Of a stretch of 64,000 nt of DNA, positions 1-64,000 are shown one piece after another. This DNA is from Cyanobacteria bacterium SZAS-4 (GTDB lineage: Bacteria; Cyanobacteriota; Vampirovibrionia; Obscuribacterales; Obscuribacteraceae). The stretch is from assembly GCA_018266255.1 (NCBI GenBank), contig JAFEAT010000012.1, positions 62,001 through 126,000 on the forward strand, written 5' to 3'. Positions within the stretch are counted from its first letter, which is position 1. Each line of letters begins with the position of its first letter. The notes under the pieces are model-generated. The model ran no database searches, was not told the origin of the DNA, and saw nothing but the letters and a program-made list of their open reading frames with translations. The position numbers were made by a program, and so were the translations under genes.

Positions 1-161
1 GGCTCGAGCAAAACCAAATCAGGCTTGCCCATTTGCTGTTCCCACAACAGTTGGCAAGTCTTGATTGACTCTTCGCAGCGTGAATAGGGGTTGGAGTCCT
101 TATAGTCAGTGTTGTGCCGAACCCAATCAACACCAGCGCGTATAAGAAAAGCAGGGATCAT
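1..161 (-). CDS. Start of an unrecognised gene, cut by the window edge
   Basis: An open frame on the minus strand starts with ATG at 161 and runs without a stop to the first base of the window, giving 53 codons. The translation begins M-I-P-A-F-L-I-R-A-G-V-D-W-V and looks like ordinary protein. A GGAG lies about 12 bases upstream of the ATG, a little far for a ribosome binding site. It would be transcribed in the same direction as purB and malQ, after a gap of about 75 bases from the malQ stop. I do not recognise the family, and too little is present to judge the function. Confidence 0.45.
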   Translation of the reverse strand, partial: MIPAFLIRAGVDWVRHNTDYKDSNPYSRCEESIKTCQLLWEQQMGKPDLVLLE

Positions 162-236
162 TTAGACGGGAAACTCCACAAGTTCGCCTGAGGTTAGAAG
201 CATAGTAGACCATTTTTGGCAAAGTATTAGGGCAAA

Positions 237-1967
237 CTAAACCGAAGCGCTCAGCACTTTTGGAGCGCGCCTTGTCTTTTCGATTAGTTCGGCGAATTTT
301 TTGATTCTGCCTGAGTATTGCGGGTCTTTCTCGTAGTCAGTGATTGGGCGGTCCAGGCGTTGGCTCCAGTTCAGATCTCCGCTCAAACCAGGTTCATTGA
401 AGCGCTGGCTGGTGCCAAGCAGGTCTGTGATCATGAACATTGCCACCCAACAATGGGTTTCCAACAGGACGTCCATGAACACTACGTGCAATTTCTCGTC
501 GAACTTGAGTGGCGGCTTCTCTTCATCAAGTCCGAGGAAACGCATTAATCTTTGCATCTCCAGCCAGCCTTCATCACCTTTCGGACCGTGCCAGTAATCG
601 ACGAGCCCCTTGTAAAACGAGGCAATCGGTTGGTGGTCGTGAGTGCCATAGGTTGCCAGGCTGAGCACAGGCAACTCTTCTTTCTCCTTAAATTCGCGGG
701 TCTCTTCCACGCGCTCGAAAATCGGAATGGCGAACCCTGCGATGCCAAGTTTATGCAGTAGTGGTCTCACATATGGTGGCACTGTGCCGAGGTCTTCGGC
801 AACAATTCCTGAAGGGCCAGCTGCGTCCATCAACACTTTCATAATTGCCGCACCATCTGCGCAATTCAATTCAGCGTCCTCTTCTTCTTCGTCACTACGT
901 GGCAAGAACTGCGGCAGGCGCCCGTTTGTCAGCTTAGCCGCTTCTTTCTCGGTTAGTTCGACAAACTCGCCATTGCGCTCAGGAATCCACGGAAATGCGT
1001 AAACTCTGAAAAATCCAAGCACATGATCGATGCGGAAATAGTGGAACAAATCGGTCAAGTGTTTGACACGTTGACGCCACCACGCGTAGTTCTCGCGCTT
1101 GTGCTCTGCCCAGTTGTAGAGTGGCATTCCCCAGTTCTGTCCCCACTTCTGCGTGAAGAGGTCGCTCTGGAAAAAAGTTTCAGGCGGAGCGCCGCAAGAC
1201 CAATCGAGATCGAATAATTGTTTTTCGGCCCAGACATCGACGCTGTAGCGACTGACACCAAATGGAAGGTCACCCATAAGCTGAACAGATTTTTGTTCGG
1301 CATACTTTTTCACCTCGCCCCATTGCTGAAAAGCGATCCATTGCACGTATGACCAGAACTGACGATTTGTTTTTCTGTCAGGCTTACTTCCGGCTTCTGG
1401 AGCCAGTTCTGCATCTTTGTAGTCCTGCATAGCTGGTTCCCATTGCGTCCAGCAGGCGTTGCCATCATGCTCGTCCATCAACGCTCTGAAAAGAGAATAT
1501 GGTTTCAACCAGCGAGTGTTTTCCTTCTCGAATTTTTCCAGCGATTTTGCTTTCTCTGTTTTTTTGGACACTTCGGTTTTAGTGAAGTTTTCGAAGGCGG
1601 CACGCAGCAGGTCTGCTTTCAACTTTTTTACTTGTGGATAGTCAACAGAGCCAGTTCTTAGCTTCTTCAGCAATGCCGCGTCGGCGATCTTGTCGAAGCT
1701 TTCTTTAGTCAGCCCTGGTATCACATCTGGTGTGACTGCAATCAATGCTGGGTCGAGGGCGACGGAGCTGATCGCACCATAAGGACTGTTGTCACCACCA
1801 GTCTCGTTAATCGGTAGCACCTGCAAAATTCCGATCTTATTGTGGCTGCAGAAATCGACCGCATCTCGCATGGCTGCTGTGTCTCCGATGCCTAGGTCGT
1901 GAGGATGTCGCAGTGCGAAGACTGGAACCAAAATGCCTGCTAATTTCTTTTTGGTGTCAATTATCAT
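237..1967 (-). CDS. malQ: 4-alpha-glucanotransferase (amylomaltase, GH77)
   Basis: This is a cytoplasmic GH77 enzyme that transfers alpha-1,4-glucan segments between maltodextrins or glycogen chains. The 576 residues have the family layout. The catalytic nucleophile is the Asp of FRIDH (about residue 314), the acid/base is the Glu of VAEDLG (about residue 391), and the third acidic residue lies in YGTHDHQP near 443, where many relatives have THDND. It is somewhat longer than the usual 500 residues because of a charged Lys/Glu insert around 130-150 and an acidic Glu stretch near 357-363. It starts two bases after the purB stop, with AGGA inside the purB end as a likely ribosome binding site, so the two are probably co-transcribed. 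Glycogen or maltodextrin turnover is the likely role. Confidence 0.93.
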   Translation of the reverse strand: MIIDTKKKLAGILVPVFALRHPHDLGIGDTAAMRDAVDFCSHNKIGILQVLPINETGGDNSPYGAISSVALDPALIAVTPDVIPGLTKESFDKIADAALLKKLRTGSVDYPQVKKLKADLLRAAFENFTKTEVSKKTEKAKSLEKFEKENTRWLKPYSLFRALMDEHDGNACWTQWEPAMQDYKDAELAPEAGSKPDRKTNRQFWSYVQWIAFQQWGEVKKYAEQKSVQLMGDLPFGVSRYSVDVWAEKQLFDLDWSCGAPPETFFQSDLFTQKWGQNWGMPLYNWAEHKRENYAWWRQRVKHLTDLFHYFRIDHVLGFFRVYAFPWIPERNGEFVELTEKEAAKLTNGRLPQFLPRSDEEEEDAELNCADGAAIMKVLMDAAGPSGIVAEDLGTVPPYVRPLLHKLGIAGFAIPIFERVEETREFKEKEELPVLSLATYGTHDHQPIASFYKGLVDYWHGPKGDEGWLEMQRLMRFLGLDEEKPPLKFDEKLHVVFMDVLLETHCWVAMFMITDLLGTSQRFNEPGLSGDLNWSQRLDRPITDYEKDPQYSGRIKKFAELIEKTRRAPKVLSASV

Positions 1968-1969
1968 GT

Positions 1970-3265
1970 TTAAATTCCTAGTCTGTCGAAAACGTGATCG
2001 ATATTTTTTAGATAAGAAGCGGGATCAAAACATTCGTCAATTTCGTTTTGCGATAAGACCGATGTCACTTTCTCATCGTTCGAAAGGTTGTTTTTGAAAT
2101 TACCTTCGCGTGTGTTCCAAGCCGCCATGGCGTTGGATTGCGTCAGTTTGTAGGCATTCTCTCGCGAGAGTCCTTTGCTGATCAGTTTCAACATCACAGC
2201 TTGAGAGAAGATGACACCACCAAACACGTCCATGTTCCGCTTCATGTTGTCTGGATAAGCAACCAATCCTTGCACGATTTTGGTGAAGCGAGCGAGCATG
2301 TAGTCGAGCAAGATTGTCGAGTCTGGCAAAATGATGCGCTCAACAGAGCTGTGACTGATGTCGCGTTCATGCCACAGAGGAATATTTTCCAGCGAAGCCA
2401 TGGCGTTTCCGCGAATGACGCGAGCTAGTCCGGAAATATTTTCGCTGCCAACAGGATTGCGTTTATGCGGCATGGCCGATGAACCTTTCTGCCCCGCTTC
2501 GAATGGTTCTTCCACTTCCAGAACATCAGTTTTTTGCAAGTGGCGAATTTCTGTAGCGAACTTATCCAGGCTGCTGGCGATGATCGCGAGTGTGCACATG
2601 AACTGCGCATGACGGTCTCGTTGAATGATTTGTGTTGAAACTGGTGCTGGTTTCAAGTTGAGAAATTTGCAGGTCAACTCTTCGACGCGCGGAGAGATGT
2701 TGGCAAAAGTTCCGACTGGTCCACTGATTTGACCGACTGAAATTATTTCAACTGCATCGGCGAGTCGCTTTTGATTGCGGCGAACTTCTTCAAGCCATAC
2801 AGCAAGTTTGAATCCAAACGTCATCGGTTCGGCATGGATTCCGTGTGAGCGACCGACTTGCACTGTGTGTTTGTGCTTGCGCGCTTGAGCCAGAATTGCA
2901 TCGTGCAGCGCTTGCAAATCGGCGGTCAGAATTTCACTGGCTTTGCGCAGCTGCAATGCAATTCCTGTATCGATTACATCCGAACTGGTTAGTCCCAGAT
3001 GAATAAATCGCGAATTTTCTCCAACGTTCTCATTGACGTTCGTCAGGAAGGCAATAATGTCGTGCTTAACTTCAGCTTCAATCTCATGAATTCTTGCGAT
3101 GTCAAACTTAGCTTTTGCCTTGATGTCCGGCACGGCTTCTTTGGGGATGAAACCTAGCTCTGCTTGAGCTTCACATACTGCTATTTCAATATCCAGCAAA
3201 GTTTGGAATTTGGTTTGCTCTGACCAAATCGCCCCCATCTCTGGACGGGTATACCTATCTATCAC
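1970..3265 (-). CDS. purB: Adenylosuccinate lyase
   Basis: It catalyses two fumarate-releasing steps of purine synthesis, on SAICAR and on adenylosuccinate. The fumarase/aspartase-superfamily signature S-S-A-M-P-H-K-R-N-P is present near residue 265, and the N-terminus M-I-D-R-Y-T-R-P-E-M-G-A-I-W matches the short bacterial PurB form. The start codon is GTG at 3265, chosen because it gives the canonical N-terminus and follows a GAGG at a suitable distance. At 431 residues it has the usual length. It heads a two-gene unit with malQ. The 160 bases upstream hold the divergent control region shared with the Usp gene at 3427. Confidence 0.95.
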   Translation of the reverse strand: MIDRYTRPEMGAIWSEQTKFQTLLDIEIAVCEAQAELGFIPKEAVPDIKAKAKFDIARIHEIEAEVKHDIIAFLTNVNENVGENSRFIHLGLTSSDVIDTGIALQLRKASEILTADLQALHDAILAQARKHKHTVQVGRSHGIHAEPMTFGFKLAVWLEEVRRNQKRLADAVEIISVGQISGPVGTFANISPRVEELTCKFLNLKPAPVSTQIIQRDRHAQFMCTLAIIASSLDKFATEIRHLQKTDVLEVEEPFEAGQKGSSAMPHKRNPVGSENISGLARVIRGNAMASLENIPLWHERDISHSSVERIILPDSTILLDYMLARFTKIVQGLVAYPDNMKRNMDVFGGVIFSQAVMLKLISKGLSRENAYKLTQSNAMAAWNTREGNFKNNLSNDEKVTSVLSQNEIDECFDPASYLKNIDHVFDRLGI

Positions 3266-3426
3266 CGCGAAAGCCTCGAAAGTGCACGTAGATTGAACGA
3301 AGCGCCTATTTTACAATGCTGTTCGAGTCAGTCGCAGCACACGTAACGGAAGTTGAGATAATATATGGCGGCAGTTAGCTGCAAAGACTATCCTTGGATA
3401 CTTCGATTTAGAAAAACAGGTCACTC

Positions 3427-4311
3427 ATGCCAAAGATTTTATTGCCCATCGACGTCCAGCATCCGCACGACGAATTCATCGAACAGCTTGATAAGTTAAT
3501 CGATTTGAAGGCGTCGCAATTGCATCTACTCTATGTTAAGGATGAGTTGCCAGGATACGAAGCGATATTGGGAACAGTTGCTGATTTCCCTGATGATTTG
3601 AAGCATCAAATCGAAACAAAAATTGCTGATTTGTTCGCCGATATGAAGTCTAAATTGGAAGCCAAAGGCGCAAAAGCTGTGACATCGTCGGTGCTCGGTG
3701 GATTGGCGGCGATGACGATTGACCAGGTGGCTCGTGATGACGGTTACGACATGATTGCCATGTCTGCCGGTACACACACTCGAGTCCAACAGTTCCTCAT
3801 TGGTAGTACTACCAGTAGAGTCGTCAATCATGCACCATGCACGGTGCTGGTGATGAAAAATGTGTCAACCACTCCGATGAAAAATATCGTAGTCGCCATT
3901 GATGGTTCGGAAGCTGCTCTCAAAGCCGCAGTCAAAGCGGTCAAATTGTTTGGCCTGAGTCAGCGAGATGTTCAGGTGACTTGTATCAACGTTGTCTCGG
4001 TCAAGGGACTGTACAAGTTCATTTCGCCGGTGCAGTTTATCGCCGCCATTGAAGACAATCTTGTTATGTCGGGAGAAGCAAGTCTGGCTGCCGCTGAGAA
4101 AGAGTTGAGCGAGCTAGGAATGACAAAGTTAGATAATGTATTAAAAAACGGTGAGCCAGCTGACGAAATCATCAACTTTGCCGATTCAATCAAAGCAGAT
4201 CTTATAATTCTGGGCGCTCAGGGGCGTTCGGCTGTCGAGAAATTTCTCGTCGGCACTGTTTCGGACCGAGTTTCCACTTTTGCTAAATGCTCCACTGCGG
4301 TAATTAAATGA
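3427..4311 (+). CDS. Tandem universal stress protein (two Usp domains)
   Basis: This is a cytoplasmic protein with two UspA domains, residues about 1-142 and 150-294. The second keeps the ATP-binding signature (G-A-Q-G-R-S followed nine residues on by V-G-T), whereas in the first the second glycine is replaced (A-G-T-H-T-R then L-I-G-S), so nucleotide binding there may be weak. Tandem Usp proteins often pair an active and a degenerate domain. The stop codon overlaps the start of the cupredoxin-like gene by four bases (ATGA), which implies translational coupling. The substrate and the stress sensed cannot be read from the sequence. Confidence 0.88.
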   Translation: MPKILLPIDVQHPHDEFIEQLDKLIDLKASQLHLLYVKDELPGYEAILGTVADFPDDLKHQIETKIADLFADMKSKLEAKGAKAVTSSVLGGLAAMTIDQVARDDGYDMIAMSAGTHTRVQQFLIGSTTSRVVNHAPCTVLVMKNVSTTPMKNIVVAIDGSEAALKAAVKAVKLFGLSQRDVQVTCINVVSVKGLYKFISPVQFIAAIEDNLVMSGEASLAAAEKELSELGMTKLDNVLKNGEPADEIINFADSIKADLIILGAQGRSAVEKFLVGTVSDRVSTFAKCSTAVIK

Positions 4312-5354
4312 TGATTCTGTTTCGGCTATTTCTCGCATCTTTGTTGTTGCTGAATTTTTGCTCTTCAGCGCGTGCCCAAGGCATGGCCGCCGAGCAAGCC
4401 AAGGAACGTGAAGAGTTAGGCAAGATGCGCAGCGAGATTCGAGATATTAAGTCCAACATGAAAGATGCACTGGATTCGATGAACGAATTCCAAAATAAAG
4501 CGATTGAGGCAAGCAAAGCTAATGAGAATGCTCACGAATTGCATTTGTTCGCTAAACCAGCGGCCTGGGAGTTGTACTCAGGCATGACTGCTGATTGCCT
4601 GACTTACAACGGCAAAATTCCCGGTCCTCCAATTCGAGTGCCTGAAGGTCAGCCTGTTCGAATTGTTCTGCACAATCAATTGAAGGTGCCAACGAGTTTG
4701 GTTTTTCACGGCATCATCGTGCCGCAATCTGTCGGTGGTTTGCCTAAGAAGGATGGGGGAATCGTCAAGCCTGGTGAGGCTTATGCCTATCAGTTCGTGC
4801 CAAACAAAGCGGGCACTTTCTGGTATCACCCGCAAGTCATCAACGGCGATCAAAAAGCACGGGGAATGTTCGGTGCGTTCGTTGTTGAACCACGTTCCGG
4901 ACCAAGCGAAGACAAAGACTTCACAGTGGTGCTATCTGAGTTGAATCTCGGAGCAGCAGCCGAAGGCAGCCCGCATCCAGTGCTGCCGCTGAAGACCGCC
5001 AGCGCTCACACCTACTATTTGATGAATGGAAAATCCGCTCCTGCGATACCACCGGTAGAACTGCGCCAAGGAGAGCGTGTTCGTCTGCGCGTGATTAATA
5101 CGTCGCAGCATTCGATACCGCTATACCTAACCGGCCATCGTTTCGAGGTCGCCTCAATCAACGGAAGTGACGCCCTGGAGCCGCATGTATATCGAGACAC
5201 TATAACTTTGGAACCATCTGATCGCGTCGACCTGAATTTCACCGCAGACAATCCGGGCGTGTGGTCATTCGCTTCTGAGTTGCTTGACCAAGCCAGCAAC
5301 GAGGGCAAGTTTCCTGGCGGAATCGCTTGTGTAGTGCGCTATTCCGGGATGTAA
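4308..5354 (+). CDS. Exported multicopper-oxidase-like protein lacking copper ligands
   Basis: The 348-residue protein has a signal peptide (about residues 1-23, ending in A-R-A), a coiled-coil-like Glu/Lys stretch (about 28-66), then two cupredoxin-type domains. The opening N-G-K-I-P-G-P-P-I-R-V is characteristic of multicopper oxidases. The copper-binding positions are changed: the usual H-W-H-G is V-F-H-G, the usual Y-H-P-H-x-H is Y-H-P-Q-V-I-N, and the C-terminal H-C-H-x-x-x-x-x-x-M segment is replaced by F-A-S-E-L-L-D-Q. The fold is therefore probably kept without the copper centres. It is translationally coupled to the upstream Usp gene. A structural or binding role outside the cytoplasm is more likely than oxidase activity. 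Confidence 0.72.
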   Translation: MMILFRLFLASLLLLNFCSSARAQGMAAEQAKEREELGKMRSEIRDIKSNMKDALDSMNEFQNKAIEASKANENAHELHLFAKPAAWELYSGMTADCLTYNGKIPGPPIRVPEGQPVRIVLHNQLKVPTSLVFHGIIVPQSVGGLPKKDGGIVKPGEAYAYQFVPNKAGTFWYHPQVINGDQKARGMFGAFVVEPRSGPSEDKDFTVVLSELNLGAAAEGSPHPVLPLKTASAHTYYLMNGKSAPAIPPVELRQGERVRLRVINTSQHSIPLYLTGHRFEVASINGSDALEPHVYRDTITLEPSDRVDLNFTADNPGVWSFASELLDQASNEGKFPGGIACVVRYSGM

Positions 5355-5426
5355 GATGCAGAATCGAAGAGGTCCACGCTTTCCGAATCCCGGATTTGCG
5401 GATTCGAATAATGCTTCGGTTTAGGT

Positions 5427-5732
5427 CTAAATAGCTTCGCGCAATTCAGTCAGGTGCGAGTTCACCTTGTCCATGGTCAACCCTGTGTGATTGCAGAAGA
5501 TGCGCCATCCTATCTCAATCACGGCTTCCCAGTTGCCGTAGAAGACGTCCTGGTTCAGATATCCTTTGCCTAGCTCATACGAATAATCAGCAAGAATTGC
5601 CTTCGCCATATCGTGCTGAATCAGGTGCTGTAAGTCGAACCACTGTTCTTCCAGAGCCAATTCAAACAGGGCGCTGAGGAACTCGGTTTGCCCATAGCGA
5701 CTTTCAGCTAATTCGCGTAATCGCTCGTCCAT
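5427..5732 (-). CDS. Small acidic protein of unknown function
   Basis: This is a 101-residue soluble, acidic, probably helical protein with no signal peptide or membrane segment. Trp, Tyr and His are common (for example Q-W-F-D-L-Q-H-L-I-Q-H-D and F-Y-G-N-W-E-A-V-I-E-I-G-W-R), a composition seen in small immunity proteins, but I do not recognise a family. It lies just downstream, on the same strand, of the decayed toxin-like fragment at 5969-6160, which is the usual order for toxin then immunity. The ribosome binding site is weak (AAAGG about 14 bases upstream). The immunity role is an inference from position only. Confidence 0.55.
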   Translation of the reverse strand: MDERLRELAESRYGQTEFLSALFELALEEQWFDLQHLIQHDMAKAILADYSYELGKGYLNQDVFYGNWEAVIEIGWRIFCNHTGLTMDKVNSHLTELREAI

Positions 5733-5968
5733 TCGATCTACTCAACCTTTCCAAGTCTGGAACCGGCATCGGCCCTTTCTTTACGTTATCATATAGTTTT
5801 GTAAACGCAACCGTCTATTTCGTTCAGCTTAAATGAAGTGCTTTCACGCAATAAGTTCCAGGCTGACTTGAAGCACCCATTCATTTACGGCTTTGGGAAC
5901 CACAGGTGGTGGCTTACCTTTAACGGTTTAGCTTAGTCCCAGGAAGCGACCATCACGGATTGAAATTC

Positions 5969-6160
5969 TCAATCGATGCAGTTTTCACTACCCCGTCTGA
6001 CGTAAAAGTCTTTATTCATGTGAGTTACCAACTCCCCATCCATGACTGCTTTTTCTATGCGAGCCAGAGCCCAACCATAGTCTCGTCCATGACTCCTAGC
6101 CCACTCGCCAATTTGAGCAGCATACCAGTTGTTGTACAAATCCATGCAGTGGTCAGCAGG
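5969..6160 (-). pseudogene. Decayed C-terminal fragment, possible toxin or DUF6973-like domain
   Basis: On the minus strand a 63-codon frame opens directly after a TGA at 6161-6163 and ends at 5969. It reads P-A-D-H-C-M-D-L-Y-N-N-W-Y-A-A-Q-I-G-E-W and continues as compact, protein-like sequence with A-R-I-E-K-A-V. The pattern of a His-bearing helix then E-W-A resembles the C-terminal domains of secreted peptidoglycan or polymorphic-toxin proteins (DUF6973-like), from memory only. Upstream, other frames carry protein-like stretches up to about 6320, interrupted by stops and shifted by one base, so the gene appears broken. Between 5733 and 5968 another short protein-like stretch ends in stops. 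The only intact start is ATG at 6145 (58 codons). Nothing else is recognisable in 5733-6376. Confidence 0.4.
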
Positions 6161-6376
6161 TCAAAGGTTTGGCAATTTTCCAATTTATTTGCTTGTCCTT
6201 TTGTTTTTGATTGGTATTGTATTCGGTGCACTCCGTTTGCATCCTTCTCTTCTCGACTCGAGATCCCATTTGATGTAGTGAGGATGAGGGTTTTCCCTAA
6301 CGTCTTTATAGTAGAGGAGTTAACTCACACTGTCGGTTGGTGAGATATATTGGTAAAAGTTGCTAAGGAATCCCCG

Positions 6377-6934
6377 ATGCTATATCAACAACTACAGCAA
6401 GTTCGCCGCCAGTTGCGTCGTCGGGAGATGAAAGTCTCTGACGCGCTCCTTATCGTGTTTAGATACCTGCGGGACAGGCTTCCTGCGGAACGCCTGATCT
6501 GGCTCAATAGGGAACTTTTAGGATACCGCAAGGATGATTTAGCATCGCTCTATGAGCGACCCCGCGTGCGGCAGTTCTCAATCTTCTTGCCTGCGCCGAA
6601 GAAAAATGAAATGGAAGTACCGATGTATCGGTTCCTGACTGGCGCGTGGGGAAAGCTCGACAAGAACGGAAAGCTGGTCTGCTGCGATGAACAGCATCTG
6701 ACTGAGAAGAGCATTTTCTGCAACATTGGCATTCAGCAAATCGAAACTCAGCTTGATGATATGCAAGAGCCCGAAACTAGCTTGTTTAGTATGAGTACCG
6801 ACGAAGGCAGTGGCGCCGAGTTTTACTGCTGGTCGAAAGAATTGGCGAGAGTGTATGATGCGGTCAGGCTGAAGTTAGTCGATTTCATCGAGACCGTAAT
6901 TTTGGAGTTGAAGCTAGCTCCCAATGAGCGCTGA
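6377..6934 (+). CDS. AbiTii-like domain protein
   Basis: This is a soluble protein of about 185 residues. I chose ATG 6377 because AAGGA stands seven bases before it; a TTG at 6350 would add nine residues. The N-terminal part (V-S-D-A-L-L-I-V-F-R-Y-L-R-D-R-L then W-L-N-R-E-L-L-G-Y) matches the pattern of the AbiTii domain found at the start of many phage-resistance and NTPase proteins, where a helix pair ends in W-x-x-x-E-L-x-G-Y. The rest is unrecognised. It overlaps the metalloprotease gene downstream by eleven bases, so the two are probably made together. A defence role is suggested by family memory and accessory context; a sequence-profile match has not been run. Confidence 0.5.
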   Translation: MLYQQLQQVRRQLRRREMKVSDALLIVFRYLRDRLPAERLIWLNRELLGYRKDDLASLYERPRVRQFSIFLPAPKKNEMEVPMYRFLTGAWGKLDKNGKLVCCDEQHLTEKSIFCNIGIQQIETQLDDMQEPETSLFSMSTDEGSGAEFYCWSKELARVYDAVRLKLVDFIETVILELKLAPNER

Positions 6935-7679
6935 ACGAAACAAATTGAACGTACTTGCCGCAAGTGCATCGATGGTGGCCGCAGTTCTGGCAGGTACTAG
7001 TTCCGCGGCTCAGGCTCCGACCCAGAATCAATATTTACCACTTTCAAACTATTTGCCGCCATTAGATGTGCAACCGCCCCATTTTCGGCGCATAGAGCTA
7101 GACGGTGTGCGGAATACTTCCGATTTTTTCGATCAGGTCATGCTTGCTACCAGCAACAGAATTTTCCGTTTTAATGTGATGCCCATTCCGGTTTATATAC
7201 AGCCGAATCAAGCTGGTTATGTCACCGCAGTGAAAAAGGCACTGGAAACTTGGGAGAATCGCACCAATTCAATGATTAAATTCGCTCCGGCCGCTAGTCA
7301 GCAGCAAGCTCGAATTACTGTTATTTGGTCTCACCTTGGAATACCTCCAGACAGGAGTGTCACCGAATTTGGTGCTCATACTATTACCGAATGGAAAGTA
7401 AAAACAGGACCGTTTGCGTCGCAGAAAACTGGAACCGTGAATCCGCAAATTATCGAAGTGAACCTCGATGTAATCGACCCGCGAGACGCCGACCACAAGC
7501 TACCTTTGCTGCAAAACCTGGTCACTCATGAACTTGGTCATGCGCTTGGGTTGATGGGACACAGTCCCGAACGAGGAGACATGATGTTCAAAGATACCGA
7601 TGAATATTCACGAATTTCTCAGCGTGATTTGAACACTCTGCAAAAAATCTATTCGCGAAAATGTGACTTCCCGTTGTGA
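6924..7679 (+). CDS. Matrixin-like zinc metalloprotease
   Basis: The 251-residue protein has a short polar start, then a hydrophobic Ala-rich segment (about residues 10-30, ending A-A-Q-A) that is a likely signal peptide or anchor. The catalytic motif H-E-L-G-H-A-L-G-L-M-G-H at 202-213 is the extended HExxHxxGxxH zinc site of metzincins (the His ligands are 202, 206 and 212), followed by a Met (M-M-F, about 219-221) suitable for the Met-turn. Upstream, E-T-W-E-N-R matches the W-E motif that precedes matrixin domains. It probably acts outside the cytoplasmic membrane. It is translationally coupled to the AbiTii-like gene. Its substrate is unknown. Confidence 0.8.
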   Translation: MSAERNKLNVLAASASMVAAVLAGTSSAAQAPTQNQYLPLSNYLPPLDVQPPHFRRIELDGVRNTSDFFDQVMLATSNRIFRFNVMPIPVYIQPNQAGYVTAVKKALETWENRTNSMIKFAPAASQQQARITVIWSHLGIPPDRSVTEFGAHTITEWKVKTGPFASQKTGTVNPQIIEVNLDVIDPRDADHKLPLLQNLVTHELGHALGLMGHSPERGDMMFKDTDEYSRISQRDLNTLQKIYSRKCDFPL

Positions 7680-7758
7680 TACTTTCGTAAGAATTACGTC
7701 GTTTTCCTCGCATGAATAACATCGAAGAATTTGAATTTCGAATCGGACGATTAAGTAG

Positions 7759-8349
7759 CTAATATCGATAAGCTGGGATGTTGTACTGCTGTCGCAATTG
7801 CGCGTCTAATTCTTTGTTGCCCTCATCAAGCGCTGCCAACTGCTGTTTGCGATTCATAAGACCGGTGGCAATCATGGCACCGTTGTTGTCTCTAGCTAAA
7901 ATGTCGGTCTGAACTTTTAGATAGTCTGAGAAAAGTCCTTGCGCAGTTGCAAAATATTGGTAGTACCCGCGGTGCAACTGTTCCGTTTCTTTGTAAAGAG
8001 GAAGACCTTTCATTTGATCTGCGGCGACTCGGTTTTTGTTCACCAGCTTTACGAGCAACTGTCCGGTAATCGCTTTTTCCGGTCCTGGCACAACTATTGA
8101 CAGACCTTTAGACATCAAATTGTCTGCCCGTTGTCGCTCTTGCGGAGTCATCTGCGCGGCACGTCTGATTGCGTCGTATTTGTAGAACCACTGACCCACA
8201 TGGTTGTCGCCCATCGGCGCACCCATAGGCGCATTGCCTGAAGCCATGGCGTTTCCATCTGGCGCGGCTGCTCGTTGCGCTTCAGCGCTTATAGAACTCA
8301 GTGCAGCTACAGTTAGAATTGCCGACAGAACAGAGGTTTGCCACTTCAT
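7759..8349 (-). CDS. Secreted helical protein of unknown function
   Basis: The 196 residues begin with a clear signal peptide (M-K-W-Q-T-S-V-L then a hydrophobic core, cleavage after A-E-A near 24). A Gly/Ala/Met-rich linker with two G-A-P-M-G-like units follows, then a helical Gln-rich region with M-T-P-Q-E-R-Q and many Gln/Leu positions to the end. A good AAGGA precedes the start. The M-T-P-Q-E-R-Q motif recalls Spy/CpxP-type proteins, but the similarity is too short for a family call. It faces the metalloprotease gene tail to tail, with no obvious terminator between them. Confidence 0.65.
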   Translation of the reverse strand: MKWQTSVLSAILTVAALSSISAEAQRAAAPDGNAMASGNAPMGAPMGDNHVGQWFYKYDAIRRAAQMTPQERQRADNLMSKGLSIVVPGPEKAITGQLLVKLVNKNRVAADQMKGLPLYKETEQLHRGYYQYFATAQGLFSDYLKVQTDILARDNNGAMIATGLMNRKQQLAALDEGNKELDAQLRQQYNIPAYRY

Positions 8350-8409
8350 TTACAGTTCCTTCCAAGACATTGCGCAACGCGTCGGTACAAACTTTGTTTG
8401 CCTTTTGAT

Positions 8410-8547
8410 TTAGACGCCGCGTTGATTCAATAGTTTCTCAATTGCTGGGCGCCAGTTGTAGTCCTTCCCTTTCATAAGTAGGGTCGACTTAATATAATCT
8501 AACACCTTGCCCGACTTCAAGGCTGAATTTGGGCAGCCGGTGGGCAA
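8410..8547 (-). CDS. Possible 45-residue protein directly after aroA
   Basis: A minus-strand frame with a TTG start at 8547, eight bases after a GAGGG, encodes 45 residues ending W-R-P-A-I-E-K-L-L-N-Q-R-G-V. It begins ten bases after the aroA stop, so it would be the second gene of an aroA transcript. The frame also continues upstream as an overlap with aroA to 8646, but that part is a shadow. The amino acid composition is plausible for protein (V-L-D-Y-I-K-S-T-L-L-M-K). No family is recognised. The evidence is position, the ribosome binding site and an unbroken frame only. Confidence 0.3.
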   Translation of the reverse strand: MPTGCPNSALKSGKVLDYIKSTLLMKGKDYNWRPAIEKLLNQRGV

Positions 8548-8557
8548 ATATGGACCC

Positions 8558-9865
8558 TCAGGAAGGAAGTAGGCTGCCTTGCAAGACCTTTTCCAAATCT
8601 TGCTGGAAAGTCGGATAAGAGATTTTGATTGATTCGGTCTCTTCAATTTTGATCGGCTTTTTGCAGATCGCGTTGACGATTAGTCCTGTCATCGCCAATC
8701 TGTGATCCAGATGCGTTGACCATGTGCTGCCGCCTTGCAGCGATTCCTGACCAGTGAGAACGAAACCGTCTTCTGTTGGGCGCACCGTTGCACCAATTCC
8801 GCTCAAATTGTTGGTGATAGCGGTCAAGCGATCGCTCTCCTTGTGGCGCAACTCTTCCGCCCCTTCAACAGTGAATGTGCCGTCGCAGAGCGCTCCTGCG
8901 ATTGATAGGATTGGAATTTCGTCAACGCCAGATGCCACTTCGCCACCATGGATGGTGGTGCCACGCAAGCGCCCGTTGTAGCGTACTCGAATGTCTGCGA
9001 TTGGCTCGCAAGATACTTCTCGCGCATTCAGCACTTCGATATTTGCTCCCATTCTTTTCAATACATCTATCACAAGTGTGCGCCCTTGATTCATGCCGCA
9101 GTTCAACAAAGTTAAGTCGGAACCTGGCAGACAAGCCGCTCCTACCATGAAGAAAGCTGCTGATGATATGTCGGCGGGCACAGCGATAGTGAATCCGCCA
9201 AGTGTTTTCTCTAACTTTTCAACTTGCACGCTATTCTCGCCCGGTTCTGTATAAGGCACTCCCATGTGTCTGAACATGCGCAAGGTGTGGTCACGCGCAA
9301 TTTCCGGAAGGGTGACGAGTGTGCTTCCCTCCGCTTGCAAGCCCGCCAGTAGAAGTGCTGTTTGAACCTGTGCAGAGGCGACCTTGAGGTTGAACTCTTT
9401 ACCTTTCAACTGCGTGCCGTTGACTGAAAACGGTGCGCAGCCTTGCTTCGCGTCGAAGCTGACCGTAGCGCCCATTTGGGCAAGCAAGTCCAAAACGCGC
9501 GACATTGGGCGTTTTCGCAGTGACTCGTCGCCATCAAAGCGTGAAGTGAACGGCAGACCCGCGACCAGCCCGCTCATGACCCTGATTGTCGTGCCGCTGT
9601 TTCCGGCGTCAAGCAAGTTCTGTGGCGCTTTCAAGCCTTTCAGTCCGGGGCTGACAACTGTGTAGCGACCGGGTTCAGAAGGGTCGGCTGTCACCGTCAA
9701 TCCCAACTCTCGCATGCATTGAGCGGTGCTCTGGCAGTCTTCTGCGGGTGATAAACCTGTGATTGTCACTTGACCTTTGCACAGAGCTGAAAAGATCAAC
9801 GCTCTGTGCGAAATCGACTTGTCACCGGGGACTGCAAACGAACCGTGAAGACTAGTTTCAGTCAT
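8558..9865 (-). CDS. aroA: 3-phosphoshikimate 1-carboxyvinyltransferase (EPSP synthase)
   Basis: It joins phosphoenolpyruvate to shikimate-3-phosphate in the sixth step of the shikimate pathway, in the cytoplasm. Diagnostic motifs are visible: G-D-K-S-I-S-H-R-A near the start, L-D-A-G-N-S-G-T-T-I-R-V, and L-R-H-K-E-S-D-R-L toward the C-terminus. I placed the start at ATG 9865 because a GGAG stands ten bases upstream and the protein then begins M-T-E-T-S-L-H-G-S-F-A-V-P-G-D-K; an ATG at 9895 has a poor ribosome binding site. This gives 435 residues, the family length. It is divergent from aroC with 76 bases between, so both promoters must be packed into that gap or lie inside the coding ends. 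Confidence 0.96.
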   Translation of the reverse strand: MTETSLHGSFAVPGDKSISHRALIFSALCKGQVTITGLSPAEDCQSTAQCMRELGLTVTADPSEPGRYTVVSPGLKGLKAPQNLLDAGNSGTTIRVMSGLVAGLPFTSRFDGDESLRKRPMSRVLDLLAQMGATVSFDAKQGCAPFSVNGTQLKGKEFNLKVASAQVQTALLLAGLQAEGSTLVTLPEIARDHTLRMFRHMGVPYTEPGENSVQVEKLEKTLGGFTIAVPADISSAAFFMVGAACLPGSDLTLLNCGMNQGRTLVIDVLKRMGANIEVLNAREVSCEPIADIRVRYNGRLRGTTIHGGEVASGVDEIPILSIAGALCDGTFTVEGAEELRHKESDRLTAITNNLSGIGATVRPTEDGFVLTGQESLQGGSTWSTHLDHRLAMTGLIVNAICKKPIKIEETESIKISYPTFQQDLEKVLQGSLLPS

Positions 9866-9941
9866 CGTCAAACCACTCCAATCGCGGAAAGCCATATTGT
9901 AAGATTGTTGCCACTCTTACGGGGTCGAATGGACAAATCTT

Positions 9942-11234
9942 ATGTTGCGCTTTTTAACAACTGGTGAATCTCACGGACCTGCATTGGTCGCTGTGCTGGA
10001 AGGAATGCCTGCAGGGCTGAAGCTAAATATCGATCAGATAAATGAAGATATGTGGCGTCGGCAGCAGGGATATGGTCGCGGAAACCGCCAGAAAATCGAG
10101 AAGGACAAAGCCGAAATTATCGGTGGTGTTCGGCATGGTATCACCACCGGTGCGCCAATCGCTATGTTGATTCGCAATCGAGATTTCGAAAATTGGCGAC
10201 ATGTAATGTCTGTCGAACCTGTCGATATGAAAGATCCCGACGTGATCGAACAGTTCGACAAGAAGGTAATCGAGCGTTTTAGACCTGGTCATGCTGATCT
10301 GGCCGGCGCGCTCAAATATAGACAAACCGATATTCGCGATGTGTTGGAACGAGCAAGCGCAAGAGAAACAGCTTCAAGAGTGGCTGCCGGTGGCGTTTGT
10401 CGCCAACTCCTTGAAGCATTCGGAATCAAAGCCGCAAGCCATGTAATTCAAGTTGGATCGGTAAAAGCTAATTCCAAATCGACAACGATGAGTATCGATG
10501 AAATCGATGCAAAAGTTGTGCAATCTGAGTTGTTCTGTCTGGACGACCAGGCTACTGAAGCGATGAAGGAGCTAATCAAATCGACTTGGACGGAAGGCGA
10601 TAGCCTCGGCGGTGTTGTTGAAGTTGTTGTCGACGGCTTGCCTGTGGGATTAGGCAGCTACACCCAGTGGGACAAGCGCCTGGATGGTCAACTGGCTCAG
10701 GCTGTGATGAGCATTCAGGCGATGAAAGCAGTCGAGATCGGTGACGGTGTCGAAGCTTCAGGTGAATTTGGATCTCGCGTGCATGACCCGATATATCCAG
10801 GCGATAGCAAAACGAGATATCCGTTTACTCGCAAGACAAATCACGCGGGTGGTTTGGAAGGCGGCATGACGAACGGAGAACGCCTTTGTGTGCGGGTCTA
10901 CATGAAGCCTATTCCGACATTGCGCAAAGGTCTCGACTCGCTTAGCTTCCCTGAATTCGAGGCCCAGAAGGCTCACTACGAGCGCTCAGATGTGTGTGCT
11001 ATCGCCGCTGCTTCAGTTGTCTGCAGAGCGATGGTATGCTTGGTGCTGGCAAATGCCATGGTTGACAAATTCGGTGGAGATTCGATCGCTGACCTGAAAT
11101 CGTCGTTTCTGGAATACGAAAAGTTTTGCAGAAAAGATGAAGGCAAAAACGGCAAGCATGAGCACGCCGCAATCGAATCACTAAGTATGGATGCCGAGCC
11201 TGAAGGCAACGAAAGCGCGCTAGGAGAGTTCTAA
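9942..11234 (+). CDS. aroC: Chorismate synthase
   Basis: It converts EPSP to chorismate using reduced flavin. The N-terminus M-L-R-F-L-T-T-G-E-S-H-G-P-A-L and the G-Y-G-R-G-N-R-Q segment are the family signatures, and the third conserved region (S-F-P-E-F-E-A-Q-K) is also present. At 430 residues it is longer than the usual 360-390 because of a polar C-terminal tail rich in Glu, Lys and His (from about 395) with no recognised function. It is the first gene of aroC-aroB-pheA; aroB starts immediately after its stop. Confidence 0.96.
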   Translation: MLRFLTTGESHGPALVAVLEGMPAGLKLNIDQINEDMWRRQQGYGRGNRQKIEKDKAEIIGGVRHGITTGAPIAMLIRNRDFENWRHVMSVEPVDMKDPDVIEQFDKKVIERFRPGHADLAGALKYRQTDIRDVLERASARETASRVAAGGVCRQLLEAFGIKAASHVIQVGSVKANSKSTTMSIDEIDAKVVQSELFCLDDQATEAMKELIKSTWTEGDSLGGVVEVVVDGLPVGLGSYTQWDKRLDGQLAQAVMSIQAMKAVEIGDGVEASGEFGSRVHDPIYPGDSKTRYPFTRKTNHAGGLEGGMTNGERLCVRVYMKPIPTLRKGLDSLSFPEFEAQKAHYERSDVCAIAAASVVCRAMVCLVLANAMVDKFGGDSIADLKSSFLEYEKFCRKDEGKNGKHEHAAIESLSMDAEPEGNESALGEF

Positions 11235-12377
11235 ATGGCACACAAGGCACGCCATCGCGGTCCAGTGATCACGATGCTCTGGAATACCGATTTAGAAGTA
11301 AAAACTCGTGTAGCCATCGGCATCGGAGCGCGCCAGAAGTTATCCAACATTCTCGCTCAAATCGGATCTGGCAAACGCGTTTTAGTTCTATGTCAGCCAT
11401 CAACGGCTGTACATTGGCTGCGCGACTTGCTTTCGGTGTTGCCGCAAGAAGACTATCAAGTTACGACTTTAGAAGTTCCAGACGGTGAAGCCTGCAAATC
11501 GACAGATTGGTTGATTCGAATTTGGGAGCATTTGCAAGAGCGAAAATTCGATCGTCGCGACACAATCGTCGCACTCGGTGGTGGCTCTGTCACTGACCTG
11601 GCTGGCTTTGCCGCTTCCACTTATCTACGTGGATTGAACTTGGTATTGGTGCCTACGTCACTGCTAGGGATGGTGGACGCTGCCATTGGTGGCAAGACCG
11701 GAATCAATTTGCAATCGGGAAAAAATCTGGCCGGCACATTCTACTTTCCAAAGGCTGTTCTAGCCGACCAGGAATTGCTCAGCACATTGCCTGAGAACCA
11801 GTTCAAATCAGGCATTGGTGAAATCATCAAATATGGAATGATTGAAGATACTGTGGCAAAAACTACGGACTACGAGTTGGGACCAAAGCGAATGCTCGAT
11901 GTTCTGGATGCGTCTTTAGGTAATGCATTCGAGCATGACGATCCCGGTCTATCTGGAATTATCTCCAGCTGTATCAAGATGAAGCTTTTCGTCGTGGCTA
12001 AAGACCCACAGGAAGCGAATCTCAGACGTATCCTCAATCTTGGTCATACGATTGGGCACGCGATCGAGACGTTGAGTGATTACAAAGTTTCGCACGGAGA
12101 AGCCGTTGGTATCGGACTCTTCCTTGATACTAAATATAGTGTCAAGCAGAAGCGCATCGATAAGGCTGCTCTCGACAAAGTGGAAGAGCTATTGGCTAAG
12201 GCTGGACTGTCAACCTCGATACCAAGCGGCATTTCCAAAGAAAAGGTCGTCAATGTTATGGGCAGCGACAAGAAGCGCGAAGGGCAATCAATTAAATTGG
12301 TTTTGCCGCAAACGAAGCTTGGCGTTGTAGACTATGATGTAACCGTCCCGCTTTCTGACTTGTCGAAAACACTGTAG
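11235..12377 (+). CDS. aroB: 3-dehydroquinate synthase
   Basis: It makes 3-dehydroquinate from DAHP, the second shikimate-pathway step, with NAD and a divalent metal. The NAD-binding G-G-G-S-V-T-D-L-A-G-F starts near residue 115, and the metal-ligand region N-L-G-H-T-I-G-H-A-I-E near 268 is followed by S-H-G-E-A-V-G-I-G. The 380 residues are normal length. Its ATG abuts the aroC stop, and an AGGAG inside the aroC end supplies the ribosome binding site, so the pair is translationally linked. An ATG at 11274 is a possible shorter start. Confidence 0.95.
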   Translation: MAHKARHRGPVITMLWNTDLEVKTRVAIGIGARQKLSNILAQIGSGKRVLVLCQPSTAVHWLRDLLSVLPQEDYQVTTLEVPDGEACKSTDWLIRIWEHLQERKFDRRDTIVALGGGSVTDLAGFAASTYLRGLNLVLVPTSLLGMVDAAIGGKTGINLQSGKNLAGTFYFPKAVLADQELLSTLPENQFKSGIGEIIKYGMIEDTVAKTTDYELGPKRMLDVLDASLGNAFEHDDPGLSGIISSCIKMKLFVVAKDPQEANLRRILNLGHTIGHAIETLSDYKVSHGEAVGIGLFLDTKYSVKQKRIDKAALDKVEELLAKAGLSTSIPSGISKEKVVNVMGSDKKREGQSIKLVLPQTKLGVVDYDVTVPLSDLSKTL

Positions 12378-12379
12378 AA

Positions 12380-13249
12380 ATGGCAACAAACTCCGAACTG
12401 AAAATTGGCTATCAAGGTGCCCCTGGAGCGTTCAGTCATCGAGCAGTCAAAATTTTCGCCGAAGAGCTTGGTCGCTTAGATGAAGTGGTGCCGGTGTCTT
12501 GCAAAACTTTCGACGAAGTTTTTGCTCGCCTCCTCTCCCATGAATGCTCTTACGGTGTTATTCCGCTGGAGAATTCTTCGGTTGGTTCGATCGTCGCAAA
12601 CTATGACCTGCTCTGGAAGAACAAGGTTGAGATGGTGGGCGAAATCTATCTTCCCATTCATCACAATTTGATAGGCTTCAGCGACACAGACATCAGCAAA
12701 TTGGAAGAGATCTATTCACATCCAGTCGCGCTCGATCAGTGCAGAACGTTTCTGAAAGAGTTGAGCCATTCGAAAGCTGTGTCTTATTGGGATACGAGCG
12801 CCGCTGCATTCTTTGTCAAAGAGACAGGTAGTCGGGTTTTCGCGGCCATCGCCAGTGAATTCGCCGCTGAAGAATCTGGATTGGTGATATTGCGTCGCGA
12901 TATAGAAGATTTCAGTGGCAATCGCACCAGATTCGGTGTGATTACTCTGGTCAATGGACATCCACCAACACCGCCCCCTGCACCAATCAAGATTTCTTGC
13001 GTGGTGGAGTTGGCGCACCAACCGGGAGCCCTGGCTAATTTACTGCGAAATCTGGCGATTCTGGGAGTCAACTTAACCAAAATCGAATCGCGTCCCATTC
13101 CTGAAACTCCGTGGCACTATCGTTTCTTTCTAGATATTGAAGTTCCGTTTGACGAAGTGTCAGACGCAGTCGCTTCTACAGTCGGAAAGCTAAGCGAAGC
13201 GCACAAAATTTTGGGTCGCTACAAGCCGTGGCAAGAAACTGCTAGTTAG
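12380..13249 (+). CDS. pheA: Prephenate dehydratase with C-terminal ACT domain
   Basis: It converts prephenate to phenylpyruvate in phenylalanine synthesis. The N-terminal catalytic domain (about residues 8-190) begins I-G-Y-Q-G-A-P-G-A-F-S-H and contains the catalytic N-R-T-R-F-G-V-I motif. The C-terminal ACT domain (about 205-285) has the Phe-sensing G-A-L-A-N-L-L and I-E-S-R-P motifs, implying feedback inhibition by phenylalanine. It lacks a chorismate mutase domain, so prephenate must come from elsewhere, most likely from the TyrA fusion encoded at 18705. It starts two bases after aroB and ends the operon. Confidence 0.95.
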   Translation: MATNSELKIGYQGAPGAFSHRAVKIFAEELGRLDEVVPVSCKTFDEVFARLLSHECSYGVIPLENSSVGSIVANYDLLWKNKVEMVGEIYLPIHHNLIGFSDTDISKLEEIYSHPVALDQCRTFLKELSHSKAVSYWDTSAAAFFVKETGSRVFAAIASEFAAEESGLVILRRDIEDFSGNRTRFGVITLVNGHPPTPPPAPIKISCVVELAHQPGALANLLRNLAILGVNLTKIESRPIPETPWHYRFFLDIEVPFDEVSDAVASTVGKLSEAHKILGRYKPWQETAS

Positions 13250-13268
13250 TACCTGCTGCGTGTGTTGC

Positions 13269-14225
13269 CTAGTGCAGCGGAGCGAATATTTCCATCGTTC
13301 CTTCTTTCATTTTTTTCTTTCCAAAAGTAAAACGCGTGTCGGGCATAGCATCCCTCATTTTTTTCACTTCTTCGGGTGTGTAGCTCGCGTCTTCCAATGC
13401 GATGAGCTGAAGCTTGCTTCCTTTCAATTGCAAAATGCCTTTAGCTGTCACTTTTGACTGTTTTAACTGCAATATACGCAACGATGGCAGTTTTTTTATC
13501 GTAAGAAGACCTTTGTCTGTCACTTGCGCATCGGAGTCGAGAATCAATCGCGTCAATTTCGGCATTTTCTCGCACCACTTCAAACCTTCATCTGTCAAAT
13601 TTGTGCTCGTAAAAAGCAAATTGGTAAGTGCTGGAAATACAGGAGATGACTTGTTTAGCAGCTTCCAGTCCAGGGCGACTTTTTTGAATGCCAGATACTG
13701 CAGTTTTTTCAGAGTGCCGAAGTGCGTCAAGCTTTCGCCGGTAACGAAGCATTCGTTCACTGTCAGCGCTTCCAAGTTGGTCAGTTTGCTCAGTTGTCCG
13801 AACGCCTTGTCTTGAAACTCGCCTTCCTGGAAGTCCAGTCTGCGCAAGCCTGTCATCTTCGACAGTGGACCAAAAATTTTGTCTTCAGCTGGAAGCATTG
13901 ATATGTTGATGTATTGAAACGCATCGGGCGGCAACTTATTCATAACCGCAGGATTGTCTGTGAATGGGAACCGCGCAGTAAGCATAACCGCAGCCCCTGG
14001 GGAATACGGAACGGTTCCTTTCGCCTCGGCGACAAAAGTACCCTTTGGATGTTTGTCAAAAACGTCCCAGTCGGGTCCAAGGAAGATCATCGTTCCGTAC
14101 GATTGATCCGAAGGAAAGGTCATGTGCGAGCTGTCAGCCTCGGCTGCAACTGTGAGTGAGAGCAAAGCGGCAAAAGAAAACGCGGTCTGAATGAAGAGCT
14201 TTGATATTGGATTTTTCAAAAGCAT
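13269..14225 (-). CDS. Secreted leucine-rich-repeat protein
   Basis: The 318 residues start with a signal peptide (hydrophobic core about 12-28, cleavage after A-E-A). A short beta-type N-terminal region follows, then roughly six irregular LRR units of 23-26 residues with the L-x-x-L-x-L and T-D-x-G-L pattern (for example N-L-E-A-L-T-V-N-E-C and L-T-R-L-I-L-D-S-D). The repeats resemble the cysteine-containing/planctomycete-style LRRs found in many environmental bacteria. It is convergent with pheA, 20 bases apart. The likely role is protein binding in the periplasm or at the surface; no enzymatic motif is seen. Confidence 0.75.
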   Translation of the reverse strand: MLLKNPISKLFIQTAFSFAALLSLTVAAEADSSHMTFPSDQSYGTMIFLGPDWDVFDKHPKGTFVAEAKGTVPYSPGAAVMLTARFPFTDNPAVMNKLPPDAFQYINISMLPAEDKIFGPLSKMTGLRRLDFQEGEFQDKAFGQLSKLTNLEALTVNECFVTGESLTHFGTLKKLQYLAFKKVALDWKLLNKSSPVFPALTNLLFTSTNLTDEGLKWCEKMPKLTRLILDSDAQVTDKGLLTIKKLPSLRILQLKQSKVTAKGILQLKGSKLQLIALEDASYTPEEVKKMRDAMPDTRFTFGKKKMKEGTMEIFAPLH

Positions 14226-14347
14226 TTAAAATTTCGCTCGCGATAGATTCGACAATCGCATTTATCTCAACAGTTGTATTTTCGCATACATACTATTTGC
14301 CGTTCTATAGTTAGCAATCGACGATAGTTGGGCAAATAGACTATGTC

Positions 14348-14932
14348 GTGAAATCACCGCAGGGCGTTGCCGTGGAATCCAAACCAGTCAGATTAGGCGA
14401 GTTGCTTACAGCAGCCGGAGTGTTGCGTCGAGAAGACCTGAATGAGGCAGTTCAGATAGCCACCGACACCGGTCAGTTGATCGGTAAGGTCTTAGTCATG
14501 TCTGGCTATCTATCCAAACACGCATTGCAAGTGGCTTTGAACGCGCAGTCGCTGATTCGCGATAAAGTCGTCACAGCAGATTTGGCTCTGGTAGCAATCG
14601 CTGTCGCATCGAATCAAGAAATTGCTTTTGAAGAAGCGCTTGAACAGCTAGGTTGGGTGCGTAAGAAAGAAGTCGTCACCGCCAAATTGGGTGAGCTGCT
14701 TTCGGCGGCTGGAGTGATTGAGCCTGAGGAGCTGAAAAAGGCACTAAAGACATCGGAAGAAACTGGGCAGCCACTCGGCAGTATATTGCTCAAGTCCAAA
14801 GCGATCGACGACGCCGTGCTCTTGTTCGCGTTAGATCAACAGGCTGCTGTGCGCGACGGCATTGTGTCGCGTGAGGATGCAATTCGCCTGATTGCATCAG
14901 CACCGAAGACTTTGAAAATTTCCAGCTCTTGA
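14348..14932 (+). CDS. MshEN-like repeat protein (two repeats, no ATPase)
   Basis: It starts with GTG at 14348, since the nearby ATG at 14343 is followed at once by a stop. The 194 residues contain two copies of a roughly 90-residue unit opening L-G-E-L-L-x-A-A-G-V and continuing G-x-x-L-G/I-x-V/I-L-x-x-S, which is the pattern of the MshEN domain found at the N-terminus of type II secretion and type IV pilus ATPases, where some copies bind cyclic di-GMP. No ATPase follows, so it is an isolated MshEN-type protein. A longer relative with four units is encoded at 59824. Function could be nucleotide sensing or scaffolding; the family call is from pattern memory. Confidence 0.6.
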   Translation: MKSPQGVAVESKPVRLGELLTAAGVLRREDLNEAVQIATDTGQLIGKVLVMSGYLSKHALQVALNAQSLIRDKVVTADLALVAIAVASNQEIAFEEALEQLGWVRKKEVVTAKLGELLSAAGVIEPEELKKALKTSEETGQPLGSILLKSKAIDDAVLLFALDQQAAVRDGIVSREDAIRLIASAPKTLKISSS

Positions 14933-15004
14933 CCGGAACTTTTTACTTGCTGCTGGGTATTCAAATTACCGGCACAAGTAAGAGCCGATACAAGAGGGAT
15001 GGTT

Positions 15005-15493
15005 ATGAAACGCAAGCCGTTAATCGCTACAGCGATTGGGTTAACAAGCGTGCTCGCCTTAGCGGCGGTCACTTATCCAGTTTGGGCTGATGATAGCACT
15101 GGAGCCAAGGCGCCGTTTGTTGATAAAGAATTCGAAGGCGCCTTGAGGAAGCACTTCCAGAAGAGATTTTTCAACTTCATTGATGCAACTGACACTCAGC
15201 GAGAGCAGATTACTGCGTTGCTCGACGAACGCATGGAAGTCTGCCGTCCACAGCGCGAAAAGTTGAAAAACGAAGCGATTCAATTGTCTGAAATGATGGC
15301 TGGTGATGCGTCTGACGAACAGGTGCGGAACAAGCTGCATGAGCTGCGAGATATGCGCGATAAGTTGATGGACGAACGAATGACTACGGCTTTGAAGGTG
15401 AGAAATATGTTGAAGCCCGAACAGCGCAAAGAGGTGTCGGACAAAATCGTTGCTCTCATAAGTGGGAATGGAAGAACTCGGATGCTGAGATAA
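15005..15493 (+). CDS. Spy/CpxP/CnrX-like periplasmic protein
   Basis: The 162 residues have a signal peptide (M-K-R-K-P-L-I-A-T-A then a hydrophobic core, cleavage after V-W-A) and an all-helical mature part with the LTxxQ-type motif L-K-P-E-Q-R near the end, preceded by two long charged helices. This is the fold of periplasmic chaperone or metal-sensing proteins such as Spy, CpxP, ZraP and CnrX. ATG 15005 was preferred to ATG 14999 because AGAGGG sits at the right distance. It lies directly before an ECF sigma factor and an anti-sigma factor, an order that recalls the metal-sensing CnrXYH system. A role as the envelope sensor of the sigma system is inferred. Confidence 0.72.
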   Translation: MKRKPLIATAIGLTSVLALAAVTYPVWADDSTGAKAPFVDKEFEGALRKHFQKRFFNFIDATDTQREQITALLDERMEVCRPQREKLKNEAIQLSEMMAGDASDEQVRNKLHELRDMRDKLMDERMTTALKVRNMLKPEQRKEVSDKIVALISGNGRTRMLR

Positions 15494-15538
15494 TATCGTT
15501 TGAAGTTGAACCATTTAAAAGCGCAGGAACGCAACTCA

Positions 15539-16165
15539 GTGACGAATAGTCGAAACTTTCTCGACCACGAGCCAGACGATCAAACTTTGATCGATCTGGC
15601 TATGGGCGGCGACTCAAAGGCATTCGAGCGGTTATTGAGACGCTATCAAAAGCTGGTCTACAACTTGTTGTTTCAGATGGTGCGTTCTCACGAAGTTGCT
15701 GCAGACCTCACTCAGGATACTTTTTTGAAGGCTTACAAGTCGTTGAAAATGTTCCGGCGAGGGGCAAATTTCAAGCCTTGGGTTTTGAAGATCGCTACAA
15801 ATTCCTGCTTGAATTATGTGAGAGACAACAAACAAGTCAGTTCATTGGATGCTTTGCTCGAAGCAGAGCCAGGTATGGAGCCTGTTTCCTCTGTTCAAGT
15901 TGAGCGGGAGGTTGAGTTGAAAATTTCGCAGCAAGAACTTTTTGCTGCGCTAGAACAACTTTCCTCGCGTCAGCGCAACATCTTTGTTCTGCGATATCAA
16001 AATGATTTGTCTTATGATGATATCGCTTCAATTGCCGGTGAAAGCGTGCCTACCGTAAAGTCGATGCTGTTTAGAGTGCGCGATAAATTGCGCAGAATTC
16101 TCGCCGATGCACCTGACACCAAAACAGATTCTATAAAGCGCCACGGAGGTGATGCAAATGAATGA
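15539..16165 (+). CDS. ECF-family RNA polymerase sigma factor
   Basis: The protein has sigma region 2 (about residues 35-100, with Y-N-L-L-F-Q-M-V, D-L-T-Q-D-T-F-L-K-A-Y-K and W-V-L-K-I-A-T-N) and region 4 (about 140-195, with L-S-S-R-Q-R-N-I-F-V-L-R-Y and a helix-turn-helix D-I-A-S-I-A-G-E-S-V-P-T-V-K-S-M). Regions 1 and 3 are absent, as in ECF factors. I prefer the GTG at 15539 with AGGA about ten bases upstream; a TTG at 15500 would add 13 residues. It overlaps the anti-sigma gene by eight bases. It probably directs transcription of an envelope-stress regulon including its own operon. Confidence 0.9.
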   Translation: MTNSRNFLDHEPDDQTLIDLAMGGDSKAFERLLRRYQKLVYNLLFQMVRSHEVAADLTQDTFLKAYKSLKMFRRGANFKPWVLKIATNSCLNYVRDNKQVSSLDALLEAEPGMEPVSSVQVEREVELKISQQELFAALEQLSSRQRNIFVLRYQNDLSYDDIASIAGESVPTVKSMLFRVRDKLRRILADAPDTKTDSIKRHGGDANE

Positions 16166-16586
16166 GCAACAAGATTGTTTGCAAGCTAGGCAGACTGTCG
16201 ACGATACTTCGGCGTTCACTGCTGAGCAGTTGCTCGGGGCCGAGCAGCATATTCGCAATTGCGCACCGTGCGAAACCTGGCGCAACCAGGTGAATATGGT
16301 CGCGGCAGCGGCGAAAGACATGACACTCTTTGATGTGCCAGAGGCGCTGACTCAGCGAATCATGGTAGACGTTCAGGAGGCGTCGTCGAGCAGTGCGCTT
16401 AGTGTGAGAACAGTGATTCTGAGCTGCGTTGTGATTGCGGCGTCAGTTTGTGTTTTTTCCTTCGAGTCATTCGATACCATAAATGGTGTCATCTCATGGT
16501 TAATCGGTTTTGTTATATTGTTTGGCTTCAAATATCTGATTCAGGTTAATGCAAGAAACGATGCGCGCTTTCAAAATCAAAATTGA
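16158..16586 (+). CDS. Membrane anti-sigma factor with zinc-finger (ZAS) motif
   Basis: From ATG 16158, which follows GGAGG at eight bases, this is a 142-residue protein. The cytoplasmic N-terminus has C7 and the H-x-x-x-C-x-x-C motif at His31, Cys35 and Cys38, the zinc-binding anti-sigma signature. Two hydrophobic segments lie near 83-105 and 110-130. It overlaps the end of the sigma gene and the start of the next membrane-protein gene. The likely job is to hold the sigma factor at the membrane until a signal, perhaps from the Spy-like protein or the membrane partner, releases it. Confidence 0.82.
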   Translation: MNEQQDCLQARQTVDDTSAFTAEQLLGAEQHIRNCAPCETWRNQVNMVAAAAKDMTLFDVPEALTQRIMVDVQEASSSSALSVRTVILSCVVIAASVCVFSFESFDTINGVISWLIGFVILFGFKYLIQVNARNDARFQNQN

Positions 16587-17430
16587 AACATTCTTGCTAG
16601 ATAGCAAGTTTTTAGTCAGAGCGATGTCCATCGTCTTTGGCTTGCTGCTTAGCGCGTCATGTTTTTTCTACTGCGCTGCAATTGCGCAAGATAACGCTGC
16701 TTCGGCGCCCGGAAACACGGCTCCGATGCAAGAAAACACTGCTCCGGAGCAAGAGAACACTTCTCCGGTGAGCATTAGTGCCGCCACTGTTCCAGATGAA
16801 AGTGAGTCTGGGTCACCTTATGCAGCGTTCGTGTCGAACCTTCATCCTGAGATGTCTAAAGGTGATCTACGCAGGCGTCCGTTGCTTTATTTCCGCATGT
16901 GGGCAAACAAGCCACTGCCCCTGGTGCCGTCATTCCTCTTCCTTTTCTTCATCACAGTGGTGGCGTCAGAGATTATGCCAGCGCGTATGTACGTAGCTCG
17001 TAACTATTACGTCAGTCATTATTGGAGAAGCTTGTGGAGCGGAATTGTCGCTTGCCTTCTGTTTGTCACGTTGGCGAGAGCTTTGTTCGCCAGTGAAATT
17101 GGAGTTCCTCTTGCTGTCGTGTCATTGGCAGCCCTAGAATTCTTTGTCTTAATTGGAGCTTCCATAAGCACGACTTTGATCGGTCAAAATATTTTGTCTG
17201 CTCTGAGCCCCAAACGACCGCCTGCGCCTGACACCAAGCGGCATTGGGCTAAGCGATTGGCAGCGCCGTTGGTCGGCAGTTTGCTACTATCTTTATTGCT
17301 GATCATTCCGCCTTTGGGAATTTTGCCTCGTGTCGGCATCCGACTCATAATGTTGCTGTCTTTTCTCGGCATGGGCGCGTTTTTTCGAACAGGAATGGGC
17401 ACTAAAGAAATGGGTGGTTCGAGCGATTAG
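16549..17430 (+). CDS. Multi-pass membrane protein of the sigma-factor operon
   Basis: The frame encodes 293 residues. A hydrophobic segment near 24-46 is a signal or first helix. It is followed by a polar loop with three N-T-A/S-P repeats (about 50-75), then about five further hydrophobic helices between 120 and 285. No conserved motif is recognised. It overlaps the anti-sigma gene by 38 bases, and in-frame ATGs at 16561 and 16624 are possible alternative starts. The overlap and order suggest it is part of the same regulatory operon, perhaps an input component, but nothing in the sequence proves this. Confidence 0.65.
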   Translation: MQETMRAFKIKIETFLLDSKFLVRAMSIVFGLLLSASCFFYCAAIAQDNAASAPGNTAPMQENTAPEQENTSPVSISAATVPDESESGSPYAAFVSNLHPEMSKGDLRRRPLLYFRMWANKPLPLVPSFLFLFFITVVASEIMPARMYVARNYYVSHYWRSLWSGIVACLLFVTLARALFASEIGVPLAVVSLAALEFFVLIGASISTTLIGQNILSALSPKRPPAPDTKRHWAKRLAAPLVGSLLLSLLLIIPPLGILPRVGIRLIMLLSFLGMGAFFRTGMGTKEMGGSSD

Positions 17431-17454
17431 TAGGCTCGTCTTTCCCACGCAAAC

Positions 17455-18678
17455 ATGACTGGTGCAATAATGATGAATAGGGTTCTAATGAGGCAACCCT
17501 TGAAGCTGTCTACATTACTAACGTTGGCTGTAGTGACCTTGGCCCCATCTGGTGCCTGGGCCAGTCCTGCGTCTGACGAAGCCGATATTGCCAACTCGCT
17601 TGCTAAGCAGGGCTGTTACGACACGGCTGTCATGTTTTACGAAAAGGCCTTGCGCCTGAATCCTGGTTTTGGACCGGCGATTGCTGGTCGTGCTGCTGCG
17701 TTAAAGAAGCTGAAAAGCGGCGGCAAAGGTAAGAAGGAAAAGAACGAAGATGTCGTAGTTGCGCCGACTGCCGCTAATAAGGCTGCTGCCAAGGCGGCCA
17801 AAGCAGCTGAGATGGCTGCGGCAAAGGCAGCCGAAATTTCCGCGAGAAATGCAGAAAGCGCAGCACGTGCCAAGTCTCAAGAGGAAGCTGCAGCCAAGCG
17901 TGCAGCTCAAATCGAGGCTAACGCCGCTAAGGCTGCTCAAGCTCAAGCAGCTGCGGCCGCCGCCGCAGCAGCCGGCAAGACGGCTGTTGTGCCGAATCCA
18001 AAAGACAAAAAGGCGAAGGCAAAGGCCGAAGCTGCAGCCAAAGCAGGTGCTAAAGCTGCCGCCGCTGCAACAGCAGCAGCTGCTGCCAAAGCAAAACCAG
18101 TTGCAGTGGTCGAACCTCCTAAGCCGAAACCAGTGGCTGTTGTGGAACCGGCAAAGCCAAAACCCGTTGCAGCTGAGAAGCCAAAACCTGTCGAAAAGCC
18201 AAAACCGGTTGCTGCTGAAAAGCCAAAACCTGTCGAAAAGCCGAAACCGGTGGTTGCAACCGAGAAGCCCAAACCTGCTGCTGAAGTCAAACCGACTGCC
18301 GTCGCTGCCGTCGCGCCTCCCAAGCCTGTTCCTGCTAAGCCCAAGCCAGCCGAGGATGTGATTCCTCAAACCAAGCCGGTCTCGATGGCTCCAGTTCGTC
18401 CAACTGCTTCGAGTTCGAGTTCAACGGCAAGCTCGACACCAGTCGAACATTCAATTCCGTCTGATGTCGGGTCGGCTCCGCCAATTTCGAATTATGCCGA
18501 TGATAGTTCGAGACCTTCGATCGGAGACAAGGTTCCAACATGGCTCTACGGCATGGCTGCCGGAACATTCTTGTTGCTGATCGTGTTGGCTATCTGGTGG
18601 CTTTCACCGACGCTGACCGCTTCCCGTCAGTTGCAGAATCGTTTGAAAGGACTCGAGCGCACACGCGACGAGCGTTGA
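17455..18678 (+). CDS. Ala/Lys/Pro-rich envelope protein with TPR-like start and C-terminal anchor
   Basis: The 407 residues have a signal peptide (cleavage near A-W-A, about 37), a short TPR-like helix pair (G-C-Y-D-T-A-V-M-F-Y-E-K-A-L-R-L-N-P, about 55-72), a long Ala/Lys/Glu region likely to form one helix (about 95-225), and a Pro/Lys/Val region (about 230-320) of repeating E-K-P-K-P-V and V-V-E-P-x-K-P units like the periplasm-spanning part of TonB or TolA. It ends in a Ser-rich stretch and one transmembrane helix (about 362-385) with a short basic tail. It may span the envelope and link a membrane complex to the wall. The ribosome binding site is weak, and starts at 17470 or 17473 are possible. 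Confidence 0.65.
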   Translation: MTGAIMMNRVLMRQPLKLSTLLTLAVVTLAPSGAWASPASDEADIANSLAKQGCYDTAVMFYEKALRLNPGFGPAIAGRAAALKKLKSGGKGKKEKNEDVVVAPTAANKAAAKAAKAAEMAAAKAAEISARNAESAARAKSQEEAAAKRAAQIEANAAKAAQAQAAAAAAAAAGKTAVVPNPKDKKAKAKAEAAAKAGAKAAAAATAAAAAKAKPVAVVEPPKPKPVAVVEPAKPKPVAAEKPKPVEKPKPVAAEKPKPVEKPKPVVATEKPKPAAEVKPTAVAAVAPPKPVPAKPKPAEDVIPQTKPVSMAPVRPTASSSSSTASSTPVEHSIPSDVGSAPPISNYADDSSRPSIGDKVPTWLYGMAAGTFLLLIVLAIWWLSPTLTASRQLQNRLKGLERTRDER

Positions 18679-18704
18679 AGTTTGAATCGATGAGCGCACT
18701 AGCT

Positions 18705-19901
18705 TCAGCTGTTCAGAGCTGCTGGCAATCGACTTGCTGTGCCAAATAGTTGTTCTAAATATTCGCAGCTTTCATCTTTTTTCAGTGATGAAAGCAAATC
18801 GTCGATGCCTTTCTCCAGCTCGGTAAGGGCAGCGACGATATCAGTTTTATTTTGTTCGACGATCTCTTGCCACAGTGGTGGCGGGCTCTTCATCAGGCGC
18901 GAAAACTGTCTCAAGCCAGGTCCGGACAGTCTGGCAAACTTCAATAGATCTGCGTCTGAAATGTCTTTGGAAATTTGTGAGCCGATCAGCACAGCAACCA
19001 GCTGAATCAAGTGACTTGTGCGCGCCAGCACTGCATCGTGCTCTAGGGCACCAACCACTTCCACGTGAAAACTCAAAGTCGTCAGCCATCGACTTAAGCG
19101 ACGCACTGATATTTCTGATGATTTTTGACCTGGCACAACACAGAAAGTGCTGCCTTCTACAGTCAGGTCGAGAGCCGCTTTCAGCCCGCTTCTTTCGCTT
19201 CCGAAAAGCGGATGCCCACCGATAAAATCGGCGCCTTTCAAATTCAATTCTTCCGCCAGTTGTCCGATTTTGCCTTTGCTCGAAGTCACGTCGATGACGA
19301 GTTTTCCTTTGGACAACATTGGCGCTATCTCTTTCAAAATCTCGATGTTTTGAGCCGGTGATGCTGCCAGAATAATCAAGCTGGAACGCTGTAAGGCAGC
19401 CTTTTGATCTGCAATTCCTTTGTCGATCAAACCTTGCTCTAGAGCTTCGGCAAGAACTTCCTCTTTATCGACACCGATTATTTTTGTCTCGGGCAATCGT
19501 CGTTTGATTAGTCTCGCCAGAGCCCCACCGATCAGCCCGACACCAAATATGGTGACTTGCGGAAAATAGGTTGTCACTTGTGGATCGATGGCATTCTCTT
19601 GTTGAATCTGTCGACTCAGTTCAAACAAACGTTCATAAGTGTTACGAATTGCATTGCGCATTTGCTCGGTTTCACCAATTTTCGACACTCGATCGAGAAC
19701 TTGTTCTTCGCGTGAACGGTCTTTAATCGCCATTCCCAGCTGTGCCTTGACTTCGGTCAATTCGCCGGCCAGTTGCAAACGTTCGTTCAACATTGATGCA
19801 ATCTGGCTATCGAGTTCGTCGATACGTGTCCGAATTTCGCCCAAGCGAGACTGAGCCCGCAAATTGGAGCTGTTAGACGAGGGCGCTTTCGGTCGTCGCA
19901 T
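18705..19901 (-). CDS. tyrA: Chorismate mutase-prephenate dehydrogenase fusion
   Basis: The N-terminal AroQ-type chorismate mutase (about residues 18-100) has R-I-D-E-L-D-S-Q-I and the charged helix pattern R-S-R-E-E-Q-V-L. The C-terminal prephenate dehydrogenase (about 108-395) starts with the NAD(P)-binding G-V-G-L-I-G-G-A-L-A and contains G-G-H-P-L-F-G-S-E. This is the bifunctional T-protein arrangement, which turns chorismate into prephenate and then 4-hydroxyphenylpyruvate. It is the only chorismate mutase visible in the window, so it may also feed the separate PheA. It lies 46 bases after aroF on the same strand with GGAAG as ribosome binding site, and probably shares the aroF transcript and attenuator. 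Confidence 0.93.
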   Translation of the reverse strand: MRRPKAPSSNSSNLRAQSRLGEIRTRIDELDSQIASMLNERLQLAGELTEVKAQLGMAIKDRSREEQVLDRVSKIGETEQMRNAIRNTYERLFELSRQIQQENAIDPQVTTYFPQVTIFGVGLIGGALARLIKRRLPETKIIGVDKEEVLAEALEQGLIDKGIADQKAALQRSSLIILAASPAQNIEILKEIAPMLSKGKLVIDVTSSKGKIGQLAEELNLKGADFIGGHPLFGSERSGLKAALDLTVEGSTFCVVPGQKSSEISVRRLSRWLTTLSFHVEVVGALEHDAVLARTSHLIQLVAVLIGSQISKDISDADLLKFARLSGPGLRQFSRLMKSPPPLWQEIVEQNKTDIVAALTELEKGIDDLLSSLKKDESCEYLEQLFGTASRLPAALNS

Positions 19902-19947
19902 ATTTTTCTTCCGGCGGTGCTGTAGGCTCGATTTCGAGGATACCTAG

Positions 19948-20868
19948 CTAGGATAGTCTGCGCAGCAGGCTACCTGACTTCTGTTTTTCGAATGAGACTT
20001 TAACATGCTTGTTGGAAGAATTCACGATCGAGAATTGACGTTTGTCTGTGCGAATCACTCTGCGTCCTACTGCCTCAGCGATAGGCTGCAGGCTGATCGT
20101 CAGATCGACCATATCCTGCAAGGACAGTGCCTGTCTGGCATCTGAGACTGACTTCTCTGGTTCAGGATGGCATTCAATGATCAGACCATCGGCACCACAG
20201 GCAATGGCAGCGCGGGCGAGATCGGCAACCAGTTCACGTTTTCCAGCAGCATGGCTCGGGTCGACGATCACAGGCAGATGCGTAAGTTGCTTCAAAGCCA
20301 CAACTGCGCCCAGATCCAGTACGTTTCGAGTGTAGGTATCGAAACTGCGAATACCACGTTCACACATAATTACATTGGGATTTCCGCAGGCGAGAATGTA
20401 TTCTGCTGCCATGAGAAATTCTTCAATTGTTGCGCAAAGTCCACGTTTTAGAAGAACCGGTGTCTGCACCTTTCCGAGCGCTTTGAGCAATTCGAAATTC
20501 TGCATATTGCGGCTGCCGATTTGCAACATATCAGCGTGTTCTACCACTGCGTCAATTTGTTCGATCGACATAACCTCAGTCACGACCGGCACTTGATGGC
20601 GATCGCGAATGTCGCTGAGGATTTTCAATCCATCCAATCCCATGCCTTGAAAGGCGTATGGCGAAGTTCGTGGTTTGTAGACGCCGCCACGCAAAGCCTG
20701 GACTGGTCCCCGTTTCAGATGGTTGGCAACTTCTTCCATTTGCTCTGCGCTCTCGACGGTGCAAGGTCCGCCTATGATCATCAAATCCCTTCCGCCGCAT
20801 TCGGCATCACCAACTTTGATGATGGTTTTTTCTGCAGCATCTTTCTTGCTTGCTAATTTTGCGTCCAT
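19948..20868 (-). CDS. aroF: 3-deoxy-7-phosphoheptulonate (DAHP) synthase, short single-domain type
   Basis: It condenses phosphoenolpyruvate with erythrose-4-phosphate, the committed step of aromatic synthesis. The 306 residues carry the barrel motifs I-I-G-G-P-C-T-V-E-S (about 32-41), R-G-G-V-Y-K-P-R-T-S-P-Y and V-D-P-S-H-A-A-G-K-R of the I-beta/KDO8P-like class. There is no fused ACT or chorismate mutase domain, so allosteric control by those is not expected. A strong AAGGAG lies seven bases before the ATG. The roughly 300-base leader upstream contains an aromatic leader peptide and alternative hairpins, so expression is likely set by attenuation. It is followed by tyrA. Confidence 0.94.
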   Translation of the reverse strand: MDAKLASKKDAAEKTIIKVGDAECGGRDLMIIGGPCTVESAEQMEEVANHLKRGPVQALRGGVYKPRTSPYAFQGMGLDGLKILSDIRDRHQVPVVTEVMSIEQIDAVVEHADMLQIGSRNMQNFELLKALGKVQTPVLLKRGLCATIEEFLMAAEYILACGNPNVIMCERGIRSFDTYTRNVLDLGAVVALKQLTHLPVIVDPSHAAGKRELVADLARAAIACGADGLIIECHPEPEKSVSDARQALSLQDMVDLTISLQPIAEAVGRRVIRTDKRQFSIVNSSNKHVKVSFEKQKSGSLLRRLS

Positions 20869-20893
20869 TTTGAACTCCTTGTAAAAGCGCTAC

Positions 20894-20921
20894 AGCCCGG
20901 GACCTCTCTGGGTTCCGGGCT
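20894..20921 (-). terminator. Attenuator terminator hairpin of the aroF leader
   Basis: Read on the minus strand, an 11-base-pair stem (AGCCCGGAACC with GGTCCCGGGCT, one G-T pair) closes a six-base loop, 15 bases before the aroF ribosome binding site. A short run of four T follows after six bases, a weak U-tract. The 5' arm can instead pair perfectly over seven bases with TCCGGGC at 20960-20966, inside the leader-peptide codons, which would break this stem. That exclusive choice is the hallmark of an attenuator. If the weak U-tract does not terminate transcription, the hairpin could act on translation instead. Confidence 0.7.
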
Positions 20922-20951
20922 GGCTGGTAATGGTTGAAACAAGTGTGCTTG

Positions 20952-21020
20952 TTACTCCCGCCCGGAAATTATCCTGCTGGTGAAGAAATAAAAGCTGTAG
21001 TACCAATTCATCGTTTTCAT
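20952..21020 (-). CDS. Aromatic leader peptide of the aroF-tyrA attenuator
   Basis: A 22-codon frame starts with ATG at 21020 and stops with TAA at 20952-20954. Codons 6-13 read W-Y-Y-S-F-Y-F-F: seven of eight specify aromatic residues, and all three aromatic amino acids are represented. Codons 19-21 contain TCCGGGC, which pairs with the 5' arm of the downstream hairpin at 20894-20921. A ribosome stalled at codons 6-13 would leave this sequence free to form the antiterminator. A ribosome that reaches the stop would cover it and allow the hairpin. The ribosome binding site is weak. A six-base-pair hairpin (20938-20953) overlaps the stop codon. Confidence 0.8.
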   Translation of the reverse strand: MKTMNWYYSFYFFTSRIISGRE

Positions 21021-21030
21021 TTGATTTTTG

Positions 21031-21113
21031 CTCTAAAAAGAAAAGAACCGCAGAGTCTATCTGCGGTTCACCTGCGAGGACCAAGAACGGGTCTAACTCA
21101 CGCCAGGTGAACC
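21031..21113 (-). promoter_or_regulatory. Upstream leader element: intrinsic terminator competing with a 9-bp stem
   Basis: On the minus strand a perfect ten-base-pair hairpin (GAACCGCAGA with TCTGCGGTTC, loop of five, 21045-21069) is followed by TTTTCTTTTT, a strong intrinsic terminator. Just upstream, nine bases GGTTCACCT (21105-21113) pair perfectly with AGGTGAACC (21065-21073), whose last five bases are also in the terminator's 5' arm. The two structures therefore compete. There is no nearby upstream gene on this strand to be terminated, so this is either a second regulated terminator in the aroF leader or the end of a small RNA. It does not match a known riboswitch class that I can identify. 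Confidence 0.6.
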
Positions 21114-21184
21114 TCTATAAACCAGTAATAAAAATAGTTGCTGTGCATTTCGATTTCTTTTTCGCAGTTCCAAATTGTATCCAC

Positions 21185-21213
21185 ATGCTAGCTGAAGTGA
21201 GAAGGCGCGTCAA
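21185..21213 (-). promoter_or_regulatory. Candidate promoter for the aroF leader transcript
   Basis: On the minus strand TTGACG (21208-21213) is separated by exactly 17 bases from TAGCAT (21185-21190). These match the sigma-70 -35 and -10 boxes at five and four of six positions. A transcript from here would begin near 21178 and carry both hairpin elements and the leader peptide before aroF. Other weaker matches exist nearby. Confidence 0.4.
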
Positions 21214-21349
21214 TAAAATTTGCTGTCGCGGTTTACATTGTCGGTCGAAGCTGCATAATGCAATCATCTAATAAATGGATGGGTGGCGCGAATATAGATC
21301 AGGGATCGGTGGCACGAATCTGAGATTACACTCGTCTCGACTGCTTACA

Positions 21350-21401
21350 AGCCGGTGCTTAAATTGATGCATCACTAAAAAAATCAATTTAAGCACCGGC
21401 T
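21350..21401. repeat. 19-bp perfect inverted repeat upstream of a Usp gene
   Basis: Arms at 21350-21368 and 21383-21401 are perfect inverted copies (AGCCGGTGCTTAAATTGAT and its complement) around a 14-base loop. Beyond a two-base mismatch, four more bases pair on each side. There is no T-run on either strand, so it is not a simple terminator. It ends 48 bases before the Usp start, where an operator could lie. The right arm and its flank (21383-21408) match 29959-29984 at 22 of 26 positions. Confidence 0.7.
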
Positions 21402-21449
21402 CTTAAGGGCGTAAGGGAAAGCAACCAGAGCTGAGAGGCTTAGAAGACA

Positions 21450-21914
21450 ATGAATATTTTGCTTGCGGTAGACGGATCGCCTTACTCCAAGGCGGCTTTG
21501 GACGCGGTTCTCGAGCGCCCATGGCCGGCGGGAAGTTGCTTCAAAGTGCTGACTGTCGTTGAGCCATTCCACCCAGAATACGCCGGATGGCAGACTGCAT
21601 ATGTGCCGCTTGCGGTTGAGGTTCAGCAAGAGCAGATGTCGTCGGCCAAGACTTTAATCGACAGCAGTGCCTCTCAATTGACCGAAAAGTTCGGAGCAGA
21701 CGCAGTCACTCTCGAAGTCGTCGAAGGATACATCAAGGACCGGATCTTGGAAGTTGCCAAAACCTGGCCCGCTGATTTGATTGTGGTTGGTTCGCACGGG
21801 CGACGTGGCTTTACAAAATTTTTGCTAGGCAGCGTTTCTGAAGCAATCGTGGCGCATGCTCCGTGTTCCGTTGAAATTGTGAAGTTGAGAGAGCACCCGC
21901 CAGTCAATCACTGA
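21450..21914 (+). CDS. Universal stress protein, single Usp domain
   Basis: The 154-residue UspA-type protein has the ATP-binding signature G-S-H-G-R-R-G near 116 followed by L-L-G-S, and the opening M-N-I-L-L-A-V-D-G-S-P-Y-S. It is probably a homodimer in the cytoplasm. It stands alone between the aroF leader, transcribed away from it, and a convergent small membrane protein gene. The inverted repeat at 21350-21401 lies directly upstream and may control it. It is a closer match to the family than the first domain of the tandem Usp protein at 3427. Confidence 0.9.
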   Translation: MNILLAVDGSPYSKAALDAVLERPWPAGSCFKVLTVVEPFHPEYAGWQTAYVPLAVEVQQEQMSSAKTLIDSSASQLTEKFGADAVTLEVVEGYIKDRILEVAKTWPADLIVVGSHGRRGFTKFLLGSVSEAIVAHAPCSVEIVKLREHPPVNH

Positions 21915-22006
21915 GTCGACGAGACTGGTTAGGCTGGCATGAACCGAAAGTCGATACGCCTACAGCGGTCGAAACAGGATGTTTTGGCATTACGTGTGTG
22001 CAGCGC

Positions 22007-22192
22007 CTAGACGGTCGGCGGTGTTGAAACTGGCGGCGGCGTCAATTCTGGAGGGCTGGCTGGCTCATCCTTGTCGACATACGGATCAAAGTAAACTTTT
22101 TTCCCGCCCAGCACGAATAGACTGAGGGCGAGATATCCGCCAACGATAATGATGAATAGCGCTGCAGGCGTCTGAAAATCGGCTGGATGCAT
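22007..22192 (-). CDS. Small single-pass membrane protein
   Basis: The 61 residues have a polar start, one hydrophobic helix (about 11-30: A-L-F-I-I-I-V-G-G-Y-L-A-L-S-L-F-V-L) and an acidic, Pro-rich tail. AAGGAA stands about eight bases before the ATG, which supports translation. No family is recognised. It converges on the Usp gene and is divergent from the secreted repeat protein at 22403, sharing a 210-base control region with it. Confidence 0.65.
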   Translation of the reverse strand: MHPADFQTPAALFIIIVGGYLALSLFVLGGKKVYFDPYVDKDEPASPPELTPPPVSTPPTV

Positions 22193-22402
22193 CTTTTAGG
22201 TTCCTTCTCTGTTCCTACATTCTATTGTATGTGGACATTATAAACATTTGAACGGTTTATTGACTCCCTTTAACAAAGCTCTTTTGTCCTTGTAAACACC
22301 CATAGAGTCCATCTCTTGGGCGGTTTGGGGGCTCATGACCACTTCGGCGCATGTGCTATAACCAGACAAAGTTTGTGCCCCACATAGGGTCAGAAGGGAG
22401 AA

Positions 22403-23305
22403 ATGAAGCTGATGATAGCTAAAAAGCAGTCTGCGCCGGTTGCCATTGCCTGCATCATTGCGGCAACAACCACCGCCGCACTGGCTAATAATCTCGGATC
22501 ACCTGGATCCGCACTAGATCCCAATAATTATGTTGCACCTCCGGTCAGCAAAGCGACGATTAAACCGGCGGCTCCAGCTGGAGAACCACAAGAAGAAACT
22601 CAATCGACCACGACCTTTGTTACCATGCCTGGCTTTGAAACACCGGGAGAAAAGCCTGCTCAGCCTGGCCATCAGAAAGCTGCGAAAGTCAAATCACCTG
22701 GCGGTGACGATGGCTTATTGTCAGGCATGAACGATAAGTTCAAAGAAGCCGGTTCTGGTATCGCCAGTGGCACCAAAGCTGCGGGCGACTCGATGAAAAA
22801 AGGCACCAAAGCAGTTGGAGAAGGCATCGCTAGCGGTGCTAAAGCATCCGGCAGTTTCTTTATGAAAGGTTTCTCGGCTATCGGTGAAGGCACCAAAAAA
22901 GTAGGCAGCAAAGTCGCTGCTGGAGCTAAAGCCGCTGGAGATACAGTCAAAGATGGCACCCATGCCGTCGCTGATAAGCTACCGTTCACGGGTGGTGGAA
23001 AGTCTGATAAGTCTGACAAAATCGAAGCTCCAAAAGCTCTAGCTGATAAACCAACACTCAAGCAGGAAGACCTCAAGCCTGCCAGCGACGGAGCAGCAGA
23101 AGAGCCGAAAGTGGCAGCCAAGCCTGCACCTCCTCCAGTTACAACCCCAAAGAACATGCGTCTTGTGACGGAAGACATAGGAAGCGCAAAACCAGGGCTT
23201 GTTGGTAAGACCTTTGGCACGTTCGGCAAACTGAATGTTTTTCACAAGAAAAATAGCGTCGAAACGGCGGGAAAAGTTCCAAGCGGCGCGGCAGTAACGC
23301 ACTAA
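22403..23305 (+). CDS. Secreted Gly/Ala/Lys repeat protein (LEA/apolipoprotein-like)
   Basis: The 300 residues have a signal peptide (cleavage after A-L-A, about 28), a polar Pro-rich stretch, and a central region (about 105-195) of 11-residue-like repeats. These include G-I-A-S-G-T-K-A-A-G-D-S-M-K-K and G-T-K-A-V-G-E-G-I-A-S-G-A-K, which would form amphipathic helices as in LEA or apolipoprotein-type proteins. A Lys/Pro/Ala tail follows. An AAGGGAG precedes the start; a second ATG at 22412 is possible. It lies 12 bases before the dehydratase gene and may be co-transcribed. A role in envelope or desiccation protection is a guess from the repeat type. Confidence 0.65.
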   Translation: MKLMIAKKQSAPVAIACIIAATTTAALANNLGSPGSALDPNNYVAPPVSKATIKPAAPAGEPQEETQSTTTFVTMPGFETPGEKPAQPGHQKAAKVKSPGGDDGLLSGMNDKFKEAGSGIASGTKAAGDSMKKGTKAVGEGIASGAKASGSFFMKGFSAIGEGTKKVGSKVAAGAKAAGDTVKDGTHAVADKLPFTGGGKSDKSDKIEAPKALADKPTLKQEDLKPASDGAAEEPKVAAKPAPPPVTTPKNMRLVTEDIGSAKPGLVGKTFGTFGKLNVFHKKNSVETAGKVPSGAAVTH

Positions 23306-23317
23306 ATCGGGGCTGTA

Positions 23318-24259
23318 ATGTCACAGACATTGAACTGCGTTGAGCTTTTGCGGCGCGCGGTCAGACCGACTACGTTCGTGCAGTCTCGCACTTTATCTGA
23401 ATTAGCTGGTGCGAATGTCGTCATCGCGAGTGAGACTTTTCAGCATACGGGAAGTTTCAAATTTCGTGCTGCCTACAATGTAGTGCAGCAAACGAATGCG
23501 CCACATTTGATCGCAGCATCATCAGGAAACTTTGGTCAAGCCCTGGCGTGTGCCTGTCAGCTTCTCTCCAAAAGGTGCACGGTCGTCATGCCAGCGACGT
23601 CAGCGCAAGTGAAAATCGATGCCGTGCGTCGGTATGGTGGAGTGGTGGAGCTTGTCGATACGACAAAAGTTAGTCGAGCCGATAGAGTTAAACAGCTAGC
23701 ACTTGAACATACTGATGCCCAGGTGGTTTCAGCTTATGACGATCAGTTGGTCATCGATGGAAACTCCTCTCTAGGCGAGGAAATAATAGAGTGCGGTGAA
23801 AAATTCGACGCTATCATTGTCCCCGTAGGTGGTGGCGGATTGGCGTCTGGAATTGTTCGCGCGCTTCAACGCCATAATGACCAAACACCGGTCTACGGCG
23901 CTGAGCCGAAGATTGCAAACGATGCCTCACGCTCACTTCAAGAAGGCAAGATCATCAGAAATGATGATGAACCACAAAGCATCGCCGATGGTGCCCGCAC
24001 TCTCAGTCTTGGCTTGAATAATTGGCCCATTCTGCAATCAGGACTGCGAACCATCATTGAGGTCGAAGAAGCGGATATCGAAAACGCGGTCAGGGTCTTG
24101 TTTACAGCTGCAAACCTAAAAGTCGAACCAACTGGTGCTCTCACCGTGGCAGCCTTGCTGGCGCAGAAGAATACCTTTACCAAACAGAACGTGTGTTGCA
24201 TCGTCAGCGGTGGGAACGTGGACGCTGCAGTTTATCGCCGTATTCTCGAAAACGCTTGA
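23318..24259 (+). CDS. PLP-dependent threonine/serine dehydratase-like enzyme
   Basis: The 313 residues have the fold-type II pattern: the PLP lysine in G-S-F-K-F-R-A-A (about residue 50), the phosphate loop S-S-G-N-F-G-Q-A-L (about 68-76) and the Gly-rich G-G-G-G-L-A-S-G-I (about 172-180). This is the catalytic domain of threonine ammonia-lyase or serine racemase/dehydratase without the C-terminal regulatory ACT-like domain, so it is of the short catabolic type. Activity could be on threonine, serine or both. The context (a repeat protein upstream, a convergent LRR gene downstream) does not resolve the substrate. Confidence 0.85.
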   Translation: MSQTLNCVELLRRAVRPTTFVQSRTLSELAGANVVIASETFQHTGSFKFRAAYNVVQQTNAPHLIAASSGNFGQALACACQLLSKRCTVVMPATSAQVKIDAVRRYGGVVELVDTTKVSRADRVKQLALEHTDAQVVSAYDDQLVIDGNSSLGEEIIECGEKFDAIIVPVGGGGLASGIVRALQRHNDQTPVYGAEPKIANDASRSLQEGKIIRNDDEPQSIADGARTLSLGLNNWPILQSGLRTIIEVEEADIENAVRVLFTAANLKVEPTGALTVAALLAQKNTFTKQNVCCIVSGGNVDAAVYRRILENA

Positions 24260-24320
24260 ACTACGGCTCTGTTCATATTCGCATTCTCGAATGCGCTCGC
24301 TCGAACTAGATTCCCTTGAA

Positions 24321-25094
24321 CTAGATTATGATTTCGCAGTTGGGAAGCCATTTGGTCAGTTCAACTAGACCTGGATAGCTCACCTGCGTGCTGCGCAGCC
24401 ACAGTTCTTTCAAGTTGGTCAGGCGTCCGACGAAACCGAGTCCGTCGTCGCCGACATCTGTGCAATTGAGACGGAGCTTTTCCAAATTCTTCATCTCTTT
24501 GAGCTTGCTCAGTCCTTTGTTTGTCACGTCTGTGAAGGACAAGCTCAAAATCTGTAATTCGGTAAGGTTTTTGATGTGATTGAGAGCGTCATCGCCAATT
24601 TCAGTGTCGTCGAGAACAAGTTCTCGCAGCTTTGACATAGTCGACACGGTGGCGATACCGTCAGTCGTGACCTGGGTGGAGGATAAATTCAATTTTGAAA
24701 GCTCTGTCAAATTTTTAAGATGGAGAAGCCCGTCATCGCCGACCTGGGTGCAGCTGATGTCTAACTCCTTCAGACCCGAGAGCCGACCGACATGTATCAG
24801 TTCAGCGTCTCCAACATCGCTACCGAGGAAAGAGAGGCTGTGCAGACCGTCTGTCTTTACGTCTGATAATAACGAGCACCCGTAAACAGGGTCAAAGCTG
24901 AAATAGAGCGAGAGATGGGAGCCCTGCGGCACTTTCACCGAACCTAAGGCGTCGCCGTGGAACTGCGTTTTGCCTTCCTGGTCCAGTATGTAAAGCTCAC
25001 CCAGAGACCGATTCGCTGGGAACTCAACCGTGCGTTCTTCCGGAATAATGGAAACCACTACATCGCCTTTAATCGGAATATTCGGAACGTGCAT
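24321..25094 (-). CDS. Cytoplasmic leucine-rich-repeat protein
   Basis: The 257 residues have no signal peptide. An N-terminal beta-rich part (about 1-70) precedes seven LRR units of 24 residues with a very regular pattern: L-x-x-L-x-L-x-x-T-x-V/I-x-D-D-G-L. Examples are L-K-E-L-D-I-S-C-T-Q-V-G-D-D-G-L and L-E-K-L-R-L-N-C-T-D-V-G-D-D-G-L. A small hairpin (CACCGT with ACGGTG) lies in its 5' leader near 25144-25160. It is more regular than the secreted LRR protein at 13269. A protein-protein binding role inside the cell is likely; the partner is unknown. Confidence 0.75.
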   Translation of the reverse strand: MHVPNIPIKGDVVVSIIPEERTVEFPANRSLGELYILDQEGKTQFHGDALGSVKVPQGSHLSLYFSFDPVYGCSLLSDVKTDGLHSLSFLGSDVGDAELIHVGRLSGLKELDISCTQVGDDGLLHLKNLTELSKLNLSSTQVTTDGIATVSTMSKLRELVLDDTEIGDDALNHIKNLTELQILSLSFTDVTNKGLSKLKEMKNLEKLRLNCTDVGDDGLGFVGRLTNLKELWLRSTQVSYPGLVELTKWLPNCEIII

Positions 25095-25341
25095 TCCAGA
25101 TTACTCTCCCCTTCTATAATTTACCCTCAAATGGGGCGGATTACACCGTCGCTTACGGTGACGTGACTGCTCCATCAAAAGTGCCGTTAACCCGGTCGGC
25201 TGCGCAAATCAGTTGATTAAATCGGTTCTCCACCAGGCTGTCGGAATTTTAGTGCGCTGGCCGCACATTTGCTGTGAAGAACAGCCCCGTGGAACATATT
25301 GTTCTTGATACCGTATGTGGTGCTACACTTTCCTGCTCAGC

Positions 25342-25368
25342 AAAAAGGCGCGGATAACACCGCGCCTT
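25342..25368 (-). terminator. Intrinsic terminator of speH
   Basis: On the minus strand the stem AAGGCGCGG / CCGCGCCTT (nine pairs, six-base loop) is followed by TTTTT. It lies 28 bases after the speH stop and is a textbook rho-independent terminator. The rest of 25095-25341, upstream of the LRR gene, holds no gene that I can support. Confidence 0.85.
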
Positions 25369-25395
25369 CTCTAGATGTCTGGATTCGTTTTTTGT

Positions 25396-25821
25396 TTACA
25401 CTGCAGATGCTACGCGCAAACGCTCCGACTCAACTGCGATACCAGCTCTGCCTAGGCTGCGAGGAAACTCGCGACCGCGCATGAGCAGTTGCTTCTCGTA
25501 GCTTTCTGGTTTAAAGACGCTACTGAAGTAATTGATCGCTGCATCAACGTCAAATTCTCTACAAGAGAAGATGTCCAATGTGACGAAGCCTTTTTCAGGA
25601 AAGGTGTGGATGGAGATGTGTGACTCTGCAATCAGCACTACTCCGCTTACTCCCCAATCATCCTCTACTGTGCCCTGATAACGGAACACGTATGGTGGCA
25701 TGATTTTCGTCATATCTAGTTGCGATGGATACGCATCTAGTGCCTGGCTAACTAATCCTAGGTCTGCCAAAAGATCTTTGGGGCAGCCATAGGCCTCTAG
25801 AATAAGATGTGGTCCGAACAT
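25396..25821 (-). CDS. speH: S-adenosylmethionine decarboxylase proenzyme, bacterial short type
   Basis: It makes decarboxylated S-adenosylmethionine, the aminopropyl donor for spermidine. The 141-residue proenzyme carries A-E-S-H-I-S-I-H-T-F-P-E, where the Ser after Glu is the self-cleavage site that yields the pyruvoyl group. I placed the start at ATG 25821, which follows a strong GGGGAAG and gives the canonical N-terminus M-F-G-P-H-L-I-L-E. An open frame runs 66 codons further upstream to 26019, but that part is unlike the family and is probably untranslated leader. The C-terminus is about 15 residues longer than in short homologues. Confidence 0.93.
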   Translation of the reverse strand: MFGPHLILEAYGCPKDLLADLGLVSQALDAYPSQLDMTKIMPPYVFRYQGTVEDDWGVSGVVLIAESHISIHTFPEKGFVTLDIFSCREFDVDAAINYFSSVFKPESYEKQLLMRGREFPRSLGRAGIAVESERLRVASAV

Positions 25822-26000
25822 AGTTTCTTCCCCCTTTTCCGTTCGTTGGTGTAGCGAACGTTGTGTTTTGGAATCCGAGTTGTACAAAACACTTATTTCT
25901 CTGACGTCGAAATCGAAGCTTTGAGCCAAGTGTTTTGAGGGGTACACGAAACGCTTATTTACACCAGAGTTGGACAGTGCCGGGCCTGGGAATTGGGCGT
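25822..26000 (-). promoter_or_regulatory. Long structured 5' leader of speH
   Basis: The transcript leader contains two near-identical copies of AAATAAG(C/T)GTTT(..)GTAC about 70 bases apart, a nine-base perfect inverted repeat (AAAACACTT with AAGTGTTTT), and a six-pair hairpin (CGTTCG with CGAACG) ending just before the ribosome binding site. Such structure suggests control of translation or of RNA stability, perhaps by polyamines; no known class is recognised. From 26020 to 26336, between this leader and the end of dnaE, I see an A/T-rich stretch that may hold the promoter and no supportable gene. Confidence 0.4.
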
Positions 26001-26336
26001 TGTGTGTTTGTCGAGTCAACCTCCTAATGGGTGAATACGAAAGAGCTATTCTACAGCAAAATATTTTTTTTTGACGGGATTTGGAAAGGTGACAAAAAAT
26101 TTTTTCTGGCGAGCGGGCCGCGGTTCTTGGCTGGATGTCATGCGCTCGTTTTGTCGCGCAAGTCTGCTTGCTGATTCTGGCTTTTCATCAGCTTCTTCGT
26201 CAACTTATGATGTTCGTGCCACCACCGTCTCTGGCCAAAGTTGCTCAGTCAGGAGATGAAGAACCGTAACATCGTCTCGACGCGGCCAAGTTTAAGAGAT
26301 TGTTGAGGGCCGCGCGTAGAACCGCTATTCATGCGG

Positions 26337-29300
26337 TTAGACGAAGATTCGCTTGACCATGACCTTGACTTTGTCTTCGAAGTTGCGATGCATGTTGGTG
26401 ACGAAGTCAGCAGATGGTGACACCCAGAATTGGGAGCCGACCAAGATGGTCTGATTCGACTTGGTGTCTTGCGGGAAGTGGAGCAAGACCGGGTCTTCAC
26501 CCTTGTGCGTGTTGAGCACATCTTTCAGTCGATGCAGGTCACTGAACGACTGATGCGAGTTGAAGTAGATGTCGATCATGGATGCGTCGGAAATTCTTCT
26601 GACTGAATTTGCCAGGATGGAGAGCTGATCTTCGTTCTTCTTGATCTTGCCTTTGATCAGAAGCAGCGACTGCGGCACTAGCACCTCTGGTGGAGTCTTA
26701 TCCAGCAGCTCGCTGTATGCCACTACTTCCAACTTGCCGACAGGATCTTCCAGATGGATAATGCAGAGCAGCTTGTTCTGCTTGGTGAGCCGCTTTTCGA
26801 TGCTGATCGCGAGCCCGCCGATAATCACGCTCGTTCCATCTTTCGCCTCTTTCACGTCACGCAAAGTGTGTGTGGTGAGGAAGCGCAGTCGGTTGGATAC
26901 TCTCTTCAGCGGGTGACTGGTGACGTAGAAGCCGAGCAATTCGTGCTCCATCTTCTGCATGTCTGATTCCTGGTATTCGCTGCCGTCGCCAGTGAGCACG
27001 TGCTCGAAGCTGACGCCAGTATCGGCCGCAATGCTGAAGAGACTGATCTGTCCACTCGCTTCTTCAGCTTGTCTGCGTTGAGCGCGTTCAACAAGCGCAT
27101 CTAGATTTTCTAAGGCTTGTTTTCTCGAGACCCCGAGGCTTAAGCAAGCACCGCATTTGACCAATGCCTCCAATGTGCGCTTGTTGCAAATTCTCAGATC
27201 GATTTTCGAGATAAAGTCGTTTAGAGAAGTGAACTTGGTGTGCATCGCACGCTTCTCGACGATTTCGGTTACGGCTGCTTCGCCCACGTTTTTTACAGCG
27301 GACAGTCCGAATCTGATCGACGTGCCGTCAACAGTAAACTCGTGTCCGGAAACGTTTACGTCTGGTGGCAAGATATCTATATTGATCGCCTGACACTCAG
27401 CGATGTATCCCTGCACCTTTTCCTGGTCGCCAGAGACGCTCGATAGCAGCGCGCACATGTATTCGACTGGGTAGTGCGTCTTGAGATAAGCTGTTTGATA
27501 AGTGAGCAGCGCATATGCTTGACTGTGCGACTTGTTGAAGCAGTACTCCGCGAACTGCACCATCATGTCGAACAAATCGTTTGCAACTTCTTTCGGCACA
27601 CCATTTTTGACGGAACCGCCGACGAAAATTTCGCGCTGCTTTTCCATCTCTTCGGGCTTTTTCTTACCCATGGCGCGTCTGAGCAAGTCGGCTTGTCCCA
27701 AACTGTATCCGCCGAGCTGCTGAGCGATCTGCATAACCTGCTCTTGGTACACGATCTGACCGTATGTACTGTTGAGGATAGGCTCGAGCAGCGGTGTCGA
27801 GTAAGTGATTTTCGTTTTGCCGTTTTTGCAATCGATAAACTTATCGATCATCCCTGTGTCTAACGGACCAGGACGATAAAGTGCAATCAGCGCCGAAATG
27901 TCTTCCATGCAGTTTGGCTTCATGTCGCGCGCCACCTGGCGCATGCCCGATGAAGTTTCTAGCTGGAAAATACCGGCGAGGTCTCCGTTAGAAATAGTTG
28001 TATAGGTTTTTTCGTCATCGATTGGCAAATCATCAGGAATGATTTCTACGCCGTGCAACTGTTTGATGATCTTCACAGCCTTGTCGATCATCGTTAAGTT
28101 ACGCAGACCGAGGAAGTCCATCTTCACCAGTCCGACGTAAGCTACGTCTTCCATGTAGTATTGAGTGATGATTGTGCCGTCACCGTTGCGCATTACCGGC
28201 ACGAGTTCTTCCAGCGGAACGTCAGAAATTACGACGCCTGCCGCGTGCATACCGAAGCTTTTGTTCACGCCTTCGAGTTTGCGTGCGACATCGATTACTT
28301 GTCGCGCTTCATCGCTTATCGCGTAGACCTTTTTGAATTCAGGATGGTCTGCAATCATTTCGTCGAGCGGTGTCGGCTTGCCTCGCACAACAGGCACCAT
28401 CTTCGCGAGCTTGGTCGATTCGCCAAAAGGATATTCGAGTACGCGCGCAACGTCTTTGATAACAGCCTTACTAGTCATTCTGTTGAAGGTAATGATCTGC
28501 GCAACGCGGTCAGAACCATACTTTTCGCCGACGTATTTGATCACTTCTTCTCGACGTTCGATGCAGAAGTCTGTATCGATGTCGGGCATCGACTTTCGTT
28601 CTGGATTCAAAAATCTTTCGAACAGCAAGTTGTACTTGATCGGGTCGATGTTCGTGATGCCGAGCGCATATGCCACCAGGCTTCCTGCCGCAGAGCCGCG
28701 GCCGGGACCAACTGGAATTCCCCTATCGCGCGCAAATTGTATAAAGTCAGCGACGATCAAGAAGTAAGATGCGAAGTTCATGCCTTCGATAACTTCGAGT
28801 TCGACACGCGCGCGCGTGGTGACATCTGGCGTAATTTCTTTGTATTTCGCTTTTATCCCTTCGTGGACAAGCTGATTCAGGTAAGATTCTGCGGTTTGTC
28901 CAGGTGGAACTGGAACAACTGGCAAACGTGGTTCGCTAGCCAATTTGAATGATTCGATCTTGTCGGCGATTTCGAGAGTGGTGCGAATTCCCTCTTCGAT
29001 ATGTTCGATATCGAGATGGTCTCGATAAAGCTGGAACATTTCGTCGCCGTTTTTGATGTATTCCCAACCGCTAAACTTCATGCGTTGTGCGTCGACAACG
29101 TTCTTGCCCATCTGAATGCAGAGTAAGCAGTCGTGTGCGACAGCGTCGTCTTTGCCAGTGAAGTGACTGTCGTTTGTGCAGCAAAGCTTGATGCCAAGCT
29201 CTTTTGCAATTTTGACGAGTTGCCGATTTACTTTTCGATCTTCGGGATAGCCGTGGTCTTGAATCTCGATGTAGTAATCGTCTTTGAAAACACTCTGATA

Positions 29301-29786
29301 CCACTTCGCCGCTTCGAACGCCTTGTCGTAATCGTCTTTGAGCAGATACTGGCTCAACTCTGCGCCCAAGCACCCAGATAGAATGATCAAACCTTCGCTA
29401 TGCTCAGCGAGCATCGCTTTGTTCATGCGCGGCTTGTAGTAATATCCTTCGGTTTGCGCGCGCGAATTTAGTTTGACCAGGTTTTTGTAGCCAGTTTTAT
29501 TCTTGCAGAGAATAATGATGTGATAGAGCGGCGGGCGAACTGATTTGTCTTTGATGTCGCCATCGATGATGTAGCCTTCACAGCCGATGATCGGCTTGAC
29601 GCCACCCATTTCCTGGCAGGTTTTTGTTAATTCAATGGCACCATACATGACACCATGATCGGTGATCGCGACAGCCGGCATATTTTCAGCCTTGGCTTTC
29701 TTCACCAATTCTTTGATACGCGTTGCTCCATCGAGCAAGCTGTACTCGGTGTGCAAATGAAGCGGTACGTAAGGGCGTGGCGGCAT
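26337..29786 (-). CDS. dnaE: DNA polymerase III alpha subunit
   Basis: This is the replicative polymerase subunit of the C family, 1149 residues. The N-terminal PHP domain starts H-L-H-T-E-Y-S-L-L-D-G-A (about 10-21). The catalytic aspartates are in M-P-D-I-D-T-D-F near 404, followed by the thumb and fingers regions. The helix-hairpin-helix region lies near 830, and an OB-fold domain of the form G-G-L-A-I-S-I-E-K-R begins near 990. Length and order are those of ordinary DnaE1. GGAG stands seven bases before the ATG. Its upstream region (29787-30086) holds the 26-base repeat at 29959 and the terminator of the next gene, but no other gene. Confidence 0.97.
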   Translation of the reverse strand: MPPRPYVPLHLHTEYSLLDGATRIKELVKKAKAENMPAVAITDHGVMYGAIELTKTCQEMGGVKPIIGCEGYIIDGDIKDKSVRPPLYHIIILCKNKTGYKNLVKLNSRAQTEGYYYKPRMNKAMLAEHSEGLIILSGCLGAELSQYLLKDDYDKAFEAAKWYQSVFKDDYYIEIQDHGYPEDRKVNRQLVKIAKELGIKLCCTNDSHFTGKDDAVAHDCLLCIQMGKNVVDAQRMKFSGWEYIKNGDEMFQLYRDHLDIEHIEEGIRTTLEIADKIESFKLASEPRLPVVPVPPGQTAESYLNQLVHEGIKAKYKEITPDVTTRARVELEVIEGMNFASYFLIVADFIQFARDRGIPVGPGRGSAAGSLVAYALGITNIDPIKYNLLFERFLNPERKSMPDIDTDFCIERREEVIKYVGEKYGSDRVAQIITFNRMTSKAVIKDVARVLEYPFGESTKLAKMVPVVRGKPTPLDEMIADHPEFKKVYAISDEARQVIDVARKLEGVNKSFGMHAAGVVISDVPLEELVPVMRNGDGTIITQYYMEDVAYVGLVKMDFLGLRNLTMIDKAVKIIKQLHGVEIIPDDLPIDDEKTYTTISNGDLAGIFQLETSSGMRQVARDMKPNCMEDISALIALYRPGPLDTGMIDKFIDCKNGKTKITYSTPLLEPILNSTYGQIVYQEQVMQIAQQLGGYSLGQADLLRRAMGKKKPEEMEKQREIFVGGSVKNGVPKEVANDLFDMMVQFAEYCFNKSHSQAYALLTYQTAYLKTHYPVEYMCALLSSVSGDQEKVQGYIAECQAINIDILPPDVNVSGHEFTVDGTSIRFGLSAVKNVGEAAVTEIVEKRAMHTKFTSLNDFISKIDLRICNKRTLEALVKCGACLSLGVSRKQALENLDALVERAQRRQAEEASGQISLFSIAADTGVSFEHVLTGDGSEYQESDMQKMEHELLGFYVTSHPLKRVSNRLRFLTTHTLRDVKEAKDGTSVIIGGLAISIEKRLTKQNKLLCIIHLEDPVGKLEVVAYSELLDKTPPEVLVPQSLLLIKGKIKKNEDQLSILANSVRRISDASMIDIYFNSHQSFSDLHRLKDVLNTHKGEDPVLLHFPQDTKSNQTILVGSQFWVSPSADFVTNMHRNFEDKVKVMVKRIFV

Positions 29787-29958
29787 GCTGGCTCCAGGTG
29801 TGGTTGTCGCCTAATGCTTACGCTACGGCGTTGAGCCATGCGAAGTCGGGTTGGCGATTGTCCCACTAACTCATTCTACATATAAGAAGACGTCATTTCG
29901 TCAGATATAGTTCAATTCGTTCGAACAATATTTTTCTATATCTATTGAATATGCGTGC

Positions 29959-29984
29959 ATCAAATTAAGCACCCGTTCGTAAGG
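29959..29984 (+). repeat. 26-bp motif shared with the inverted repeat at 21350
   Basis: The sequence beginning ATCAAATTAAGCACC and ending GTAAGG matches 21383-21408 at 22 of 26 positions. Here it is a single copy without an inverted partner, about 175 bases upstream of dnaE. Two intergenic sites sharing it suggest a dispersed element or a protein-binding site. Confidence 0.45.
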
Positions 29985-30011
29985 CCCCAAATGGCTGCAA
30001 GTCGCCAATAG

Positions 30012-30040
30012 AAAACGGCAGCCCTTGCGGAACTGCCGTT
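30012..30040 (-). terminator. Terminator of the 71-residue protein gene
   Basis: On the minus strand the stem AACGGCAG / CTGCCGTT (eight pairs, 11-base loop) is followed by a short TTC-TATT run. It lies about 46 bases after the stop at 30087 and supports that small gene as a real transcription unit. The T-run is short, so termination may be partial. Confidence 0.6.
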
Positions 30041-30086
30041 AAAACTCATTTGCGGAAAGGGGCTACCTTGCCATCGTCATCGTGGA

Positions 30087-30302
30087 CTATCTTGCTTTGG
30101 CGAACTGGCTCACATGTGAGAAAGTGCTGCGGCGAGTGCGACGACGAACTACTGGCGATCTGTGTCCTTCTTCACATGCAGCTTCTGCAGCGTGTTCTTT
30201 TAGAAGTCTGGCAGTGACTTCTTCTCTTTCTAGCTGCACTATTGCCTGTCTGAACCATGATTGGAGACAAAGACGCTCATCCTTTGTTAGTTCATTCATC
30301 AT
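30087..30302 (-). CDS. Small charged helical protein
   Basis: The 71 residues start M-M-N-E-L-T-K-D-E-R-L-C-L-Q-S-W and end in an Arg-rich tail. There is no signal or membrane segment. An AAGGAG at the right distance before the tandem ATGs and a terminator downstream favour this frame over the longer frame on the opposite strand. The charged amphipathic N-terminal half and the basic end could bind nucleic acid, but no family is recognised. Confidence 0.55.
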   Translation of the reverse strand: MMNELTKDERLCLQSWFRQAIVQLEREEVTARLLKEHAAEAACEEGHRSPVVRRRTRRSTFSHVSQFAKAR

Positions 30303-30470
30303 CGCTCGTTCTCCTTTTTGTGCGTGCAGCGCACGCTCAGTGGTTCAGTGTATCGCTCGTGGCGATAAGACCTTCGATGTAGTCGGCAAAATGCTTCTGC
30401 ATCGTGAGCCTATTGTAGGGGCTTCCCAAGTGGATGCGCCCCTTGGCATCTGAAAATGTAAATTAGGTTT

Positions 30471-31910
30471 TTAAAAGGTAAGCGCCTTCTGCACTGCAGC
30501 GCCAGAATTGACGATGCCGAAGCCGAATTTCGCTTGCGTATAACCTACTGGTTGCGTTGCCGTTGTCTGCATGATGTTGAGAACTTGCGCGTTCGTGAGA
30601 TTCGGACGCAGTCCCCAAATTTGTGCGGCCACGCTCATCGCGAGTGGTGATGCGAATGACGTGCCGCTTGCAGTCGACAGCTTGTTCGTTCCGTCGCCCG
30701 AGACGATGTTGGATCCCGGAGCGGCAAACCAGACTGGCCCGCCGTATGTCGAGAACGATGAGAGCTTAGACGCGCTTGTCACCGAGGAGATGACAATCAG
30801 GTTATTGGTGCGTGAACTGTTGTCTCTCATGCCGTCGTTTCCAGCGGCGTTGAACAGCAATCCGTTGTGATTGTTGTAGAAGTCAGCCAGTGCTGTCGTC
30901 AAAGCTGGATGAACGCTGGAATTGGCGAACGTGTACGGTGTGTTTGCGTTGACGCTCAAGTTGACCAATTTGACGCCGCGCCCTTCCAGATAAAAGAGTG
31001 CGTTGATGATGTCTGCGTCAGATGTGGAGCTGCTCGAGTCGAACACGTTCACAGGAATGATGTTCGCCAGATAGGCAGGTGCAGCACCAAGTATGCCGTT
31101 GTTGGTGTTAGCCATCGAGCATGTGGAGACGAAAGTGCCGTGATAGAAGGCGTTCGCCCCTGGTGTCTGGTCTGTGTTTCCGGGACCTGAACCTTTTCGT
31201 TCATTGAAGCCTGTATCGACTTTGCCAGCCAGATCGATTTGTGTGCCGATCACGCCCGTGTCGATTACGCCGACTGTGACGCCTTGACCAGAACCGCCAT
31301 TGGCCCAACCGGTCGGTACATTCATCACACCATGATGATACTGAGAGCTGTAGCCAGGATCGTTTGGCGAGCCGTTAGGGAAGTTCCCTGGCGGAGGTGG
31401 TGGAGGTGGTGGTGGCGGAGGAGGAGGTGGAGGTGGTGGAGGTGGTGGTGGTGGCGGAGGGGGAGGAGGAGGTGGTGGAGGAGGTGGAGGAGGAGGTGGA
31501 GGAGGTGGAGGTGGTGGTGGTGGCCCGTGATGAGCGTTCTGCAATCTAGTGATCACGTTTTTCTGTACGGCATCAAAGTGCTTTTTGTCCTTCGACAATT
31601 TATCGATGCTCTCGTCAGTTTTGCCAGCAGGCACGTTGACGACGTAGCAAACCAGTTTGCCGTTGCCCATCGTCCGCACGACAGTTCCGTTTAAGTTTTT
31701 TAAGGCGTCGTTGACTTCGTCTTTGTCAGAGCCTGGATGAACCATGACAAGAATTTGGTTTGGCACAGATTCCGGTGCATTGAAGTGCGCCGTCGATGCT
31801 GGTTTGCTCGACTGCGCTCCAGCTGCAGAGTGTAGTGAGATCGATATCCCTACCGCAAGTGTTGCCGAAAGAGCTAACCTGTCCAATTTCTCGCGACCAG
31901 ACTTTTTCAT
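30471..31910 (-). CDS. Secreted subtilisin-like (S8) protease with polyproline linker
   Basis: The 479 residues are ordered as follows: signal peptide (about 1-33), an inhibitor-I9-like propeptide (about 49-124: P-N-Q-I-L-V-M-V then N-G-K-L-V and F-D-A-V-Q-K-N), a run of 45 prolines, and the S8 catalytic domain. The triad is visible: Asp in V-G-V-I-D-T-G-V, His in Y-H-G-T-F-V-S, Ser in S-G-T-S-F-A-S-P. The protease is probably exported and self-processed. The propeptide is homologous to the free-standing protein at 34312. AGGA precedes the start. A proline linker this long between propeptide and protease is unusual. Confidence 0.9.
   Translation of the reverse strand: MKKSGREKLDRLALSATLAVGISISLHSAAGAQSSKPASTAHFNAPESVPNQILVMVHPGSDKDEVNDALKNLNGTVVRTMGNGKLVCYVVNVPAGKTDESIDKLSKDKKHFDAVQKNVITRLQNAHHGPPPPPPPPPPPPPPPPPPPPPPPPPPPPPPPPPPPPPPPPPPPPPGNFPNGSPNDPGYSSQYHHGVMNVPTGWANGGSGQGVTVGVIDTGVIGTQIDLAGKVDTGFNERKGSGPGNTDQTPGANAFYHGTFVSTCSMANTNNGILGAAPAYLANIIPVNVFDSSSSTSDADIINALFYLEGRGVKLVNLSVNANTPYTFANSSVHPALTTALADFYNNHNGLLFNAAGNDGMRDNSSRTNNLIVISSVTSASKLSSFSTYGGPVWFAAPGSNIVSGDGTNKLSTASGTSFASPLAMSVAAQIWGLRPNLTNAQVLNIMQTTATQPVGYTQAKFGFGIVNSGAAVQKALTF
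31389..31523 (-). repeat. Polyproline codon repeat inside the S8 protease gene
   Basis: A stretch of 135 bases encodes 45 consecutive prolines. All four proline codons occur in irregular order (CCA and CCT most often, CCG and CCC rarely), so the tract is not a simple trinucleotide slippage product at present, although expansion may have created it. Ribosomes stall on such runs, so elongation factor P should be needed for expression. Confidence 0.95.
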
Positions 31911-32121
31911 CTTTTATCCTCGAACGCCCAAGTTTCGCGAGTATAACCGCTGAGTATGGTCGTTCGCTACAATTGTAATAAAGATTGGGATTAACTTATT
32001 GACAACTCCGGATTTTGGATCAGGCTCTGATCTCAGACTAAACGGAGCTGCAAGAATTCGTCTCTATCCAGGCGGTATTAAATGTGGTGCCTAAACTGTG
32101 ACCAAATCTCTACCTGATTAA

Positions 32122-33042
32122 CTACGGAATCGGTTGCCCGCCATTGGTCGTGGCCGTCGAACCGATGCGCACTTTCTGGTCTCCAGTTTTCATTGACACA
32201 TCCATTTTGGCGAAAACTTCTACTGCCGATGGAATTTGATCAGCTTTCTGTTGGTTTGTATACTTCTCGTCGAGGAACAGTGGCGCCAGTTTCACAAACA
32301 CTTCCGGATTTGTCATGCGCGGTGGTGATACGGATTTATCTACATCTGCTGGCAATGACGAAAGCTTGAAAATCAAGTCACTGTCCGGTGAAGGTAGCTT
32401 TGCGTCGATGTTTCCACGGTACAGTTGACTACCTTTCTCAAAGTATTTTTTCTGCTCGTCGTGATCGCGAAGTTCTGGAATAACCTCGGTGTTAGTCACG
32501 TTCGACTGTACTTTATCGATATAACCGAGGTAAACATCTTGCACTTTCGGGTCATAAGTTTTGAACCATGGCAATGTGAAAGTCGAGTCCACATGTGTGT
32601 TCAGGTTGTATTTCTCGACTGATTGACGCGCTGTTTTTGTAATGTACTCAATTTGATTTTTTCGTTCGGCCTCTACAAACTGAGCGCTGCTCCTTGATTC
32701 GTCTAACAACTGATTTGCCAGAGGGGCTAGAATTTGATTTTTTTCAGCCGACGCGGCATCAGCATTCTGCCTCGAAACATACACCAGCTCTCTACAACGA
32801 GCGACGACGTTGTTCATCTGACCGATTTTGTCACCCTTGTTAAGCCCTTCCGCGAGAGAAAGGGTTAGATTGTCAGCCTCATGCTGCCCTTTCTTTTGTT
32901 GTGCTAGCAAGAGGTAAAATGCGAATCCAATCAGGCACGTTGCCAGCAAAATCCCAACAACAAGCGTCGTCATAGTGAGCATGCTGCCCTTCTGACGGCG
33001 TTGTATCGAGCGGGGTAATCGTTTAGTGTTCCTGGCTGTCAT
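32122..33042 (-). CDS. Tad-type (TadG-like) membrane-anchored protein
   Basis: The 306 residues have a basic start (R-R-Q-K-G-S-M-L-T-M-T-T-L), one hydrophobic helix (about 26-49) and a long extracytoplasmic domain that is Lys/Gln-rich and unrecognised. A basic segment then a Gly before the helix is the pattern of TadE/TadG-like pseudopilins and similar envelope proteins. It is divergent from a TadE-like gene at 33113, with about 70 bases between. No other pilus gene lies in the window. The 210 bases downstream to the protease start contain no gene that I can support. Confidence 0.5.
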   Translation of the reverse strand: MTARNTKRLPRSIQRRQKGSMLTMTTLVVGILLATCLIGFAFYLLLAQQKKGQHEADNLTLSLAEGLNKGDKIGQMNNVVARCRELVYVSRQNADAASAEKNQILAPLANQLLDESRSSAQFVEAERKNQIEYITKTARQSVEKYNLNTHVDSTFTLPWFKTYDPKVQDVYLGYIDKVQSNVTNTEVIPELRDHDEQKKYFEKGSQLYRGNIDAKLPSPDSDLIFKLSSLPADVDKSVSPPRMTNPEVFVKLAPLFLDEKYTNQQKADQIPSAVEVFAKMDVSMKTGDQKVRIGSTATTNGGQPIP

Positions 33043-33112
33043 TTATGAGACCATAAGCGTGGGTAGCTTCACATGTTATTCTGAAGCAGATTCTATCAAA
33101 GCACGGCGCCGC

Positions 33113-33670
33113 ATGATCCGCAGAAATTTTCGAAGTAACAAAGGTGCGCAAATTCCTGAGTTTGCGGCTGCACTAATATTGCTGGTTTTTCTGTTCTTCA
33201 TTCCGTTGTTGGACCTCGGCATCATGCCGGTTCGATATTTTCTCGCTCAAGAACTAATCGCCACATACGCCAGGAAATTGTCTCTGTGCGAAAGTCTCAG
33301 CCAATCATTCGCAGTGATGGATGCCGACCCTTCACTCGAGACACGATTGATCAGGCTTGGCGGCGTGCAACCGAAGAACATCGTGCTGCGATTGGTTATT
33401 TCGAAAACTAATCCGCCACCCGAACAGATCATTATTACTGAACCGCGAAAAATCCCAAAAGTGTGGTTCCCGGAAGGACCGAAGAACCCTTGTGAATACA
33501 TTTTGGAACTATCAGTAGACTGTCAGATCTCACCGGCGATATTGCTGCGCTATTTAGGAATCAATGTAATCGGCTTGACGGAGGCTGTTCCATTCAGGAT
33601 TTCAGCAACCTCTCCATGGGAAAACCTTGGACGTAATCCAATTACCAAAGGTTACTTTATCAATGAATAG
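33113..33670 (+). CDS. TadE-like pseudopilin
   Basis: From ATG 33113 the protein has about 185 residues and starts M-I-R-R-N-F-R-S-N-K-G-A-Q-I-P-E-F, the TadE-type signal in which a Gly is followed by a hydrophobic helix with a Glu at about position five (A-Q-I-P-E-F-A-A-A-L-I-L-L). The rest is an extracytoplasmic domain with no recognised motif. A start at 33026 would add 29 residues that spoil this pattern. Its stop overlaps the next gene by eight bases. It may form a minor pilus component with the divergent TadG-like protein. Confidence 0.6.
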   Translation: MIRRNFRSNKGAQIPEFAAALILLVFLFFIPLLDLGIMPVRYFLAQELIATYARKLSLCESLSQSFAVMDADPSLETRLIRLGGVQPKNIVLRLVISKTNPPPEQIIITEPRKIPKVWFPEGPKNPCEYILELSVDCQISPAILLRYLGINVIGLTEAVPFRISATSPWENLGRNPITKGYFINE

Positions 33671-34307
33671 GAAGGCGAAAGCCTTGTCGTTTTTTGCTGC
33701 GCTTTTCCTTCTGTGGGGCTCCCCATGCCATGCGCCGGCTGCACAAAATAGCGACGATGATGTTGACGATTTCTCCGATGAGGTGATGAATCAGCGCTAC
33801 GACTGGGTCATCACCGCTGATACCAGTGGTATGAAGAATTTCCTCAACTATCCCGGTTCGGGATTGCATCCTGTCAGCAAAGTCAAAGTAAGTTACCGTT
33901 TGACACCGCGTTTTGGGCGCGAACGTTCGTCTGAAACAGTTACATATGAGGAACTGTGGTATCACGAGTGCAGACCGATTGGATGCCGAAAAATGCATCA
34001 GCTAGGTCTTGAAGCAGGCGAGCAAGGAGTGATCTATTTTCGCCCGGCAAGGGATGTCGGTGACAGCCACTGCGCAGTTGCCAACGCGATGGTGCGGTTG
34101 ATACTCGATGCGGGATTGCGCCGGGCGATGGTAGGCGGAGTCTATATTCCTGCTGAAATTTTCGATCAGGTTAAAAGTGACCTGGGACAGTTCAACTTCT
34201 TTCCCTATGAGATTCAGCCCGATACCGGTATTCGGGCGACTATGCACATCTTTCTGCAATCTCAACCCGCAGGGCGAGAGGCGTCACTGTTTTACTTCAG
34301 TAACTGA
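33663..34307 (+). CDS. Secreted protein of unknown function, coupled to TadE-like gene
   Basis: From ATG 33663 (overlapping the previous stop as ATGAATAG) the protein has 214 residues. It has a signal peptide (M-N-R-K-A-K-A-L-S-F-F then a hydrophobic core, cleavage after A-A-A near 25) and an acidic segment D-D-D-V-D-D. The mature part contains Cys pairs (E-C-R-P-I-G-C) and is otherwise unrecognised. The overlap implies it is translated with the pseudopilin and may act with it in the envelope. Confidence 0.6.
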   Translation: MNRKAKALSFFAALFLLWGSPCHAPAAQNSDDDVDDFSDEVMNQRYDWVITADTSGMKNFLNYPGSGLHPVSKVKVSYRLTPRFGRERSSETVTYEELWYHECRPIGCRKMHQLGLEAGEQGVIYFRPARDVGDSHCAVANAMVRLILDAGLRRAMVGGVYIPAEIFDQVKSDLGQFNFFPYEIQPDTGIRATMHIFLQSQPAGREASLFYFSN

Positions 34308-34311
34308 TTCA

Positions 34312-34554
34312 CTATCCGTGATTGCTCAAGTAATTTAGCTGAACGGCTTGAAAGCAGTTCGAATTTTTCAATTGCTCGATTGTATTTTTTACAGTCTTCG
34401 AGTCGATTAAAATGGCTGTTAGCCTTCCATTTGAAGAAATATTCAGAACTGAGCCTCCGGCATCTACGATCGCTTTTTTTGCATCATCTTCGCTAACGCC
34501 CTGTCGAAGCATGGCGAGAATTTGATTGGGCTCGTGCGCGGGAGAGTCATTCAT
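34312..34554 (-). CDS. Free-standing I9/propeptide-like protein
   Basis: The 80-residue protein has no signal peptide. It aligns with the propeptide of the S8 protease encoded at 30471 over most of its length: P-N-Q-I-L-A-M-L against P-N-Q-I-L-V-M-V, then N-G-R-L-T against N-G-K-L-V, and F-Q-A-V-Q-L-N against F-D-A-V-Q-K-N. Propeptides of this kind inhibit subtilisins and assist their folding, so a cytoplasmic inhibitor or chaperone of a subtilase is a reasonable inference. It follows the methyltransferase-like gene by eight bases and is probably in that operon. Confidence 0.65.
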   Translation of the reverse strand: MNDSPAHEPNQILAMLRQGVSEDDAKKAIVDAGGSVLNISSNGRLTAILIDSKTVKNTIEQLKNSNCFQAVQLNYLSNHG

Positions 34555-34562
34555 AGAATCAC

Positions 34563-35312
34563 CTAGTAGATGTATGGCAGAAGGCGTTTTGTACCAGCCT
34601 GAAATAGGATATATCTTTCTCCGAATCTCTCAACCAACATTTTTTCTTGTTCGCTGACAATCCATTTCATGACAATGAAAATTCCCGGTATGGCAAACAG
34701 TGGATACCAGGTTCCCATCGCTATTGGGATTCCTGTTAGAGCAACAAGCGCGGCAAAGAAGCATGGATGGCGAAGTTTCATGAGCAGACAGCGCATATAA
34801 CTGGTCCCTGCTTCCTCGTCTTGTTTCGTTCGAGCCGACGCGAGCAGTGCGTATGCTTGAATACCAAGCCCAGCTGAGGCAATCAGCAAGCCGAAATATC
34901 TGAATATTTGAGTGGTTGTAGAATCGCCGTGCACGACTCCCATGTCGAGTCTCTGACATAATCCGCTAGCCGCAAAATACAGGAGTAGAAAAACTAGCGC
35001 TGAAATAGGCATGATTAGTTGTTTGAACAATCGTTTGAATCTATTCGTGGTCTCTGGAAAACTTTTTAAAAGTGGATCGCCGAGAATCAGTTTAGGCAGA
35101 AGAGCACCACCAGTAATGGCGCTGACGATTATCCATTCGATGAACAAGATTACCTGTGTAGGCTCGCTCAGAACGAGATCAGCCGATCTGCGAATACCAC
35201 AGATTGGAACGACGGAAATACCCGCGCCGATCAATAAGCCAAGCAGAGCACCACGAAACACCAGTAATTGCTGTCCGGGAGATTTTACAGTCGCGGGCAC
35301 CGAATTATTCAC
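34563..35312 (-). CDS. Isoprenylcysteine/phospholipid methyltransferase-like membrane protein
   Basis: The integral membrane protein has about six hydrophobic segments. Its C-terminal third carries the ICMT/PEMT pattern: L-R-H-P-C-F-F-A-A-L, then E-Q-E-K-M-L-V-E-R-F-G-E-R-Y and K-R-L-L-P-Y. These are the S-adenosylmethionine-binding and C-terminal motifs of isoprenylcysteine methyltransferases and related NnrU/PEMT proteins. I prefer the GTG at 35312, which follows AGAGG; a TTG at 35363 would overlap ruvA. The substrate is unknown; lipid or thiol methylation is possible. It lies between ruvA and the I9-like gene. Confidence 0.6.
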   Translation of the reverse strand: MNNSVPATVKSPGQQLLVFRGALLGLLIGAGISVVPICGIRRSADLVLSEPTQVILFIEWIIVSAITGGALLPKLILGDPLLKSFPETTNRFKRLFKQLIMPISALVFLLLYFAASGLCQRLDMGVVHGDSTTTQIFRYFGLLIASAGLGIQAYALLASARTKQDEEAGTSYMRCLLMKLRHPCFFAALVALTGIPIAMGTWYPLFAIPGIFIVMKWIVSEQEKMLVERFGERYILFQAGTKRLLPYIY

Positions 35313-35340
35313 TAAAGCCTCTGCTGTGCAGGTGTTGGAG

Positions 35341-35967
35341 CTAAGAGATTGATGCTGCGCCAAGCACTTTCAGGCTGAAACGAACAAGCGACTCGACGTC
35401 TTCATCCAATTTTTCTTCTCGCGCTTTCTTCAGCGCCATGCTGATTTCGGTGCCGGTGTAGCCCAGTCCTTCCAAAATGTTTCGCACTTCTTCAGAAACT
35501 GTGCTCCAACTTGCCGGAGTTTCAGCTGTCAGCCCACGCTGTCTGGTCCAATCTTCAATCTTTGCTTTCAATTCAAGAATAATACGTTGGGCCACTTTTG
35601 CGCCAACGCCGGGTGCCTGGCTAATCATTTTTTGATCGCCAGACAAGATTGCTTCTGCCAACTGTTGAGGTCCAAGCGTGCCAACTAGAGCTAAAGCTAG
35701 TTTGGGACCGATGCCACTGACAGATTGAAGCAATCCGAAAATGACTCGCTCGTCTTGAGTGGCAAAGCCAAAAAGATTCCACTCTGTTTCGCGGATTGTC
35801 AGCGCCGTGTGCACCATCGCTTCATCGCCAGGCAAGCCGAGAAGCATGAGTGTGCGTCGCGAGACTGTTAGGTCGAAGCCGACGCCGCCGACGTCGAGCA
35901 CCAATCGGTCTGCTTGACCAGTAGTCATCTCTTTCAGTGCGATTGTTCCGCGCAGATAAGCCAGCAT
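35341..35967 (-). CDS. ruvA: Holliday junction DNA helicase subunit RuvA
   Basis: The 208 residues comprise the N-terminal OB fold (M-L-A-Y-L-R-G-T-I, about 1-65), two helix-hairpin-helix motifs (about 70-140, with V-S-G-I-G-P-K-L-A-L and A-P-G-V-G-A-K-V-A-Q-R-I) and the C-terminal RuvB-contact domain (about 160-205). It binds the junction and stimulates RuvB, which is encoded separately at 63518. It starts 43 bases after the kinase gene upstream and may be the tail of that operon. Confidence 0.95.
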   Translation of the reverse strand: MLAYLRGTIALKEMTTGQADRLVLDVGGVGFDLTVSRRTLMLLGLPGDEAMVHTALTIRETEWNLFGFATQDERVIFGLLQSVSGIGPKLALALVGTLGPQQLAEAILSGDQKMISQAPGVGAKVAQRIILELKAKIEDWTRQRGLTAETPASWSTVSEEVRNILEGLGYTGTEISMALKKAREEKLDEDVESLVRFSLKVLGAASIS

Positions 35968-36010
35968 CTACTCGTACTACCCCTGGAGGTTTCATTGTAA
36001 CTAGCAAATT

Positions 36011-38380
36011 TTAGCAGGAGCGAAGAGCATTTTCGATCTCTTCTATCGACTCATATCTCAGTGCACTGTCGTAGTTTGTGCAGGTGGCGACGACTTGATC
36101 CAAACCGACACCGACTGCTGTATTTAGTTGCGCCGGATGTGATTGTGAGATTGGCATCGGATCTTCTCCAGTCAAGATATATGCCAACGTAGCACCCATG
36201 GAGTAGATATCGCTTGCTGGCATCGGCTCGCCTCTGAACTGTTCGGGTGCCAGATACGACGGTTTGCCCACCACTGTGCCAGTGGTCGTAGCAGACTGAT
36301 CTAGAGTCTGAGCAACGTTAAAATCGATCAATCTCAATGTTCCGTCAGTTCCCAGAATCAAATTCTCCGGAGTGAAATCGCGATGCACCACCGGTGGTTC
36401 TTGCTCATGCAAATATTTCAAGATCTCGCACATTTGCAGGGCCAACGATATCGCTTCCTTTTCGTCGATCTTGCCTGATTCTTTCACTATTTGATGCAGA
36501 TTTTTGCCGTTCAAGTGCTCGAGAACCATGTAGGCGCGGTAGTCTTCAACAAAGTAGTCGAGCAGTTTGACGATACGCGGATGTTCCAGTTGCTTGAGTA
36601 GCCGAGATTCTTTTTCAAAGCGTTCGATTGCTTTTCTTCTTACCGCCAAGTCTACATACACAGGCAGAACGAATTCTTTTAAAACAACGTCTTCGCCCGA
36701 GATGCAGTCGTTGGCCAGATAGACGGAGCCCTGACCACCGACTGCAATTACCTTTGTCACTCGGTATTGATTGTCTTTTAAAACTGCTCCGTCGATCAAC
36801 GGTTTGAGCTTGTCGCGTTTCGGCGGTCCAGTCAACGCTTCCAGCCAGATGTCGGTGTAGCTGTAGTCACTTGGCGGTTGAAGGCTGCTCAAAAGCTCAG
36901 AGTCTTTCGCCGCATGTGGAGCCCATCTTTCTAATGCTCGCAACAGCTCTTCTTTCGAGCTGATAGAGCGGATGATGTCCAGTCTCACTTTCACAGGTGC
37001 GGCATTGCCCATGACAAAAACCATCCACTTCTCTTCGGTGTCTTTGCCTGTACCTTGCTCAAGGTGGATGTCTGTCACATCCTCCCACTTGTTCAAACCC
37101 CTTCTTCCTTTCAAAGATTTCGACTTCAGTGTGAAACCTTTTGATGTCATCTCCAAGATCTGCGGTGTTGCTCGTCTGGCAAGAATGAGCAGCGCGAAGT
37201 AAACAAGCGCCCCGGCCACTGGCACGCTCTGAGTTACGTAGGGATGATCGTTTAGCCAGTTCAGCACTGACATGCCGGAAACCATCGTAAATCCGTTGAA
37301 GAAAACGTGATTCCAAAAAGCTCCGCTAATTCTGGCGACAAACAACATTCCCAACATGACTATGAAGTAGGATTCGGCCCGCAAAATGATCGCTGGCCAA
37401 TCTGGTTTGAGCATTTTTTTGACGGTTTGAGACGAGAGCGCTACACCTTGGATACGTTGTCCGAGCAGCTGTCTTGCGCCTGCGCCGATGACTGCATTGC
37501 GGGCGATGATGGTGACTTTATCTGTCGATTTTTGTACCTGGTCTTTCGCTTTAATCAATTCGGCTTTTAGATTTTGAGGCTTCAGCATCAAAACTGTTTT
37601 GCTGTTTTCTTCCACCCAGTCGTCGATCAAGCCTGAGTAGCTGAGCTTTCCAGGAAACATGACTGGCCACCACAGTCGCAGTAAGGTTCGTTTCCAAGTT
37701 TTTGCAAATGAGGCGCGCGTGCCATTCTCATCGCAGACCATCAGCCCTACAAGTGACCAACCAAGCGAGGTTTGCCACTTGCTGCTCAGCGAGATTGAAA
37801 AGTAGAGAGGACAGACAAATATTGGCAATATAGAAAAAACTACAGTCAGCCAGGTGGAGGCTACGGTGGATAGAAGTGGAACAGATGTGGGATCCGCGCC
37901 GATCCACGAGCAGATCGCCTCAAAGATGATCGTTCCGGCGAAGGTGCCGCTAGCAGCCTGCAATGCCAGAAGTGCCACTGGAAAAAATATGGGAATCAAT
38001 GCAGACATCATGAAGATCATCAGTCCGACTAATCCAGACGCAACGGAGCAACCGACGATGGTCGAGAAATCCTTGTTCACTCCTGGTAGCAAGTAAGAAA
38101 TTAGCGCCACAGATAGTGTCACCATGACGGCTCCAAAAAATCCAATCACGCCGACGTCAAATAATTCGGCTATGCTGACTAACGCTGATGATGGACGAAT
38201 CTTTCGAGCTTGTCTGACCATATTGGAAGGGTCTTCACTGTAGATTCCGTCCGTCAAAAGATCTTTTGAGTCAACATTAGAAAGCGCAGCAGATGAGCCA
38301 CGATCTAAATCGCCGGGAGCGGTCAATACCACGTCGGGCTTGATGGTTTCGGTAGCTGTGTCGATTTCCTTTTTACTCAT
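36011..38380 (-). CDS. Ser/Thr kinase with N-terminal multi-pass (RDD-like) membrane region
   Basis: The 789 residues have five or more membrane helices between about 75 and 425. Among them is an RDD-like segment (W-S-L-V-G-L-M-V-C-D-E-N-G-T-R then a tract rich in basic residues). A soluble linker follows, then a kinase domain from about 535. The kinase has a Gly loop G-G-Q-G-S-V-Y, a Lys in V-V-L-K-E-F, the catalytic loop H-R-D-F-T-P-E-N, and A-P-E-Q. Two positions differ from the usual: the catalytic-loop Lys is Thr, and DFG is DFN. The Asp residues needed for catalysis and metal binding are present. It overlaps the upstream TPR gene by eight bases and is probably co-expressed with it and the kinase at 40057. 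Confidence 0.88.
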   Translation of the reverse strand: MSKKEIDTATETIKPDVVLTAPGDLDRGSSAALSNVDSKDLLTDGIYSEDPSNMVRQARKIRPSSALVSIAELFDVGVIGFFGAVMVTLSVALISYLLPGVNKDFSTIVGCSVASGLVGLMIFMMSALIPIFFPVALLALQAASGTFAGTIIFEAICSWIGADPTSVPLLSTVASTWLTVVFSILPIFVCPLYFSISLSSKWQTSLGWSLVGLMVCDENGTRASFAKTWKRTLLRLWWPVMFPGKLSYSGLIDDWVEENSKTVLMLKPQNLKAELIKAKDQVQKSTDKVTIIARNAVIGAGARQLLGQRIQGVALSSQTVKKMLKPDWPAIILRAESYFIVMLGMLFVARISGAFWNHVFFNGFTMVSGMSVLNWLNDHPYVTQSVPVAGALVYFALLILARRATPQILEMTSKGFTLKSKSLKGRRGLNKWEDVTDIHLEQGTGKDTEEKWMVFVMGNAAPVKVRLDIIRSISSKEELLRALERWAPHAAKDSELLSSLQPPSDYSYTDIWLEALTGPPKRDKLKPLIDGAVLKDNQYRVTKVIAVGGQGSVYLANDCISGEDVVLKEFVLPVYVDLAVRRKAIERFEKESRLLKQLEHPRIVKLLDYFVEDYRAYMVLEHLNGKNLHQIVKESGKIDEKEAISLALQMCEILKYLHEQEPPVVHRDFTPENLILGTDGTLRLIDFNVAQTLDQSATTTGTVVGKPSYLAPEQFRGEPMPASDIYSMGATLAYILTGEDPMPISQSHPAQLNTAVGVGLDQVVATCTNYDSALRYESIEEIENALRSC

Positions 38381-40046
38381 GTGTTGGTCTCTCTGCAGCG
38401 GCCAACCATGCTGCTAGCTCACTTGAGATGTTTGCAGACTCTTGTTTTTCCGCTTCTGAATCGTTCAGCGCTTTGAAGATTCGCAGCTTGATCAATCGGG
38501 GTTCGATCAAGTGCGAGTTGCGCGATAACAGTGTGTCGCACAACGAAAGCGCCTTTTTGTATTGACCGATATCGCACAGGGCGCTTGCTTTCACCGCCAA
38601 CAGCTGTTGATTGGCACGACTTGAAACTACCTGAACTCTAGTTTCGCTTTCTTCATCGTCATAATCGTCGTCTGGTTTTAGATTGAGATATTTGTCAATT
38701 AATCTAATTGCTTCGTTCGGTTTATTCGTTTTTTCCAGTATGCTGACTTCCAGCAAATTTTGTTCTCTCGCCAGATAGCCCCATTTGTAGCGATTCATCG
38801 TCATAAGCGCTGCTGCTTCTTTGGGATTGTTGCGATTCAGCGCCGCCCTTGCTTTCAGCGTTTGCGCCCAGCTAGACGCCGAATCGTAGTTGGTATCGAT
38901 GTACTTCATCATGCGTTTGCTGTCGGCATTCAAAATCATTGCTTGATCTAACAACTCGAAACTATAAATGGAAGGCAACGCGTCAAATCGTACGTCGCTG
39001 TAGTTCATTTTGTTGGCGATAGAAAACGCCTTTTCGATGCGCCTTTGGTACGCTGCTTCTAATTTTTCATTCCAGAATGAAGTCATCCTAAGTGAGGGCG
39101 CGGCGATGTCAGTGCACGAGCTCAACAGGATTTCGCTTTGTAGTCCTTGTAGCCCATAGGTGCCGCCTTCGTGTTTCTTGAACAGCTCCAGAAATTTTTC
39201 GGCTTCACCTGTTTGCCCTGAAAAGATTGCTGCCCATGTCGCTTTAGAAAGTTGATCGTCCCATTTTTGTTCCTGTCCGACTGGCAGATTCTCAAGCTTT
39301 TCCACTGCTTGCTTGTACTCGTTAACTGAATTAACGTAGTCCATTCGTTCGAGATCTGTTTTGGCGCGCCAAAAATAGTTGCTCGGCAGATCTGGATATC
39401 GAGCAATTAGAGGGTCGCCAAATTTGAGTCCCTGGGCTCTGTCACCGTACTTCATCAGCATCTGTTCAACGCCGAGACGTGTAAATATGGCTGGCTTACC
39501 ACTCTTTTCCATCTCCGTAATCGCTTTGTTGAGAATTTTTGTTCGCTGTTCAATTAAGTTCGGAGTTTCTTTTGTGCGGTCATCACTGAATTCTGTCATC
39601 GTGTAATGTGCGATATCTCTCTCTCCCAGACAGGCGAACAAAGGCGCAATCTGGAATTTCCTCAGTGCTGATGCCGCTTTGTCGTTGTTGTGGAAAATGA
39701 AATAGACGCTGGAGAAGTAGAAAGCCAGTACAAGGGCTGCACAAGCTCCGAATTTCAGCCGCGTCTTTATTTGCTTAGCCTTGTAAGCTTTCATAAATTC
39801 TTGTTCTTTAGCTTTTTTGCCAGCTTGCATCATGACTCGGTCGTCGGCGGTTAGACCGGGTTTTGCAGTGTTTGATCCGTTCGCACCGGCAGCGGTCGAT
39901 TCGTTTGCACCAGCCGTGGTCGATCCGTTTGCATCATTAGTGGTTGATTCGCTTTCACCACCGACAACGGACTCGTCAGCATCGGTGACTTTCAGCTCGA
40001 TGTCAGACGTTTCCAGGTCGGATCTAAATTGTGGTGGCTTGTCCAT
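38373..40046 (-). CDS. Membrane-anchored TPR-type protein between two kinases
   Basis: The 557 residues have an acidic cytoplasmic N-terminus with short tandem repeats (T-T-A-G-A-N-E-S-T and close copies, about 35-62), a transmembrane helix (about 98-118) and a large helical repeat domain of TPR type. Within that domain, recurring A-L-C-D-I-G-Q-Y-K-K-A-L-S-L and T-N-K-P-N-E-A-I-R-L-I-D units are clear toward the C-terminus. It overlaps the following kinase gene and starts ten bases after the preceding one. A scaffold or substrate-binding role for the two kinases is inferred from the operon. Confidence 0.75.
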   Translation of the reverse strand: MDKPPQFRSDLETSDIELKVTDADESVVGGESESTTNDANGSTTAGANESTAAGANGSNTAKPGLTADDRVMMQAGKKAKEQEFMKAYKAKQIKTRLKFGACAALVLAFYFSSVYFIFHNNDKAASALRKFQIAPLFACLGERDIAHYTMTEFSDDRTKETPNLIEQRTKILNKAITEMEKSGKPAIFTRLGVEQMLMKYGDRAQGLKFGDPLIARYPDLPSNYFWRAKTDLERMDYVNSVNEYKQAVEKLENLPVGQEQKWDDQLSKATWAAIFSGQTGEAEKFLELFKKHEGGTYGLQGLQSEILLSSCTDIAAPSLRMTSFWNEKLEAAYQRRIEKAFSIANKMNYSDVRFDALPSIYSFELLDQAMILNADSKRMMKYIDTNYDSASSWAQTLKARAALNRNNPKEAAALMTMNRYKWGYLAREQNLLEVSILEKTNKPNEAIRLIDKYLNLKPDDDYDDEESETRVQVVSSRANQQLLAVKASALCDIGQYKKALSLCDTLLSRNSHLIEPRLIKLRIFKALNDSEAEKQESANISSELAAWLAAAERPTHE

Positions 40047-40056
40047 TTTTATCCAA

Positions 40057-41505
40057 TTAGGTGTCTGTGAAAAGTTTTCCGATGCCCTGTTCCGAATATA
40101 TTGCTACTAGATCAGACTTTGCTTTGGCTGCTGATTGATACCGGTCTGACGCATCCAGTTTGGTGCATTTGCTGACTAGCGCATCTAGTTCGGGTGATAC
40201 CGTTGCCATGGAAGCTGGATGCGTTTCGCTTAGCGGCACAGGATCTTTCCCGGTCAATAAGAAATGGAGCGTGCCACCGAAAGCGTATATGTCGCTCTGG
40301 CTGGTTGCTTTTCCTTGCAATTGTTCCGGCGCCATGTATGCTTGCTTACCGATTATGGTACCGGTCATGGTGCCCAGGAATTGATTCGAGGCACCGAAGT
40401 CGATAATGATGATCGTGCCATCATTTCTTAGCACAATGTTCTCGGGCGTAAGGTCTCGATGGATGATCGGTGGCTCGTATGTGTGCAAGTATTCCAGCGC
40501 CGAGAGAATCTGCACCGCCCAATCCAAAACTTTGGCTTCTGGTTGTGGACCATTCTGCCGCACTAACTGTCTCAGATCTTGACCGACTACATGCTGCAAG
40601 AGTAAGTAGTGGTGACCGGCTTCACTGAAGTGGTCGAGTACGGAAACAATGTGGTTGTGATTTAGCTGTCCGAGAATTGTTGCTTCTCTGCGCAACGACT
40701 TTTCTGCGGCGTCACGATTGGTGACTTCCATTGTCTCGGGCACAACTGCCTCTTTCAGCACCCGCAGCTCCTTTTGACCATCTTGCACGAGATAGATTGC
40801 TGACAAACCACCAAAGGCGAGCTGTCTGAGAACCTTCAGGCGACCGTTTTGCAGTTTCGTTTCTGGTTCGAGCGGCACGAACGTTGTCGAAGAAAATCGG
40901 CGACCCAATTCGTCGTTCCACATGTCTGTATAGCTAAGCTGGCTCAGTCCTTTGCTTTGATTGTGCAACTCGGATTGATAGTCGAAGAGTGATTGTTCTC
41001 TAGTGCAGTTGACGCCCCAGAGTTCAATCGATAAGAGCAGTTGCTCGATTGCCTGAGTATCCATTCCTGATAAAGGAATGTTGATAGAAGTTCCAGATTT
41101 CGTGGTGAGAAGAAGGTTTCTCGCGTTGTTGTCGCTGCTGTTGATTGTCGCTCCCGTTACTCCGATCCAGCTTTGCCAAATATTGGCTTTGTTGATTCGT
41201 GCCACCATTAGTGGCAAATTGAGACCATCTCGGTTGATCAACAGCTCATCTGAGCAACTCGCTCGAGCAATTTTTATCATCGACCCAACTACCAAAATCG
41301 CGATAGCTGCAGCCACTGCCATAAACATGATGTTCAAATGTGCGACAGCAAACTCTGGTCCCCAGGGCAGCGCCAGCATACAGATTGCAGCCAGTCCTAA
41401 CACTGCGGTGACGGCGAAATAGACATGATGCACCGATTCGGTCAGGACATTCCAAGTCCTCAACTGTGGGTGCTTAAGAGGGATCGTCAGGTCTGTATCG
41501 GCCAA
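40057..41505 (-). CDS. Ser/Thr kinase with two N-terminal membrane helices
   Basis: The 482 residues have membrane helices near 30-50 and 60-80, a small regulatory stretch, then a kinase domain from about 218 to 470. Motifs: A-F-G-G-L-S-A-I-Y-L in the Gly loop, V-L-K-E-A with the ATP lysine, H-R-D-L-T-P-E-N in the catalytic loop and I-D-F-G-A-S for DFG, then A-P-E-Q. As in its neighbour at 36011, the usual Lys of H-R-D-x-K is Thr, but DFG is intact here. It is the first gene of the kinase / TPR / kinase unit. Confidence 0.88.
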   Translation of the reverse strand: MADTDLTIPLKHPQLRTWNVLTESVHHVYFAVTAVLGLAAICMLALPWGPEFAVAHLNIMFMAVAAAIAILVVGSMIKIARASCSDELLINRDGLNLPLMVARINKANIWQSWIGVTGATINSSDNNARNLLLTTKSGTSINIPLSGMDTQAIEQLLLSIELWGVNCTREQSLFDYQSELHNQSKGLSQLSYTDMWNDELGRRFSSTTFVPLEPETKLQNGRLKVLRQLAFGGLSAIYLVQDGQKELRVLKEAVVPETMEVTNRDAAEKSLRREATILGQLNHNHIVSVLDHFSEAGHHYLLLQHVVGQDLRQLVRQNGPQPEAKVLDWAVQILSALEYLHTYEPPIIHRDLTPENIVLRNDGTIIIIDFGASNQFLGTMTGTIIGKQAYMAPEQLQGKATSQSDIYAFGGTLHFLLTGKDPVPLSETHPASMATVSPELDALVSKCTKLDASDRYQSAAKAKSDLVAIYSEQGIGKLFTDT

Positions 41506-41583
41506 GCTGCATTACTTCTCGGTGGTAAACCAGTTATACCCCGGTCTACGAGTGCGTCGTGCTACCGTGTGCTACCCGTGATG

Positions 41584-42501
41584 CTATTCAGCTTTCAGAC
41601 TGATGTTACCGCCGTTCATGTGCCCGTGCGAGACTGCAGCGCGCGCATGTGAGAGCAAAATCTTACCTTCGTCGTCCATATTGTTGTTGAACTGGCAGAT
41701 GCCGAGGCTGACGGTAATTGAAAACTCGATGTCGTCTGCCGTGAACGGAGTTTGTGCGACATCGTTTCGCAAGCGTTCTGAAACTTCAATCGATCCATTG
41801 ACATCGGTTGCCGTCAAGACAACTGTCAATTCAAAAGGTCCTGTGCGAACAACAATGTCCGAGTCTCGCATCTGAGACGCCACTATCTGCGCAAGCTGGC
41901 TAACGACTTTATCAGCCGCGTTCTGGCCCACAGCCTTGGTCAATTCCTTGTGCTGGTCGACTTCGAGAACCACGACGCTGAGCGGCACGTTGTAGCGCCT
42001 TGCCTGTTTCAAGCCTGTCTTCATGAACTCGTCGAGGTAACGAGGGGTTTTCAAGGATGTGAGCGGGTCTGTCAACGAAAGCTCGTTCAGTTGCTCGTCT
42101 TTCTTCTTCAACTCATCACGCAGCGCCTTTACCTTGAGCAGCGAGCGAACGCGGGAAAGCAGTTCGTTGGGGGCAAATGGCTTGAAGAGAATGTCTTCGC
42201 TGTGCGGCTCTTCCACTTTGAATGCTGGAATCGCCTGTTCGCGGTTGCCCAGGAAGATAATCGGAATATTGCTCGTCTTTTGCTCGGCGCGTAAACGGTC
42301 AAAAACGTCCATGCCGCCCATTAATGGCATGTGCAAATCGAGGATGACTACATCAGGCGTGCGCACTTTGCAGGCTGCAAGCGCTTTGAAAGGATCGTTC
42401 GCAGATGCGACTGTGTAACCTGCTCGCCTCAATAGCTCTGAAATCAGCATGGTGTGTGCTGGTTCGTCGTCAACTACCAAGATATTGTGGTTGGCTTTCA
42501 C
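41584..42501 (-). CDS. Response regulator with degenerate GGDEF domain
   Basis: The 305 residues have an N-terminal receiver domain (about 5-120) with the phosphoacceptor Asp in V-V-I-L-D-L-H-M-P and the Lys of F-K-P-F. A short coiled-coil linker leads to a GGDEF-family domain (about 145-300). The active-site loop reads R-T-G-P-F-E-L rather than R-x-G-G-D-E-F, so diguanylate cyclase activity is unlikely. It may bind nucleotide or act by protein contact. It lies upstream of the kinase operon on the same strand, 78 bases away. Confidence 0.85.
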   Translation of the reverse strand: MKANHNILVVDDEPAHTMLISELLRRAGYTVASANDPFKALAACKVRTPDVVILDLHMPLMGGMDVFDRLRAEQKTSNIPIIFLGNREQAIPAFKVEEPHSEDILFKPFAPNELLSRVRSLLKVKALRDELKKKDEQLNELSLTDPLTSLKTPRYLDEFMKTGLKQARRYNVPLSVVVLEVDQHKELTKAVGQNAADKVVSQLAQIVASQMRDSDIVVRTGPFELTVVLTATDVNGSIEVSERLRNDVAQTPFTADDIEFSITVSLGICQFNNNMDDEGKILLSHARAAVSHGHMNGGNISLKAE

Positions 42502-42628
42502 GGTCTGGTAAGGATTTCCCTAGTAAGCCTGCAGGCGTCATGCAAGTGGGCAGGTTCTGCCATGACTATCTTAGGATAACTCAGCCGCTAACGCCCCATG
42601 CAAAGGATAATAAATGGTTCCGAGACAT

Positions 42629-43012
42629 TCAACAACTTGTCAATCCCCCCAGAACCTCAATTACGGGGATTTTTATCGGTGGAAAAGCGTCCTTTTCAGA
42701 ATTTTCTATCTCCTGAATATTCGAAGAAACATCCATGGCGAGCTGCTGGATATTCAAATGCATGCAAGTGGCGTCGTATTTTTTGATTCTTTCCAATCCA
42801 CGTGTTAACAGTTTTAACGCTCCGACACGATTGCTGCGTAAATAGTGGTAATAACCGACGGCGATTTGAATGATGCCCTGGATCAGCTCACGCTCAGCTG
42901 AGCGGTCGTGCATCCAGAGATGCTCGAGGGTCTCGTGGCAATCGAAGAATTCTTGTTTGTTGAATTGCTCTATGCCTTCGAGAAATTCCTTGATGCGAGC
43001 GTCTGCACTCAT
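42629..43012 (-). CDS. DUF309 family protein
   Basis: The 127 residues from ATG 43012 fit the DUF309 pattern: F-N-K-Q-E-F-F-D-C-H-E-T-L-E-H-L-W, then I-Q-G-I-I-Q-I-A-V-G-Y-Y-H, then N-R-V-G-A-L-K-L-L-T-R-G-L. The family is common in Firmicutes and cyanobacteria and its function is not established. It starts two bases after the HyuA stop and is the last gene of that operon. Confidence 0.85.
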   Translation of the reverse strand: MSADARIKEFLEGIEQFNKQEFFDCHETLEHLWMHDRSAERELIQGIIQIAVGYYHYLRSNRVGALKLLTRGLERIKKYDATCMHLNIQQLAMDVSSNIQEIENSEKDAFPPIKIPVIEVLGGLTSC

Positions 43013-43014
43013 GG

Positions 43015-45177
43015 TCAACCTAACTTGGCGAGAATTACCACTTCGGTGTTGCGCGGCATTTCGTTCAATTCCGCCTTGGCCAGCGTGTTTACATGTTCGA
43101 CGTTGAGTAAACCGGATAAGTCGATGATCTTTGGACCTGCCAAAATCATTATGTCTGGAATTACTTTTCCGGCATCACCCCAGACGGAATGTTCTTCGGC
43201 AATCGCTGAAATTGCCGACTCTGCTTGGTCTGCGGAGCTTGTTCTGGCAACTCCGTTTTGAATTTGCAGGCGAATGCTGCCGGCGCTATCCATAACTCGT
43301 ACTGCTTGCATTTTATTGTTGATCAGACCACCGAAGTGACTTTGTGTCCATTCTGCCGTGTAAATGCGGAAGAACTTTGTTTCAGCTGCAAGCTTGACCT
43401 GTTCTTGTTTTGTGCGCATCGACTGAGCAATCAGTTCGACCTTTTCTTCGTCGGATAGCGCCTTGCGCGCATCTTTGTTTTCCGTCATCGATGTGGCACC
43501 AAATGCGGTTGCCCGAATGACATTGGTTCTGTTGTCTATTTCGACATGGATTTCAATGGAAGCTGGATCTGCCCCCATTTTTTGCACTGCGGCGTGGGCT
43601 TCTTCTCTGATTTTAAGGATATCCTCATTGGTCGGGTTGATTACTTGTCGTTCAACCGTTTCGCGAATGAGAGCCAGCGCCACACCGATGGCTGAAATTA
43701 CATCTGCGTAGGATGCCAGAGAATGAGGCATGTTCATTTGTTTCGCGACGTACGGAACGATTGCTGCTGCACCGCCTCCGCCACCAACGAGAGTGACCAG
43801 AGCTGGATCTAGTTTGTGATCTTTGATCAGCTGTCTCACAACAGGAATGCACTTATCGGCTGCTAACTTGAGCATTTCATCAGCAAGCTTTTCGCTGGGC
43901 TGGTTGAGTTTTTTCGACAATTCACCAAAAGCAAGGGTGATTTTTTCCTTGTCGCCTTTGGCGCAATCTCCATCTGGAACCAAGCCTAGAAGGTTCGATG
44001 CACAAGTCGGTGTCAAACAAAGGGTCGGTTCACCGTCGCCTTCTGCAATAGCCAGGTAGTCTTCTGGATCATCAGGTCTGGGTTTGATAGTCTTGATTTT
44101 AGGATTGAGCAAATGCTCTGAGAATGAGACGTAGCCCAATCCTGCAATGTGAGCACTGCGAGGACCGACATCTATAATTTTGGTGCTGTCGATTCTCGGC
44201 ATGGAACCACCGGCAACACCAACTGTGCGAACATCGAGTGTGCGCATGTAGACCTTGTGTTCGCCCACTTCGCCTGAGCGAATCTGAGCCTTGCCGTTGC
44301 TGATGGCGGAAATATCGGTACTGGTGCCGCCTACTTCCAAAAATATTCCGTCTGAAATTCGCAAAAACATCATTGCAGCGGCCACGCCAGCTGCTGGTCC
44401 AGAGAGCATGGTGAGGATGGGGCGCTTACGCATGGCGTCGATGTCCATGACGCCGCCGTCTGAGCGCATGATCATTACTGGTGCTTTGATGCCCGCGCCT
44501 CGTACACTTTTCTCAGTCATGTCCGCGCTTTCGATCATCTTCGGCAACATGGCTGCGTTGATCACTGCTGTGCGCGTGCGTACTTTGAGTCCATAAAGTT
44601 GGCTAACTTCAGAACCGGAAGTGGAGAGTAAACCCATCGAGCGAGCTATCTCGAGGGCTGCGAGTTCATGCGCGGGATCGTCAACGGAGAAGGCTTGCGT
44701 GACGGCGATCGCTTTGGCGCCCATCTCGACTAATTCTTTCAGTGCCTGTTCTACTTTTTCTTTGTCGATACCTTTCTTTGTCTCGACGAATTTGTAGTAA
44801 GTAGTCAGATATTTCTCTGGTGCCAATCGAATTTTGCCGAGATTCGTTGATGCCTGGGCAATCCAGTTGTTGGATGACGAGCCCAGGCAGAGAATTCCGA
44901 CCGGGGCAACGTCGCCTTCCAGAAGGGCATTGGTGGCTTGGGTGGTGCTGTGGGCGATGAAAGTTACATCTTGTGGTTTGATGCCAGCACCGGCCAAAAG
45001 CTTGGTGAGCGAGTCGATAATGCCCTTAGCTACGCCTTCGCTGGCTCGATGAGTTGTAGGCACTTTTGAGCGCCCCAGCACTTCCAGTGTTTCTGCATCG
45101 AGTGCGACTGCGTGTGTGAACGTTCCACCGACGTCGATGCCTATTCGAACTTTGCGGATTAGATTCTCGCTGCTCAT
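43015..45177 (-). CDS. HyuA-type hydantoinase/oxoprolinase family protein
   Basis: The protein has about 720 residues from ATG 45177, chosen because its ATGA overlaps the transporter stop. It opens I-G-I-D-V-G-G-T-F-T-H, the ATP-binding motif of the ASKHA-fold HyuA family, then has F-I-A-H-S-T-T-Q-A-T-N, S-G-P-A-A-G-V and G-G-T-S-T-D-I-S. The Gly-rich V-G-G-G-G-G-A-A is near the end of the catalytic part. HyuA usually works with HyuB, but no HyuB is in the operon. The substrate could be a hydantoin, 5-oxoproline or another amide. It is coupled to a transporter, which may bring the substrate in. Confidence 0.85.
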   Translation of the reverse strand: MSSENLIRKVRIGIDVGGTFTHAVALDAETLEVLGRSKVPTTHRASEGVAKGIIDSLTKLLAGAGIKPQDVTFIAHSTTQATNALLEGDVAPVGILCLGSSSNNWIAQASTNLGKIRLAPEKYLTTYYKFVETKKGIDKEKVEQALKELVEMGAKAIAVTQAFSVDDPAHELAALEIARSMGLLSTSGSEVSQLYGLKVRTRTAVINAAMLPKMIESADMTEKSVRGAGIKAPVMIMRSDGGVMDIDAMRKRPILTMLSGPAAGVAAAMMFLRISDGIFLEVGGTSTDISAISNGKAQIRSGEVGEHKVYMRTLDVRTVGVAGGSMPRIDSTKIIDVGPRSAHIAGLGYVSFSEHLLNPKIKTIKPRPDDPEDYLAIAEGDGEPTLCLTPTCASNLLGLVPDGDCAKGDKEKITLAFGELSKKLNQPSEKLADEMLKLAADKCIPVVRQLIKDHKLDPALVTLVGGGGGAAAIVPYVAKQMNMPHSLASYADVISAIGVALALIRETVERQVINPTNEDILKIREEAHAAVQKMGADPASIEIHVEIDNRTNVIRATAFGATSMTENKDARKALSDEEKVELIAQSMRTKQEQVKLAAETKFFRIYTAEWTQSHFGGLINNKMQAVRVMDSAGSIRLQIQNGVARTSSADQAESAISAIAEEHSVWGDAGKVIPDIMILAGPKIIDLSGLLNVEHVNTLAKAELNEMPRNTEVVILAKLG

Positions 45178-46613
45178 TTGACATATCCCAGTGAGACGGA
45201 AAGCAGCAAGCCACATATGGTGGCAGCCCAGGCATAGGGGATAGTTTTCTTGAGCAACACTTGTGTATCAGTGTTGAGGTAAGTCGCGATCCAAATGTTT
45301 GCCGTGTTAGTGGGGTCGCAAATTCCTTGCAGCTGCCCAACGGATAGCAACATCGACATAATTGCCGGCGAAGTGAGTGTTTTCAGATCTTTCACAATTG
45401 TGACTAAACCACTACCCATGCCCCATAGACTGAGGGGACCACGATAGAGTGCAAGAGGCGCGATGATTGTGAAGACGATTACATACGGAAGCGGTTGTGT
45501 CGGGATTGCCGATTGAAGTAGAGGTCGGATCGCGTGAGTTACAGCTTCGTGGCTGACACTGTTGATCAGCATGCCGATTCCCATCATCAGCACGACTGCC
45601 GGTATAACTGCGGTTATGCCATCAATGATTGAGCGTGTTAGCACATTGATCGAATTGCGTTTCCACGTGATCAGCGCGCAGAAGGTAATGCCAAACATGA
45701 ACGCTGGGATGAAGGGCCAGTTAAAAAACAACACCAATACTAGTGGCAGAATCGGAGTCAGCAAAGCCCAAGATGGGTTCTGTTGTGCGTTCTGTTTGTG
45801 TCTGGCGATGGCATTAGCTCCAAGTAAAAGGAGCGAGAGCCCGGCGACGATTAATGAGTATTGATCGATTGCCTTTTCTGCGTTTGCACTGACATCTTTT
45901 GGGAGTTGTTGAAGCGCATAGAAAGCGGCCCCAATCAACATAAGGCAGATCGCTCCGTACTTCAGATTCTTTCTACTTCGTAATTCAATCAGCAAAAATG
46001 CGACGACAATCGAACTGAATATCATTGAAAACGGAAGTACGAATTGTATGATTTCTGCCTGTTGCAGACCGAGAACTTCTTTATATAATGACCAGCTTGC
46101 AATATTGAACATGCCACCAAGGCTGATGCCGAATAGAAACAGTGAGCCAGCAGTCACGCTCGAAATTCCTAGAGACAACATAACCGGAAGAACGATCGTG
46201 CCGACCATGATCACAGCGCCAAGTCCGCCTAAAGTTGAGAACAGAAGCGTTGTCACGGCTGTCAGCACGATTGCCAGCCAAAATGGATTATCGCCGGCGA
46301 ATTCTGCCACCCATCGAATCAACGATTTTGCGATGCCCTGTTTGTTCAAAAGTTCCGCCAGCATGGCACCAAACATGGTGGTCGTGTAAGTGTTGTTTAG
46401 TTTGACTGCGCCTTCGCTAATCACTTTAGTCAATATGTCTTTTCCTGAAATGCCTGCGATGACAGCAATCAGGATTGCCATAATCGGAAGCGCTAACAGA
46501 GCACTGATGCGCCTGCTGTACATGAGCATGGCCATGCAGAGAAAGACAGAGAGGCAAGCGATTCCAATAAAAGAGCTGGTGTCCATAAAGTCATGATCCA
46601 GCTTTGAAAACAC
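45174..46613 (-). CDS. Ion-transporter-superfamily (GntP/citrate-like) membrane transporter
   Basis: The 479 residues form about eleven or twelve hydrophobic helices. A hairpin region with S-T-L-G-G-L-G-A-V-I-M-V-G and a C-terminal counterpart with Q-G-I-C-D-P-T-N-T-A-N resemble organic-acid transporters of the IT superfamily (gluconate, citrate or C4-dicarboxylate type). The start is uncertain: GTG at 46613 or ATG at 46586 (471 residues). It overlaps the HyuA start by four bases, so its cargo is probably the HyuA substrate or product. The family call is from helix pattern and short motifs, not a profile search. Confidence 0.7.
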   Translation of the reverse strand: MFSKLDHDFMDTSSFIGIACLSVFLCMAMLMYSRRISALLALPIMAILIAVIAGISGKDILTKVISEGAVKLNNTYTTTMFGAMLAELLNKQGIAKSLIRWVAEFAGDNPFWLAIVLTAVTTLLFSTLGGLGAVIMVGTIVLPVMLSLGISSVTAGSLFLFGISLGGMFNIASWSLYKEVLGLQQAEIIQFVLPFSMIFSSIVVAFLLIELRSRKNLKYGAICLMLIGAAFYALQQLPKDVSANAEKAIDQYSLIVAGLSLLLLGANAIARHKQNAQQNPSWALLTPILPLVLVLFFNWPFIPAFMFGITFCALITWKRNSINVLTRSIIDGITAVIPAVVLMMGIGMLINSVSHEAVTHAIRPLLQSAIPTQPLPYVIVFTIIAPLALYRGPLSLWGMGSGLVTIVKDLKTLTSPAIMSMLLSVGQLQGICDPTNTANIWIATYLNTDTQVLLKKTIPYAWAATICGLLLSVSLGYVK

Positions 46614-46638
46614 CTATGTCAAGCTAATTTGGCGAATT

Positions 46639-46842
46639 CTAGTTTTCATTTATTGTAACGTCGGGATGCAGCTTCTTGTATGCTTGCACCGCTTCTTTGG
46701 GGATATGGCTTTTGCCTATGCGGAGTGATTTCAAATGGGGTAGTTTGGATACGTATTGCAGCGATTTTGCGGAAAGATCATTGCTGCTTATATTTAGTGC
46801 TTCTAGATTTGACAGCGAGACAATCTCGCTGACCCGTTTCAT
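46639..46842 (-). CDS. Short LRR protein or LRR gene remnant
   Basis: The 67 residues hold two LRR units (N-L-E-A-L-N-I-S-S-N-D-L-S and H-L-K-S-L-R-I-G-K-S-H-I-P) and a capping tail like the C-termini of the larger LRR proteins in this window. There is no signal peptide, and a stop lies three codons upstream of the ATG. No good ribosome binding site is seen. It may be the end of a decayed LRR gene rather than an intact gene. Confidence 0.45.
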   Translation of the reverse strand: MKRVSEIVSLSNLEALNISSNDLSAKSLQYVSKLPHLKSLRIGKSHIPKEAVQAYKKLHPDVTINEN

Positions 46843-46991
46843 CCATGGCTAGATACTACATGCCACGGCATCCGAACTGGGTGCACTACGAGTGTAAATT
46901 CATCAAGCGCACGTGTGCGCCCAAAAGCAGCCTTTGAGGCGAACGGCTATGATTAGCTCATCATCCGTCTTACAGATCCCGTTACCGCTCA

Positions 46992-47339
46992 ATGCTTGGC
47001 TTCTACATATACCAGTTCCTTCCGATTATGCTGCTTGAGGCAGTCGTGATCTGGCGCTTCAAATGGGGCAGTCTGCGAATGGCTTGCCTGGACTCGTTGC
47101 TCGTCAATTTTGCGTCGTTTACCGGACTGTTGCTCGGTTTGGGACCGTATATCACTGGTTCAGGTATCTGGGGGCTAACGCTGTTTGGCACCTATTCCAT
47201 TATGGTTGAGGGCGCTTTTTTGACGTTGCTCGAAAGACACACTCCAAAAAAAGTTTGGATAGCAGTTATCGTCGCAAATCTTGCCAGCTGCATTATGCTA
47301 GGTATTGAGACCCTCTTTACGGTGCCTAACAAAGGCTGA
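46992..47339 (+). CDS. Small multi-pass membrane protein
   Basis: The 115 residues form four hydrophobic segments (about 4-21, 30-50, 57-78 and 87-108) with few charges. It ends five bases before the lipoprotein gene, so the two are probably one unit. There is no recognised family. The even spacing of helices and the clean frame support it as real. Confidence 0.6.
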   Translation: MLGFYIYQFLPIMLLEAVVIWRFKWGSLRMACLDSLLVNFASFTGLLLGLGPYITGSGIWGLTLFGTYSIMVEGAFLTLLERHTPKKVWIAVIVANLASCIMLGIETLFTVPNKG

Positions 47340-47343
47340 GCAA

Positions 47344-48672
47344 ATGAATAATCGCTACGGAATTCTTTTGCTCATCGCCGTTTGTGTCACCGCATACGGT
47401 TGCGCCAAATCTGAGCATGTCGAGGACAAAACGTGGAAGGATAACTTTGACAGCGGCTTTTCTGCCATGCAAAGCAGGGATTACGCGACGGCTGAAACCA
47501 GCTATAGAGATGCCTTAGACAGTGCCAAGGCGTTTCCAAAAGGCGACCTCAGGCTGGCTAAAACATATGATGCTCTGGGTGAGGCTTACATTGCTGAGAA
47601 TAAAATTGAAGATGCCAAACGTGCGTACACGAATGGCTATAACGAGTACAAGTCGCTCTGGAAAGCCAAGGGCGGTGGGGTCGACAATCGAGACTATGCT
47701 CTCGGTTTAGCCTCTGATGCGCTGCATCTGGCCAATATCGCTTGTGATGCGCTTCGTCTGGACGAAGCTGAGCATCTCTTTGACGAGGCTCTGTCTGTCG
47801 AAGAGTCCGCGCTGGGATCTGATGACTTGAAAGGACAAATTCTTGAAGGCAAATCGAAACTATATAGATTGACTGGACGAAATGCCGAAGCTGAAAAAAT
47901 CAAACAACAAATTGCTGAATTGAAGGCGCTGCCTTCAGTTGATGATACCGGCAATATGACGTGGAAAGAGTTGAACGTAGCTGGCACTGAGGCTTTTCAA
48001 GCTGGCAACTTGGCGAAGGCGGAAAAAATCTTCACTGCTGGAATTGCCAGAGCAAAGAAGCCGGTGCAAATCGCAGAAAGCATGCGAGGTCTCGCCAGAA
48101 TCTACGATCAACAAAAGGAGTTTGTCAAAGCAATCGCAAAGTTGGAAGAAGCCAGGCGCGTTTTACGTGCTGACGAACATCGTTTGGAACTGGCAGACAA
48201 TTTGAATTTGACTGGATTCTGTTATTTTCGGGCTAAGGACTATGCCAATGCAGAGAAGATGTTTTTGGATTCGATTAAGGTTCTCAATCTCAAACAGCAT
48301 AATGATGCGGAACGCGGCAAGACCGCTTACGAAGGCTTGACGCAAGCATATGGCGAAGAGGGCAAAGATGCCGAAGCTGAAAAGTATGCGCAAGAGAAAG
48401 TGGCGTTGACATTGCAGCTTTACGGTAAGGAAGATGGACGATACGCTGAAGACCTGCTGGCGGTCGCGACCTTGCAAGCGAAGCAGAAGAAGATCGAGGA
48501 AGCGACCAAAGGTTATCTCGCGGTTATTGCATTAGAGGAATCGAATCCGAGTCCTCGTTGTATGTTGGCGGCTCTGGATTCTTATGCAAAACTTTTGCGC
48601 GAGACAAATAAACCTGCGCTTGCAGACACAATTGAGTTGAAGGCGAAGAATTTGCGGGCGGAGTTCGAGTAG
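47344..48672 (+). CDS. TPR lipoprotein
   Basis: From ATG 47344 the protein has 442 residues with a lipoprotein-like signal (M-N-N-R-Y-G-I-L-L-L-I-A-V-C-V-T-A-Y-G-C, Cys20 as the probable lipidated residue, although the -2 residue is atypical). About eight TPR units follow, for example Q-S-R-D-Y-A-T-A-E-T-S-Y-R-D-A-L and A-G-N-L-A-K-A-E-K-I-F-T-A-G-I, ending in an Ala/Lys/Leu-rich helix. It is probably anchored outside the cytoplasm as a protein-binding scaffold. It follows a small membrane protein gene by four bases. Confidence 0.75.
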   Translation: MNNRYGILLLIAVCVTAYGCAKSEHVEDKTWKDNFDSGFSAMQSRDYATAETSYRDALDSAKAFPKGDLRLAKTYDALGEAYIAENKIEDAKRAYTNGYNEYKSLWKAKGGGVDNRDYALGLASDALHLANIACDALRLDEAEHLFDEALSVEESALGSDDLKGQILEGKSKLYRLTGRNAEAEKIKQQIAELKALPSVDDTGNMTWKELNVAGTEAFQAGNLAKAEKIFTAGIARAKKPVQIAESMRGLARIYDQQKEFVKAIAKLEEARRVLRADEHRLELADNLNLTGFCYFRAKDYANAEKMFLDSIKVLNLKQHNDAERGKTAYEGLTQAYGEEGKDAEAEKYAQEKVALTLQLYGKEDGRYAEDLLAVATLQAKQKKIEEATKGYLAVIALEESNPSPRCMLAALDSYAKLLRETNKPALADTIELKAKNLRAEFE

Positions 48673-48820
48673 AACTTCGAGAAAGTTGCAACTTCCTTAA
48701 CTTCTGACAACTCTTGGTTGTCGAAGCGCATATTAGTTAAATCACGTCTTACCGAATTAACACCTGCGGGCGCGCTCAGTTGGAGCTTGCTGGTTTGAGG
48801 CGTCTGGAGGCATTGCGAAG

Positions 48821-49798
48821 ATGGAATGGGCACTTAGAACAGAGTTTTGGGCAACGTTCCTTACGCTTACTGGTTTAGAAATCGTTCTTGGAATTGATAA
48901 CGTAATTTTCCATTCTCTAACGATTGCGAAGTTGCCAATCGAGTACCAGAGGAAGGCTCGCATACTCGGTATGTCACTAGCTGTGCTGATGCGTTTCGTT
49001 CTTCTTGGTTGCATCATCAAATTTATGGGAATCTCGAAGGCACTACTGGTAGTGCTCGGTCAAGAAATTTCTGCTCGCGACATTGTGTTAATCGGGGGCG
49101 GATTATTTCTCGTTATCAAAAGTTGTCTGGAGTTGTGCCACAGTGAAGAGTCGCCGCCTCGTCGCAAGAAGGGCACTGACACTCGATTGAAGACTGCAGG
49201 CATAATCAGCTGCATCATTCAGATTGTTATTTTGGATATCGTATTCTCGCTCGATTCTGTAATAACAGCCGTTGGCATGGTTAATGACGTGCGAGCAATC
49301 ATGCTTGCAATTGTCGTCTCAGTGACAGTGATGATGTGCTTTTCGAATACGATTGGGAATTTTCTGGCTGCTCGTAAGCGCATGCGCACCTTGGCGTTTT
49401 GCTTTATAGCCTTAGTTGGTGCGGTCTTGCTGGCTGAAGGTTTCGACTTTGTTGTGCCAAAGAATCACTTATACGTCGCCGCGGGTTTTGCTTTGTTGAT
49501 CGAATACGGTGTGAGCAGATTTTGCGCTAAGAAAAGGTCGAAAACTAAAACATCATCAGCTTCTGTTCCGGCTTTGTCTCGACCACGCTTCCACTACGCA
49601 GCAACCGTTCCCGCTGGTGCTCCAGCCCCAGAACCAGAGTGCGAGCCAGAGTCTGTGTCCGAGCCCGAGGTGATCAGCTCGAATCTTTCATGTCATTGCA
49701 ACAGCCATAGTGGCTATGGATTTTGCATAGAGTGTGGCGACGGATTAGGTTCAATTGCTCTTGAACTTGGACGCTTGGATTATCCGCTTGCAAGTTAA
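48821..49798 (+). CDS. TerC-family membrane protein with Cys-rich tail
   Basis: Residues about 1-235 are a TerC-type membrane protein with seven helices and the conserved E-I-V-L-G-I-D-N-V-I-F near the start. The matching second acidic segment is D-I-V-F-S-L-D-S-V-I. TerC proteins are linked to metal efflux or export-linked metal supply. Residues 236-325 form a Pro/Glu linker followed by C291-H-C293 and C302-x-x-C305, which could bind a metal. A GGAGG precedes the start at nine bases. The tail is not part of the usual TerC fold. Confidence 0.88.
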   Translation: MEWALRTEFWATFLTLTGLEIVLGIDNVIFHSLTIAKLPIEYQRKARILGMSLAVLMRFVLLGCIIKFMGISKALLVVLGQEISARDIVLIGGGLFLVIKSCLELCHSEESPPRRKKGTDTRLKTAGIISCIIQIVILDIVFSLDSVITAVGMVNDVRAIMLAIVVSVTVMMCFSNTIGNFLAARKRMRTLAFCFIALVGAVLLAEGFDFVVPKNHLYVAAGFALLIEYGVSRFCAKKRSKTKTSSASVPALSRPRFHYAATVPAGAPAPEPECEPESVSEPEVISSNLSCHCNSHSGYGFCIECGDGLGSIALELGRLDYPLAS

Positions 49799-49900
49799 TT
49801 GAGTCGAATTCTTAACGTTGATTTTCGAGACAACCGGCAACTTATGCTGACCTTTGCCCCTCTCTAAGGAGGAATTATTTTGCGACATTGGAGAATCAAG

Positions 49901-50116
49901 ATGGCAAAGCAGCTTAAGAAAGGCGATAAGGTCTCATGGAAGAGTTCGCAAGGAACTATTCAGGGGAAGGTGCAGAAAAAAGTGACCAGTCCCATCGAAA
50001 TTAAAGGGCATCACGTCGCTGCTTCTGCTGAAAATCCCGAGTATGTGGTGAAGAGCGATAAGACCGGTGCTCTGGCCGCTCACAAAGCTGGTTCATTGAA
50101 GAAAAAAGCGGACTAG
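49901..50116 (+). CDS. Small DUF2945/Tudor-like protein
   Basis: From ATG 49901 (GGAG upstream) the protein has 71 residues and begins M-A-K-Q-L-K-K-G-D-K-V-S-W-K-S-S-Q-G-T-I-Q-G-K-V. This is the pattern of the small DUF2945 (hypervirulence-associated, Tudor-fold) family. The family function is not established. A TTG at 49880 with a perfect AAGGAGG would add seven residues and cannot be excluded. It is a free-standing gene. Confidence 0.75.
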   Translation: MAKQLKKGDKVSWKSSQGTIQGKVQKKVTSPIEIKGHHVAASAENPEYVVKSDKTGALAAHKAGSLKKKAD

Positions 50117-50190
50117 CATTCTCGGCAATGTAGATTTAAAAGCCGACTAGCATTCAAGACAAATTGAATTCGATACAGGTAAGTTTCACA

Positions 50191-51240
50191 TCACAAGTGA
50201 AACTTGCCTTTCAGTTTTTGCGTGAATGTTTTTTGATTTGAGTTAGCGCTCGAGATTGCATTGTTGGGATCTGCGGCAGTAGCGACAGGCAGCCCTCCGT
50301 GGCTGCCCAACCAGTCAAAAGTGTCGTTCAACACAATCGGTTTGATGAATGCCGTTCCCAAAAGAATGTGTCCGCAGCCAGCAATTTCTTTGAGCGATTT
50401 GTCTGATGTTTTAAACCCGTCGTAGACGCGACTTACTGAAGCGGCATTGACTATCTGGTCGTCGGTGCCTTGCAGCAGCAAAACAGGAATCGAGCGCGGC
50501 ACCTGGCTTGCGAGCACGGGCATCTGGCTGATGAAATTCATTGTGCCAATCAAGCTCAATGCGGATTGATGGCTCTTGTTGAGAGGGTCGTGCACCATCT
50601 CATCAGCGGTTCTCTTGTCGTCAGAGACATATTTCGCGTAGTAATCGGTTAAATCGACCGGTTCAACAAGCTTGGCCATTCCCATAATGAACTTTGGACC
50701 CATGCCGCCTGGCTTGTGGATGTGCGGTTCGACGCCAGCAGCGCAGAGAATCAGACCTTTGACTGCTTTGGGTTCGTTGCTTACCGCTTTGAGAAGAACG
50801 GCACAGCCTGCGCTTTCTCCCATTCCGAATATCTTGGCGCCGGGATGACTTTTGCGAAGCTGAACAAGCAAACGGCTCTCGTCATCGCAGCTGACGTTGA
50901 AATCATTGTTTGTGCTGCCAGTATTTCCAATCCACCTGCCGTGCCCGCGTAAATCCGGCGCGACTACCAGGTAGCCGCGACTCGCCAGATCGCGGGCGAG
51001 GACGTCGAAACAAAGACCTTGTTGCGTGAAGCCGTGCACTGCGAGAAAAATCAGTTTCGGCTCTGGATTCGCGTCGTCTTGCCACTCATAAAGCGGAATT
51101 CCGAGTTTCTGCGCCAACATGCCGTTGTCTGTCCGCTGCACTAGCGCGGATGCGGGAGTGCCAGGTGCGGCCGCGACGATGCCCGAGATGACCGCTGCAT
51201 TAAGCAGGAGTCGCTTAAAAGTTGGAGGAATGACGATCAA
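50191..51240 (-). CDS. Exported alpha/beta hydrolase (serine aminopeptidase/lysophospholipase-like)
   Basis: The 349 residues have a signal peptide (about 1-32, cleavage after A-S-A). The alpha/beta-hydrolase domain has the oxyanion region H-G-F-T-Q-Q-G, the nucleophile Ser in G-M-G-E-S-A-G, a late Asp in L-L-Q-G-T-D-D-Q and the His in A-G-C-G-H-I-L. The overall layout is that of monoacylglycerol lipase-like proteins. A lipid ester or peptide substrate is possible. The C-terminal 35 residues are polar and probably disordered. Confidence 0.85.
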   Translation of the reverse strand: MIVIPPTFKRLLLNAAVISGIVAAAPGTPASALVQRTDNGMLAQKLGIPLYEWQDDANPEPKLIFLAVHGFTQQGLCFDVLARDLASRGYLVVAPDLRGHGRWIGNTGSTNNDFNVSCDDESRLLVQLRKSHPGAKIFGMGESAGCAVLLKAVSNEPKAVKGLILCAAGVEPHIHKPGGMGPKFIMGMAKLVEPVDLTDYYAKYVSDDKRTADEMVHDPLNKSHQSALSLIGTMNFISQMPVLASQVPRSIPVLLLQGTDDQIVNAASVSRVYDGFKTSDKSLKEIAGCGHILLGTAFIKPIVLNDTFDWLGSHGGLPVATAADPNNAISSANSNQKTFTQKLKGKFHL

Positions 51241-51413
51241 GAGCTAACTCACCCAGACATGCTTCCCATTATAGTGACGACCAAGTTGCTGTTTTGGTCC
51301 CTGCTTCGGATATCTAATAGCCTGCGCAAGATTACCTCTGGTATATCCGCTGGAGCCCCAATTCTTGTAAAATCCACAACGTCATACCCAAAATCAACTT
51401 GGAAGCGAACCAC

Positions 51414-53390
51414 ATGAGTGCAACCATGACCGATGTTATTTGGCAACCCAAGGGCGAATACCTCAACAGCCGCGTCGCTGACTTCATAAAGAAGGAAGGG
51501 CTGAAGGATTGGCAGGACCTTATCAAGAAGTCTTCGGAAGATACCGAGTGGTTCTGGAAAGCCGCGACTGATTACATGGGTTTCCAATGGTCGCGTCCTT
51601 ACGACCAATTAATAGATCAGTCAGGTGGGTTTCCGTGGACGAAATGGTTTGTCGGCGGCGAAATGAATATCGCTGCCAACTGTCTCGATTGGCAGATGGA
51701 GGCTGGTAAAAAAGTCGGTTCCAGAACAAGCGTAGGTAAAGACCATATCGCGTTGATCTGGCAGGGAGAAGACGGTCAGAGTTCCAAGTTGACTTATGGC
51801 GAACTGAATGAAATGTCTGGCAAAGTGGCTGCCGTGCTCGCCAAGTTGGATGTTAAAGCTGGTGATGCGGTTGGTATCTATATGCCGATGGTACCAGAAG
51901 TGGTGGCGGTGCTATTTGGTTGCCTGAAAGCTGGCGCAGTCGCGGTGCCCGTGTTCAGTGGCTATGGCGCTCACGCTCTCGTCGCGCGTATGGAAGATTC
52001 CGAAGCGAAAATTCTCTTCACTGCTGATTTTGGCAAGCGAAAAGGAAAGTTGATTCCGATCAAAAATGATGTCGACGATGCCGCGACAAAATTGCCTGGA
52101 CTCAAGCATGTAGTCGTGCTCAAGCACGTCGGCAACGAGATCAACTGGGTTGAAGGAAGAGACATCTGGTTTAACGATGTGGTCGATGCTGCCACTCCAG
52201 CTCCAACTAAATTGGATTTGCCGGCAGAGCATCCATCAATGTATCTCTACACCTCAGGTACGACAGGTAAGCCGAAAGGTTGTGTGCACACTCACGCCGG
52301 TGCGCTTGCTCAAATCGGAAAAGAACTCGGATTCACATATGACGTTCAACCAGAAGATGTTTTCTTCTGGGTTTCTGACATCGGCTGGATGATGGGTCCA
52401 TGGGAGATGATCGGCGTTACTTTCTGGGGCGGCACTATCGTTATTTTCGAGGGTGCGCCAACGCATCCGGCGCCGGATATCTTATGGGAAATTGTCGAAA
52501 AACATAAAGTCACTACGTTAGGAATTAGCCCAACTGCAATTCGCAGCTTGCGCACTTTTGGTGATGAATGGATTCACAAGCACGATTTGAGCAAGTTGAG
52601 AATGCTCGGATCCACAGGCGAAGCTTGGGATGAAGACAGTTACATGTGGTACTTCAACAACGTTGGCGGCAAACGTTGCCCGATTATGAACATCTCGGGT
52701 GGAACGGAACTAGTCGGCTGTTTGCTGATGCCACTACCTTTGATGCCGATCAAAGCTTGCTCACTTGGAAGCGCCGGTCTGGCAATGGACGTCGACGTTT
52801 TCGATGAAGAGGGCAACAGTGTCAAAAATGCAATCGGACATCTGGTCTGCAAAAAGCCTGCTCCGTCGATGACAAAAGGGTTTTTGAAAGATCCTGACCG
52901 CTACATCGAAACTTACTTCAGCAAATTTCCTGGAGTTTGGTATCACGGTGATTGGGCCAAAGTGGATCCCGATGGTGCGTTCTTCTTGTTCGGACGTTCC
53001 GATGACACGGTTAAAGTCGCTGGCAAGAGGGTTGGACCTGGCGAAGTTGAATCGGTGTTGGTAGAGCATGCGAAAGTGGCCGAAGCTGCCGTTATCGGTG
53101 TGCCGCACGAAATCAAAGGCGATGCGCTGGTTTGTTTCGTTGTGCTCAATCCAAATGTAGCCGAGTCAAAAGAACTGGAGAAGGAATTGCGCTATATGGT
53201 AGGAGACAGGCTCGGTGCAGTTCTCAGACCTGAAATCATTCACTTCGTGCCCACTTTGCCGAAGACGCGATCTGGCAAAATTGTTCGAGCCACAATTCGT
53301 CGTCGTTACTTAGGCGAACCAGTCGGAGATTTGTCATCAGTCGAAAACCCTGATGCCATCGAGTCGATCAAACCACTTTCCAAAATCTGA
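51414..53390 (+). CDS. Acetyl/acyl-CoA synthetase, AMP-forming
   Basis: From ATG 51414 (GGAA upstream) the protein has 658 residues. The ACS N-terminal segment with W-F-V-G-G-E-M-N-I-A is followed by the AMP-binding P-loop Y-T-S-G-T-T-G-K-P-K-G (about 281-291). Further on are the adenine/acyl-pocket region (S-D-I-G-W-M-M-G-P-W), Y-H-G-D-W-A and the catalytic lysine in T-R-S-G-K-I-V-R-A near the C-terminus. This is the acetyl-CoA synthetase layout. Close relatives use acetate or propionate, so the exact acid is not certain. It stands alone, with a control region upstream shared with the hydrolase gene. Confidence 0.9.
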   Translation: MSATMTDVIWQPKGEYLNSRVADFIKKEGLKDWQDLIKKSSEDTEWFWKAATDYMGFQWSRPYDQLIDQSGGFPWTKWFVGGEMNIAANCLDWQMEAGKKVGSRTSVGKDHIALIWQGEDGQSSKLTYGELNEMSGKVAAVLAKLDVKAGDAVGIYMPMVPEVVAVLFGCLKAGAVAVPVFSGYGAHALVARMEDSEAKILFTADFGKRKGKLIPIKNDVDDAATKLPGLKHVVVLKHVGNEINWVEGRDIWFNDVVDAATPAPTKLDLPAEHPSMYLYTSGTTGKPKGCVHTHAGALAQIGKELGFTYDVQPEDVFFWVSDIGWMMGPWEMIGVTFWGGTIVIFEGAPTHPAPDILWEIVEKHKVTTLGISPTAIRSLRTFGDEWIHKHDLSKLRMLGSTGEAWDEDSYMWYFNNVGGKRCPIMNISGGTELVGCLLMPLPLMPIKACSLGSAGLAMDVDVFDEEGNSVKNAIGHLVCKKPAPSMTKGFLKDPDRYIETYFSKFPGVWYHGDWAKVDPDGAFFLFGRSDDTVKVAGKRVGPGEVESVLVEHAKVAEAAVIGVPHEIKGDALVCFVVLNPNVAESKELEKELRYMVGDRLGAVLRPEIIHFVPTLPKTRSGKIVRATIRRRYLGEPVGDLSSVENPDAIESIKPLSKI

Positions 53391-53910
53391 TAGGATTCTT
53401 CGCCGAATCCGACTCGGAATAGTTTTGTGGAATTTGATTGGAAATTTTCTCGCACATTAAAGAGCGGGGTATGTCCTTTCAGGGCGATATCCCTGTTTGT
53501 GTTAAGCAAAAAACGCGGGTTTTTGATTGTCTTAAAATGCTTTGTGCGCGGTTGATTTCGGAAACGACGAAGTCCTGAAACCGTGATGTAATATAACTTC
53601 ATTAAGCTCTGGATTAGCGCCACCAGGGATATACCCGCTCTCTAATGTTTTCAGTGCGCGTCGATAATTTGCGTACACTTTGTGCCACGAATTTGAGAAA
53701 ATTCGTCTTTACCATAGACTTGCTTACTATATTTGTCTCCATCCATCGCAATCGATCATCCTTCTTTCAAGGCGGTCTTCGCGTGTGTATTTACTAATTG
53801 TTGGAATTCTCGGTGGTAATGCAGTTTTCTGCATACAACAATTTCACAAGTTTTCCGTACAGTGTCCGAGCCCACAAATATTTACTGAGACATGAATCGG
53901 GAGAAAGATC
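53391..53910. other. 520-base gap with several small hairpins and no supportable gene
   Basis: The gap holds a six-pair hairpin directly after the synthetase stop (GGATTC with GAATCC, 53393-53410). A CAGGG/CCCTG hairpin followed by TTTGTG at 53480-53501 could act as a weak terminator. An AAAAA/TTTTT pairing lies near 53510, and an eight-pair ACGAATTT/AAATTCGT stem near 53687. No frame here has convincing coding character. The ribosome binding site of the next gene (GGGAG at 53899-53903) is clear. Confidence 0.45.
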
Positions 53911-56331
53911 ATGGCTACTAATGATGCGCTCATTTCCAAGGCGGTTGACGATGCGAAAAACGCAAAACCAAATGACGCTTCCGCACCGCAGCATATCCTC
54001 GATGATATTTACGATATTAAGACTCGTGACCGAGGTGATGCAAACCGCCTGAAGAGCGATTACACCGCTTTGTCCAATGCTCTGCATGAGCAGGGACTAT
54101 TGCCAGGTTTAGTAATCAGCGACTCTAATGCTGGCAGTCTTACTGTCACCAATGAAGATGGCAAGGTGCAAATTCTCGATGCAAGTGCATTTGGCAAGAA
54201 GTTGAATGATCCGAAAAAATCGGGTGGCGATTCAGGACCAGGTTCCGACATTCCCAATCCGAAGCAATTGCCTGAGCGCAATCATGGTGGAGATGGTTCG
54301 GTTGACCCAGTTACTCGCGATAACCTCGGTCGCGTTACGCAAATTACCAACGCTGACGGATCCGTTACTACCGTTGAATACGAAGGACTCTTGGACAAGT
54401 CACCTAACAAAGTTACTACGATCAAGAAAGATGGCACGACCTATACTTACGAGAAGACCGGAACCAACTGGGCTGAGACAACGCAGCCAGTGGGCGGTGC
54501 CCCGGTCGTCAACACGAATGTTGATTGGGTGCAAGTTTCAAATACAGGCGATGTCTCCACCAAAGATGGCAGCGTCACTCAAGTTTTTCATGCTAACGGA
54601 AGTGTCGATGTCGCGACTCAGAAGGACGGCGGACCTACGACTAGGGCTCACTATCAATATGGTCCCGATGGTCAGCTGACTTCAGTTACTCGCACCAATC
54701 CAGATGGATCGACTGACACTTTTAACAGCAGTAAGTTTTTTGGATGGCAGATGACGTCTTATGATGCTAACCATCAAGTCATCGATCGTTCGCCAGCCTC
54801 GAATGTAGTGGTTAACGCTGATGGTGGCATTAGTTACGACTCGGGTAATGCTCACGTAGATATCGAAGGCTACGGAGCCAAACACGTGACTGAGACGACA
54901 AGCTACGGAACGTATGAGCAGAGCTTCGATCCGTCGGGCAAGCTAACTACAGTCGTGCGGACAGATAACACCACTGGCAAGACTGAGTTGATCAGTTATA
55001 TCAAAGACGGTGAAGGAAAGCTGATCGTATTTGATACCAACAATCCTGATAGCTACTCTAACTATGATGTACAAATCAATTCTGATGGTTCATACAGCTA
55101 TCAAGTCAAAGGCATTGAGATCGACCATGGTGTCGATTTTACTAAAGACGGTCTGAAACAGCTTCCGGTCGACCCTGACTTTGCTGAAGTTGCGACAGAA
55201 AATGGAGTCAACGTCACTCGCTCGGTAGTTGATGGAAAAATTCAATACGAGTACAGCGTTGAAGTAGACGGTGAGCATCTAGTACTGTTGACGAGCGAAG
55301 GACCGGCTGAAGCCGACGCGCACAGCTTGGAAGAGTTGCGAGATGAAAAATTGTCTGAAGTCGAAGAGGACTACAACGTCAATTTTGGTAAGGACGGTCA
55401 AACTACAGACGTTGATGGAGAGCAAGTTCCACTGAGGACGCCTAACTTGGGTCAGGTGTATGGTGTCGAATCAGCACTGGCTCGTTCGCAACCAGATGTG
55501 GTGACAGCAAGTGGCAAACCTTTAGAAGTTGACTTCACTGCCGTGCAAGGCGAGAACGATAATAAGGGCGGCTTTGCAGATGGATCTAGAGTTGTGCTTG
55601 AGCCGAACGGAGGAGATGATACTCCCGATCAAGTCATGCGAGTGTTTATGCATGAACTCGCTCACAATGGACAACATCGTTTATATGGCGACGACGAAAC
55701 TTTCCGCACTGCTTACGCTGCTCAATTTGGCTTTGTCAAAGTCGGTGATGACTGGCTTTTGCAGACAAAGGATGGGCGCTATCTCAAGTCTATACCCGGT
55801 GAGGGTGGTGTCGGTAGCAGTGGCTGGATGCTCACCGACAAAGACGGGAATCCGATCGATGCAAACGGCAACCCTTCAAGTAATCCGCAAAAATTTACTA
55901 ACGACGAAGCCCGAGATCTTGCACTAGTTCGCCCCGCTAGCGGTTATTTCCCAAATCCTGCTGAGGCAGGTGCTGAAGCCACTTCCAAATTCCGCGGTGG
56001 AGAGCAAAGTCGCGCTGAGTTTCTCGCAAGCAATCCAGATACTTATGCCGTAGCAAAGCAAGTAGATCAGCTCGACATAAACAAAACATACGGACTCGAT
56101 GCTAACGGTCAACCGAAATACATTAGAAATCCAGACGGAATACTTGTTGCAAACACACCTGAGAACCAAGCCGCGGTCAAAGAGTTTGAAGATTCCGTTA
56201 CTTCTGGAAGTTTTGGTGGAGTTGCTGGAGGACTTGGTGGCAACGGACAGAAGATCGAGCCTAAAGGCTTTGGTCTCGTCGATTTGAAGCCCGGAGTCGA
56301 TTACATGCCTGCAATGGAAAAGGCTGGTTGA
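53911..56331 (+). CDS. Large YD-repeat protein with C-terminal zincin-like domain
   Basis: The 806 residues have no signal peptide. Residues about 125-400 contain YD/Rhs-like units (D-N-L-G-R-V-T-Q-I-T-N-A-D-G-S-V and Y-G-P-D-G-Q-L-T-S-V-T-R-T-N). The C-terminal 300 residues carry H-E-L-A-H-N-G-Q-H at 581-589, an HExxH zinc site, followed by P-A-E-A-G-A-E with Glu685 or Glu689 as a likely third ligand. This layout (repeat shell plus C-terminal protease domain) resembles polymorphic toxins. It could equally be a surface protease. GGGAG lies seven bases before the start. No immunity-like gene follows immediately. Confidence 0.7.
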   Translation: MATNDALISKAVDDAKNAKPNDASAPQHILDDIYDIKTRDRGDANRLKSDYTALSNALHEQGLLPGLVISDSNAGSLTVTNEDGKVQILDASAFGKKLNDPKKSGGDSGPGSDIPNPKQLPERNHGGDGSVDPVTRDNLGRVTQITNADGSVTTVEYEGLLDKSPNKVTTIKKDGTTYTYEKTGTNWAETTQPVGGAPVVNTNVDWVQVSNTGDVSTKDGSVTQVFHANGSVDVATQKDGGPTTRAHYQYGPDGQLTSVTRTNPDGSTDTFNSSKFFGWQMTSYDANHQVIDRSPASNVVVNADGGISYDSGNAHVDIEGYGAKHVTETTSYGTYEQSFDPSGKLTTVVRTDNTTGKTELISYIKDGEGKLIVFDTNNPDSYSNYDVQINSDGSYSYQVKGIEIDHGVDFTKDGLKQLPVDPDFAEVATENGVNVTRSVVDGKIQYEYSVEVDGEHLVLLTSEGPAEADAHSLEELRDEKLSEVEEDYNVNFGKDGQTTDVDGEQVPLRTPNLGQVYGVESALARSQPDVVTASGKPLEVDFTAVQGENDNKGGFADGSRVVLEPNGGDDTPDQVMRVFMHELAHNGQHRLYGDDETFRTAYAAQFGFVKVGDDWLLQTKDGRYLKSIPGEGGVGSSGWMLTDKDGNPIDANGNPSSNPQKFTNDEARDLALVRPASGYFPNPAEAGAEATSKFRGGEQSRAEFLASNPDTYAVAKQVDQLDINKTYGLDANGQPKYIRNPDGILVANTPENQAAVKEFEDSVTSGSFGGVAGGLGGNGQKIEPKGFGLVDLKPGVDYMPAMEKAG

Positions 56332-56471
56332 GCATCGTCGGTCAGATTTATTCGCGTTAACCTTCCTGTGCAATGTCATGTGGAGTAGGCGATAATGCAA
56401 ACAGGTGTGAATGGTCGCTCGTTTGAAGCTCTGCTGCACCTGATCGGCGATTGTTGGAGCCAGGAGACGGT

Positions 56472-57143
56472 ATGAGTACAAGTCGATTTTTGCTAGGGTT
56501 ACTTGCGCTCGGAGCAATCCAGAACACTGCGTCCGCCCCTGTGGCTTTCGCTGAAGAGACGTTGCGCGCTGATGTCCCTCGTCTTGATACCAGACCCGTA
56601 CAGAAGCGTGCTCCGCTATCGGGTAGCGTCAGTGTGCAAGCAAATCACAAGCTTCCGGCGCCAGTGGTTGCTCGTAAACCGGCGCCAATTGCTCAGCCTA
56701 AGACAGTGGTCTCGGTTGCGCCACAGCGTGCACCTTTGACCGCCTCTGCCAACAGTTTTGGAGGCGTTCCGATGCAGGGCGCTCTCGACCGCAATCCCTA
56801 CATGCGTGGATATACCGGATTCAATCCTTATGCTATGCGCGCTCAACAGATGCATCAGATGATGCAGCAGCAGGCACAGAAGAAATGGACGAACCCTGAT
56901 GACGCACCATATCGTTGGGGGCAATGCGGCACTGGTGGTTACTATGACACCACCGGCACATACAAAGGTCCCATGGTCTGGGGCGATAAGCTCGCTTCGT
57001 ACGGTGGACGCTTCTTCGATGGCACGCCAGTTCCCAAAGGCGAAGTGAAGGTTAATCAGATGGGTCACATCTGGTGGCAAAATCAATTATCGACTAACTT
57101 CGTCAAGCAAGAAGAGTTGCGTAAGAAAGGCTTGCCGTATTAA
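56472..57143 (+). CDS. Secreted Met/Gln-rich protein of unknown function
   Basis: From ATG 56472 (AGGAG upstream) the protein has 223 residues with a signal peptide (about 1-29, cleavage after F-A-E or A-F-A) and a Pro/Val/Arg-rich linker. A Gln/Met-rich segment (A-M-R-A-Q-Q-M-H-Q-M-M-Q-Q-Q-A-Q) and a Trp/Gly/Tyr-rich C-terminal domain follow (W-G-Q-C-G-T-G-G-Y-Y-D). No family is recognised. Its last codon overlaps the end of ftsY on the other strand by four bases. Confidence 0.6.
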   Translation: MSTSRFLLGLLALGAIQNTASAPVAFAEETLRADVPRLDTRPVQKRAPLSGSVSVQANHKLPAPVVARKPAPIAQPKTVVSVAPQRAPLTASANSFGGVPMQGALDRNPYMRGYTGFNPYAMRAQQMHQMMQQQAQKKWTNPDDAPYRWGQCGTGGYYDTTGTYKGPMVWGDKLASYGGRFFDGTPVPKGEVKVNQMGHIWWQNQLSTNFVKQEELRKKGLPY

Positions 57144-58228
57144 GCAAACAGCGCTTCGATAAATAGATTCGGTTCGAAGTCTCTCAGATCGTCCATCTGC
57201 TCGCCCAATCCAATCAATTTGACTGGAATTTTTAGTTCGCGTGCAACACTGAATACGACACCACCTTTTGCGCTGCCGTCTAACTTAGTCAAGATCACGC
57301 CAGTCAGGGGGCAGACTTCGGTGAATACTTTCGCCTGTTGCAAGCCGTTCTGACCGATCGATGCATCTAGCACGAGGAGCGATTCTAGAGGTTTGTCGCC
57401 TGCGTGTTTTTCGACCACTCCACGCACTTTCTTCAACTCGGACATGAGATTTGCTTTGTTGTGCAATCTGCCTGCGGTATCGATCACCAATACATCGTAG
57501 TTTTCGTCTTTGGCTCGTTGAATAGCCTGGAACACAACTGCACCCGGGTCTGAGCCGTCTTGCAAACGCACGATATCAACGCCGGCTCTGCCTGCCCAAA
57601 TTTCCAATTGAGTTTCTGCGGCCGCTCTGAATGTGTCGGCGGCCGCCATCAATACCTTCTTCCCTTCCTGTTTAAAGCGCCAGGCAAGTTTGCCGATGCT
57701 GGTTGTTTTGCCTGTGCCGTTCACACCCACAACCATGTAGATGTTGAGTACACCTGGCTTGTAATTCAACTTGTATGTAGGAATGTCTGCCAGCATTGTC
57801 GTGAATTCTGACTTCAAAAATGATTCGACATCTTTGCTGTTCCAATTCTTTGCTTTCGCTTCTTTGCGCAAATGAGAGCACAGTAGTTCTACTGTTGGCA
57901 GTCCAAGATCGGCTCTAATCAGCTTTTCTTCAATGTCTTCGAGATAATCTTCATCAATGGCGCGCGTAGGAGCTGGTGGCGCAGGTGGTGCTACCGGTGC
58001 TACTGGTGCCGCTGGTTGTTGTGATTGGTTTGAACCTGAATTTATCCCCGCCAGTTCCTGAACGGGAGTTTCGCTATCAGGTGCTCTGTCGACGACCGAG
58101 TCTACAACGGCAGTTTTCGTTCGTGCTAAAGCCGTTTTGAGCTTTCCGAGAGTTGCGCCCCACCAGGTTTTGCCTTGCTCCGGTGCTTGTTCTTGCCCTT
58201 GTTGTACTTCGTTTTCTTCGCTGCTCAT
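57140..58228 (-). CDS. ftsY: Signal recognition particle receptor FtsY
   Basis: It docks SRP-ribosome complexes at the membrane and hydrolyses GTP. The 362 residues have a short N-terminal region (about 1-95, Pro/Ala/acidic) and the N domain (about 95-150). The G domain contains the P-loop G-V-N-G-T-G-K-T-T-S-I-G-K, D-T-A-G-R-L-H-N-K and T-K-L-D-G-S-A-K-G-G. The acidic A domain is shorter than in E. coli. It starts six bases after nusB on the same strand. Confidence 0.95.
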   Translation of the reverse strand: MSSEENEVQQGQEQAPEQGKTWWGATLGKLKTALARTKTAVVDSVVDRAPDSETPVQELAGINSGSNQSQQPAAPVAPVAPPAPPAPTRAIDEDYLEDIEEKLIRADLGLPTVELLCSHLRKEAKAKNWNSKDVESFLKSEFTTMLADIPTYKLNYKPGVLNIYMVVGVNGTGKTTSIGKLAWRFKQEGKKVLMAAADTFRAAAETQLEIWAGRAGVDIVRLQDGSDPGAVVFQAIQRAKDENYDVLVIDTAGRLHNKANLMSELKKVRGVVEKHAGDKPLESLLVLDASIGQNGLQQAKVFTEVCPLTGVILTKLDGSAKGGVVFSVARELKIPVKLIGLGEQMDDLRDFEPNLFIEALFA

Positions 58229-58234
58229 AGTCTT

Positions 58235-59095
58235 TTACAGTTTGCTCAAACTCTCGTCGTCGACGTTGGCATCAGTGGTTGTGCGGTCTTTGAACGCGCC
58301 TTTGAGGCGGAAGTGTTTCGCTTCTTCAGACAAGTCTGACAGTACACCGTTGATGAACTTGGCTGCTTTCTCGTCGGCAAAACGATGTGCGAGTTCGACG
58401 GCTTCGCTAATAGCCACGTTCACAGGTACTTCATCAATGAAGAATGCTTCGGCGCAGGCCAGTCTCAGAATGTCACGGTCGATGCTGACCATGCGATCTA
58501 CATTCCATTTCGCTTTGGCAAATTTGATAAATTCATCAATCTCTTTGCGGTGCTCGACATAGACAGTGATCAGCAACACGAGGAAATCGCGAATGTCGCT
58601 CTTGTCGTTCTTCGGAATATGGCTTTGTCCGGCGTGACCGCAATTTTTGCATTCTACGATTATTGGAGTGGTGCCTTCCAGCAACTGTAGGTCTGGAACA
58701 TCGAGCGCTTCAGCTGCGAAGTTGAGAGCGCGGTCTAACTTTTCAACGGCTTCCTTCAGCTGCCCTGTTGTCACAGGCACTGAACGAAAATCATCCACCG
58801 CATCTTTATTACGCGGATGGTCGAATTCGATATCGGCGAGCGACTGAGCGCAATTGAGTAGAATAGCGTTCGCATCAGCAAGATTCTGTTTTGCGTAATC
58901 GCAAAGCATCCTCACTGACTTCGAAACAATGATGTCTAGTTCTTGTTTTTCAAGTTTTTCGCGTTCTTTTGGAAGCTGCGGCATGACAATTACCGCTAGT
59001 TCTCGCGCTATTCTGCGTCCTGTTGCCACTTGTTTTACCGATGAGAGTTCGCGCCACAAGCCACAGTGCTTGTTCTTCCGACCCATAGATGTCAC
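58235..59095 (-). CDS. nusB: Transcription antitermination factor NusB, cyanobacterial-type long form
   Basis: The C-terminal half (about 150-275) is the NusB helical domain (D-I-L-R-L-A-C-A-E-A-F-F, V-A-I-S-E-A-V-E-L-A, F-I-N-G-V-L). The N-terminal half (G-R-R-I-A-R-E-L-A-V-I-V-M-P-Q-L-P onward) matches the extended N-terminus of cyanobacterial NusB. An insert with C-K-N-C near 173 could bind a metal. The start is uncertain: ATG 59095 gives 286 residues, while a GTG about 22 codons downstream would give the form closest to cyanobacterial homologues. Its role is rRNA antitermination. It is in operon with ftsY. Confidence 0.9.
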   Translation of the reverse strand: MTSMGRKNKHCGLWRELSSVKQVATGRRIARELAVIVMPQLPKEREKLEKQELDIIVSKSVRMLCDYAKQNLADANAILLNCAQSLADIEFDHPRNKDAVDDFRSVPVTTGQLKEAVEKLDRALNFAAEALDVPDLQLLEGTTPIIVECKNCGHAGQSHIPKNDKSDIRDFLVLLITVYVEHRKEIDEFIKFAKAKWNVDRMVSIDRDILRLACAEAFFIDEVPVNVAISEAVELAHRFADEKAAKFINGVLSDLSEEAKHFRLKGAFKDRTTTDANVDDESLSKL

Positions 59096-59173
59096 ATGTT
59101 ACCATGGCGACCCACACGCGAACGATTTCGCCGTTATTGCTTAAAGTGTCGAAAAGGAAATTAGCACCAAATC

Positions 59174-59737
59174 ATGCGCATTACAGGTGGAGAAGCTAGA
59201 GGGCGCTTGGTCCCCAGCCCTGAAGGGCTGGCTGTTCGACCCACTGCTTCCAAAATCAGGCAGGCATTTTTTAACATTTTGCAAGGGAAAGTCGGTCAGT
59301 GCGATTTTCTTGATGTCTTCGCCGGAACCGGGTTGATGGGCTTGGAAGCGCTCAGCCGAGGAGCGAATTCGCTGGTCTCTATCGAAGCTGAACGTCGTAT
59401 GGCAAGAGCACTTGAAGACAGTTTGAAGGCGCTCGGCTTTGACGGAGAAGTAATCTGTGGCGACTATCGACATATTCTGTCGACCTTGCCGCCGCTAAAG
59501 TTCGATATCGTCTTTGCAGATCCACCGTACAAAACAAATTATCCCAACGGAGTGGTGGAGATGGTCGAACTTCATGACTTGCTAAAATCGGAAGGAATTT
59601 TGGCGATCGAGCACAAGCGCGATTTTCGATTCGATCAACCGAAAGGATCGCTGAAAGTCTACGACCGTCGTCAGTATGGGCAAACAGCGATTTCGTTCTT
59701 TCGCATGCAGAGCGGTGAAGCTGATATCCTAAGGTAG
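59174..59737 (+). CDS. rsmD: 16S rRNA (guanine966-N2)-methyltransferase
   Basis: The 187 residues start M-R-I-T-G-G-E-A-R-G-R, the RsmD opening. They contain the S-adenosylmethionine-binding D-V-F-A-G-T-G-L-M-G-L-E-A-L-S-R-G and the catalytic D-P-P-Y of N6/N2 base methyltransferases. It methylates the 2-amino group of one guanine in the 30S subunit. It is divergent from nusB, which suits its ribosome-biogenesis role. Confidence 0.92.
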   Translation: MRITGGEARGRLVPSPEGLAVRPTASKIRQAFFNILQGKVGQCDFLDVFAGTGLMGLEALSRGANSLVSIEAERRMARALEDSLKALGFDGEVICGDYRHILSTLPPLKFDIVFADPPYKTNYPNGVVEMVELHDLLKSEGILAIEHKRDFRFDQPKGSLKVYDRRQYGQTAISFFRMQSGEADILR

Positions 59738-59823
59738 TCTGTGCAGGAAGCTGCGCGACTGAGCTCAGGTGTTTTGGCGCGATGCCTGGTGGCGTTGCTG
59801 AGAATTAGAAAGGTCACGAAAAT

Positions 59824-61068
59824 ATGGCAGACGAGCAGACCCAGATTCGCATCGGCGATCTCTTACTGCAGTCTGGAATTCTGACATCTGATTACATTCG
59901 AGATGCTCTTCACAACTTCGAGCAGCGCGGTTTGCCGATTGGCAAAGTTCTGGTCATGTCTGGCTATCTGACCGAGGCTCAATTGCGCACGGCGCTGGAA
60001 GTGCAATCGCTCGTCAACGACGGTTTGATTCCGCTGCAAGTTGGTCTTGCCGTTTTGCAAATCGCTCACAAAGATAAAATTCCACTTGCTGAAGCCCTTC
60101 AGTCCTCAGGTTTTGTGCAGCCTGAAGACCAGGCGACGAATAAATTGGGGCAGCTTCTTGTCGCTGCCATGATCGTGACCAATAAAGAATTGGACGAAGC
60201 GCTGCAAACAAATGTCAGAACAGGACTGCCTCTCGGTCACATCTTTTGTTTCCGTGGATTTGTTTCACAGCAGCTGATCAACACTGCGTTGCTGGCGCAG
60301 CAACTGATTCGTCGCGGCATGATCGATCGCGAAGCCGCTATCCTTGGATTGCGCGCTGCTGCGGAACGAGAAAAAAGATTGGAAAAAGCCGAAATCAACC
60401 GCGGGTTTTTGCGCTTGCCTAACAAGCCCACATTGAAGCTGGGCGAGTTGTTCATGGAAGCCAAAATCATCAGCGAGACCGCGCTGTTAGATGCACTAAA
60501 TCGTTCATTGAGCATCGGCGCGTTCATCGGTGAAGTGTTTGTCGAATTGAATTTGGCGCCGCAAAATGTCGTAGACGCTGGTGTCGAAATTCAGGAGATG
60601 TTGGATAACGGCACTCTCACTGTCGCTTACGCAGCAGAGGCACTGATGATGGTGCGCAAGGATAACACTCCGCTCTATAAAACAGTGGCAGAAGTAGCGG
60701 TGTTTCGCCAGCGCAAAAATAAAGCCGTCGATTTGATGGAAATTCTGACTTCTTCCGGGCAAGTGACTCTAATCAACGTGCCTGGCGAGATTCAAGAGCG
60801 TCTGGAGCTGAGCTATAACCAGGCTACCGACGTATGCAAATTACTTTTGCAGCACAATCTTGTCAATGAAAGGGCGATGTACGCTGGTCTTAGATGTGTG
60901 TATTTGATCGACGAGAAGCTTATCAATTTTCAGCAAGCGATCATGGCTCTCGATTTTTCATTGCGTGCCAACTTGACTTTGGACGAAGCAATCTTTCAAC
61001 TTGGATGGACGCAAAGAACGCGTCTGCGTGTGCCGCCTGAAGGCGAGCAGGCGGGCGCAGCTACGTAG
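59824..61068 (+). CDS. MshEN-like repeat protein (four repeats)
   Basis: The 414 residues hold four units of about 90 residues. The first opens I-R-I-G-D-L-L-L-Q-S-G-I and has G-K-V-L-V-M-S-G-Y-L, identical to the matching stretch of the two-unit protein at 14348. The second and third follow with N-K-L-G-Q-L-L-V-A-A-M and L-K-L-G-E-L-F-M-E-A-K, and the fourth is more divergent. There is no ATPase domain, signal peptide or membrane helix. Binding of cyclic di-GMP or a secretion ATPase partner is possible from the family. Its end overlaps the end of the HD protein gene by eight bases on the opposite strand. Confidence 0.65.
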   Translation: MADEQTQIRIGDLLLQSGILTSDYIRDALHNFEQRGLPIGKVLVMSGYLTEAQLRTALEVQSLVNDGLIPLQVGLAVLQIAHKDKIPLAEALQSSGFVQPEDQATNKLGQLLVAAMIVTNKELDEALQTNVRTGLPLGHIFCFRGFVSQQLINTALLAQQLIRRGMIDREAAILGLRAAAEREKRLEKAEINRGFLRLPNKPTLKLGELFMEAKIISETALLDALNRSLSIGAFIGEVFVELNLAPQNVVDAGVEIQEMLDNGTLTVAYAAEALMMVRKDNTPLYKTVAEVAVFRQRKNKAVDLMEILTSSGQVTLINVPGEIQERLELSYNQATDVCKLLLQHNLVNERAMYAGLRCVYLIDEKLINFQQAIMALDFSLRANLTLDEAIFQLGWTQRTRLRVPPEGEQAGAAT

Positions 61069-63403
61069 TTTCGCTCTTTGTACTTTCTGGATTCGGTTCG
61101 GTCACGGTTGGCGACCCGAGAGTAGTTGTTCCAGCTGGCACTGCCTCTGGTGGCACCGCCATTCTGCCAGTGGTCGTGCTCGGATATTTTAGGCGCTCGT
61201 GATGCAGAGTTCGCCAGACGTGGACGAAGGCTTTTTTAACGCGCTGAAGCTCAGCATACGTCAATGTAGATTCACTGAACTGCCCATCGTCCCATCGATT
61301 TTGAAACACTTTAGTCATCGCTTCTTCCACTTCTTCTTGCGAAGGATCTTTCATGCTGTGAGTGACAGCTTCTGAAACATCAGCAAGCATCACAATCGAG
61401 GTTTCTTTTGATTGTGGCTTTGGTCCCGGATAGCGATAAAAATTTGCGTCGACTTTGTCTGTACCGTCTCGCAAACATGCTTTGTGATAAAAGTATGCCA
61501 TTAAGGACGTACCTTGATGCATAGGTATGAAGTCTTGCACCGCTTTTGGCAGACCATATTCATGCGCCAGGGCAATGCCGTCGGTAACATGGGCTAGAAC
61601 TCGGTCGCGACTGTCTTCAGGTGACATTGAGTCGTGTGGATTTTTGTCTCCCAATTGATTTTCGATGAAGTATTTTGGCCGAACCATTTTGCCAACATCA
61701 TGGTAGAAAGCACCGGCGCGCACCAGATTTACATCTGCTCCGATGTCTCGCGCTCCGGCTTCTGCCAGATTGGCCACAGCCAAACTGTGCTGGTAGGTTC
61801 CAGGTGCGTTTTCTTCCAGTTTGCGCAGCAGCGGCTGGTCTGCGTCTGTCAGCTCGGCTAAGCGAAAAGGCGTAAGCATGCCAAAAATGCTTTCCAAAAA
61901 TGGCAGCGATCCAATCGAGACGATTGCCAAAATGATGCCACCAAAGAATTCGTAGGTGAGACCCCTTATAAGGAAAGTTGGTGAGGCGTTGCCTAGCACA
62001 ACTGAAGCAACGACAAATCCTAGCCCCTGAGCCAATGCCATGATTAGACCGGTTGACATCAGCGCATGTCGCTTCTTCGAGTAGAATCCAATCGCTGCAC
62101 CAGCAGCAGTGGCAAGAGCGACCAGGTTGCTCATATCGATCAATCCGTCGACACCGAGAAAAATTGCCACAGTAACTGTTACTGCAGCTGCGACACGTTG
62201 ACCGAGGAAGATAGTGAGAATCAGTGCTGCAGCCGACAGCGGCACGATTTGTGGGCAACTCTTACCCCACAGCGCCGATACTGCAAAGACCACGACTGAC
62301 ACTGTGTACATCAATCCAACCGATGCGGTGGAGAATAGATGTTTTTGTTCGAGGGCGAAAAGAAATAGTGCCACCAGTGAAACGGCCGCAGCCAGAGACA
62401 ACCCAAGCCCAATCACAAATGGCCAGCGGTTCATCTCGCTGATGCCCATGACTTGCAAGAGTTCAGCCGTCTCAGGCGTGATCGTTGTATTTTTCTTGAC
62501 GATCAATTCGCCAACTGTAATTTGCTTCATTACTGGCTTCACGGCGTCTGCGTTTGTTGTCGCTTTGCTTTCTGTTGCCGCCAGATCAACTTCCATGTTC
62601 GGCTCGAGTTGCGAGCAAATCAATTGAGCCGATGCCTGGCGCAACGGTGGAGACCAGTCATCTGGCAAAAATTCTATTGCGGTGTCAGTCCATGCACTTG
62701 GATTTTCTGGAAGCCGATGAAAAATGCGCAGGATGCGTGTGGCAGCGTTTTGGACTACCGATTCATATTGCGCCAGTTCATTGCCCGGAACGACCAGAGC
62801 GATAGTCACCTGAAACGGCTTGACAGAAGGGTTTTCTGATTTGATCTTCTTGAGCGAATCTCTTTGAGTGCTCAGTTCTGATTCAGTCGTGTTTAGATGC
62901 TCCGCTGCAGCTTTGGCCTTGGCTGCGAACACTGCATCGGTCTCGTTGAGCAGCGATTGATATTCAAGAACCGAGTTCACAGACTTAGCAGAAATGGCTA
63001 CCAGTCCCGCCGCTTGAATCTTGTTGATACCGTTTAATAGGTCGGTGATTCCGTGCTTGGTTTTTTCGTCGGCATCCTTATTTGTTTTGAAGACCGGCAT
63101 GACGGATTGTCGTGCTTTATCTTTAGCCGCTCTCGTAGCTGCTTCATCGATTACTAAACTGGCGTGTGATGCGACGAGGTCGTGGTCGGCTACGTCGCCC
63201 ACTCGAAATTGGTTGTTGTATATGTGATGTGCGCTCAACGCAAATACGAGCGAAGCGAATCCGACCGCGCAAACTGTCAGCCAATTGAAAAACGAACGCT
63301 CAGTGGGAAAAAGATCGTGATGCGGTTCGTGCGCTGGCTGCGTGTCTTTGTTTTCGTTTGTAGGGTTCTGAGACTTGGCTGGTTCAGAATTGTTGATAGC
63401 CAT
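61061..63403 (-). CDS. 7TM-HD family phosphohydrolase (PgpH/YqfF-like)
   Basis: The 780 residues have an N-terminal helix (about 36-55) and an extracytoplasmic domain rich in Lys/Glu/Ala (about 60-330). Seven membrane helices follow (about 330-520), then a cytoplasmic HD domain (about 535-730). The HD motif is in Y-Q-H-S-L-A-V-A-N and F-Y-H-D-V-G-K-M. PgpH-type proteins of this layout hydrolyse cyclic di-AMP. The C-terminal tail is Pro/Thr-rich. It converges on the MshEN-repeat gene. Confidence 0.9.
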   Translation of the reverse strand: MAINNSEPAKSQNPTNENKDTQPAHEPHHDLFPTERSFFNWLTVCAVGFASLVFALSAHHIYNNQFRVGDVADHDLVASHASLVIDEAATRAAKDKARQSVMPVFKTNKDADEKTKHGITDLLNGINKIQAAGLVAISAKSVNSVLEYQSLLNETDAVFAAKAKAAAEHLNTTESELSTQRDSLKKIKSENPSVKPFQVTIALVVPGNELAQYESVVQNAATRILRIFHRLPENPSAWTDTAIEFLPDDWSPPLRQASAQLICSQLEPNMEVDLAATESKATTNADAVKPVMKQITVGELIVKKNTTITPETAELLQVMGISEMNRWPFVIGLGLSLAAAVSLVALFLFALEQKHLFSTASVGLMYTVSVVVFAVSALWGKSCPQIVPLSAAALILTIFLGQRVAAAVTVTVAIFLGVDGLIDMSNLVALATAAGAAIGFYSKKRHALMSTGLIMALAQGLGFVVASVVLGNASPTFLIRGLTYEFFGGIILAIVSIGSLPFLESIFGMLTPFRLAELTDADQPLLRKLEENAPGTYQHSLAVANLAEAGARDIGADVNLVRAGAFYHDVGKMVRPKYFIENQLGDKNPHDSMSPEDSRDRVLAHVTDGIALAHEYGLPKAVQDFIPMHQGTSLMAYFYHKACLRDGTDKVDANFYRYPGPKPQSKETSIVMLADVSEAVTHSMKDPSQEEVEEAMTKVFQNRWDDGQFSESTLTYAELQRVKKAFVHVWRTLHHERLKYPSTTTGRMAVPPEAVPAGTTTLGSPTVTEPNPESTKSETT

Positions 63404-63517
63404 ACATGCCTTGCGGATTTGTCATATCTTAGCGCGCATTTCACCTTGAGTTCTTTTCATGATTGGCTTCGATTAGCCGAGTTCACAGAGTACATGCGTT
63501 TGCGATAATTGCTAACG

Positions 63518-64000
63518 ATGACAATTATTCCCAGCTATCAAGGCAAATCACCGGACAATTCGCCCTCTCGCCCCGATAAAGTCGCACAGGCGAAGGATGA
63601 AAAGTCTGTGTTGGACGACCCTCAGACCGTTTCGGTAACGGAGTCCAAGGCGCGCAAGCGTTCCCTTGTGCTTTCTGCTCAAGAGACGCCAGCAGACAAT
63701 CGTTCTGATAATGCGCTTCGCCCGCAGACGTTGTCGGAATATGTCGGGCAGTCTCGCATCAAAGCGATGATGCAGATGTCGATTGTGGCAGCGAAAGGAC
63801 GCAACGAATCGCTGGACCATGTTCTCTTCTACGGTCCACCCGGTCTGGGAAAAACGACTCTCGCCAAAGTAATCGCCAACGAAATGGGTGCCAACATCCA
63901 CATGGCTTCAGGACCGAGTCTTGAGCGCCCTCGAGACATCATCGGTCTTGTTCATCAGCTGGAAAAGCATGATGTTTTGTTTATCGATGAGATTCACAGG
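63518..64000 (+). CDS. ruvB: Holliday junction helicase RuvB, 5' part
   Basis: The ATG is at 63518, and 161 codons are present before the window ends. A polar N-terminal extension of about 65 residues, like that of cyanobacterial RuvB, leads into [12 protein letters not shown], the Walker [11 protein letters not shown] and the Walker B L-F-I-D-E-I-H at the edge. It is a hexameric ATPase that drives branch migration with RuvA, which is encoded 28 kb away and not in an operon with it. Confidence 0.93.

Follow-up and report, generated by a model that had tools for sequence, protein, structure and literature searches.

Ribosome-mediated attenuation is a textbook mechanism. The enteric leaders trpL, pheL, pheST and hisL each combine a leader ORF carrying the regulatory codons with mutually exclusive antiterminator and terminator helices in front of the cognate biosynthetic operon. 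To our knowledge, the cases at aromatic genes, whether already known or found during this work, involve one gate each and come from proteobacteria, actinobacteria and Acholeplasma. In the actinobacterium C. glutamicum, the aroR leader peptide attenuator likewise stands before a DAHP synthase gene, aroF; its Phe-Tyr-Phe leader is reported to respond to Phe and not to Tyr (Neshat et al. 2014, via PMC11802643 and PMC4046766), and the portions of these articles that describe aroR mention one attenuator with a single leader, compared with two gates at the locus described here. The uORFC-13-1 element, compared by its description only, is likewise a predicted aromatic (Phe) uORF with a terminator before aroF, but it is a single uORF occurring in Acholeplasma and environmental sequences only (PMC8632094). 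Two short ORFs in one leader also control transcription into the Salmonella mgtCBR operon, where the tandem attenuators mgtM and mgtP sense ATP and proline (PMC3641672); there the two signals differ and the genes serve Mg2+ and virulence, whereas the two leaders described here carry codons for one and the same set of three amino acids and stand before the operon that makes these. For cyanobacteria, a 2011 transcriptome study of S. elongatus mentions attenuation only to set it against its own data on pausing (PMC3219970). Our literature search, which covered few subscription journals, returned no report of a leader-peptide attenuator in cyanobacteria or Melainabacteria. An earlier sequence-only reading of the locus was aware of no description of such an attenuator in the Melainabacteria.

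The locus lies in a 64,000-nucleotide stretch of DNA (the window, meaning the whole stretch analysed) from Cyanobacteria bacterium SZAS-4. The sequence-only reading had proposed one ribosome-mediated attenuator before aroF and tyrA that responds to Trp, Tyr and Phe. The two genes do follow in that order, and conservation and covariation speak strongly for such an attenuator, but two of them stand in series and the one proposed is the downstream one; a further leader peptide with its antiterminator and a strong terminator (21035-21148) had been missed. The leader of aroF-tyrA has the order LP1-T1-LP2-T2. The promoter and the first gate consist of the following features:

21208-21213, minus strand: -35 element of the leader promoter, TTGACG, from a pattern scan; TTGAC[GCA] also occupies this position in L006-L010 and L030
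21185-21190, minus strand: -10 element TAGCAT, after a 17 nt spacer; TAGCAT or TAACAT in most of L006-L010 and L030, TAAGGT in L010
21098-21148, minus strand: leader peptide 1 (LP1), MHSNYFYYWFIEVHLA, 16 codons with stop UGA, conserved in family and phylum
21104-21113, minus strand: A1, 5' arm of antiterminator 1, GGTTCACCTG, in the last LP1 codons; covaries with B1
21065-21074, minus strand: B1, 3' arm of antiterminator 1, CAGGTGAACC; its GAACC is common to B1 and terminator 1
21045-21069, minus strand: terminator 1 (T1) hairpin, GAACCGCAGA-TAGAC-TCTGCGGTTC, from a terminator scan
21035-21044, minus strand: U-tract of T1, TTTTCTTTTT, qualifying as that of an intrinsic terminator

The second gate and the genes behind it are:

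20952-21020, minus strand: leader peptide 2 (LP2), MKTMNWYYSFYFFTSRIISGRE, a conserved ORF of 22 codons
20960-20967, minus strand: A2, 5' arm of antiterminator 2, TTCCGGGC, LP2 codons 18-21; backed by covariation and partner permutation
20913-20920, minus strand: B2, 3' arm of antiterminator 2, GCCCGGAA, within the 5' arm of hairpin 2; backed by covariation
20893-20922, minus strand: terminator 2 (T2) hairpin, CAGCCCGGAACC-CAGAGA-GGTCCCGGGCTG; backed by covariation
20881-20892, minus strand: degenerate tail of T2, TAGCGCTTTTAC; T5-T8 in most relatives
20875-20880, minus strand: Shine-Dalgarno sequence of aroF, AAGGAG, outside hairpin 2
19948-20868, minus strand: aroF, DAHP synthase of the B. 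subtilis type (TIGR01361)
18705-19901, minus strand: tyrA, a chorismate mutase-prephenate dehydrogenase fusion

The promoter pattern TTGACG-17-TAGCAT (21185-21213) lies upstream of LP1 and is kept in relatives, so that both leaders should be in the transcript; transcription would be expected to start near 21178. A start downstream of 20950, which the sequence-only reading had named as fatal to its proposal, would thus not apply.

From the sequence features and their conservation, the leader very probably holds two ribosome-mediated transcription attenuators in series that would sense charged aromatic tRNAs. In each gate, a short ORF rich in Phe, Tyr and Trp codons ends within A, the 5' arm of an antiterminator. 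A is complementary to B, and B in turn supplies the 5' arm of the terminator. If aminoacyl-tRNA for any of the aromatic amino acids is scarce, the ribosome would stall at the aromatic codons and leave A free, A:B would form and RNA polymerase would continue. When all of them are plentiful, the ribosome would reach the stop codon and cover A, and the terminator would form. Polymerases that pass gate 1 (LP1/T1) would then face gate 2 (LP2/T2). Translation, stalling and termination are presumed at both gates, and the benefit of having two may be a lower leak and a steeper response.

The proposed mechanism belongs to the trp/phe class, and as in that class the operon is the cognate one (aroF-tyrA in the window, aroF at 29 of 29 loci read across the phylum). 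Unlike in trpL, pheL, pheST and hisL, each leader covers all three aromatic amino acids and two complete gates stand in series. The antiterminator arm also lies in the last leader codons, in contrast to the enteric attenuators, and the predicted folds lack the classical 1:2 protector hairpin, in place of which a small hairpin separates A from B; an untranslated leader would therefore be expected to leave gate 1 open.

The coding character of both leaders is well marked. LP2 has W, Y, Y, S, F, Y, F and F at codons 6-13, as the sequence-only reading had described for this 22-codon ORF, and LP1, about 130 nt further upstream, has Y, F, Y, Y, W and F at codons 5-10. Among the 96,057 stop-free stretches of eight residues in the six frames of the window, the only one with at least seven aromatic residues is in LP2, and 6 of the 16 stretches with at least six are within LP1 or LP2. 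In 68-69 related LP1 leaders, five core codon positions are 93-99% aromatic, with F, Y and W interchanging. The core is followed by V-H or V-R, nearly always written GTT then CAC or CGC, a codon choice explained by the RNA pairing. The Shine-Dalgarno sequences of LP1 and LP2 are weak. In L126 and L128 the LP1 stop codon (TAG or TAA) is located just before A1 and not within it; A1:B1 is still kept.

Covariation was found in both helices of both gates, that is, in mutually exclusive antiterminator and terminator helices. At gate 1 (44 sequences), A1:B1 was paired in 95.9% of cells, and 35 cells had changed on both sides compared with 11.2±2.4 after shuffling (0 of 500 shuffles as high). Pairing fell to 55% or less when the partner was slid. 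T1 was paired in 98.7% of cells, with 13 double-changed cells (shuffled: 2.9±1.3). The values for gate 2 (31 sequences) were 87.4% paired and 26 double-changed cells for A2:B2 (shuffled: 10.2±2.4), and 92.3% and 22 cells for T2 (shuffled: 7.6±2.2). The shuffles retain the relatedness of the sequences, an effect against which the slid-partner controls and the recurrence in different genera offer protection. In both gates the sequences' own partners were superior to permuted ones (0 of 10,000 permutations as good), and the outcome was unchanged when B2 was picked from the terminator alone. One column of gate 1, A in 33 sequences and G in 11, is paired in both alternative helices, as U-A or U-G in A1:B1 and as A-U or G-C in T1. 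Pairing with both alternative partners is what would be expected if both helices were under selection. The complementarity that the sequence-only reading had pointed out at gate 2, between TCCGGGC in A2 and GCCCGGA in B2 within the 5' arm of the hairpin at 20893-20922, is exact, and the comparison with related genomes that it called for showed the aromatic run and the pairing to be kept, with compensatory change.

We also folded the leader with the ribosome modelled as an edge along it; the leading edge of a ribosome is about 16 nt from the P-site codon, which was the footprint used. With the edge upstream of A1, corresponding to stalls at codons 5-8, antiterminator 1 formed with a probability of 0.81-0.84. 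With the ribosome at codon 10 onward, T1 formed with a probability of 0.99, and the medians over 69 sequences agreed with the window. The A1:B1 antiterminator excludes T1 through the overlapping GAACC. In folding with both pairings, which the sequence-only reading had suggested for its single attenuator, gate 1 would thus switch with the position of the ribosome, and gate 2 would do so only under kinetic assumptions: at equilibrium T2 beats A2:B2 even with A2 free in many species, including that of the window, so that gate 2 would have to work kinetically. Before the 3' arm of T2 is made, A2:B2 has a median probability of 0.96, and folding ahead of the synthesis of this arm would, in the model, give gate 2 a kinetic way out.

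To follow the element through the family, we compared the AroF protein with 50 genomes and obtained 30 loci. LP1 (e.g. MRTNFFYYWFREVHLA, MSRSFYYFWFMEVHLA and MRNFGFYYWFMEVRLG) and LP2 (e.g. NWFYSYFFFTRDWPG, NYFYGFYFFARGSPG and SYYWYFFFFAGG) recur in nearly all of them, accompanied by their terminators. The genus of the window includes Ca. Melainabacteria palsa_1080, whose locus L087 is identical to L007 across 2,666 bases. An exact degenerate pattern of gate 1 matched 41 times in GTDB species genomes. Two matches, in Microbacteriaceae (L077) and Betaproteobacteria (L088), lack the leader and were rejected as chance. Nearly all others carried names of Melainabacteria or Obscuribacterales, or of photosynthetic cyanobacteria (Calothrix, Phormidium, Oculatella, Spirulina, Elainella and Leptolyngbyaceae). 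Among 24 pattern loci checked, the next gene was aroF wherever the sequence sufficed, except at L098 and at L072, where no long ORF was found downstream of gate 1. The photosynthetic pattern loci also have LP2 and a strong T2, apart from L097, which is without LP2. Culturable strains with the element include Calothrix sp. NIES-3974, Phormidium tenue FACHB-886 and Spirulina subsalsa FACHB-351.

With a covariance model trained on the family of the window alone (R1), gate 1 was found in 37 genomes outside the class of the window, with aroF downstream at 29 of the 29 phylum loci read and both leaders at nearly all of them; under strict filters this model found no gate 1 in the class of the window beyond the family of the window. 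A wider gate 1 model (R2) detected the gate in 146 of 390 genomes and 72 of 159 genera of the photosynthetic Cyanobacteriia; for the order of the window the count was 37 of 53 genomes. A separate gate 2 model (R3) gave matches, some of them weak, in 80 of the 159 Cyanobacteriia genera and 148 of the 390 genomes. The R2 and R3 genome counts are probably underestimates because the filters were strict and few candidates were scored. Both gates were present in 126 genomes, and in all 126 gate 2 was just downstream on the same strand, at a distance of 43-214 nt (median 66.5 nt). The sequence-only reading had taken the element for a feature of a Melainabacteria-type genome; it is widespread in photosynthetic cyanobacteria as well. 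In a quick AroF tree the Obscuribacterales copies formed one group (support 88) beside or within the cyanobacterial ones; with weak support and a long outgroup, the tree fits common descent or a single transfer alike.

Some variants were seen along the way. L032, L034, L097 and L132 keep LP1 and T1 with no recognisable LP2 and are natural single-gate variants that lend themselves to comparison. L090 (JAJPJO010000465.1), a metagenome-assembled genome labelled Proteobacteria bacterium, carries an Obscuribacterales-type element with aroF and is probably mislabelled. Many photosynthetic cyanobacteria (L106, L108, L111, L069, L076, L104 and others) have a GTCATGC-like motif just after the LP2 stop codon, often at the base of a small hairpin between A2 and B2; the motif is possibly a polymerase pause.

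The canonical terminator at the locus of the window is T1, upstream of LP2, and it (21035-21069) is the sole terminator-like site that the terminator scan returned in the region. T2 is followed there by TAGCGCTTTTAC and falls short of the U-tract of an intrinsic terminator, which most relatives have in full (e.g. L009, GCCCGGGCC..GACCCGGGCGTTTTT). The sequence-only reading had named this short U-tract as its weak point; the tail is indeed degenerate in the genus, but it belongs to the second of two gates. Gate 1 is intact in the genus. Gate 2 retains its leader and both helices there and has lost most of its U-tract, and it is therefore probably a weak terminator or a pause in these genomes. 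One may ask whether only gate 1 regulates, LP2 and hairpin 2 being a decayed, non-regulatory copy in this genus. The degenerate T2 tail in all three genomes of the genus and the complete loss of LP2 at the four single-gate loci fit this explanation. We nevertheless regard it as tentative and rather unlikely, as LP2 retains all its aromatic codons within the genus and A2 and B2 can still pair (two genomes have TTCCGGGC/GCCCGGAA, the third has CCGGGC/GCCCGG). Outside the genus, T2 as a rule has a full U-tract.

Gate 2 could also have turned into a pausing or translational device, in which hairpin 2, rather than ending transcription, slows the polymerase close to where ribosomes bind for aroF or has an effect on initiation. 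A stable hairpin (about -20 kcal/mol) with a poor U-tract, followed after about 12 nt by the Shine-Dalgarno sequence of aroF, would suit such a device. This explanation seems to us unlikely, since the Shine-Dalgarno sequence is outside the hairpin and the equivalent hairpin is followed by T5-T8 in most relatives.

Terminator and antiterminator anatomy does not by itself name the sensor, and the helices might be switched by an RNA-binding protein or by a ligand- or tRNA-binding leader such as a T-box or other riboswitch, the ORFs being incidental; the conserved GTCATGC after LP2 in many species could be counted in favour. Searches of the window with Rfam 15, at gathering and at relaxed thresholds, matched no family to the element; the relaxed search gave only chance matches of miRNA families to an unrelated inverted repeat, and the covariance models of T-box and other Rfam riboswitch families produced no match at gathering score. 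Moreover, the aromatic codons are kept by exchange of F, Y and W in the 68-69 leaders and the stop codons lie at the helix. The kept codons speak against a non-coding switch, which would not need them, and make such a sensor very improbable. A last alternative, in which T1 simply ends the transcript of the gene upstream and LP1 is a chance ORF, has nothing in its favour beyond the presence of a lone terminator. The upstream gene (21450-21914) is divergent, and the recurrence of LP1-T1 before aroF across the phylum refutes this alternative.

What is new about the two attenuators is the tandem of gates of the same specificity and its spread. On balance, we lean towards seeing them as an undescribed cyanobacteria-wide unit, in which two non-identical aromatic attenuators in series and in fixed order would form a two-stage, multiplicative gate through which oxygenic phototrophs control the first step of the shikimate pathway. 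Much of the phylum keeps two gates of equal codon content in this order, which raises a question of circuit design, namely why there are two alike. Such an arrangement would imply coupling of transcription and translation on the aroF leader in cyanobacteria, and would point those who engineer cyanobacteria for aromatic products to the leader that may be limiting for DAHP synthase. The alignments are also covariance-model material for new Rfam families.

Related leaders were looked for at other genes. The other three DAHP synthase paralogs of the genome (L001, L002 and L004) lack an aromatic leader, and none was found in the pheA upstream regions of five genomes. Upstream of trpE in the genome of the window (L160, G000:C41:95776-96237) and in its relatives L157 and L156, there is a single Trp leader (peptides ..FKGWWRLSQQPGKLMPGW and MNTTAINKSIWWSWWNETQ..). 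In L157 and L160 the end of this leader, CAGGTAAGCT, base-pairs with a terminator's 5' arm, an architecture like that of the aroF gates but with a single gate and Trp codons only. Judged from its sequence, it is a third candidate leader-peptide attenuator in the group. The same scan, applied to trpE in two photosynthetic genomes, found no Trp leader.

In Obscuribacterales bacterium SW_9 (L098, 5032-8000 reverse complement; G019:C20:2893-3003), gate 1 is followed by an aromatic LP2-like ORF and a terminator, and precedes a gene for a DIT1/PvcA-type isocyanide synthase and then TauD and FAD-monooxygenase genes, not aroF. This synthase family uses aromatic amino acids and does not make them.

Between the divergent genes, the window also contains an inverted repeat of 25 bp (21344-21407; 92% complementary, 14-nt loop). 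Its arm occurs at 26 sites of the genome with at most two mismatches, compared with 0 for a reversed control, which identifies it as a dispersed repeat.
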